Origin: Deltaproteobacteria bacterium
GTDB lineage: Bacteria; Desulfobacterota; Desulfobacteria; Desulfobacterales; SURF-15
Direction: 5' to 3'
Assembly (NCBI GenBank): GCA_024644775.1
Contig: JAHEHB010000012.1
Coordinates: 1 to 29,308, forward strand
DNA length: 29,308 bases
Below are positions 1-29,308 of the stretch, in pieces. The position numbers and the translations under genes are program-made. Under the pieces are notes generated by a model. That model was not told where the DNA came from, made no database searches, and saw only the letters and a list, made by a program, of their open reading frames with translations. How positions within the stretch are numbered: position 1 is the stretch's first letter; every line of letters starts with the position of its first letter.

Positions 1-170
1 TCGGTGATCATCCCCGAGCCAGACTTGGAGGGGTTAACGATATTGGGTTTGATGAGAACCGTTGCATCTTTCCATCGAATGGAATCAAAAGCCGGGGTGA
101 GTGAGACAGACTTTCTAACAGCCGCCTCAACGTTATCGTTTTGTTGTCGAACAATCGATACAGTTGACAT
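1..170 (-). CDS. DUF362 domain protein, N-terminal part, cut by the window edge
   Basis: Reading the minus strand from an ATG at 170 gives an open frame to the window edge. It begins MSTVSIVRQQND and contains ATVLIKPNIVNPSKSGSG. The pattern 'hydrophobic-IKPN-hydrophobic' near residue 40 is the typical start of DUF362 proteins, a family found next to ferredoxin-like domains in anaerobes and whose biochemical role is not settled. A GGAG lies about 7 nt upstream of the ATG. The gene starts 17 nt after the stop of the lipoprotein gene at 188-841 on the same strand, so the two are probably co-transcribed. Only about 56 residues are visible, so any downstream ferredoxin domain is outside the window. 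The frame is clear; the family call rests on one motif. Confidence 0.6.
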   Translation of the reverse strand, partial: MSTVSIVRQQNDNVEAAVRKSVSLTPAFDSIRWKDATVLIKPNIVNPSKSGSGMIT

Positions 171-187
171 CTCGTCTCCACCATAGA

Positions 188-841
188 CTAAAAGGGTCTA
201 AATTTGAACTGGATGTCGATGGAAATCAATGGAAAATGAATATTGAATCGTTCAATAGATACAGAGGAGTCATTGTATTTTTCCTGAATTTCGATAACCT
301 TTTCCAAGACAATTTTCGCAGTATTTTCAAACGTGGATGTTAGCGTTACGTATTGATCAATGGCTTCAATGGCCGTTGAATCCAGTTTTAGAGCCGAATC
401 ATAGAGTCGAATCGGATACCCGCCTGCCTCCGCCAACAATCGTGCAGGCTCATCAAAGGCAACGACTCTTCCAGGTGTTGCCACCCCGAATATTTTTTCC
501 TCACCCACCTGAATCTTTGAAACATCGATGACGATCGTTTCCTTTTGTGTTGGAATCTCAATGGTGGATTTCTGTATCACATTATAAATTTTTGCCGTAC
601 CGCGACCCACCATTTCAACCTGCTTTCGCCTGGTGAGGCTCCATGCATTTAAGATCGTAAATTTCAAAGGTTCTTGCCTGTATACTTTCCGAGCATTTTC
701 AACAATCAGATTGATCTCGGATAAATCTCGCGACAGGTTTTCAATCAGACTCTCTCGTGGATCCGGAGAGACGGTCATGTTGTTGGCACAACCCGCCGTT
801 AAGGCAAAAACACAATATATTCCTATAACAAGCCGTTTCAT
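188..841 (-). CDS. Putative lipoprotein of unknown function
   Basis: The protein has about 217 residues. It starts MKRLVIGIYCVFALTAGCAN, a short basic start, a hydrophobic stretch and a Cys at residue 18 in a lipobox-like TAGC, so it is probably a lipid-anchored envelope protein. I chose the ATG at 841 over an in-frame TTG at 856 because GGAGG lies about 9 nt upstream of the ATG. The mature part is mixed alpha/beta with no recognised motif. It ends in alternating hydrophobic residues (PLISIDIQFKFRPF), suggesting a C-terminal beta strand. It sits 17 nt upstream of the DUF362 gene and probably forms an operon with it. I do not recognise a family and assign no function. Confidence 0.7.
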   Translation of the reverse strand: MKRLVIGIYCVFALTAGCANNMTVSPDPRESLIENLSRDLSEINLIVENARKVYRQEPLKFTILNAWSLTRRKQVEMVGRGTAKIYNVIQKSTIEIPTQKETIVIDVSKIQVGEEKIFGVATPGRVVAFDEPARLLAEAGGYPIRLYDSALKLDSTAIEAIDQYVTLTSTFENTAKIVLEKVIEIQEKYNDSSVSIERFNIHFPLISIDIQFKFRPF

Positions 842-1400
842 TCTAACAGCCTCCAAACGATCATTCGTAATAAAATCCAGATAACACCCTCGTCCGGTAT
901 ATATCTGATCCGTTGATATTACACTTCAAGTCGGAAACGGTTGTTCTTTTATACCCGGTGCACTCAAATTAATCAATACAGGGGGTGCAATCGTAGGGCC
1001 ATGTCATTTTGACACGGTGTTACTTGGATTTGCTTAAATTCGATTATTTTTTGGAATCATGAAAATTCCAAGCACCAAAAAACAAATACCAAATAAAATT
1101 CAATGACCAAAATACAAAATTCAAAACACTCAGATCGGCCACGAGATACTAGATCACTCATTAGAATGTTTCGATCACGCGCAGCGCAAGCGCTTGCGCC
1201 GCGTGTTGGATATTGGAATTTGGATATTGTTTGGAATTTAAGTATTGGGATTTTTAGTCTGCATCCGGAGAATCAATTTGCTTTCAACTGGCTAGCGATT
1301 TACTTCGACGTTACCGTGGTTGCAATAGGCCGTTTACACCCATGCAGTTTCAAATTTCTAAGTTCTTGAATCTCCACAAAAATTTGACATTACAGTTCCC
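842..1400. other. Intergenic region without a supported gene
   Basis: About 560 bases separate the lipoprotein gene from the ParA/MinD-type gene; both are on the minus strand. An 88-codon open frame at 1103-1369 lies across the inverted repeat described separately and has a low-complexity, non-protein-like composition, so I do not call it. The stretch 842-1058 should hold the promoter of the lipoprotein gene, but no clear -35/-10 pair stands out. Confidence 0.6.
1067..1257. repeat. AT-rich imperfect inverted repeat with a GC-rich palindromic core
   Basis: The core at 1184-1199 is the perfect 16-bp palindrome GCGCAAGCGCTTGCGC. It is extended by CACGCG at 1176-1181 and CGCGTG at 1200-1205, giving a 22-bp stem with a 2-nt bulge (CA at 1182-1183). 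Outside it, the left flank (roughly 1067-1128) is rich in CCAAA/ACAAA/TTCAAA words. The right flank (1201-1257) is rich in their complements (TTGGA, TTTGGA, ATTGGG), so the two flanks form a longer degenerate inverted repeat. Function is unknown. It resembles a non-coding palindromic element rather than an intrinsic terminator, since no T-run follows the core stem. Confidence 0.65.
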
Positions 1401-2837
1401 TCAGCCTCCCATGATGCTCAAGATCTTTTGGAAGTTCTGACGGAGCCCGGGGGATCGGCCAAAGAGGGCGTTTATTTGTTCAAAAGACAAGCCATCCAGC
1501 GTCATCGTTCCAGCACCGATACGTTTTTTTGCTTCTTTTCGAACAATGCCTGTTTTTTCGAGAAGCTCGGCCCGAATGGCTTCCGGTTCACGGAGTAACA
1601 GAATGGCTGCAAGCATTTGATGAATCACTTGCGATGCGTGACACCGGGGATTTTCTACAACTGCTGGAGTAAATTTTCGTGCCGCTTTCCGGACAGTTCT
1701 GTCAAAGGGAATGGCTCCCAAAATCCCGACGTCAAGAAGACAATTTTCTTTTAAAAGGCGCTGCATCGACTCGGCAATTCGGGCATCTTTGCGATTCTCA
1801 GCCATATTCACCACTAGGGATAACTTGAACTGTTCAAACTGCTCCATTAGATTCACATATGCAGAGGCATCTTTGCTTCGAACCTCCTGAAAAATCGATT
1901 GCAAGGTCGTTGCCCGCGCCTTGGTCAGCAATCCTCCACGAATACGCTGACTCAAGTCTTTAAGCGATTGGTAGTCTGCCAAAAACCGCTCAAGAAAACG
2001 ATGGAAGGCGACTTTAATAAAACTGTAACTGTCTAAAATTGAAGCCGGCTCTGCGCCTGTAACCACAATTTTGTAATCGGCAAGCAGAAAGAAATCAAGT
2101 ACGTTAAACGATGTGTCCCCACCAAGATCTATAATAATGTAATTGCAATCCAATTCCTTGAGATGTCGAATAATTTTTTGCTTTTGGGCATAGGGAAGAT
2201 TGGCACTACCCAGCTTCGAAGCGTCACCTCCTATCAATGTTAGCCCATCAAAAGCTGTGGGGGTGAGAATATCTTCAATCGTACCAGCCTCGGCTCTTTT
2301 TTCCAGAAAATCATTCCATGTCTTAGGCAGGGATTTAACCCCCACATAAAGGTGCACATCAGCACCTCCCAGGTCGAGATCGGCGAGTATTACTTTTTGT
2401 CCCAATAGAGACAATCCCACCGCCAGATTTGCCGAAATCACCGACTTACCCACACCACCTTTGGCTCCTCCCACCGCAAGAATGGTTCGATTGCTGCAGT
2501 CAGTGGAAAAATAGGGGGCACCCCATTTACCCTCCACAGGCGGTGTATTCTCTTGGATGGCTTTCACATGGGGCAGCAGTGTATTGTAAGCTTGAAACAA
2601 AAGCTGATAGCGAGTTTGACGCACCTTTTGCTCCTGCTGGCCGAGGCCACTTACGGTTTTCGGATGGCATTCAACCGCCTGGCGCATATAGGCGTTCTTT
2701 AGATGTTTGCTGGTAAGCTGCATGAGGAAACGCTCGTTGATGCTTGAAACCTCTGGAAAGATAATACCCAGGTTTTCTTTCAAAATACTGAGATTTTTGT
2801 TTCCGAGTACTGTGTCTTCCTCAAGAGCGAATGCCAA
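1401..2837 (-). CDS. MinD/ParA-type P-loop ATPase with N-terminal J-like domain
   Basis: This 478-residue cytoplasmic ATPase belongs to the SIMIBI/MinD group. The deviant Walker A GGAKGGVGKS is at residues 123-132, with signature Lys126 and Lys131, followed by ANLAVGLSLLGQKVILADLDLGGAD, typical of MinD and FlhG/FleN. IIIDLGG supplies the Walker B-like segment. Residues 39-88 (LTSKHLKNAYMRQAVECHPK, then a second amphipathic helix ending FQAYNTLL) resemble a J-domain, but the HPD tripeptide is HPK, so DnaK stimulation is doubtful. The start is a TTG at 2837 with AGAGGAG 8 nt upstream. The family positions proteins, plasmids or flagella; the cargo here is unknown, and no flagellar, Min or partition genes are adjacent. 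ATPase assignment is firm, J-domain moderate. Confidence 0.85.
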   Translation of the reverse strand: MAFALEEDTVLGNKNLSILKENLGIIFPEVSSINERFLMQLTSKHLKNAYMRQAVECHPKTVSGLGQQEQKVRQTRYQLLFQAYNTLLPHVKAIQENTPPVEGKWGAPYFSTDCSNRTILAVGGAKGGVGKSVISANLAVGLSLLGQKVILADLDLGGADVHLYVGVKSLPKTWNDFLEKRAEAGTIEDILTPTAFDGLTLIGGDASKLGSANLPYAQKQKIIRHLKELDCNYIIIDLGGDTSFNVLDFFLLADYKIVVTGAEPASILDSYSFIKVAFHRFLERFLADYQSLKDLSQRIRGGLLTKARATTLQSIFQEVRSKDASAYVNLMEQFEQFKLSLVVNMAENRKDARIAESMQRLLKENCLLDVGILGAIPFDRTVRKAARKFTPAVVENPRCHASQVIHQMLAAILLLREPEAIRAELLEKTGIVRKEAKKRIGAGTMTLDGLSFEQINALFGRSPGLRQNFQKILSIMGG

Positions 2838-3137
2838 AGACGTGTCTCCTCTTTTTATGCCGCATCAACGGATACAGGCCCCAAGAAATTATACTGACGG
2901 CTCCCTAATTGTGCGTTTGTTCAATGTTGTATCACTGCAATCTTCAGGTTTCTGCAAGCCTTATGCCAGTACGAATCAAACCATAAATTGCATAATTTCA
3001 AAGGATTATGATGCGTGGAATTTCCATGTATCCCCTTGGCCCCTCAGAGGAAAAGTCAAAAATTTGACAATCAAATAGGACACCTTGCTGATTTTCGGTT
3101 GACGGAATGGATTTTTCAGGATGGCGATCAGGCACCC
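2838..3137. other. Intergenic region upstream of the ATPase gene
   Basis: These 300 bases lie between the ATPase gene (minus strand) and the decayed dimethylargininase-like gene (plus strand). Short open frames on both strands have no recognisable protein content. The ATPase promoter must lie here, but I cannot fix a -35/-10 pair with confidence. Confidence 0.5.
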
Positions 3138-3532
3138 ATGATTCAATACGGTACACAAGACGAATATTCGCCACTCCGGTGCGTGATCATGTGCCCACCG
3201 ACCTACTTTGAAATTCAGAAACCAATCAATAAGGTTCAGGCAAAGTGGCATCAACGGGGCCAGGGCCCCGATCCTGTCAAAAGGCTTCGTCAATATGATA
3301 AGGATTTGGCTTTAAAATTATTGCTGTATCAAAGGACGAACAGGAGACAATGGGCACAAACGTGCTGGCTTTAGGGAATAAACAGGTGATTGCGGCGTCA
3401 TGTAACCGAAGGATCAATGACCAATTGCGAAAAAACGGATTTGAGACTATTGAAATCGAGATGTCCGAAATCATCAAGGGAGGCGGCGGTCCTCGATGCA
3501 TGACACTTCCCGTAAATCGGTCCACAGATTAA
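3138..3532 (+). pseudogene. Decayed dimethylarginine dimethylaminohydrolase / arginine deiminase-family gene
   Basis: Two pieces of one enzyme lie in different plus-strand frames. The first, from ATG 3138, reads MIQYGTQDEYSPLRCVIMCP and continues to about KVQAKW, the usual N-terminus of guanidino-modifying enzymes (YG-x-x-EYxxLRxVxMxxP). The second, ending at the TAA at 3530-3532, contains GTNVLALGNKQVIA, ETIEIEMSEIIKGGGGPRCM and TLPVNR. This is the C-terminus with the catalytic Cys in GGGPRCMT. Such enzymes normally have about 250-300 residues; only about 120 codons remain. The middle, including the catalytic His region, is deleted and the frame changes before about 3350. A CGGGGCC/GGCCCCG hairpin lies at 3255-3270 inside the remnant. 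When intact it would have hydrolysed dimethylarginine or a related guanidino compound. It is clearly non-functional as it stands. Confidence 0.78.
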
Positions 3533-3599
3533 GGTTTTAGGCATACTGACCAAACTCAAAGCGCTATAACTGCTCAAATCTTATCTGAACTCACGTCGG

Positions 3600-3868
3600 C
3601 CGCCGACACTACACTGCAAGAAGGGTTTTATAGAATGGATTGAAGGCGATAGCCATGCCTATCACACTCGTACGGATTACTTCACCAGAAAGGATAACCA
3701 GCGTCTTTCGCTTTGTATTTAGCCGAAGCTGTTCGGGTGGCCAGGGTAGTTCGACTTGAACTTTGGTTGAGACAGATTATTCGTCTTTTAAGAGAAAAAC
3801 TGAATATTTATACTTTGGACGTTACGGATTTTCATTTACGAAGACCGACACGACTCCTTCCTTGTTAA
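3600..3868 (+). pseudogene. Unidentified frameshifted C-terminal gene remnant
   Basis: Two protein-like stretches overlap in different plus-strand frames. 3600-3722 contains GFIEWIEGDSHAYHTRTDYF and then a stop. 3701-3868 contains FALYLAEAVRVARVVRLEL, then LNIYTLDVTDFHLRRP, ending at a TAA at 3866-3868. Read together with one frameshift near 3701-3720, they look like the last 85-90 residues of a soluble enzyme. There is no intact start and I do not recognise the family. It lies just downstream of the dimethylargininase-like remnant on the same strand and may be a decayed operon partner. The remaining bases 3533-3599 and 3869-3876 show nothing definable. Confidence 0.4.
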
Positions 3869-3876
3869 ATTATTCT

Positions 3877-4911
3877 TCACGTTCGATTTTTCAGATGATT
3901 ATGCACCGGTGAACTCAATACCGCCGTATTTACGATAAACTGAGGCCTTATTCCTCGCATATAGTCAACCACTGCTTGAGCGGACATTATTTGCATACCG
4001 ATTTTTCCCATATCGGTATCTGAACCGACATGGGGGCTCACAACAATGTTGAGTCCTTCCAAAGGTAAATTAAGATCCCATACCTCATCAAGCCCGTAGC
4101 CCCAGATTTTTCCTTGTTTAACCGCTTGATAAACCGCTTCGTTATCTACGAGGTGTCTTCTGGCACAATTTATTAAGACGGTAGTGGAGCGCATTAAATC
4201 AATCTGTCTTTCGGTGATAATGGTGTCGTTGGATGCTGGATGCAGCGTTATAATATCTGCATGTTCACATATCAAATCCGGGGAACCCAGGTATCGCATA
4301 TTCACCTGCTCCGCCCATTGTTCATCTGGATAAGGATCATAAGCCACACCTTTAATATTAAATCCTTTCATCAGCTTAAATACATTTTTTCCAATGGCAC
4401 CGGTTCCGATAATTCCGAGCGTTTTACCCGAGACATCCAAACGAGACGGCCCCTCTTTTGTTTTTCCCAGACTGGCCGTTTCATAATGAGGGATTCGTCG
4501 TCCGGCCACATCCAAAATTGTCATCACCGTCAGTTCAGCCGTGGGTAACGCATTACATCCCGGGCAATTGGTGACCAAAACACCGTATTGTGTCGCTGCC
4601 TCAAGATCGACGGCATCAAAACCCACCCCATATCTTGATATCAGTCTCAATGCACCCCCATTGGCACCCCCTACTTTCTGCAGTAACTCACGAGAATACA
4701 GCTCAAGATCGGATATGATCGCAACCGTACCGGCCAATTCCTCCGAAAGTAATGGTTTCCTCGGGTCTCTCTCACAATTGTATTCGACTTCAATTCTTCC
4801 ACCGGAACCTTCAGCCAGATCGAAAAGAATCTGACCTGCTTCTCCTTCTTCCTTCGGGTGAGTTATCAGATCATCCAAGAAACTCGTCGCTAACACCAAT
4901 ACTTTTTCCAT
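3877..4911 (-). CDS. D-isomer-specific 2-hydroxyacid dehydrogenase, atypical catalytic site
   Basis: The protein has 344 residues, normal for NAD-dependent D-2-hydroxyacid dehydrogenases of the phosphoglycerate dehydrogenase type. The Rossmann motif GIIGTGAIG is at 166-174, with Asp192 (YDPYPDE) placed to bind NAD ribose. LINCARRHLVDNEAV supplies catalytic Arg251, and SPHVGSDT supplies catalytic His294. The usual DVxExEP segment is replaced by GLDEVWDLNLP: by alignment of the Arg-to-Glu distance, the catalytic Glu position holds Leu280. The substrate cannot be read from sequence. The ATG at 4911 has AGAGGTG just upstream. The gene is divergent from the amidase operon across a 256-bp intergenic region. 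Confidence 0.85.
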   Translation of the reverse strand: MEKVLVLATSFLDDLITHPKEEGEAGQILFDLAEGSGGRIEVEYNCERDPRKPLLSEELAGTVAIISDLELYSRELLQKVGGANGGALRLISRYGVGFDAVDLEAATQYGVLVTNCPGCNALPTAELTVMTILDVAGRRIPHYETASLGKTKEGPSRLDVSGKTLGIIGTGAIGKNVFKLMKGFNIKGVAYDPYPDEQWAEQVNMRYLGSPDLICEHADIITLHPASNDTIITERQIDLMRSTTVLINCARRHLVDNEAVYQAVKQGKIWGYGLDEVWDLNLPLEGLNIVVSPHVGSDTDMGKIGMQIMSAQAVVDYMRGIRPQFIVNTAVLSSPVHNHLKNRT

Positions 4912-5167
4912 AAATCACCTCTGGTTCAGTTTAAAACTGTCGATTTTGCATTCATCATAAGCTTTTTTTTAATCTGTATATCCCGTAAGTGCAATAAGTT
5001 AATCGAAAAATGGTTTTGAAATTGATAAAATACCTGTATCATCAGCGTCCATGACGTTTCCGGAAATAAATATTTTCTATATTGCAGCAGGCATTTCATT
5101 TTGATAACTCTATCAATCACTAAATTTTGGGTGGTAATTTGAATAATACGAACCCAAGGAGGAGATT
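4912..5167. promoter_or_regulatory. Divergent intergenic region between hydroxyacid dehydrogenase and amidase genes
   Basis: This AT-rich 256-bp spacer must hold the promoters for both divergent genes. The only firm sites are the ribosome binding sites: AGAGGTG next to the dehydrogenase ATG and AAGGAGGAG 4-5 nt before the amidase ATG. No palindromic operator stands out. A 64-codon minus-strand frame at 4926-5120 has no protein-like features and is not called. Confidence 0.4.
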
Positions 5168-6622
5168 ATGGTCGATATACCATTTCGCTCAGCCAAACAG
5201 CTCGCATCAATGATACGTCGCAAAAAGTTAGGTTGCCTTGAGCTGTTAGATATTTACCTTGAACGCATCGAGCGTTACAACTCCAAAATCAATGCGATTA
5301 TTTTTATGGATGTGGAAGCGGCCCACAAACGTGCTGATGCTGCTGATAACGCATTGAGCAGAGGTGAAATTTGGGGACCGATTCACGGGATACCCATGAC
5401 CATCAAAGAATCCTATGATGTGGTTGGGATGCCGACAACCTGGGGCGTAATGGAACATAAGAACAATTATGCAAAGAAAAACGCTGTGGTTGTGGATCGT
5501 CTTCTCAGCGCAGGGGCGGTACTTTTCGGAAAGACCAACGTGCCGCGTTATCTTGCTGACTGGCAAACCTTCAATGATATCTATGGAACCACCAATAACC
5601 CCTGGGACATCGGCCGGGTTCCCGGCGGTTCTTCCGGCGGATCCGGCGCGGCCCTCGCAGGTGGATTAACGGCTCTTGAGGCCGGAAGCGATATCGGAGC
5701 CTCAATTCGCAATCCGGCACATTACTGCGGTGTTTTCGGCCATAAGCCGACGTACGGTATTGTTTCGCCCCGGGGGCAAGCGCTCCCCGGGGTGGTGGCG
5801 CCAACGGATATATCCGTGGTTGGACCGCTGGCGCGCAGCGCCGATGATCTTGCTATCGCATTGGGCGTCATGGCTGGCCCGGATCATATCGACGGAGCCG
5901 GATGGAAACTAACGCTGCCGAAGCCGATGAAAAAGAGAATAAGTGACTATAGAGTCGCTGTCGTCTATACCGATCCCGAGGCGGAGGTCGACGAAGAAGT
6001 CCAAAAGCAAATTCGGAACATTGTAGATTTTCTCAGAAAAAACAAAGTAACGATTAATGAGAATGCACCGCCGAGTATTGATTCCCAAAAAGCGTATCGC
6101 AACTATGTTCAGCTGCTGCGCGCGGCAACCGCAAAACGTCTTACCTCGGAGGAGTTTCAAAAAAATCTCGAAATGTTGAATTCACTCAATCCAAACGATG
6201 AGAGCTATCCGGCTCAGTTGGTTCGGGCCCAAGCGATGTATCACAAAGACTGGCTCCATTTTAATGAAGATCGCCATCGAATGCGGCTGGCATGGGCTGA
6301 TTTTTTCCGACAATATGATCTTTTGCTATGTCCCGCTGCCAGCACCACGGCCTTTCCCCACAATCAAAAGGGCGAGCGCTGGGAACGCATGATCATGGTC
6401 AACGGCAAACCACAGCCGTCGACGACACAAATGTTCTGGGCGGGGTATTCGTGCAACTTCTACCTGCCATCCACTGTGGCTCTGGCGGGATTTGCCAGTG
6501 ATACCTTGCCAGTCGGCGTTCAGATCATCGGGCCGCAATATGGCGATTACACATGTATCCAATTTGCGCGTCTTTTGGAACGCGAATTTCACGGTTTTGT
6601 CCCGCCGCCAGGATTGGAGTAG
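5168..6622 (+). CDS. Amidase-signature family amidohydrolase
   Basis: The protein has 484 residues, the usual size for the amidase signature family, which hydrolyses carboxylic amides through a Ser-cisSer-Lys triad. Lys80 (GIPMTIKES), Ser155 (GGSSGGSG) and Ser179 (AGSDIGASIRNPA) sit at the expected spacing, the two serines being 24 residues apart. KPTYGIVSPRG follows as usual. There is no signal peptide, so it is cytoplasmic. The GatA role is unlikely because no gatB or gatC is nearby; a catabolic amidase is more likely. AAGGAGGAG lies just before the ATG. It is followed 45 nt later by the D-cysteine desulfhydrase-like gene, suggesting joint action on an amide or peptide-derived compound whose released amine is then deaminated. 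Substrate unknown. Confidence 0.9.
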   Translation: MVDIPFRSAKQLASMIRRKKLGCLELLDIYLERIERYNSKINAIIFMDVEAAHKRADAADNALSRGEIWGPIHGIPMTIKESYDVVGMPTTWGVMEHKNNYAKKNAVVVDRLLSAGAVLFGKTNVPRYLADWQTFNDIYGTTNNPWDIGRVPGGSSGGSGAALAGGLTALEAGSDIGASIRNPAHYCGVFGHKPTYGIVSPRGQALPGVVAPTDISVVGPLARSADDLAIALGVMAGPDHIDGAGWKLTLPKPMKKRISDYRVAVVYTDPEAEVDEEVQKQIRNIVDFLRKNKVTINENAPPSIDSQKAYRNYVQLLRAATAKRLTSEEFQKNLEMLNSLNPNDESYPAQLVRAQAMYHKDWLHFNEDRHRMRLAWADFFRQYDLLLCPAASTTAFPHNQKGERWERMIMVNGKPQPSTTQMFWAGYSCNFYLPSTVALAGFASDTLPVGVQIIGPQYGDYTCIQFARLLEREFHGFVPPPGLE

Positions 6623-6673
6623 TTTTTTATCTGTAATGAATGGTCCGAAATATATCACAAGGAGTTTATGATC

Positions 6674-7723
6674 ATGACAAAAGAAAGTCATATCCTTTCC
6701 AGGGAAAATTTGCAGTCTCGCATCGATGAATTCGCTAGGCTTCAGATTGCTCATCTTCCAACGCCCTTAGAATTTTGTCCTCGCCTGACTGAAGCGCTGG
6801 GGGGACCGGAAATCTGGATAAAGCGTGACGACTGTACGGGCCTTGCCTTTGGTGGGAACAAGACCCGGCAGTTGGAATTTGTCTTTGCCGAAGCTCAGCA
6901 GCAGGGAGCGGATACCATCGTCATTGGTTCAGGCTCACAATCAAACTGGTGCCGCCAAACGGCTGCCGCAGCTTGCAGGATCGGCATGCATACGGTTTTG
7001 ATCCTCGCCCATGGCGTAAAAGGTGCCGCTCTACAGGGCAATCTCCTCATAGACCATCTCCTGGGAGCCGAAATAACGATTGTGGACGGGGAGGACTTGC
7101 AGCAGCTTCCTCCATTGCTCGAAGAAAAAACGGAAAAGCTGAGGGAGAAGGGACGTAAACCTTACCTCATGAACCCCTTTGGTTTGCCGACGCTCTCGCT
7201 GTCAGCCATCGGTTACGTTAACGCACTCTTAGAGCTTGATGAGCAGATCCAGGAACAAGGTAAAGAACCTGATTATATTTACCTGTCCGGCGCCAATATT
7301 ACACCGGCCGGTATAGCGCTCGGGGTGAAAGCGCTGGGTCGTAAAACCAAAGTAGTCGGTATAACACCCATCCGCTGGGACGAAGATCGAAGTACGGATA
7401 TTGCCCGTATTGCCAATGCGACTGCCGAGCGGCTTGGGCTCAATATCGTTTTTCGTCCGGAGGATATCCACAATAAGGATGATTATGTGGGAGATCGTTA
7501 TGGGGTGATGACGCCCGAATGCCGCGAAGCGTTGAGATTGGTAGCAAAAACAGAAGGAATCATCCTTGATCCGGTCTACACAAGTAAAGCAATGGCTGGG
7601 CTCATCGATCACATCCGTCAGGGAAAGATCGGCAAAAATGAGACCGTTATTTTTCTACATACAGGGGGGACACCGGCTCTTTTTGCCTACGCCGAGGATC
7701 TCCAACTCGTAATCGAAGAATAG
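6674..7723 (+). CDS. PLP-dependent D-cysteine desulfhydrase / ACC deaminase family enzyme
   Basis: This protein of about 350 residues has fold type II PLP enzyme features of the D-cysteine desulfhydrase / 1-aminocyclopropane-1-carboxylate deaminase group. FGGNKTRQLEF carries the PLP lysine near residue 63, SGSQSNWCRQTAAAA binds the substrate carboxylate and phosphate region, and VIFLHTGGTPALFAY closes the C-terminus. YTSKAMAGLID and the HTGG-PALFAY end are more like D-cysteine desulfhydrase, which yields pyruvate, sulfide and ammonia, than ACC deaminase, but the two cannot be separated by eye. The ATG at 6674 is 9 nt after AAGGAG; the in-frame ATG at 6668 is only 3 nt after it. It follows the amidase gene in the same operon. 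Its stop lies 6 nt from that of the convergent cyclophilin gene. Confidence 0.85.
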   Translation: MTKESHILSRENLQSRIDEFARLQIAHLPTPLEFCPRLTEALGGPEIWIKRDDCTGLAFGGNKTRQLEFVFAEAQQQGADTIVIGSGSQSNWCRQTAAAACRIGMHTVLILAHGVKGAALQGNLLIDHLLGAEITIVDGEDLQQLPPLLEEKTEKLREKGRKPYLMNPFGLPTLSLSAIGYVNALLELDEQIQEQGKEPDYIYLSGANITPAGIALGVKALGRKTKVVGITPIRWDEDRSTDIARIANATAERLGLNIVFRPEDIHNKDDYVGDRYGVMTPECREALRLVAKTEGIILDPVYTSKAMAGLIDHIRQGKIGKNETVIFLHTGGTPALFAYAEDLQLVIEE

Positions 7724-7729
7724 TCTCTT

Positions 7730-8356
7730 TTACTGCTCCACAACTGCGGCTTTGATGATGGTCACGGGCGTCTGCGGCACGTCGTCAAAAACACCTTTCC
7801 TACCGGTTGGGACGGCTTTGATTTTGTTGACAACGTCATGACCCTTCACCACCTTACCAAAGACCGCGTAGCCCCAACCCTTTTCGGTTTTGGATGTGTG
7901 ATTCAGAAAGTCGTTGTTCTTGACATTGATGAAGAACTGAGCCGTGGCGCTGTGCGGATCCTGAGTCCGGGCCATGGCCACTGAGTAGGATTCGTTTTTC
8001 AGCCCGTTGTCAGCCTCGTTTTCAATGGGGGATTGAGCCGACTTCTGCTCCATGTCGGCGGTAAAGCCGCCGCCTTGGATCATAAACCCATCGATGACTC
8101 TGTGGAAGACAGTACCGTCGTAGTGACCATCCGCCACATATGAAAGAAAGCTGGCTACGGTCTTTGGCGCTTTATCTTCGTCGAGTTCCAAAACAATCTC
8201 ACCCATACTGGTCTCTAGTTTTATCAAAGGATGACTCCTTTCTGAAAGGGCGGTGGCCCCGGTTGCAAGTATTAGGATAACCGATAGGCCGACAGCCCCC
8301 CAGACCCGCCAATTAGATATAAATTGAATATAGCTTGTGTTTAGGAAACGGTTCAT
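7730..8356 (-). CDS. Exported or membrane-anchored cyclophilin-type peptidyl-prolyl isomerase
   Basis: The protein has 208 residues. A cyclophilin domain occupies about residues 44-205, with the conserved VFHRVIDGFMIQGGGF, AMARTQDPHSATAQFFINV and KGWGYAVFGKVVKGHDVVNKI. It should catalyse cis-trans isomerisation of X-Pro bonds. Residues 17-40 (VWGAVGLSVILILATGATA) form one hydrophobic segment, either a signal peptide ending near ATA-LS or an N-terminal anchor, so it acts on periplasmic proteins. GGAG lies about 7 nt before the ATG. It converges on the desulfhydrase gene with a 6-nt gap and no visible terminator between them. Closest described counterpart is PpiA. Confidence 0.92.
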   Translation of the reverse strand: MNRFLNTSYIQFISNWRVWGAVGLSVILILATGATALSERSHPLIKLETSMGEIVLELDEDKAPKTVASFLSYVADGHYDGTVFHRVIDGFMIQGGGFTADMEQKSAQSPIENEADNGLKNESYSVAMARTQDPHSATAQFFINVKNNDFLNHTSKTEKGWGYAVFGKVVKGHDVVNKIKAVPTGRKGVFDDVPQTPVTIIKAAVVEQ

Positions 8357-8533
8357 ACACGATCTCCAGTTCAGTTTGGGAGGCAGCCCCGTATAATAGG
8401 TTAATCCAATGTTTCAACATAATGATAGCGTCTTATTAGCGAAGACAACCAGGAATTGTCAACAGAATATGCGAATTAAATAGGGCATTTTGCAAATTGT
8501 CATTTCCAGTTGAATGCTATAGAATTTAATTCA

Positions 8534-8545
8534 CTTTCGCGAAAG
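8534..8545. promoter_or_regulatory. Small perfect palindrome upstream of the hydroxy-acid dehydrogenase remnant
   Basis: CTTTCGCGAAAG is a perfect 12-bp palindrome ending 13 nt before the ATG at 8559. A 9-bp inverted repeat lies further upstream (GAATTAAAT at 8473-8481 and ATTTAATTC at 8524-8532). It could be an operator or chance; no regulator gene is adjacent. Confidence 0.25.
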
Positions 8546-8558
8546 GGGCATCGGCACC

Positions 8559-9266
8559 ATGAAAACCCAGACAACAAACCAGATAAGAGAGCTGTTTCAG
8601 ATGATTCATGCAGGAGGCTTGAAAGGCACAGACGCCATGCACAATTTAGACGATGTACAGCGACGCGCCAAAAAAAGCCTTCCAAAAATGATTTATGACT
8701 TTCGGAATTTTACAGGCCTTGCCGATGGCGATGACACGATGAGCCACAGCGCCTTTATCAATCAGCACCTTATAAACGCCTCGGCCGACTGGGAGGATCT
8801 CTTTTGGCTGAGAGAACTCTGGAAAGGTCCGTTATTTGTGAAAGGAATCATAACACCAGAGTATGCACGCCATGCAGTCGATTGCGGTGTTGAAGGAATC
8901 ATCGTTTCCAACCACGGTGGAAGGCAACTCGATGGTCTTCCCAGTTCCATTCGGGCTTTGATCGGCATCTCCGATGCCGTGGGCGATGATACTGATATCA
9001 TCCTAGATGGAGGTGTACGCCGCGGTTCCGACGTGATAAAAGCGATCGCTCTGGGTGCGCGGGCTGTGATGACGGGACGAAGCTGGATTTGGGGGCTTGC
9101 TGCGGCCGGACAATCCGGAGTCGAGCGGGTACAGGCGATTCTTGCCGAAGAAATCGACCAGACCATCGCGCTTCTCGGCTGCTCACGTCTTGAAGAAGTC
9201 GATCGTACTCTGGTCGATCTCCCGGCTTGGTGGGAATCGGTGTCGCAAGATCGTTACCGTCTATAA
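8559..9266 (+). pseudogene. FMN-dependent alpha-hydroxy acid dehydrogenase with in-frame internal deletion
   Basis: The 235-codon frame is intact but the family normally has about 350-400 residues. Residues 1-48 are the normal N-terminus (GTDAMHNLDDVQRRAKKSLPKMIYDF). The sequence then jumps to the segment that normally precedes the second half of the barrel (ASADWEDLFWLRELWKGPLFVKGI). The catalytic and FMN elements of that half are all present: SNHGGRQLD with its His and Arg, DGGVRRGSDVIKAIALGA and MTGRSWIWGLAA. About 130-150 residues, the first barrel strands with substrate Tyr and Asp residues, are missing, with the junction near 8694-8708. It probably cannot fold as a flavoenzyme. I call it a deletion pseudogene, although no stop or frameshift is present and expression as a short protein cannot be excluded. 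The ribosome binding site is weak (AAAGGGG). Confidence 0.75.
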
Positions 9267-9297
9267 TATTGTAAAGAACGAATGTGCCCTACTCACA

Positions 9298-10191
9298 TTA
9301 CTTTGACGGCCGCCTTGAGCCGATTCTTAACAGATCAGCGATATTGGCTTTGGCGACAATCGTGGGCTCGATGAGCGGTTTTGGACAGGTCATCAGGGTG
9401 GTAATTCCCGGTCCGTGACCGGCCAATAGACAGTCACTGTGCGTTACAATGCCGATCGAGATCGCGCCTTGCCGGTAGGCCCTTCCAAAGGAGTTGTCAT
9501 GATCCAGCAGGGCCACAAAGTCACCGAAACGTATCTTGTCCAATTTATACTTCTTTACGGTTTCCGGATCGCTTGTCATAACGTCATAATCGCCTGTTCC
9601 CACATGGGGCCGCCCCACACCCGATCCCATACAAGCTGCCGGTGCCAGGGTTGTGACCGGTACGCGAAGTTTTCCATTGCCGATTTCTTTGATGTTCATT
9701 TTCTTCAGGAGCGATGGGTCCAGATTAAACAGTTTAATATCCGGATAATCCAGCAGTTTCAGACCCTGCCCCCTGGCTCTGATCATAATGATGTCATCAT
9801 AGGTCATCTTTTCCCTGACCGCTCGCGCAAAATCCACCATGATATGCTCAGACCCGCCATGGTGCCCGGTAACGATGCCCTTGGCACCCTTGGAACGTCC
9901 GGAAATGATTTCCGCCCTGTTACCGACACAACCAAACAGCTGAAGAGAATCGTTCGGAAATTCCATGAACTTTTGCGGATTGGCCGAACAGCTCACACCC
10001 GGCTCAACGTGATCACCGGCTAAGCCGAAAGCCGAATCTCCGACCTGTACATTAAGCGTGATGCCGCCAATGCCCGGCATCAAAAACGGTTGACCATCTC
10101 GATCTACTTTCCAGCCCGGCCTGATCCTGGGCGGACCCGGTTTGCACTGTAGTAAAAATTCTACAACCCTATTTTCATTGGCTTTAAGCAT
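9298..10191 (-). CDS. DUF4438 family protein
   Basis: The protein has 297 residues, no signal peptide and no membrane segment. Glycine-rich conserved-looking segments include [67 protein letters not shown] and [13 protein letters not shown]. Together they match my recollection of DUF4438 (the TM1086-like family of thermophiles and anaerobes), for which no reaction is established. Several His, Asp and Cys residues in the glycine-rich loops could bind a metal or cofactor, but that is inference. AGAGGT lies about 6 nt before the ATG at 10191. It converges on the hydroxy-acid dehydrogenase remnant with a 31-nt gap. Neighbouring amidases and amino-acid enzymes hint at small-molecule catabolism. 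Confidence 0.7.
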
Positions 10192-10579
10192 GATTACCTC
10201 TTGTCTGTTGTCGTTCAGCAGTGTTTATAACGCCACAACAAAAAGTGCTGAATTTGGTTATAGTTATGTACTATTTATGTGAAATAGCCGAAAGAATCAG
10301 AAGGTGTCAAGGCCCTTTTTAATCGACAAGAGTAACGAATCCGGAACCAAAAAAACATGGTGAAGATTGCCCTTTGCTCCAGTGATCATAGATACCCCAT
10401 CGTCTATCGATACATCCCCCTCTTGACTTTAACGGCAGGAATCTCGATGCCGATTTCAGATTCATGTTGGAAAAGAAATCGGGCAAAATCGGAAAAAGAT
10501 TGATAAGAGATGAATTAAATAAGATACAATACATTAAGGATTAAAAGGCAAGGGTGAGGGGACATTTAACCGGGTACTC
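10192..10579. other. Divergent intergenic region, no supported gene
   Basis: These 388 bases separate the DUF4438 gene from the transglycosylase gene and must contain both promoters. A 71-codon minus-strand frame (10319-10534) and a plus-strand frame from 10357 have no recognised content and no good ribosome binding site. A poorly spaced TTGATA (about 10499) and TACAAT (about 10524) with 19 nt between could serve the transglycosylase gene, but this is weak. Confidence 0.4.
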
Positions 10580-11332
10580 TTGCCTGACAAGGAGCTTAAA
10601 AAAAACTGCGGCATTGATATGGCACATCATCGCTGGAAAATAGGAACGAAACGAATTTACCGCAAACTGATCAAGTTCGGCATTAGACTAACGGCACTAC
10701 TATTGTTTTTGACTTTCGTTCAGGTTGCCATTTTGAGATATATAAATCCACCGACTACCATGCGGGTAATATGGGAATACACCGGCCACCTTATCAAATC
10801 GGAGCCGTACCGTCGTCCAACCTACATTTGGCGTTCGTTGGAAAAAATATCACCGTACCTGCGAAGAGCCGTGCTGGCCGCCGAAGATCAGAGATTCCTA
10901 GGCCATCACGGATTTGATATAATAGAAATCCGTAAGGCTACAAAAGACATGCTGTTGGGACAGCGCCTCAGAGGCGCCAGTACCATATCCATGCAAACGG
11001 CAAGAACGGTTTATCTGCTGCCGGTGCGCAGCATACTGCGCAAGGCTGCGGAAGCTTATTACACGGCAATAATCGAATTGCTCTGGGATAAGGGTAGAAT
11101 TCTGGAAATTTACCTAAATACGGTTGACTGGGGAACGGGAGTGATGGGAGCCGAAGCGGCGTCCATGGTCTATTTCAAGCGGCATTCTAACGAACTCAAT
11201 CTGCGACAGGCAGCCCTTTTAGCGGCGATTTTACCGAATCCCCATCGTTTGTCTCCCATCAGGCCCAACGATTACGTAAAAATGAGAGTCAAGCAGGTTC
11301 TGTCGGACATCCGTTTGATGCCACTTTTGTGA
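10580..11332 (+). CDS. mtgA: Monofunctional biosynthetic peptidoglycan transglycosylase (family GT51)
   Basis: This 250-residue protein polymerises lipid II into glycan strands. One membrane segment near residues 34-54 (GIRLTALLLFLTFVQVAIL) anchors it, with the catalytic domain outside. All GT51 blocks are present: AEDQRFLGHHGFD with catalytic Glu102, RGASTISMQTARTVYL, a RKAAEAYYTAIIE block (RK-x-x-E), EIYLNTVDWGTGVMGAEAAS, and LRQAALLAAILPNPHRLSP. The absence of a transpeptidase domain and the short length make it MtgA-like rather than a class A penicillin-binding protein. The start is uncertain. The TTG at 10580 is the longest option and lacks a good ribosome binding site. AAGGAG at 10590 is too far (over 20 nt) from the ATG at 10619. 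It is flanked by a 16-bp inverted repeat immediately downstream. Confidence 0.88.
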   Translation: MPDKELKKNCGIDMAHHRWKIGTKRIYRKLIKFGIRLTALLLFLTFVQVAILRYINPPTTMRVIWEYTGHLIKSEPYRRPTYIWRSLEKISPYLRRAVLAAEDQRFLGHHGFDIIEIRKATKDMLLGQRLRGASTISMQTARTVYLLPVRSILRKAAEAYYTAIIELLWDKGRILEIYLNTVDWGTGVMGAEAASMVYFKRHSNELNLRQAALLAAILPNPHRLSPIRPNDYVKMRVKQVLSDIRLMPLL

Positions 11333-11351
11333 TGTTAGTGTTTCGTATTTG

Positions 11352-11432
11352 GTGTTTGGTGTTTCGTACTCTAACAAGTTGATATTAAAACATATATCTT
11401 AAGCTAAAAAATAAACACGAAACACCAAACAC
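11352..11432. repeat. Long-loop inverted repeat with perfect 16-bp arms
   Basis: GTGTTTGGTGTTTCGT at 11352-11367 is matched exactly by its reverse complement ACGAAACACCAAACAC at 11417-11432, with a 49-nt AT-rich spacer. A partial extra copy of the left motif (GTGTTTCGTATTTG) starts at 11339. The element fills most of the space between the convergent transglycosylase and esterase genes. It lacks a T-run next to a compact stem, so it is not a standard intrinsic terminator, though a transcript could still fold across it. Confidence 0.7.
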
Positions 11433-11471
11433 TTGAAAAATTCGGCTTTGTACGCATTCATCAATATCTGA

Positions 11472-12176
11472 TTACTGATTGCGGACCGCTGATAGCTTGT
11501 TTATCGCTTCAAGAACATATGGATACACCCGTTTGGTGATAATCCGGTATCCTGGGGCGGTAGGATGGATGCCGTCGGGTTGATTGTATTGTCTCTTTCC
11601 GGCAACCCCTTCAAGAAAGAAGGGAATGAAAAGGAGGTCTTCTTCCTCGGCAATCGTCGAGTAAATCCTGGAAAAAATGGTCGTATATTCCGACCCCAGA
11701 TTCTCGACCATACGCATACCCGCCAGGATGACGATGACATTTTCCCTTTTTATGATCCTTACGATTTCTCTTATGTTTTTTTGAATCAATGAGGGGTCGA
11801 TCCCTCGAAAGCCGTCGTTGGCACCGGTTTCAAGAATAACGATATCCGGTTTCAAGGTTAATACCCATTTTATTCGCGAAAGGGCGCCACTGCTTGTCTC
11901 TCCGCTAATGCCCCCGTTGATGACTTTATACGGATGCCCTTTGGAGATTAATTCTTTTTCAAGTAGCGCCGGAAAAGCTTCCTCCTCGGAAACACCAAAA
12001 CCGGCTGTCAAGCTATTTCCCACCGCTACGATAGTGCCCTTATAATTCGGAGCCGCTTCCTTTTGAAAAACGCCCGGATCCTGATCGCATGCGACCGCCG
12101 CCAAAGTGACGAAGACGGTTAAATATGGAAATAATCGGGGAACATTCAGCATTTGCGTTTCACACATTATTATCAT
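11472..12176 (-). CDS. tesA: GDSL/SGNH esterase, TesA-like, probably exported
   Basis: This 234-residue SGNH hydrolase resembles thioesterase I / lysophospholipase L1 (arylesterase). Block I is AVGNSLTAGFG (Ser55; GNSL replaces GDSL), block II is INGGISGETS, block III is LETGANDG (Asn120), and block V is PDGIHPTAPGY (Asp201, His204), completing the Ser-His-Asp site. The N-terminus has a hydrophobic stretch ending LAAVAC at Cys30, an imperfect lipobox, so it may be an envelope lipoprotein or secreted enzyme. The ATG overlaps the permease stop as ATGA, implying translational coupling. It is the last gene of an ATPase-permease-esterase operon, the same trio found together in Escherichia coli (tesA next to ybbA-ybbP), although there tesA is divergent. 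Confidence 0.9.
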   Translation of the reverse strand: MIIMCETQMLNVPRLFPYLTVFVTLAAVACDQDPGVFQKEAAPNYKGTIVAVGNSLTAGFGVSEEEAFPALLEKELISKGHPYKVINGGISGETSSGALSRIKWVLTLKPDIVILETGANDGFRGIDPSLIQKNIREIVRIIKRENVIVILAGMRMVENLGSEYTTIFSRIYSTIAEEEDLLFIPFFLEGVAGKRQYNQPDGIHPTAPGYRIITKRVYPYVLEAINKLSAVRNQ

Positions 12177-14665
12177 TCATCGGTTTGTTCCTGCAGGAAA
12201 ACCACCGGTTTTTTCTTGAGAATGGTGATGGAAGACATCAGGCCGACCATAAAAACCAAAGCAATGGTCCCCCCTGCCATCATCGCTGCCGCGCCCCAGA
12301 ACGGTTTATAATTTATGTTCAATATCGTTTTACTGATAATGAGACTGCCGGTCTGGGATAGAATCAGTGCAAGCGCTGCGCTGAATAGGCCGATGAGTAG
12401 ATTCTCCAGCGTAAAGACTTTGAGAACAAAAGTTGCGCGTGCACCTAAGATTTTGAAATATACCGCTTCTCTAATGCGGGCAAAGCGGGTCGCCATCAGG
12501 GAACTGACGATAATGAGAATGCCGGCGCTAATGCTGAAGGCCATAAAAAAGCGTATGATGCCGGACAGTTTGCGCAGCACTTTGGCCAATACCAAGACAG
12601 TCTGCGTGATATCGATGACAGAGACATTCGGAAAGCGGCTCACAATCTTGTTTTGAAGACGCGCGATCTCATCTTTTTCTACCTTCAGTGCGGTGAAAAT
12701 CGTTTGGGGGGCATCTTTCAATACGTCGGGGGGAAACACAAAATAGAAATAAGGTCGAATCGATTCTTTGGTGCGAGCGCGGATACTGGTGATGGTCGCT
12801 TGTAAAGGGATACCCTGGATCCGAAACGTAATCCGGTCTCCGATACCGATCGGTCGGATCTTTTGAACCGCATCCAGCAAGGATACCTGTATACCTTTAA
12901 AATCATTACGGAATAATTTTTTCCCTTTGACCATCACCTCATCTTCCAACAAATAATCACGATAGGTTAAATTAAATTCCCGCGCCAGGTTATCCCTCTT
13001 GCGTTTGCGTTCTTTTTCACGATTTATTTTCTCACCGTTAATGGAAACGATTCTGGCTCTCGCGATGGGGTAGTATTGAGTCGGTCTATCCAGTGTCTGC
13101 GAAAAAGCGTCCTTTTGTGCCGGTTGAATATCCAGAAAGAAAAGGTTGGGCGCTTCCGGTGGATAGGATTGAACATAGGATGCATCCAAATTCCGCTCGA
13201 TCAAATAGATGGAAAAGACGACGGCCAGTGAGGCCGTCAGCGTAACGATAATCGACCGGGTGGCATTGCCCGGACGAAACAATCCTTTAAATGACTGACG
13301 CAAAGCCAGGTTGGCGACGGAAAAATTTTTTATGCCATACAACACGCCATTGGTTATGATCGCCGTGATCACAATCAAAAGCACGGTGCCCAGGACGAAA
13401 TAGACTCCGGTTACCATGTCTTTGAGTATCCATAGTGTCATGGTCAGTAAAAAAACAAGAATAACGATTCCCGAAATGTAATAAGAGAGACCTTTTTTGA
13501 ACTTGGTATATTCTTTTCTGAAAATGGCGTTTGGTTTGAGCTCTTTGATCCGATACAGCGGCAGCAACGTAAACACCGATACCGCAATCAGGCCGAGCAA
13601 TAAACCCTTTATCATTGCAGCGAGCGTAAACGTGACGGTAATATTTTCCGGTAACAATCCACTAAAAAGCACGATGAGGATTTTTTGAATCGCAACACCG
13701 CCTGCCAGGCCGATAAGGCCACCGATTAAACCAAGGAGCAATGCAATCGTCAAAAAATGCACAATAACAAACCGGCTAGTGGCGCCGACGGTTCGCATAA
13801 TTGCAATACTCTTTTCGTTTTCCCTTAGAAACGCGGTTAAAGTGCTTTGAATGCCGATGCCCGCCAGCAGTAAGGTAAAAATGCTGATCAGTCCGAGAAA
13901 GAAAAGAAAATTGTCAAAAAACCGCTTAAACCGCGATTCAGCCGTTCGGAATGTAGCGACTCGTTCATCAGTGGATGCCTGCGATTTGAGTTCGATAAAT
14001 ACGCGGTCAAGATTTTTTGGATCGAGCACTTTGACCAGACAGCGATACCGAATTCGACTACCTTTTTTCACCAGTTGTAGCGCTTCCAGGTCCTCCAGAG
14101 CGATGAACACGCGGGGTCCGAGGGAATAGAAAGTAATCGGACGATCCGGTTCCTGAATGACGATATCGGCAATTGTCAGCAAGCGATTTCCGATTTTAAT
14201 GCGCTCGCCCACCCTGAGATGGAGACGATCCAGCAGCGTTTGCTCGACGACGGCGGTTCCCGGTTCCAGCACTTGTCGAAACGACCGGCCGGAAGCCAGC
14301 GTCACCATCCCATAAAAGGGATAAGTCGGGGCTACAATTTTTAGTTTGGCGAGTATGGACTTCCGGGCGGTTGCAGCTTTTACCATTGAATAGAATTCAT
14401 AAATACGCGCGCTTTGCACCCAATCCCTTTTTTCCAGTGCGTGGATGCGCTCTGTCAGGGCTTCCGAAACCTCGGTACGTGAACGAATGATGATGTCGGC
14501 CGCATGCATCTTGCGGGCATCTTTCAGCAGGGATTGATTAATGCTGTTTGTAAACACTTCCAGGGCAAAGATACTGGAAATCGACAGCGCAACGCATAAC
14601 ATAAAAATAACGGCCTGCTTTTTAGAACGGATGATTTGGCGCCAGATGAAATGCTTAAGCAGCAT
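12173..14665 (-). CDS. ybbP: Large FtsX-type ABC transporter permease (YbbP-like)
   Basis: This protein of about 830 residues has the layout of large MacB/FtsX-superfamily permeases. There is one N-terminal membrane segment (QAVIFMLCVALSISSIFALEVF), a periplasmic domain, a first FtsX core of three segments (FLFFLGLISIFTLLLAGIG onward), central segments around VLGTVLLIVITAIITNGVLYG, a second periplasmic domain, and a C-terminal FtsX core (FMAFSISAGILIIVSSLMATRF onward). The protein ends in a short cytoplasmic tail. I chose ATG 14665, preceded by GAGGAGCAGGA, over a start at 14695; it overlaps the ATPase stop by 11 bp. This family usually drives lipid or lipoprotein extraction or mechanotransmission rather than transport through a pore. 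Cargo is unknown. Confidence 0.88.
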   Translation of the reverse strand: MLLKHFIWRQIIRSKKQAVIFMLCVALSISSIFALEVFTNSINQSLLKDARKMHAADIIIRSRTEVSEALTERIHALEKRDWVQSARIYEFYSMVKAATARKSILAKLKIVAPTYPFYGMVTLASGRSFRQVLEPGTAVVEQTLLDRLHLRVGERIKIGNRLLTIADIVIQEPDRPITFYSLGPRVFIALEDLEALQLVKKGSRIRYRCLVKVLDPKNLDRVFIELKSQASTDERVATFRTAESRFKRFFDNFLFFLGLISIFTLLLAGIGIQSTLTAFLRENEKSIAIMRTVGATSRFVIVHFLTIALLLGLIGGLIGLAGGVAIQKILIVLFSGLLPENITVTFTLAAMIKGLLLGLIAVSVFTLLPLYRIKELKPNAIFRKEYTKFKKGLSYYISGIVILVFLLTMTLWILKDMVTGVYFVLGTVLLIVITAIITNGVLYGIKNFSVANLALRQSFKGLFRPGNATRSIIVTLTASLAVVFSIYLIERNLDASYVQSYPPEAPNLFFLDIQPAQKDAFSQTLDRPTQYYPIARARIVSINGEKINREKERKRKRDNLAREFNLTYRDYLLEDEVMVKGKKLFRNDFKGIQVSLLDAVQKIRPIGIGDRITFRIQGIPLQATITSIRARTKESIRPYFYFVFPPDVLKDAPQTIFTALKVEKDEIARLQNKIVSRFPNVSVIDITQTVLVLAKVLRKLSGIIRFFMAFSISAGILIIVSSLMATRFARIREAVYFKILGARATFVLKVFTLENLLIGLFSAALALILSQTGSLIISKTILNINYKPFWGAAAMMAGGTIALVFMVGLMSSITILKKKPVVFLQEQTDE

Positions 14666-15338
14666 TTTCCTGCTCCTCGACAATGCGCCCGTCATTTAAA
14701 ATGATAATGCGATCGGCCAAAACCGCAATGTCGTTGTTGTGGGTAGCCAGTATCAATGTCGTGCGATGTTCGGTATACAGCTCGCGCAGCAGATCTAAAA
14801 TGGCATGGGTGTTGGCCGAGTCCAGATTGCCGGTGGGCTCATCGGCAAAAATGATGTTGGGGTTGTTGATCAGCGCCCGACAGATGGCGACCCGTTGCTT
14901 TTCTCCACCCGAAAGCTGTTGGGGAAAATTGGTGCTACGATCACGCAGACCGACACGCTCTAACAACAAGTTTGCCTTTTTTACGGCGTTTTTATCCTTA
15001 CGAAGTTCAGCCGGAAAAGTCACGTTTTCCAGAGCGGTCAAAGAAGGGACGAGATGAAAAGATTGAAACACAAAGCCGATGGTTTCATTACGCAACGGGG
15101 CAAGGCCATCCTCGTTTAGGTCGGTTATGTCTTTTTGATTAATCAGAACGCTGCCGGAACTGGGTTTTTCCAAACCCGAAAGCAGGCTTAATAAAGTGGA
15201 TTTCCCGCTGCCGCTGTTTCCGGTGACAGCCAAAAATTCGCCATCGCCTATCGATAACGAAATATTATCCAACACACAAATGGGTCGACTACCAACAAAA
15301 TATGTTTTGCTCACACGTCGGGCTTCGATAATGTTCAT
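14655..15338 (-). CDS. ybbA: ABC transporter ATPase, LolD/YbbA-like
   Basis: The protein has 227 residues from ATG 15338, normal for this subfamily. Walker A GNSGSGKST, Q-loop FVFQSFHLVP, signature LSGGEKQR, Walker B IIFADEPTGNLD and H-loop ATHN are all intact. It energises the FtsX-type permease encoded immediately downstream with overlapping codons. The frame is open up to 15617, but the 93 upstream codons run through the palindromic element and into the 5' end of the opposite M20 gene and look unlike protein, so I reject that start. No purine-rich ribosome binding site precedes ATG 15338, because the upstream bases belong to the palindrome. Translation may therefore depend on RNA folding. 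Confidence 0.92.
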   Translation of the reverse strand: MNIIEARRVSKTYFVGSRPICVLDNISLSIGDGEFLAVTGNSGSGKSTLLSLLSGLEKPSSGSVLINQKDITDLNEDGLAPLRNETIGFVFQSFHLVPSLTALENVTFPAELRKDKNAVKKANLLLERVGLRDRSTNFPQQLSGGEKQRVAICRALINNPNIIFADEPTGNLDSANTHAILDLLRELYTEHRTTLILATHNNDIAVLADRIIILNDGRIVEEQENAA

Positions 15339-15343
15339 AATAT

Positions 15344-15476
15344 AAATTAGGGGTTTCGCCCCTATTGGAATGTTGGAATACTGGAATAATATGTGATAAG
15401 AGCGGTAGAAATCAATTCTAAAATAAAAAAAAATCCTTTTTACCCAACATTCCAATAGGGGCGAAATCCCTAATTT
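15344..15476. repeat. 133-bp near-perfect palindromic element filling a divergent promoter region
   Basis: Arms at 15344-15376 and 15444-15476 are 33-bp reverse complements with a single mismatch (15353 against 15467), separated by 67 nt. Each arm itself holds a small hairpin: AGGGGTTTCGCCCCT on the left, with the mismatched counterpart on the right. The element lies 5 nt from the ATPase start codon on one side and 19 nt from the M20 peptidase start on the other, so it is essentially the whole divergent spacer. It carries no coding capacity of note. It could be a miniature mobile element or a symmetric regulatory structure. Confidence 0.85.
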
Positions 15477-15495
15477 AACAAAAAGGAGGAAACAA

Positions 15496-16668
15496 ATGGA
15501 AGGGCTGACACGGTATATCGATTCCAAGAAACGCGAGATGCTGGTATTTTTAGAAAAACTGGTCAATATCGATTCCGGCACTTTTTGTAAAGACGGTGTC
15601 GATAATGTCGGTACCATATTGGCAGCCCGGTTGTCTGCTCTTGATATTCTTGTGGAGCGCAGTCCGCAGGAAACATACGGCGATCACATTGTCGGTCATA
15701 AATCGGGAGCCGACGATCGCCGCATTCTTTTTGTGGGTCATATGGACACGGTATTTCCCATCGGTACCGCCCAAAAACGCCCATTTCGAATCGAGGCAGA
15801 ACGGGCTTACGGCCCCGGTGTGTGCGACATGAAGGGCGGTATCGTATGCCTACTTTACGCACTCGAAGCACTGAGGGAAGCCAAACCGGATGTATATGAC
15901 AACATTACCATAGACGTTGTCTTTAACAGCGATGAGGAAGTTCTTTCCCCGACCTCAAGACCCATCATCGAACGGCTTGCAAAAAACGCCCGGACGGTAT
16001 GTGTGTTCGAACCGGCCCGGCCGGGGGGTGAATATGTTATCCGTCGCAAAGGGGTCGGAAAGTATATCATGAAAGTTACCGGCAGGGCCGCCCATGCCGG
16101 TGCACAGCCGGAGGAAGGACGCAGCGCCATCGGAGAAATTGCGCATAAGATTGTCGCACTGCATGCCTTAACCGACTACACGGCTGGTACGACGGTGAAT
16201 GTTGGAGTGGTCCACGGTGGTGAACGCTCCAATGTTGTCGCTGAATCGGCCTATGCAGAAATCGACGTGCGGGTTAGCGACGTCGAGGCGGCAGATCGAC
16301 TCGACAAGCAGATTCGAGCGATTGCCAAAAATAAAACTATTTCGGACACCACGTGTGAGTTGACGGGCGGGGTCCAATTTCCACCCATGGTGCCGACACC
16401 CGTGTCAAAGCGGCTGTTTGAAGCCATCCAGGTCGCAGGCCGCACGCTTGGTTTGAAGCTACAGGGCATTGCTACCGGCGGCGGCTCGGACGGCAACCAT
16501 ACCGCACAATTCGCCCCAACCCTTGATGGGATGGGACCCCAGGGTAGCGGTGCCCACAGTGACCGAGAATATATGGAAGTCACCACTTTGACCGAACGTT
16601 CAAAGATAACCGCACTGTTTCTGGCCTCATGGCCGGATATCGTAGCGGATCTTGATAAAAACGGCTGA
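15496..16668 (+). CDS. M20-family metallopeptidase, glutamate carboxypeptidase (CPG2)-like
   Basis: This 390-residue protein has the di-zinc M20 hydrolase layout: FVGHMDTVFP (His82, Asp84), GPGVCDMKGG (Asp111, bridging), NSDEEV (Glu147 general base, Glu148 ligand), VFEPARPGGEY (Glu172) and GSGAHSDREYM (His354). The central dimerisation domain is marked by VTGRAAHAG and NVGVVHGG. It most resembles carboxypeptidase G2-type enzymes that remove C-terminal glutamate or hydrolyse N-acyl amino acids. There is no signal peptide by eye. A strong AAAGGAGGAA lies just before the ATG. It is divergent from the ybbA operon across the palindromic element and convergent, with a 4-nt gap, with the GGDEF gene. 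Confidence 0.9.
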   Translation: MEGLTRYIDSKKREMLVFLEKLVNIDSGTFCKDGVDNVGTILAARLSALDILVERSPQETYGDHIVGHKSGADDRRILFVGHMDTVFPIGTAQKRPFRIEAERAYGPGVCDMKGGIVCLLYALEALREAKPDVYDNITIDVVFNSDEEVLSPTSRPIIERLAKNARTVCVFEPARPGGEYVIRRKGVGKYIMKVTGRAAHAGAQPEEGRSAIGEIAHKIVALHALTDYTAGTTVNVGVVHGGERSNVVAESAYAEIDVRVSDVEAADRLDKQIRAIAKNKTISDTTCELTGGVQFPPMVPTPVSKRLFEAIQVAGRTLGLKLQGIATGGGSDGNHTAQFAPTLDGMGPQGSGAHSDREYMEVTTLTERSKITALFLASWPDIVADLDKNG

Positions 16669-16672
16669 CAAC

Positions 16673-18001
16673 TTATGTCACGCCAACCGCATCTTTGCTA
16701 CCCTGTTTTATATGAAACATGGCTTTATCAGCTAAGGCTAACAGACCTGTTCGAGTATCCGTATCATCCGGAAAGGTTGCAAGTCCAAAGCTTGCGCTAA
16801 GGGACACAGTGAGACCGACTGCTGTGAGATAGGACGTTTGCTTCATTCCGATACGAATCGATTCAGCTTTAAGTTTTGCTCGATCTTTATTAAACCCGGG
16901 CAAGACAGTTATGAATTCATCACCGCCGTAGGCAACACCAAAACAGGGTTTCGCGATCGATGCTTTAATCGTTTGAGCGACTTCGCGAATGGCGTGACTG
17001 CCGTTTAGATGGCCATAGGTATCAACGACGCGCTTAAAATTATCCAGATCCATAAAAATTAAGGAAAAAGGCGTCCCTGTGGATTTGCTCTCTCGGATTA
17101 ATTCATCGAGCGTTTGATACAAAAAGCGCGTATTATATAGACCGGTCAGATTATCATGCACGGCAAGTTTTCGAAATTTTTCCTCTCCCCGTTTAAGCTT
17201 TTTTTCAAGCTGTTTCTTTTTTGTGTTATCCACCATGATGCCTTCAAGAATGGGATTTCCCGTATCATCCTTTGTCAGCCGAATATTGACTAATATCCAG
17301 ACCGGTTTACCATCTTTTCGTTTTAATCTCAGCTCGTAGTTTGTCAGCGAACCTTTCCTCTGAACGGCCCGTATCATTTTAACGCGGTCCTCAGGATCGA
17401 AATAGAACTTCAAAGCCCCTTCAGTGAGAGAGAGGATCTCCTCAGGAGAACGATATCCGAGGATGCGCGCGTAGGACGGATTTACTCTAATCAACGCGCC
17501 GGATGGTCTGCTTTGAAACATGCCCTGAAGCGCGTGCTGATACATATTACGGTATTGTTGTTCCGCCTTTTTCTGTTCCTCTTGAGCGGCTCTTAATTCA
17601 GTGAAGTCCGTAAGAAAATACATGTAACCGGTAAATTCTCCCGTATCATCCCTCAATACACTCCGATTGAAAAGCATGGGAATCATCTGGCCGGTTTTCG
17701 AGCGAAACAGTGCCTCGAAACTCAAATGATTATGGCTTGCAGAAAGAAAATTTATCGTCGCTTTTTCGTAAAATTCATCCACACTGTGGCCGATAAATTC
17801 ATCACGGTGATAGCCGGAAATTTTCAATATGGCCGCATTAACGTCTGTAATTAAACGATTGGAACCCAAGAGCACGAATCCCTCAGAGGCGCTTTCCAAA
17901 ACATGTTGATAAATTCGCTCGGCTTTTTTGTATTCGTCGAGTTCTTTTTTCAGCAAGCCAAGTTCTTGCAATAATTCTTCATTAGTTGGGTTAAAACCCA
18001 T
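16673..18001 (-). CDS. PAS-PAS-GGDEF protein, putative diguanylate cyclase
   Basis: The protein has about 442 residues and no membrane segment. A short coiled-coil-like start is followed by PAS1 (about 30-145, YQHVLESASEGFVLLGSNRL), PAS2 with PAC motif (about 150-265, NYELRLKRKDGKPVWILVNI) and a GGDEF domain (about 285-442). The active-site loop is AYGGDEF and the metal site is FMDLDNFK, so c-di-GMP synthesis is plausible. The usual N-x-D-x-x-GH-x-x-GD segment reads VVDTYGHLNGSH, with the Asn and last Asp altered, and no RxxD inhibitory site precedes GGDEF, so activity and feedback may differ. ATG 18001 is chosen over 18016 because GGAGG lies 7 nt before it. It sits downstream of the adenylate cyclase-like gene on the same strand. 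Confidence 0.88.
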   Translation of the reverse strand: MGFNPTNEELLQELGLLKKELDEYKKAERIYQHVLESASEGFVLLGSNRLITDVNAAILKISGYHRDEFIGHSVDEFYEKATINFLSASHNHLSFEALFRSKTGQMIPMLFNRSVLRDDTGEFTGYMYFLTDFTELRAAQEEQKKAEQQYRNMYQHALQGMFQSRPSGALIRVNPSYARILGYRSPEEILSLTEGALKFYFDPEDRVKMIRAVQRKGSLTNYELRLKRKDGKPVWILVNIRLTKDDTGNPILEGIMVDNTKKKQLEKKLKRGEEKFRKLAVHDNLTGLYNTRFLYQTLDELIRESKSTGTPFSLIFMDLDNFKRVVDTYGHLNGSHAIREVAQTIKASIAKPCFGVAYGGDEFITVLPGFNKDRAKLKAESIRIGMKQTSYLTAVGLTVSLSASFGLATFPDDTDTRTGLLALADKAMFHIKQGSKDAVGVT

Positions 18002-18273
18002 TGGCACGGCCTCCATCCTTCGAAAACAATTGCAATATATATAACATTGTTACGTCAATATCCACACTTTAAAACCAGGGTTAATCGCCATATGAAATAC
18101 CGGGCGTTCACTCCCATGTTCCGTTTTGCAGATTGGAGATTTTTATCTGGCGAACTAAACAACGTATATTGATAAATCGTGTAGCGATGCTTCGCCTCAA
18201 ACCGACAAGGGGTTGTTTGTATCAGAATGAGGGTTTGAGAAAAATTGTGACGTTTTGAAATTGCCTCTTTACG

Positions 18274-21200
18274 CTATAAATTACTTGTCCGGACCCGTTT
18301 CCGGAGCGATTGGGGAATGAAATAACCCACTTCGCCACCGGAAAATGGCAATTCCAGCTGCTCTTTGACCGCTGTCACCACATCTTCTACAAAAAAAAGA
18401 CCTTTTTCATCAGAGAACGTGCGGCAGTAAAACTCACCCCAACTTGTCGCATAGATCGCTGTATACTCGTGAAATTTATTTAAGTTTCGATTTAAATTAA
18501 AATTAATGACTAAAAATAGCTTATGCACATAGGGTTTTTTAAGAAGTGCTGTGGGAGGCAGGTTTTCTATTTCTTTTAACGGGAAAAATCCGTGCAAGAC
18601 TTTCACGAAATCAAGTATATCCTGAATCGAAATCGGTGTCGGATTCGGCATCAACTTAAGAGATGCCGTTGCTGTGAATAGATCATTACGAACCAACCAA
18701 ACGGCAATTTCTTCAATACGACCCAGCTCTTTTAGTATTTCATCGGAAGTCGGTATTTTTTGCTTACTTTTTTTCATATGATACAATTGCCAAAAGGCCG
18801 GCCCATTTCCGTTCGGGATATATTGTAAATAGAGTTGTTTAAATAAACGCTTCCCATGATCGATGAGGGGGAGTTTATCCACCTTATAAGGCTGTTTTGA
18901 AAACTGAACAAACATTTTACGCCCCAGAATCGTCAGGTCTTTCGGCGTAATCGTTATTTTCCCATCGGTCGATCGCTGTATTGACCGGCTCAGTTTTTCG
19001 TAGGTTCCTATCATGAATTGATTGATTCGATTGCTGAGCAGAAAGATCTTTTCAAACGGCCACTGTTCAAAGCTCCCGACCTCCTGGACCTTGGATTCAT
19101 CCCAACGCCAGCGTCCGATATAGTCTAACACAACGTCTTTTCGTGTCGGAATCACGGATGTGTTCAAATCCTTGATCGATCGGATTCCGAGTTTCAGAAA
19201 AAAACAGATTTGCAGCAATGATAGGATTTGTTTTCGTTTTGCCCTCTGGTAGTAATCGAATACCTCCTCAAACAGCACCAGGTAAGGATCCATTTGCTTA
19301 ATATTATACGTTCCGGATGCCCATTTAGCCTTTAGCCGATTGCACAAGAGGCCGCGTTGTTCGTCTTCCTGCATATATTTTTCCAAAAGGGCCATTTTGA
19401 CAACCGATTTGTAGGGATTTTTCAGGCTCTTTAATAACTGCCAGATAGAGGCGCCAAAATATTCTCCTCTGGGAATGGAAGAAACATTTCCAAGGTCGAG
19501 GTAATCTTTGTGGAAACGAGAGACAACCTTTAGAACGCTTTGATAATATGTCTCTTTTATCCATGGTGGAATCGCGCACCACAACGGAATCTTTCCGGCG
19601 ACCAGAATCATCGTGCGATAGAATTCCTCTTTAAGTATCTTTCCTTGGGCCGATCCCGAACTTTCCATATCACTTTCGCCGAAACGATCGTCGCGCACTG
19701 TCGACAGGTCAACAACAAAAAAGTGAAGTTCCGTGTGAAACGTCTTGGCGGCCCATTCCTCGATGGATGTGAGTTTTGCCTTGAGCCGTTTCAACGGTTC
19801 TTCTCCGAGTTTCGATTCGTCCACACAAATCCAATAATCGATATCGGAATCGACTGACTGTGCAATGGTTCCGATACTTCCAATGGTGTATATTCCCTCA
19901 ATCTGAGGCGCTTTTTCATGTAAAACGGTTGATTCATCAACCGTTACGTATTTTTTTAGCAATTGCAGAACCCTCGAGGAAGGGTAGTACCCAAAAATTC
20001 CTACCGGGGCATTTCGGATCGGACGATCATCAGGAAAAGATTCCAAATCGGAATGAATCAGCAACGGAATCAATTCAAACAGTGCTGCCTGTTCACGGGT
20101 AAAGGTATCGAGAGCAAGTTCGATTCGTTGGAAGTTGTAATCCAAAAAGGCGCGATGTGTTTTTTCCACTTCTTCCATGAGCATCAGAGACCCAAACCCA
20201 CCGGCTTTCGATGCCGTGTCGGTAAAAAAAACCGATGGTACCACGATATTATTAAACCGCGTGCTGCGCATGTGCAGGTTCGCCCCAAGTGTTGTTAGCG
20301 TTGAAAAATCAATACCTAAATAATCGCAATGGGTTGCTTTTACCAGAGAAAGGTCCGCAAAATTCATGTAGGCGAATTTGAAGACGGCCACGGACAACTC
20401 AGCGCCCAGAAAGGAGGATGCCGTGAGGTTAGAGCGGGAAAAATCGGTATTTGTAATATTTGCGCCCACAAAGAGCGAACCCTGCAGATTTGCGGAACCA
20501 AAATCCGAACCATATATGCGGCAGTTGGTAAAATCGCATCCGTTTAATGAAGTCTTTCGGGCGGTTATCGTATGAAAGACGGCATTTTCAAACGAAACGG
20601 AATCAAACACAGTATTCTCGAAATTAACATTTTCGAAACAGGCCCCTTTAAATGAAACCGAATCGAGTTTTGCGGACGAAAAATCCACGTTCGAAAAAAC
20701 AGCACCGCTAAAATCAACATTGACGAGATGGATACCTGATAGGTCGATTCCCGTGATGATTTCTCTTTGAAAAACCGCACCGGTAATGGATTCGCGGTTT
20801 ATTAGTTTCTTGAGGCCTTTTTTGCGTTTTCGTTCGGCGATTTTTTCCAGAAAACTCTTTTTGGGTAAGTGCGAATCCGGTATTTTCAGCGGATTGGCCT
20901 TGTCGAATGCGTTTGTTTCCAGTTGCTTGATCGATTCTGTCTCTTGGAGAAGTTTTTTGGCCTCGGTTTTGAGCTTGCTGTTTGTGCTCTTTACATAATG
21001 TTCTAAAAAGTGGGTCAGTTTTTCAGGGTCTTTTGCGAAAATCTGATGTGCGACAGCGGATCGTGCCATGCTTGCCTGATCCGGTGGCAAGGCATTAAAA
21101 AAAGAATTCCGTTCGATCCACTCAAACATTGTCAATGCCTGGTGAATGCTTTCCCTCATGGCGGGGTGATACTGATACAATTTGGATGCTGCTTTTCCTA

Positions 21201-22158
21201 AACCGACGGCTTTAAGTGAAACAAGCGCTTTGAAGGCATGCTGCATTATGTTTGTGTCGTCATCATCCAAAAGGGGCATCACCTTTTCGATAATGTCCGG
21301 ATGTTTCTGTACCTTCGATTTTGCGAGTAATTTTAAAAACTCGATACGAACTGCAATCGGCTCAGTCGAAGACAACAACCCACGAAATCCATTCGGGTGA
21401 TACGCGTTGCCAAGAACCAATGTGGCTTTTATCCCCTTTATCTTATCTTCCATTTTGTCGGACAGACATTCGTTTTTCAAAATAGATTCTTGAATCGCCG
21501 ATCCCTGACAAAGTGTGATAAATACGTCATCAAAAACAGAACCATGGTCAAATAGATAGGCCAAAAAAGAAACAATGGCATTGCGATCCCGAATGCCGTC
21601 AAGAAGTGTCCTTACGAAATGGGAATACTGCCGGCGAACCGATACCTGATCCAGGGTGTATTGATGGACGAGCACAAGTTGTAAGAATGCCGGAAATTTT
21701 TTTACCATCTCTACAAAAATGATTTCAGAAACAATACCCCGGCAAAAAAAATGCCATACGAGAATTGGGCCTCTTCCCCCGATTTTTAAAAGGGTAAGAC
21801 AAAACAACTCTATGAGAGCAAGATCTCGGGTCGACTGCATCTCCTTGTAAACAAACGCCGATAATTTACCCGTTTTTTCGATAATATTTTCCGGGATTTC
21901 CTGATTGTTGCCGGGTGATAGCACTGCCTGCCGAGAAAGTTTTTCAAAGGCTTTTTTCGCTTCTTCTCTGACGGATCGAATATAATCTTTTAAGCCGAGC
22001 ATAACCGGTCGAAGCCCTTCTTCGATATCGAGTCCGCCGGTAAACCGGATGATTTTCAGTTTTGATTGGAGATCAGCGTTTTTCCACCGCTGTTCTAATT
22101 CTTCTAACGAGACAGAGTCGTTGGGTGAAAGAGAAACCATTTTTTTCATAATTTTCAA
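18274..22158 (-). CDS. Multidomain class I adenylate cyclase: helical repeats, pentapeptide repeats, cyclase
   Basis: This protein has 1294 residues with three parts. Residues 20-440 are alpha-helical and HEAT-like (MQHAFKALVSLKAVG, KVMPLLDDDD). Residues 465-640 are a pentapeptide-repeat beta-helix, with many A(D/N)(L/F)xx steps such as NVDFSGAVFSNVDFSSAKL. Residues 670 to about 1290 match class I adenylate cyclase (enterobacterial CyaA type): GIYTIGSIGTIAQSVDSDID with nucleotidyltransferase G760-S761 and Asp772/Asp774, then EEFYRTMILVAGK, YLDLGNVSSIPRGEYFGASIWQLLKSLKNPYKSVVK, and a C-terminal part with WGEFYCR. It should make cAMP from ATP. The start is uncertain: TTG 22158, ATG 22149 or ATG 22140, none with a good ribosome binding site. 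The N-terminal half has no counterpart in CyaA and may sense or scaffold. Confidence 0.85.
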   Translation of the reverse strand: MKIMKKMVSLSPNDSVSLEELEQRWKNADLQSKLKIIRFTGGLDIEEGLRPVMLGLKDYIRSVREEAKKAFEKLSRQAVLSPGNNQEIPENIIEKTGKLSAFVYKEMQSTRDLALIELFCLTLLKIGGRGPILVWHFFCRGIVSEIIFVEMVKKFPAFLQLVLVHQYTLDQVSVRRQYSHFVRTLLDGIRDRNAIVSFLAYLFDHGSVFDDVFITLCQGSAIQESILKNECLSDKMEDKIKGIKATLVLGNAYHPNGFRGLLSSTEPIAVRIEFLKLLAKSKVQKHPDIIEKVMPLLDDDDTNIMQHAFKALVSLKAVGLGKAASKLYQYHPAMRESIHQALTMFEWIERNSFFNALPPDQASMARSAVAHQIFAKDPEKLTHFLEHYVKSTNSKLKTEAKKLLQETESIKQLETNAFDKANPLKIPDSHLPKKSFLEKIAERKRKKGLKKLINRESITGAVFQREIITGIDLSGIHLVNVDFSGAVFSNVDFSSAKLDSVSFKGACFENVNFENTVFDSVSFENAVFHTITARKTSLNGCDFTNCRIYGSDFGSANLQGSLFVGANITNTDFSRSNLTASSFLGAELSVAVFKFAYMNFADLSLVKATHCDYLGIDFSTLTTLGANLHMRSTRFNNIVVPSVFFTDTASKAGGFGSLMLMEEVEKTHRAFLDYNFQRIELALDTFTREQAALFELIPLLIHSDLESFPDDRPIRNAPVGIFGYYPSSRVLQLLKKYVTVDESTVLHEKAPQIEGIYTIGSIGTIAQSVDSDIDYWICVDESKLGEEPLKRLKAKLTSIEEWAAKTFHTELHFFVVDLSTVRDDRFGESDMESSGSAQGKILKEEFYRTMILVAGKIPLWCAIPPWIKETYYQSVLKVVSRFHKDYLDLGNVSSIPRGEYFGASIWQLLKSLKNPYKSVVKMALLEKYMQEDEQRGLLCNRLKAKWASGTYNIKQMDPYLVLFEEVFDYYQRAKRKQILSLLQICFFLKLGIRSIKDLNTSVIPTRKDVVLDYIGRWRWDESKVQEVGSFEQWPFEKIFLLSNRINQFMIGTYEKLSRSIQRSTDGKITITPKDLTILGRKMFVQFSKQPYKVDKLPLIDHGKRLFKQLYLQYIPNGNGPAFWQLYHMKKSKQKIPTSDEILKELGRIEEIAVWLVRNDLFTATASLKLMPNPTPISIQDILDFVKVLHGFFPLKEIENLPPTALLKKPYVHKLFLVINFNLNRNLNKFHEYTAIYATSWGEFYCRTFSDEKGLFFVEDVVTAVKEQLELPFSGGEVGYFIPQSLRKRVRTSNL

Positions 22159-22452
22159 GCTTCAAAATTCTTCGTATGAGCGGGTGAAGTTCCTTTTATA
22201 ATATCGGTAGTTTCAATAAATTATTGAGAGGTGTCGCTATCAACCCTGAGCTCTAAAGAGCCGCTACACATTGATACACCCATTGCCAAAGATGTCATTT
22301 CATACGGATCGATTCTTAATCTTTTGCAATTTTCGAAGAAAACAGATATAGATACCACCTTGTAGTATTAATATTTTGGCTGCTCTCAAAAGCAATGACG
22401 AAGCGATCTAAAACATGAAGCTTAAGAGGGCGTATTTAGGAGGGTTGTTGTG
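22150..22452. other. Divergent intergenic region, no supported gene
   Basis: About 300 AT-rich bases lie between the adenylate cyclase gene and the molybdoenzyme gene. I see no clear promoter pair and no CRP-type palindrome. The only firm site is AGGAGGG at 22438-22444, serving the molybdoenzyme gene. Confidence 0.4.
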
Positions 22453-23109
22453 ATGGAAAAACGCAGGCAGTTTCTTAAGAAATCTTTGAAACTAATCACC
22501 GGTCTCGTGGCTTTTTTGTATCCGTTTTCGTCTGCCGTTCGGCTTGTCTATGCAAAAACCAAGAAAACAATTCTACCGAAAAACACCACCCGACAAAGCC
22601 TCATCAGCAAAAATCCGGCAAACCTGGATACGCGAAATCTAGAAATTACGCCGTTGAAGGATTTCCGGACGATGGGAATTACGGATCACTCGGTGAATCT
22701 GAATGAATGGAACCTCGAGGTGGCGGGTGACGTCCGGACGCCGCTCCTGATAACGTATTCCGAATTATGCGAGTTGCCTTCCGTAGAAAAAGACGTGCTA
22801 TTGATTTGCCCTGGAATCTTTGTCAATAACGGCCGCTGGAAAGGAATTTCCATGAAGGCGCTGCTTGATAAGGCCGGGGCAGGAAACGGGTCTACCCATG
22901 TCACCTTCAGCGGTCCGAAAGGCGAGTATGAAAAATCCGAGCAATACCCGATCGGAGATGTTCTTTCAAACAAAGTATTTTTAGCCTATACGGTCAACGG
23001 CAAAACGCTTCCGCAGAAGCACGGATTCCCATTGCGTTTGGTTGCCGAAGATTATTACGGATCGGATTGGGTAAAATTCGTCTACAAAGTGACGGTCGAA
23101 ACAGCATAA
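22453..23109 (+). CDS. Tat-exported sulfite-oxidase-fold molybdopterin oxidoreductase
   Basis: The protein has about 218 residues. A twin-arginine signal (EKRRQFLKKSLKLITGLVAF) is followed by a hydrophobic stretch ending near VYA, indicating folded export to the periplasm. The mature part has the sulfite oxidase / YedY (MsrP) fold: YSELCELPSVEKDVLLICPG with the Cys that should bind molybdenum, NNGRWKGISMKALLDKAG, LAYTVNGKTLPQKHGFPLRL, and DYYGSDWVKFV. It lacks the C-terminal dimer domain of true sulfite oxidase. No membrane haem partner (MsrQ-like) is adjacent, so its electron partner and substrate are unknown. ATG 22453 is 9 nt from AGGAGGG; a GTG directly before it is less likely. A 26-bp perfect palindrome follows the stop. 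Confidence 0.87.
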   Translation: MEKRRQFLKKSLKLITGLVAFLYPFSSAVRLVYAKTKKTILPKNTTRQSLISKNPANLDTRNLEITPLKDFRTMGITDHSVNLNEWNLEVAGDVRTPLLITYSELCELPSVEKDVLLICPGIFVNNGRWKGISMKALLDKAGAGNGSTHVTFSGPKGEYEKSEQYPIGDVLSNKVFLAYTVNGKTLPQKHGFPLRLVAEDYYGSDWVKFVYKVTVETA

Positions 23110-23116
23110 CAGCCTT

Positions 23117-23142
23117 ATATGAAACTTCATGAAGTTTCATAT
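23117..23142. terminator. Perfect 26-bp palindrome just after the molybdoenzyme gene
   Basis: The centre is between 23129 and 23130, in ACTTCATGAAGT, and symmetry continues 13 bp on each side. It begins 8 nt after the stop codon. The position suggests a transcript-end hairpin, but there is no T-run after it and no true loop, so it may instead be a protein-binding site or a stability hairpin. Confidence 0.5.
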
Positions 23143-23160
23143 TCCAGACTTCGTTGAATA

Positions 23161-23310
23161 GTTTACTGGTTAACTGGTTGATTAGTTAAGTTATATCAAT
23201 CATTTCAGTATGTTAAGATTTTTAAAACGCCAGGTGCCCAATTATTTAGCAAATATCGGATAAATCTATATTTGCAACCACTTAACCAGTTAACGAATCA
23301 ACCAATTAAC
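23161..23310. repeat. Degenerate long-loop inverted repeat built of GGTTAA-type words
   Basis: The left arm at about 23161-23191 consists of overlapping words such as ACTGGTTAACTGGTTG and GTTAAGT. The right arm at 23280-23310 consists of their complements (ACTTAACCAGTTAACG, AACCAATTAAC). In a 24-bp core about 18 positions match, and the spacer is about 88 nt. It fills the space between the convergent molybdoenzyme and deacylase genes. Confidence 0.55.
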
Positions 23311-23395
23311 GATATCCTTAATTCGATATTCGCTTTTTTATATGATACTGGCCGCTTTTCAGGCCAGCGGCAACGCTCGTATCTGCTCTCATATC

Positions 23396-25027
23396 CTATC
23401 CGATTTGATATCCGGGTCCCCGGAGAACCTTTCCCGGCAGATCGCCTGTATGCTCGCCATTATTAATAACGATTGTCCCATTGACGATCACATAGGGTAT
23501 GCCCGCTGGATAGACATGTGGTTTTCTGTTTTGAGCACCGGGATAAGGCGCCTTCTCCGATATACCGTCCGGATCGAAAACGACGACATCGGCGCACATA
23601 CCTTGCCTCAGTATTCCACGATCGTACAGTTTTAGTCGGTTTGCCGGCAGCGACGTCATCTTTCTCACAGCCTCCTCAAGGGTTACGATCTTTGTCCCGG
23701 GTTCCTCAGGCATCTCCGGGTTATTTTCTCCTCTGACCCACTTTCTAAAAACGATGGGGAATCCGCCGTATCCCCTGGGGTGAGGCGCTCTTTCTCCGAG
23801 GAAACCGTAAGGCGCATAGAACCAGCTGTCCGTGATTGGCATGGCAAATGGTTTTGCAAATGTAAGTTCCAGGTCTTTGTGCACATGACCTCTCATGGCG
23901 CTATCGACCTCCGGTAGATCCAGCCCTTCGTCCTTGAGGAGATCGAACACCGTGTCGAATGGGTCCTTACCCCAGGTTTCGGCAATCTCGGGAATCGTCA
24001 TGCCGATGAATTCCGGGTGGGCACGGGTCCATAGGATGAAGATCCCTTCCCAGTCATGCTCGCTCTTCATCATGTCGTTTCGCATCTTTTGGCGGGTTTC
24101 AGAATCGTTGACTCTCTCAAGAATTTTGGGAGCGCCGCCTTCATAAGCCCAAATCGGTAGCTGGGCTACAAGCCAGCCGCCACCATAAAGCGTGGTACAA
24201 ACATCGTATGTGATATCGACGCCGCGATCCCTGGCCTCTTCCACCAGTGATAAAATGTCCTCCTGGCGGCCCCATTCTCCGCTATGGGTTTCAATATGAG
24301 ATATCTGAACCGGGATGGCTGCCGTTTCACCGGTCTGAATCGCTTCTCCTTTTGCATCTGACCATTCGCCGCCTCTGCAGTGGGTGGCATACAGACCGCC
24401 GTATTCAGCCGCTACTTTGGCGAGTTCTATCACTTCGTTGGGATCCGCCCAACAGCCCGGCGGATATGTCAGTCCCGCAGAGAATCCGAACACACCATCC
24501 TTCATCGCCCTTGCGACATGGTTTTTCATTTCCTTAAGCTCAAGGGTGGTGGGAGGCCGTGCTTCCCATCCCATTACAGCCCCACGAACCCAGCCGTGAC
24601 CCACCAGATTCGCGACGTTAACAGCAGCACCTTGCGCTTCATAGACTTTGAAAAACTCATCAAAGGTTTCCCAAGAGGGACTTATTTCCTTTGGCCACCA
24701 TGGCGAGTAAACGAGATGCCGGTTTTTTTCGGATATGGGGGCTGCCGACCAGCCACATTGTCCCCCTAAAAACGTCGTAACCCCCTGCCGGACAAGGCTG
24801 TCGCAATTTGGGTCGATTAGCACAAAAATCTCGCCGTGCTGGTGTATGTCTATGAAACCTGGCGTTACCACAAAGCCCTTGGCGTCGATCACATGTTTCG
24901 CCCCATCGCTGCTACAGTCGCCTATTTTCGCTATTTTGCCGCCCCGAATCGCCAGATCTTCCTTGACCCAGGGGTTGCCGGTACCATCTATCACCCGACC
25001 GTTTCTTATGATAATATCAAAATCCAT
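23396..25027 (-). CDS. N-acyl-D-amino-acid deacylase (D-aminoacylase), amidohydrolase family
   Basis: This 543-residue metal-dependent amidohydrolase begins DIIIRNGRVIDGTGNPW, the usual beta-sandwich start. VTPGFIDIHQHGE gives the metal His62/His64 pair, QGVTTFLGGQCGWSAAP carries Cys91, a D-aminoacylase metal ligand, and THCRGGEW and VQISHIETHSGEW give the remaining His ligands. The C-terminus (GMCADVVVFDPDGI, YVIVNGTIVINNGEHTGDLPGKVLRG) is typical of the family. It should release D-amino acids from N-acyl-D-amino acids in the cytoplasm. AAGGTG lies about 8 nt before the ATG. The genes upstream on the same strand are the URO-D remnant and the cupin. D-Cysteine desulfhydrase and hydroxyacid dehydrogenase genes elsewhere in the window fit a D-amino-acid salvage theme. 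Confidence 0.92.
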   Translation of the reverse strand: MDFDIIIRNGRVIDGTGNPWVKEDLAIRGGKIAKIGDCSSDGAKHVIDAKGFVVTPGFIDIHQHGEIFVLIDPNCDSLVRQGVTTFLGGQCGWSAAPISEKNRHLVYSPWWPKEISPSWETFDEFFKVYEAQGAAVNVANLVGHGWVRGAVMGWEARPPTTLELKEMKNHVARAMKDGVFGFSAGLTYPPGCWADPNEVIELAKVAAEYGGLYATHCRGGEWSDAKGEAIQTGETAAIPVQISHIETHSGEWGRQEDILSLVEEARDRGVDITYDVCTTLYGGGWLVAQLPIWAYEGGAPKILERVNDSETRQKMRNDMMKSEHDWEGIFILWTRAHPEFIGMTIPEIAETWGKDPFDTVFDLLKDEGLDLPEVDSAMRGHVHKDLELTFAKPFAMPITDSWFYAPYGFLGERAPHPRGYGGFPIVFRKWVRGENNPEMPEEPGTKIVTLEEAVRKMTSLPANRLKLYDRGILRQGMCADVVVFDPDGISEKAPYPGAQNRKPHVYPAGIPYVIVNGTIVINNGEHTGDLPGKVLRGPGYQIG

Positions 25028-25061
25028 CCTATCACCTTATTTGAACGGTTTATCATCCAAC

Positions 25062-25232
25062 TCAATGGGAAGCCGCCTCAATCATTTCTTTTAATCGCAT
25101 TCGGTAGTAGCAAAAGTCCTCCCAGGAAATATCCGGGTGGACAAGATGATCGATATGCGGAATGTAGCCCAGCGTATTCAGCATAAAAGGAACTTTCGCG
25201 TTTAGCTCCTCTTCGATAGCCTCTTTTCCGGT
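25062..25232 (-). pseudogene. C-terminal remnant of a uroporphyrinogen-decarboxylase-superfamily protein
   Basis: Reading the minus strand after an in-frame TAA at 25233-25235 gives about 56 codons. They include GKEAIEEELNAKVPFM, GYIPHIDHLVHPDISWEDF and CYYRMRLKEMIEA, then TGA at 25062-25064. GGYIPxxDHxVPPDVSWExFxxYR is the hallmark end of URO-D-superfamily proteins, many of which are corrinoid-dependent methyltransferases. The rest of the gene (about 300 residues) is absent. It is wedged between the cupin and the deacylase on the same strand, so it is probably what a deletion left of an operon member. Confidence 0.7.
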
Positions 25233-25258
25233 TTATTGAATACAAATGGTTTTTAAAC

Positions 25259-25825
25259 CTATTGGGGCCAATATTCCACGAGTGGGCCTCTAACGCCATA
25301 GACAGGATCTGCTTTTGGTAACGGTACGGACGCAACGTTCTGGTCCGCTTGAGGCCGTTCACCGGATTTTCCATAGTTCATATCCCAATGTTGCCCAATC
25401 GGATAGCCTCCCACCACCCGAAAATCAGAACTTGCCCCTAAGTTTTTATGTGCCACTCCTGCGGGGATAACAACAACATCCCCAGGGTTTACCGTCAGCA
25501 CCACTCCTTTTTCACCGCCAAGTTGTACCTTTGCAGTTCCGCCATAGACACCCAACACCTCATGGGCGGTGCTATGATAGTGATGATATCCGTAAATACC
25601 ATTCCGCCAGGCACCATTCCACTGATTTGCCTCGAACAGATCTTCAAAAACCGCAGCAGGATCGCGTTTTGGTAGGTCCAAGGCCCCTTGATAAATCAAA
25701 AGCGGAACGTTCTCATTGTTAGGATACGTACCGTCATCCTTCAGTATTTCAACCGTTACTTGGGGAGAACTTACCATTCCCTTAAAACGGCCGTCTATTT
25801 CCTCCGAAAAACTATTTTGACTCAT
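25259..25825 (-). CDS. Small cupin-domain protein
   Basis: The protein has 188 residues from ATG 25825, which follows AGGA by about 9 nt. An in-frame GTG at 25894 would add a short hydrophobic stretch, but its ribosome binding site is poor. PNNENVPLLIYQGALDLP is followed by one cupin fold: YGYHHYHSTAHEVLGVYGG gives cupin motif 1 with His and Glu metal ligands, and VNPGDVVVIPAGVAHKNLG gives motif 2 with the final His. Such single-domain cupins act as metal-dependent isomerases, dioxygenases or sugar/small-molecule binders; the substrate here cannot be read. It lies upstream of the URO-D remnant and deacylase gene on the same strand. Confidence 0.82.
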   Translation of the reverse strand: MSQNSFSEEIDGRFKGMVSSPQVTVEILKDDGTYPNNENVPLLIYQGALDLPKRDPAAVFEDLFEANQWNGAWRNGIYGYHHYHSTAHEVLGVYGGTAKVQLGGEKGVVLTVNPGDVVVIPAGVAHKNLGASSDFRVVGGYPIGQHWDMNYGKSGERPQADQNVASVPLPKADPVYGVRGPLVEYWPQ

Positions 25826-25982
25826 GATATTTGTTCCTATCAATAGTATTAAAAGTTTTCTGCGCAGCATTTGGAAAGCGTTGCTAACGGACACTATTAT
25901 CTTTTTATCCTTTGTGAATCAAATGTCAATATTTAGACGAATATCGATTCCGAACACGATTATTATTGGCCTATAAAAAAGC

Positions 25983-26011
25983 TTGACAGCGATGGTCGAA
26001 TCATATATAAA
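25983..26011 (+). promoter_or_regulatory. Consensus sigma-70 promoter of the DAHP synthase attenuator
   Basis: A perfect TTGACA -35 box (25983-25988) is followed, after exactly 17 nt, by TATAAA (26006-26011), five of six positions of the consensus -10. Transcription should begin near 26018, about 30 nt before the leader peptide start codon. It is the clearest promoter in the window. Confidence 0.8.
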
Positions 26012-26048
26012 AGACTAACTTTTAAAAATAAATTGGGAAATTTCTGTT

Positions 26049-26099
26049 ATGGTACATACCTTTTTTGGCAGCTTTTTTGGGTTTTTTTATTATTGCTAA
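26049..26099 (+). CDS. Phe/Tyr-rich attenuator leader peptide of the DAHP synthase gene
   Basis: The 16-codon frame MVHTFFGSFFGFFYYC runs from ATG 26049 to TAA 26099. It contains six Phe codons (three TTT pairs) and two consecutive Tyr codons (TAT TAT). A GGGA lies about 10 nt before the ATG. It lies between a consensus promoter and an intrinsic terminator, upstream of the aromatic pathway's first enzyme, exactly where a leader peptide of the PheL type is expected. Ribosome stalling when charged tRNA-Phe or tRNA-Tyr is scarce should free downstream RNA to form the antiterminator. It has no sequence identity with PheL beyond composition. Confidence 0.85.
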   Translation: MVHTFFGSFFGFFYYC

Positions 26100-26159
26100 A
26101 CCCGATTTGTCTGCCTGGGGTGTGTAACACTTAACATAAAAATTAAAAGCCGCCGGCAG
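26067..26159 (+). promoter_or_regulatory. Attenuator pairing segments (1:2 and 2:3) in the DAHP synthase leader
   Basis: Segment 1, inside the leader peptide, has GGCAG (26067-26071) and GGGTTT (26079-26084). Segment 2, after the leader stop, has AAACCC (26098-26103) and CTGCC (26111-26115), so 1:2 can form a two-part hairpin. CTGCC can instead pair with GGCAG of segment 3 (26155-26159), which is part of the terminator stem. Pairing of 2:3, extended by GG:CC with a bulge, would block the terminator. These mutually exclusive helices complete the classic attenuator arrangement. Confidence 0.7.
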
Positions 26160-26187
26160 CCAACGCCTGCGGCTTTTTTATTTTTTT
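26145..26187 (+). terminator. Intrinsic terminator of the attenuator (segments 3:4)
   Basis: AAAAGCCGC (26145-26153) pairs with GCGGCTTTT (26169-26177). After a mismatch, GGC (26155-26157) pairs with GCC (26165-26167) around a 7-nt loop. The stem is followed by a run of T interrupted by one A (to 26187). It ends about 30 nt before the DAHP synthase start, so it controls read-through into the gene rather than ending an upstream gene. Confidence 0.88.
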
Positions 26188-26216
26188 ATGACCACCTAAA
26201 TAGGAGGACACGAATC

Positions 26217-27320
26217 ATGAAAAAGACATACGATGTGCATGTGGAAGAGTTCGTTCCGCTGATTTCGCCAAACACCTTAAAGAATGAAATCCCACTCGCT
26301 AAAACGGAAATGGAAACGGTGACGTCGGCTAGGGAAACCATTGGAAAAATTTTAAGAAAAGAAGACAAACGCCTTTTGGTTGTAGTGGGACCCTGTTCAA
26401 TACACGATGAAGCGGCTGCTTTAGACTATGGAAAAAAGTTAAATACGCTGCAAAAGCAGGTCGAAGAAACGCTTTTCCTCGTCATGCGAGTTTATTTTGA
26501 AAAGCCCCGCACGACAGTGGGTTGGAAGGGCTTAATAAATGATCCCTGTATGGATAGCACGTGCGACATGATGGCGGGGTTGCGAAAAGCGCGGCAGCTT
26601 TTGTTAGACATCGTTACGATGGGACTGCCCACTGCCACCGAAATGCTCGATCCGATTACTCCCCAATATATCGACGGTCTGGTTTGCTGGGCTGCCATCG
26701 GGGCAAGAACCATCGAATCTCAAACACACCGTGAAATGGCAAGCGGTCTTTCCATGCCCATCGGATTTAAAAACTGCACAGATGGAGAATTGGATACCGC
26801 CATTAACGGAATCGTTGCCGCCCGATCGCCACAGAGTTTTTTGGGGATCAATCAAGACGGCCAAACCGCTATTGTAAAGACCACCGGCAATCCTTGGACG
26901 CATATTGTTTTGCGGGGGGGGAAAAGACCAAACTACGATTCGGTAAGCATTGCGGAGGCTCGGCGCATGCTAAAAGAAAATGGATTGCCGGAGGCCATCA
27001 TGGTGGACTGTTCCCATGCAAATTCCAGAAAAAAGCATCAGGGGCAGGCGGTTGTTTGGCAGGATGTCATCAACCAGCGACTGGATGGAAACGATGCATT
27101 GATTGGATTGATGTTGGAAAGTAATCTTTATGAAGGCAGCCAAAAAATCTCCGATGATTTATCGACACTTAAATACGGGATTTCCATCACCGATGAATGC
27201 ATCTCCTGGGAAACCACCGTAAAACTACTTTTATCCGCTCACAACCAACTGTCAAAATATTTCCGTGTAGAATCAGATATCGATAAACCACATGATATAA
27301 AACGTTATTCGGTCGTATAG
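26217..27320 (+). CDS. aroG: 3-deoxy-7-phosphoheptulonate (DAHP) synthase, AroG/AroF type
   Basis: This 367-residue class I-alpha DAHP synthase condenses phosphoenolpyruvate and erythrose 4-phosphate, the first step to Phe, Tyr and Trp. Conserved segments are LLVVVGPCSIHDEAAALDY, MRVYFEKPRTTVGWKGLINDP, ATEMLDPITPQYIDGLVCWAAIGARTIESQTHREMASGLSMPIGFKN (split here only by eye), HIVLRGGKRPNYD and MVDCSHANSRKKH, carrying the metal Cys/His and substrate Lys/Arg residues. The N-terminal extension typical of feedback-inhibited AroF/G/H enzymes is present. AGGAGG lies about 9 nt before ATG 26217. The gene follows a Phe/Tyr-codon leader peptide and terminator, which suggests it is the Phe- or Tyr-responsive isozyme; the symbol is approximate between aroG and aroF. 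Confidence 0.93.
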   Translation: MKKTYDVHVEEFVPLISPNTLKNEIPLAKTEMETVTSARETIGKILRKEDKRLLVVVGPCSIHDEAAALDYGKKLNTLQKQVEETLFLVMRVYFEKPRTTVGWKGLINDPCMDSTCDMMAGLRKARQLLLDIVTMGLPTATEMLDPITPQYIDGLVCWAAIGARTIESQTHREMASGLSMPIGFKNCTDGELDTAINGIVAARSPQSFLGINQDGQTAIVKTTGNPWTHIVLRGGKRPNYDSVSIAEARRMLKENGLPEAIMVDCSHANSRKKHQGQAVVWQDVINQRLDGNDALIGLMLESNLYEGSQKISDDLSTLKYGISITDECISWETTVKLLLSAHNQLSKYFRVESDIDKPHDIKRYSVV

Positions 27321-27343
27321 ACGCTTAGCACCAGGATTGTTTT

Positions 27344-27760
27344 TTAATCAGACCGGAACATGACGGTTGTTACCGTCGGCGTCCACCTCGCCGCTACTTC
27401 ATAGGCTTCGTCTTCTCCCGGCCACGGTGGCATGGTAATTCCGATGGCCGAGAGCAGCTCGTCTCCAAACGACCGGAACTGGAAGTGGGTTCCAAGTGGA
27501 ATCGTAAGACACACCCCCGGCGCAACCGGAACAATTTCCTCTCGATCGTTCTGCTTTCGCCACATCTCCCCTCGGCCTTTCAAAAAATACCAGATTTCCT
27601 CAACGGTTCGGTGTGCAACCGCAATCGATGTCTCACCCGGTGCCAATTCAAAATGAGCCATACTACCGCCATCCAAATCGAGCAAAATGCGAACATCAGA
27701 ACCGTCCGGTGCAGCGGCGTCGGGAACTACGGGGAGCTTTTTAGTAGCGAAATCACGCAT
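27344..27760 (-). CDS. Small cupin-domain protein
   Basis: The protein has 138 residues from ATG 27760, preceded by GGAGGAC at 6 nt. The frame is open upstream to 28135, but that extension overlaps the next gene and is not protein-like. One cupin fold is visible: AVAHRTVEEIWYFLKGRGEMW contains His and Glu ligands of motif 1, and VAPGVCLTIPLGTHFQFR holds motif 2 with the last His. It is probably a cytoplasmic metal-binding enzyme or binding protein of unknown substrate. It is the last gene in the minus-strand run that begins with the sigma factor, but the 55-nt gap leaves operon membership open. It converges with the DAHP synthase gene. Confidence 0.83.
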   Translation of the reverse strand: MRDFATKKLPVVPDAAAPDGSDVRILLDLDGGSMAHFELAPGETSIAVAHRTVEEIWYFLKGRGEMWRKQNDREEIVPVAPGVCLTIPLGTHFQFRSFGDELLSAIGITMPPWPGEDEAYEVAARWTPTVTTVMFRSD

Positions 27761-27815
27761 GGTTGTCCTCCGTGAGTTTTCGAAGTTGTCGCCACAGCAC
27801 CGGTCGCTACTGAGT

Positions 27816-28271
27816 TTAGTGCGGGTGATGACGGCGATGGGCAACCCAGACCCGCTCTTTTTTCCAGTAACCGGGTCGTTTTTCGATTTCGATCCATTTT
27901 CCCCGCACCCAGTGGCCTCGACGGCCATAATGGGCAGGATTCCATATCTCTTTATAGACAGGCGGTACCCACACCTTCCGGATCTCCCAATGACCCGACC
28001 GCCTCGCGCGCGGGTAATATTTATGCTTCGGACGATGCAGTTTATGTCTTTTGTACTTTGGGGGGGGCGGTTGATGGTGATAAACCCTGTTGTCATACCC
28101 GGGATGTTGCAGGTGATCCAATAGCACCTTACCAAGGATTACTGCCCCCGCGCCAATGGCAACGCCTTCCCATCTGTTTCTCTGGACGTTTCCAGCCCAG
28201 ACGGGACTCGCAACCAGACCAAAGGATACCAAACTCACCAGTAAAACGATAAAAAAGCGATTTTTTTTCAT
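27816..28271 (-). CDS. Exported basic protein with W/Y-rich repeats
   Basis: The protein has about 151 residues from ATG 28271, with GGAG 9 nt upstream. A clear signal peptide (MKKNRFFIVLLVSLVSFGL to PVWA) is followed by a short glycine-rich hydrophobic stretch (GVAIGAGAVILGKVLL). The rest is a very basic His/Tyr/Trp-rich region with three imperfect repeats of about 20-25 residues: GHWEIRKVWVPP, GHWVRGKWIEIEKRP and GYWKKERVWVAHR. This resembles the aromatic-repeat surface or periplasmic proteins often seen near ECF sigma / anti-sigma pairs. The charge suggests it binds nucleic acid, lipopolysaccharide or peptidoglycan, but that is inference. Its neighbours are a second exported protein and the sigma/anti-sigma pair. 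Confidence 0.75.
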   Translation of the reverse strand: MKKNRFFIVLLVSLVSFGLVASPVWAGNVQRNRWEGVAIGAGAVILGKVLLDHLQHPGYDNRVYHHQPPPPKYKRHKLHRPKHKYYPRARRSGHWEIRKVWVPPVYKEIWNPAHYGRRGHWVRGKWIEIEKRPGYWKKERVWVAHRRHHPH

Positions 28272-28328
28272 ATCTTCGTCTCCTTTTTTAAGCATTTACA
28301 GCGTTAGACACCGATTTTTGAAAAATGC

Positions 28329-28784
28329 TCAAAAAGAATTGAAGATATTTAATAGCAGGATACCTTTTTTATGTTTGGGACCCCCTATCGTGATACTGCC
28401 ACGGTTGAGCAACTGGATGGTGGTTTGAAAAATTTGCCGCTTTCCCTTCACAATGATAAGACGCAGCTCGGCGCGGTTGCCTCGAACTCTGGTTGGTGTA
28501 ATTTTCAGAACTCGGTTCCCGGGAAGTGAAATTGAACCCGTTTGATTCATGCGAAGCCCAATCCGATCTTCTCCCAGTAGCCGATAAGAGGTATAACGGA
28601 AAACGGATCTCAGCTCCCCCACCAGGTTTTTTAGCCGCGGGTCCACCTGTTGGGAATCCTGTGCTGCCAATATGGTTCTTACGGTGATATTTATATTAGA
28701 TGCGGCAAACGCAGGGGGTAACAACAAAAGGATACACAGAGGCAGGAATCGTAACAGACTAACTTTTAGGAGCCGCATTCTCAT
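28329..28784 (-). CDS. Exported protein encoded behind an anti-sigma factor
   Basis: The protein has 151 residues with a signal peptide (MRMRLLKVSLLRFLPLCILLLLPPAFA, cleavage near AFA-AS). The mature part is about 120 residues of mostly beta character (NINITVRTILA, GSISLPGNRVLKITPTRVRG, AELRLIIVKGKR), ending GSITIGGPKHKKGILLLNIF. I do not recognise a named family. The start codon lies inside the 3' end of the anti-sigma gene (26-bp overlap; the ATG at 28778 is an alternative), so expression is coupled to it. It is probably periplasmic and possibly a sensor or partner of the anti-sigma factor, by context only. Confidence 0.75.
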   Translation of the reverse strand: MRMRLLKVSLLRFLPLCILLLLPPAFAASNINITVRTILAAQDSQQVDPRLKNLVGELRSVFRYTSYRLLGEDRIGLRMNQTGSISLPGNRVLKITPTRVRGNRAELRLIIVKGKRQIFQTTIQLLNRGSITIGGPKHKKGILLLNIFNSF

Positions 28785-29262
28785 TTCCCGTCGGCGTGGT
28801 TTCTTCCGCGAACCATAAAATGGTGTGGCGTGATTTTGGTGTTTCGATGATCATAACAGAAGAAATCGTCCCTGTAAAAGAGTTTATAAGTGCACTCGGA
28901 CCAGGGTCGGATATATGCGGCGTAAAAAAGGTAAAAAAGATCAATAGACCGGCTGCCACAGCAGAAGCCGGAATGATGAAGGGCTTTGAAAGAAAAAGGC
29001 GTCGCAATTTGCCGAATCGTTTTTTGGTAACCCGATCCAGTATCTTTTCATCGAGTCCTCGGAAATCCGTATGAGATAGCACGTGGTTCACATTGTTGCG
29101 GAATAACTCGGAAAGAATCCGGGAATCTGTCAGTAGGCCTTGACAGGATGCACACGTCTCCAGATGTTCTATTATCGCTTCCCGCTTATCAGACTCAAGC
29201 TCACCGTCGTATAATTGATCGATAAGCTCCGGATTGCAACCGTTTCCCATATTACGTTTCAT
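28759..29262 (-). CDS. Membrane-anchored zinc-finger anti-sigma factor
   Basis: This 167-residue protein has the HxxxCxxC zinc motif (HLETCASC, His33, Cys37, Cys40) of the zf-HC2 anti-sigma domain in a helical N-terminus, followed by a membrane segment near residues 95-113 (FIIPASAVAAGLLIFFTFF) and a short exterior tail. It should hold its cognate ECF sigma factor inactive until an envelope signal releases it. Its start overlaps the 3' end of the sigma factor gene by 11 bp, the standard sigma/anti-sigma arrangement. The exterior part (SALINSFTGTISSVMIIETP) is short and has no recognised sensor fold. Function is well supported by motif and context. Confidence 0.85.
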   Translation of the reverse strand: MKRNMGNGCNPELIDQLYDGELESDKREAIIEHLETCASCQGLLTDSRILSELFRNNVNHVLSHTDFRGLDEKILDRVTKKRFGKLRRLFLSKPFIIPASAVAAGLLIFFTFFTPHISDPGPSALINSFTGTISSVMIIETPKSRHTILWFAEETTPTGNENAAPKS

Positions 29263-29308
29263 CTAAATGCTCTTCTAATAACGCTTTTAGTTTTTTTCTT
29301 GCATAAAA
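29252..29308 (-). CDS. ECF sigma factor, extreme C-terminus, cut by the window edge
   Basis: Reading the minus strand from the window edge gives FYARKKLKALLEEHLDET and a TAA at 29252-29254. RKKLKALLEE is the usual end of ECF sigma factor region 4 (RARKKLKxLLEE). Overlap with the zf-HC2 anti-sigma gene supports the call. Only 18 residues are visible, so the subgroup cannot be told. Confidence 0.6.
   Translation of the reverse strand, partial: FYARKKLKALLEEHLDET

What the first reader, a model, noticed from the sequence alone, without database searches (positions are those of the whole stretch)
25983..26217. Complete aromatic amino-acid attenuator ahead of DAHP synthase
The sequence shows every part in order: a TTGACA-17-TATAAA promoter, a 16-codon leader peptide with six Phe and two Tyr codons, segment 1 GGCAG plus GGGTTT inside the leader, segment 2 AAACCC plus CTGCC after its stop, segment 3 GGCAG, and a GC-rich 3:4 stem with a T-run 30 nt before the gene. 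Attenuation by Phe-rich leaders is established for pheA/pheST in enterobacteria. Finding it on a DAHP synthase gene in an apparent deltaproteobacterium, with both Phe and Tyr codons, would be a distinct and testable case.
Basis: partly seen in the sequence, partly recalled or inferred. Interest (0 to 1): 0.8.

Follow-up and report, generated by a model that had tools for sequence, protein, structure and literature searches.

The report
Aromatic amino-acid sensing leader switch
A short RNA stretch ahead of the first gene for making aromatic amino acids looks like a switch that senses phenylalanine and tyrosine supply through a tiny peptide; relatives carry the same switch ahead of a different, unrelated enzyme for the same job, often with a second stop signal that seems wired to the first.

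Summary
Window 26049-26099 encodes MVHTFFGSFFGFFYYC*, followed by an intrinsic terminator and an aroFGH-type DAHP synthase. It is not a one-off: of 198 distinct upstreams of aroFGH matches, 155 have a Phe/Tyr/Trp-rich leader plus terminator, and pairings 1:2, 2:3 and 3:4 covary. A covariance model of the element hits 177 of 192 genomes of the class. Of the 150 hits listed, 67 precede aroFGH and 68 precede the non-homologous archaeal-type entry enzyme (ADH synthase); the two enzymes almost exclude each other. Further hits precede pheA, DAHPS-prephenate dehydratase fusions, two tyrS copies and shikimate kinase. Leader codons follow the product: mixed for entry enzymes, Phe for the fusions, Tyr for tyrS. 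In 47 of 155 aroFGH copies and 41 of 46 ADH copies a second terminator follows, whose 5' arm covaries with the 3' arm of the first: a probable relay. The window's copy has one terminator and a rare layout, its stop codon ahead of segment 2. Response to Phe/Tyr is inferred, not measured. DAHP synthase attenuators are in print for Corynebacterium and Acholeplasma.

The parts
25983..26011 (+). putative sigma-70 promoter TTGACA-17-TATAAA
   Evidence: sequence; not listed by the consensus scan, whose rule demands T at the last -10 position
26049..26099 (+). leader peptide ORF MVHTFFGSFFGFFYYC* (6 Phe, 2 Tyr codons)
   Evidence: C-terminal FGSFFGF(F)YYC* shared with L001; one of 155 leaders with terminator
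26067..26071 (+). segment 1 core GGCAG (Gly-Ser codons), with GGGTTT at 26079-26084
   Evidence: 1:2 covariation in relatives
26111..26115 (+). segment 2 core CTGCC, with AAACCC at 26098-26103
   Evidence: 1:2 and 2:3 covariation in relatives
26155..26159 (+). segment 3 core GGCAG, within the 5' arm of the terminator
   Evidence: pairs with segment 2 in a prefix fold that lacks segment 4
26145..26187 (+). intrinsic terminator: hairpin 26145-26177 (3:4) and T-run 26174-26187
   Evidence: -19.0 kcal/mol alone
26041..26181 (+). extent of the covariance-model match (R1, 89.5 bits; the model was trained with this copy among 68)
26217..27320 (+). regulated gene: 3-deoxy-7-phosphoheptulonate (DAHP) synthase, aroFGH type

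Best explanation
A ribosome-mediated transcription attenuator that sets DAHP synthase output by aromatic amino acid supply. RNA polymerase makes the leader; a ribosome follows on the leader ORF. With enough Phe-tRNA and Tyr-tRNA the ribosome finishes, segment 1 pairs with segment 2, segment 3 is free, terminator 3:4 forms and transcription stops before the gene. With too little, the ribosome stalls on the Phe/Tyr codons and covers segment 1; 2 pairs with 3 as the nascent chain emerges, the terminator cannot form and the gene is transcribed. The element belongs to a family that serves an aromatic regulon in Desulfobacterota, with leader codons matched to the product. In many relatives a second terminator 5:6 follows and is coupled to the first through pairing 4:5, so one ribosome decision sets both. 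Shown: parts, conservation, covariation of 1:2, 2:3, 3:4, 4:5 and 5:6, codon match to target. Inferred: translation of the leader, stalling, termination, amino acid response, and that 4:5 forms in the cell.
For: 155 of 198 distinct upstreams of aroFGH matches have leader + terminator; the 20 more distant DAHP synthases L096-L115 (48-58% identity) have none. Own-locus against permuted duplex energy on 69 dereplicated leaders: 1:2 z -12.0, 2:3 z -6.9, 3:4 z -14.8, each 0/5000; control 1:3 reaches 1324/5000. Pair counts on 68 rows: 2:3 84.3% (slid 27-49%), 1:2 80.2% (slid 23-45%), 3:4 94.1% (slid 36-50%); cells changed on both sides 42, 24 and 46 against 11, 7 and 15 in shuffles, 0/500 each. Codon match to target. 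Same element ahead of ADH synthase. In the window, RNA from 26086 without segment 4 folds into 2:3 at -15.8 kcal/mol.
Against: No expression data. In the window 2:3 (-10.9 as a duplex; -15.8 in the prefix fold) is weaker than the terminator (-19.0), and once segment 4 is present the minimum-energy fold has the terminator even when the leader is masked, so antitermination needs kinetic capture. The window's leader stop lies ahead of segment 2, a layout found in 3 of 155 (window, L001, L231), and only a weak Shine-Dalgarno match is seen by eye. A longer -1-frame ORF (TTG 26033, 33 codons) overlaps the leader. Control 2:4 is mildly low (z -1.9, 151/5000). For 2:3 two of the five count measures do not beat shuffles (pairs with a change on both sides 84/500, further pair types 302/500). 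Of the 37 upstreams without a leader, 17 are not from the distant group, among them close relatives L006 (69%) and L008 (68%).
Confidence: 0.9

Rival explanations
1. The terminator is constitutive (for example an insulator ahead of the gene) and the Phe-rich ORF is a by-product of T-rich sequence.
For: T-rich DNA gives TTT codons easily: 207 and 226 of 5000 shuffles have an ATG ORF with at least 5 F/Y/W at density 0.35 or more.
Against: An ORF as rich as this one arises in 6 and 4 of 5000 shuffles; leader and pairings are conserved and covary across the class; codons follow the target gene's product.
Confidence: 0.03
2. The switch senses something else (a free metabolite, an uncharged tRNA as in a T-box, or a protein) and the leader ORF is incidental.
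For: No direct sensing data; the 1:2 hairpin is long and stable.
Against: No Rfam family in the window at gathering score and no riboswitch or T-box among the 10 matches up to E 1 in 25950-26260. Leaders change F/Y/W shares by target (95% Phe for 6 DAHPS-PDT copies, 61% for 21 pheA, 100% Tyr for 2 tyrS), which a non-translated sensor would not need.
Confidence: 0.05
3. For the tandem relatives: the second terminator is only a redundant back-up, or a duplicate of the first, and 4:5 complementarity is a by-product of similar GC-rich arms.
For: Arms share GCCG/CGGC motifs and CCGCGG is a palindrome, so much complementarity comes free (permuted 4:5 is already -13.2 kcal/mol). T2 is gained or lost many times on the DAHP synthase tree (22 changes, at least 9 forced). 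In the second set two control pairings also fall below their permutations (3:5 85/5000, 4:6 17/5000). In the pair counts two measures are reached by some shuffles (27/500 and 37/500). E45 is stronger than E56 in only 4 of 33.
Against: Own-locus 4:5 beats permuted in both sets (47 aroFGH: z -6.5, 0/5000; 48 others: z -5.8, 0/5000) while 3:6, which a duplicate would keep equally, does not (3214/5000 and 1156/5000); E45 is stronger than E36 in 40 of 47 and 44 of 48. Pair counts for 4:5 on 37 rows: 93.5% against 44-54% slid, 17 cells changed on both sides against 4.1 in shuffles, 0/500.
Confidence: 0.3
4. The working leader of the window is the overlapping -1 frame ORF from TTG 26033 (MGNFCYGTYLFWQLFWVFLLLLNPICLPGVCNT), which like most relatives runs through segment 2 (LPGVC) and holds Trp codons.
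For: It restores the usual ...LPGVC ending and has 8 F/Y/W codons.
Against: L001 shares the ATG frame's ...FGSFFGF(F)YYC* ending and differs by a whole-codon indel (which keeps both frames); TTG start without a clear Shine-Dalgarno; GGCAG is read as Gly-Ser only in the ATG frame, as in relatives.
Confidence: 0.1

Closest known systems
Phe_leader, Rfam RF01859 (Phenylalanine leader peptide)
   Same: Phe-rich leader peptide and terminator before an aromatic gene; of the 10 subthreshold Rfam matches here it has the lowest E-value (0.0094, 27.7 bits, full model length).
   Different: Well below the gathering score (55 bits); different gene and segments, mixed Phe/Tyr(/Trp) codons; none of 20 relatives reaches any Rfam gathering score among matches up to E 0.1.
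C. glutamicum aroF leader (PMC4046766, passages read)
   Same: Leader peptide (Phe-Tyr-Phe) and putative attenuator ahead of a DAHP synthase.
   Different: Actinobacterium, other leader; no tandem terminator or shared element in the passages read.
uORFC-13-1 motif (PMC8632094, passages read)
   Same: uORF with U-run/Phe codons and a terminator exclusively ahead of aroF (DAHP synthase).
   Different: Acholeplasma and unplaced environmental sequences, 24 representatives; response only proposed there too.
his operon attenuator with six alternating segments A-F (recalled, not read here)
   Same: A chain of alternating pairings in which each segment has two partners.
   Different: As recalled it has a single terminator at the end; here both 3:4 and 5:6 carry U-runs.
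Salmonella mgtCBR tandem attenuators (PMC3641672, abstract and outline)
   Same: More than one control hairpin in one leader.
   Different: Two ORFs and two signals; here one ORF and two coupled terminators (two ORFs seen only in L397/L398).
rimP-leader tandem terminators (PMC2965389, passages)
   Same: Two terminators in tandem in a leader, with a potential antiterminator.
   Different: No coupling of arms 4 and 5 described in the passage read; not an amino acid gene.

Membership tests
Ribosome-mediated (classical) transcription attenuator | short leader ORF rich in codons for the pathway's product | tested here: met
   16 codons, 6 Phe + 2 Tyr; 155 copies with leader and terminator, the window among them
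Ribosome-mediated (classical) transcription attenuator | mutually exclusive pairings 1:2, 2:3, 3:4 | tested here: met
Ribosome-mediated (classical) transcription attenuator | 3:4 is an intrinsic terminator just before the structural gene | tested here: met
   T-run ends 30 nt before ATG
Ribosome-mediated (classical) transcription attenuator | leader is translated and read-through rises on starvation for the amino acid | not testable with these tools
   needs expression data; codon match to target is indirect support
Phe_leader RF01859 | covariance-model score at or above gathering (55 bits) | tested here: not met
   27.7 bits; none at gathering
T-box (RF00230) | T-box covariance model match | tested here: not met
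   no match at gathering in the window nor up to E 1 in 25950-26260
Tandem-terminator relay (4:5 coupled) variant seen in relatives | second terminator 5:6 after T1, arm 5 complementary to arm 4 | tested here: not met
   window and L001 show one terminator only; a second terminator is called in 47 of 155 aroFGH copies and 48 of 59 others
uORFC-13-1 (Acholeplasma aroF motif) | consensus structure of that motif | not tested
   consensus figure not available in the library; passages only

The most novel reading that the evidence does not exclude
In Desulfobacterota one leader-peptide switch is the shared controller of an aromatic regulon. It is attached to whichever of two non-homologous, nearly mutually exclusive pathway-entry enzymes a genome has (DAHP synthase or ADH synthase), with codons retuned per target. 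In many copies it works as a two-stage relay: one ribosome decision flips 2:3, which frees arm 4, which takes arm 5 and so disarms a second terminator, multiplying the tightness of the off state without losing the on state.
Probability: 0.6. Interest if true: 0.75.

Novelty: new variant of a known kind. Interest (0 to 1): 0.62.

Why it matters
It gives a case in which an enzyme step was replaced by unrelated chemistry while its RNA switch stayed or moved with it, and a natural series of leaders whose codons track the product of the downstream gene. If the 4:5 coupling works, it is a simple design for tightening an attenuator: two terminators under one sensor. It also supplies a searchable model for regulation in a large, little studied phylum.

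Tried and rejected
Whole genome of the window: not held. Rfam: no family at gathering score (for 20 relatives, matches up to E 0.1 only); subthreshold matches (MicC, STnc40, Thr_leader, trpB motif and others) were treated as chance or shared terminator shape.

T2 as a plain duplicate of T1: rejected because 3:6 shows no own-locus excess while 4:5 does. The first energy run trimmed arms badly and is superseded. After strict dereplication of the first, smaller set (13 rows) 4:5 was only 53/2000, which is why more loci were fetched; with 17 strictly dereplicated rows it is 9/5000. The state energies printed (pre23 and the sums) start 30 nt before the stop and in the window include part of 1:2; they are not used.

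tyrS as a regular target: not supported. Of 30 further tyrS loci one (L431, G316) has a Tyr-rich leader (28.3 bits; read; ORF scan of all 30); with L281 (G406) that makes two. A first reading overlooked L431; it was found on re-checking. L369 (39.6 bits) looks like a false positive beside a tRNA-like stretch. aroC (L387) lies 622 nt downstream and is unsure. Two targets, an acetate--CoA ligase-like protein (L382, L383; below its curated cut-off, protein cut short) and an ABC binding protein (L394), are unexplained.

Rows dropped: L034 and L077 of 80 loci (no upstream); 64 of 262 upstreams as duplicates; 6 of 198 with an ORF of at least 5 F/Y/W but no T1 (L051, L062, L240 look real; L169, L243, L255 spurious) and 37 without (one, L003_1, is a second hit in one locus); L041 left out of alignment A2, 68 of 69 rows; A1 uses 37 of 47 tandem copies; L267 (contig end) left out from then on; L372-L376 and L322-L351 not analysed for downstream genes; L359 (leader call failed), L431 and the 5 further aroFGH rows are not in the comparison. 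Of the 150 listed model hits 5 are unassigned (G384, G449, G425, G350, G369). Gene classes were set by sequence motif or by reading; 10 proteins were checked by NCBIfam and 4 by Pfam; of the 6 DAHPS-PDT copies only L362 was. Tandem counts are lower bounds: the detector missed for instance a likely T2 in L010. Model R1 was trained on aroFGH copies only; its E-values are rough.

Full report
What is there. Window 25983-26217 holds, in order, a TTGACA-17-TATAAA promoter-like site, a 16-codon ORF with six Phe and two Tyr codons (26049-26099), the complementary segments GGCAG/GGGTTT and AAACCC/CTGCC, a GC-rich hairpin with a T-run (26145-26187) and, 30 nt on, an aroFGH-type DAHP synthase. The stretch 26018-26190 folds better than all of 200 shuffles (z -4.26), and an ATG ORF as rich in F/Y/W arises in 6 or 4 (recount) of 5000 shuffles.

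Conservation. A scan of one genome per species gave 80 loci of close DAHP synthases (141 stretches matched, the best 80 kept), most titled Desulfobacterales or Deltaproteobacteria. Of 79 upstreams examined (window + 78), 75 have a short ORF with at least 5 F/Y/W codons, 73 of them with a terminator. The more distant DAHP synthases L096-L115 (48-58% identity) have none of 20, a natural negative control; the other 17 without a leader include close relatives such as L006 and L008. Most leaders have a Gly-Ser/Gly-Arg ahead of an F/Y/W run and end in or near LPGVR*: the Gly-Ser/Arg codons carry segment 1 (CAGGCAG) and Leu-Pro-Gly carries segment 2 (CTGCCTG).

Pairings. Own-locus duplex energies against permuted partners, 69 dereplicated leaders: 1:2 z -12.0, 2:3 z -6.9, 3:4 z -14.8 (0/5000 each); controls 1:3 z -0.6 (1324/5000), 2:4 z -1.9 (151/5000). 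Column counts on 68 rows (L041 dropped): 2:3 84.3% standard pairs, 1:2 80.2%, 3:4 94.1%, against 23-50% for slid versions; cells changed on both sides exceed all 500 shuffles in each, while for 2:3 the number of such pairs (84/500) and of further pair types (302/500) does not stand out. Taken together the three alternative helices of a classical attenuator are under selection.

Layout of the window's copy. In 152 of 155 copies the 2:3 part of segment 2 begins before the end of the leader's stop codon (median -21 to -6 nt relative to it); in window, L001 and L231 it lies after the stop. A ribosome at the usual stop would cover segment 2; in the window it would just miss it, so off-state termination there should rest on release and 1:2 re-pairing (inference). 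Prefix folding with the leader masked up to 26085 and segment 4 not yet made gives 2:3 at -15.8; the complete terminator alone is -19.0, and the full masked RNA folds with the terminator. Antitermination is thus a kinetic capture.

Regulon. A covariance model from the 68 DAHP synthase leaders finds a match at E <= 0.01 in 177 of 192 genomes of the class, in 38 of 39 of one family at E <= 0.05 and in 81 of 247 of the phylum at E <= 1e-4. In the same 192 genomes aroFGH is found in 77 and 2-amino-3,7-dideoxy-D-threo-hept-6-ulosonate (ADH) synthase over cut-off in 98; 4 have both and 21 neither (Fisher p 2e-28). The answer lists 150 hits and says that more exist. Of the 150, 67 lie within 500 nt ahead of aroFGH; 68 lie 46-254 nt ahead of an ADH synthase gene on its strand, in 68 genomes of which 3 (G406, G440, G477) have both enzymes; 9 are ahead of pheA-like genes, 1 ahead of tyrS, 5 unassigned. 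The two best hits (G391, G344; 118 bits) are ahead of ADH synthase although the model saw no such copy in training. In 4 of 5 ADH operons whose ORFs were printed the order is ADH synthase, a second enzyme of about 330-365 aa (by position and sequence a DHQ synthase II; recalled, not run through a family search), then a pheA-like gene; in L265 an EPSP-synthase-like gene is third. So the same switch stands before two non-homologous enzymes for entry into the pathway.

Other targets and codons. NCBIfam on representatives: pheA (L276, L352), tyrS (L281), DAHP synthase I-beta (L389), shikimate kinase (L386, below the curated cut-offs), and a DAHP synthase I-beta (L362) that Pfam shows fused to prephenate dehydratase. 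Leader F/Y/W shares: aroFGH 0.41/0.53/0.06 (n 155), ADH synthase 0.43/0.50/0.07 (51), pheA 0.61/0.33/0.06 (21), DAHPS-PDT 0.95/0.05/0 (6), DAHPS I-beta unfused 0.30/0.55/0.15 (4), shikimate kinase 0.41/0.44/0.16 (4). Phe share of pheA leaders against entry enzymes: Mann-Whitney p 6.7e-8; Trp codons in 102 of 206 entry leaders against 2 of 21 pheA leaders if a terminal Leu-Trp is set aside (10 of 21 if not). Two tyrS copies have Tyr-only leaders: L281 (7 Tyr, no Phe or Trp) and L431 (MTHYMVANQIYYYCGYCPYPAAVVLLS, TTG start, 6 Tyr, no Phe or Trp, two hairpins with T-runs behind it). The other 29 of the 30 tyrS loci scanned have no such leader. L281 and L431 come from G406 and G316, the only two of 39 genomes with two tyrS matches.

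Relay. In 47 of 155 aroFGH copies and 48 of 59 other copies (41 of 46 ADH, 4 of 9 pheA, 1 of 1 tyrS, 2 of 3 unclassed) a second terminator follows the first, in the aroFGH set 11-20 nt after the core of T1. Arm 4 (3' arm of T1) is complementary to arm 5 (5' arm of T2). aroFGH set: 4:5 z -6.5, 0/5000; dereplicated to 37: z -6.1; to 17: 9/5000; the duplication control 3:6 is null (3214/5000) and E45 is stronger than E36 in 40 of 47. Other set (other genes): 4:5 z -5.8, 0/5000, 3:6 1156/5000, E45 stronger than E36 in 44 of 48; there 3:5 (85/5000) and 4:6 (17/5000) are also mildly low, so permutation counts are not to be read as probabilities. Pair counts on 37 rows: 93.5% against 44-54% slid; the pair at columns 8:38 is GC in 15, GU in 13, AU in 7, other in 2; pairs with changes on both sides are matched by 27 of 500 shuffles, cells with such changes by none. 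The simplest reading is a six-segment relay with two terminators under one ribosome. On the DAHP synthase tree of 124 rows the second terminator is gained or lost repeatedly (22 changes, at least 9 forced; labels include detector misses) and window + L001 form a supported pair without it.

What is known. DAHP synthase leaders with Phe/Tyr codons are in print for C. glutamicum (PMC4046766) and Acholeplasma (PMC8632094, which also cites the E. coli aroF proposal), and an aroF prediction for Shewanella (PMC2659441); passages read. Searches for leader peptide/attenuation with Desulfobact*, with deltaproteobacteria and aromatic amino acid, with sulfate-reducing and regulon, and with tandem, two or second terminators gave no paper on this family or on a coupled pair of terminators among what was listed (in one search the 15 listed of 165; the one paper was not opened). 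Only open-licence papers are searched; the standard comparative study of proteobacterial attenuators (Vitreschak et al. 2004, seen only in a reference list) could not be read and may bear on this.

Verdict. The window's element is a sound, new member of a known kind. The family it opens, with product-matched codons, two interchangeable entry enzymes and a probable two-terminator relay, is a new variant of that kind. No step of the mechanism has been measured.

Noticed in passing
L397 260-409 and about 465-588; L398 1501-1647 and downstream: Two leader peptides in a row, each aromatic-rich, in one leader (for example MGSSYYFGFFYFFAGRGLPMG then ...YGYFYFFTGRGPPVG...); the model finds the second one in L397 too (32.7 bits).
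   Followed up: partly
L382 1501-1642 and L383 1501-1639: The element with leaders such as MQVYYYYYYYYTKGRNLPAY lies ahead of an acetate--CoA ligase alpha-subunit-like protein (below the curated cut-off, protein cut short), not an obvious aromatic biosynthesis gene.
   Followed up: partly
L362-L366, L368: DAHP synthase I-beta fused to a prephenate dehydratase domain (checked in L362 only), preceded by almost purely Phe leaders (...FGRFFFFFRSVHPV).
   Followed up: partly
L281 (G406:C61) and L431 (G316:C1): Tyr-only leaders ahead of one of two tyrS copies in each of the two genomes that have two tyrS matches; the other copy of G406 (L412) has none.
   Followed up: yes
G411:C302, G474:C1, G497:C1: Two aroFGH-like genes in tandem about 1.1-1.2 kb apart on the same strand; no leader with terminator called ahead of the second in G474 and G497 (L243, L242).
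   Followed up: partly
window 18274-22158 (-): Class-I adenylate cyclase domains (PF01295, PF12633) in a 1294-aa protein with a pentapeptide-repeat region ahead of them, which looks unusual.
   Followed up: no
94 aroFGH loci with leader and full gene: Leaders favour TTT and TAT (290:72 over TTC and 329:81 over TAC) far more than the DAHP synthase genes behind them (346:249 and 385:374).
   Followed up: partly
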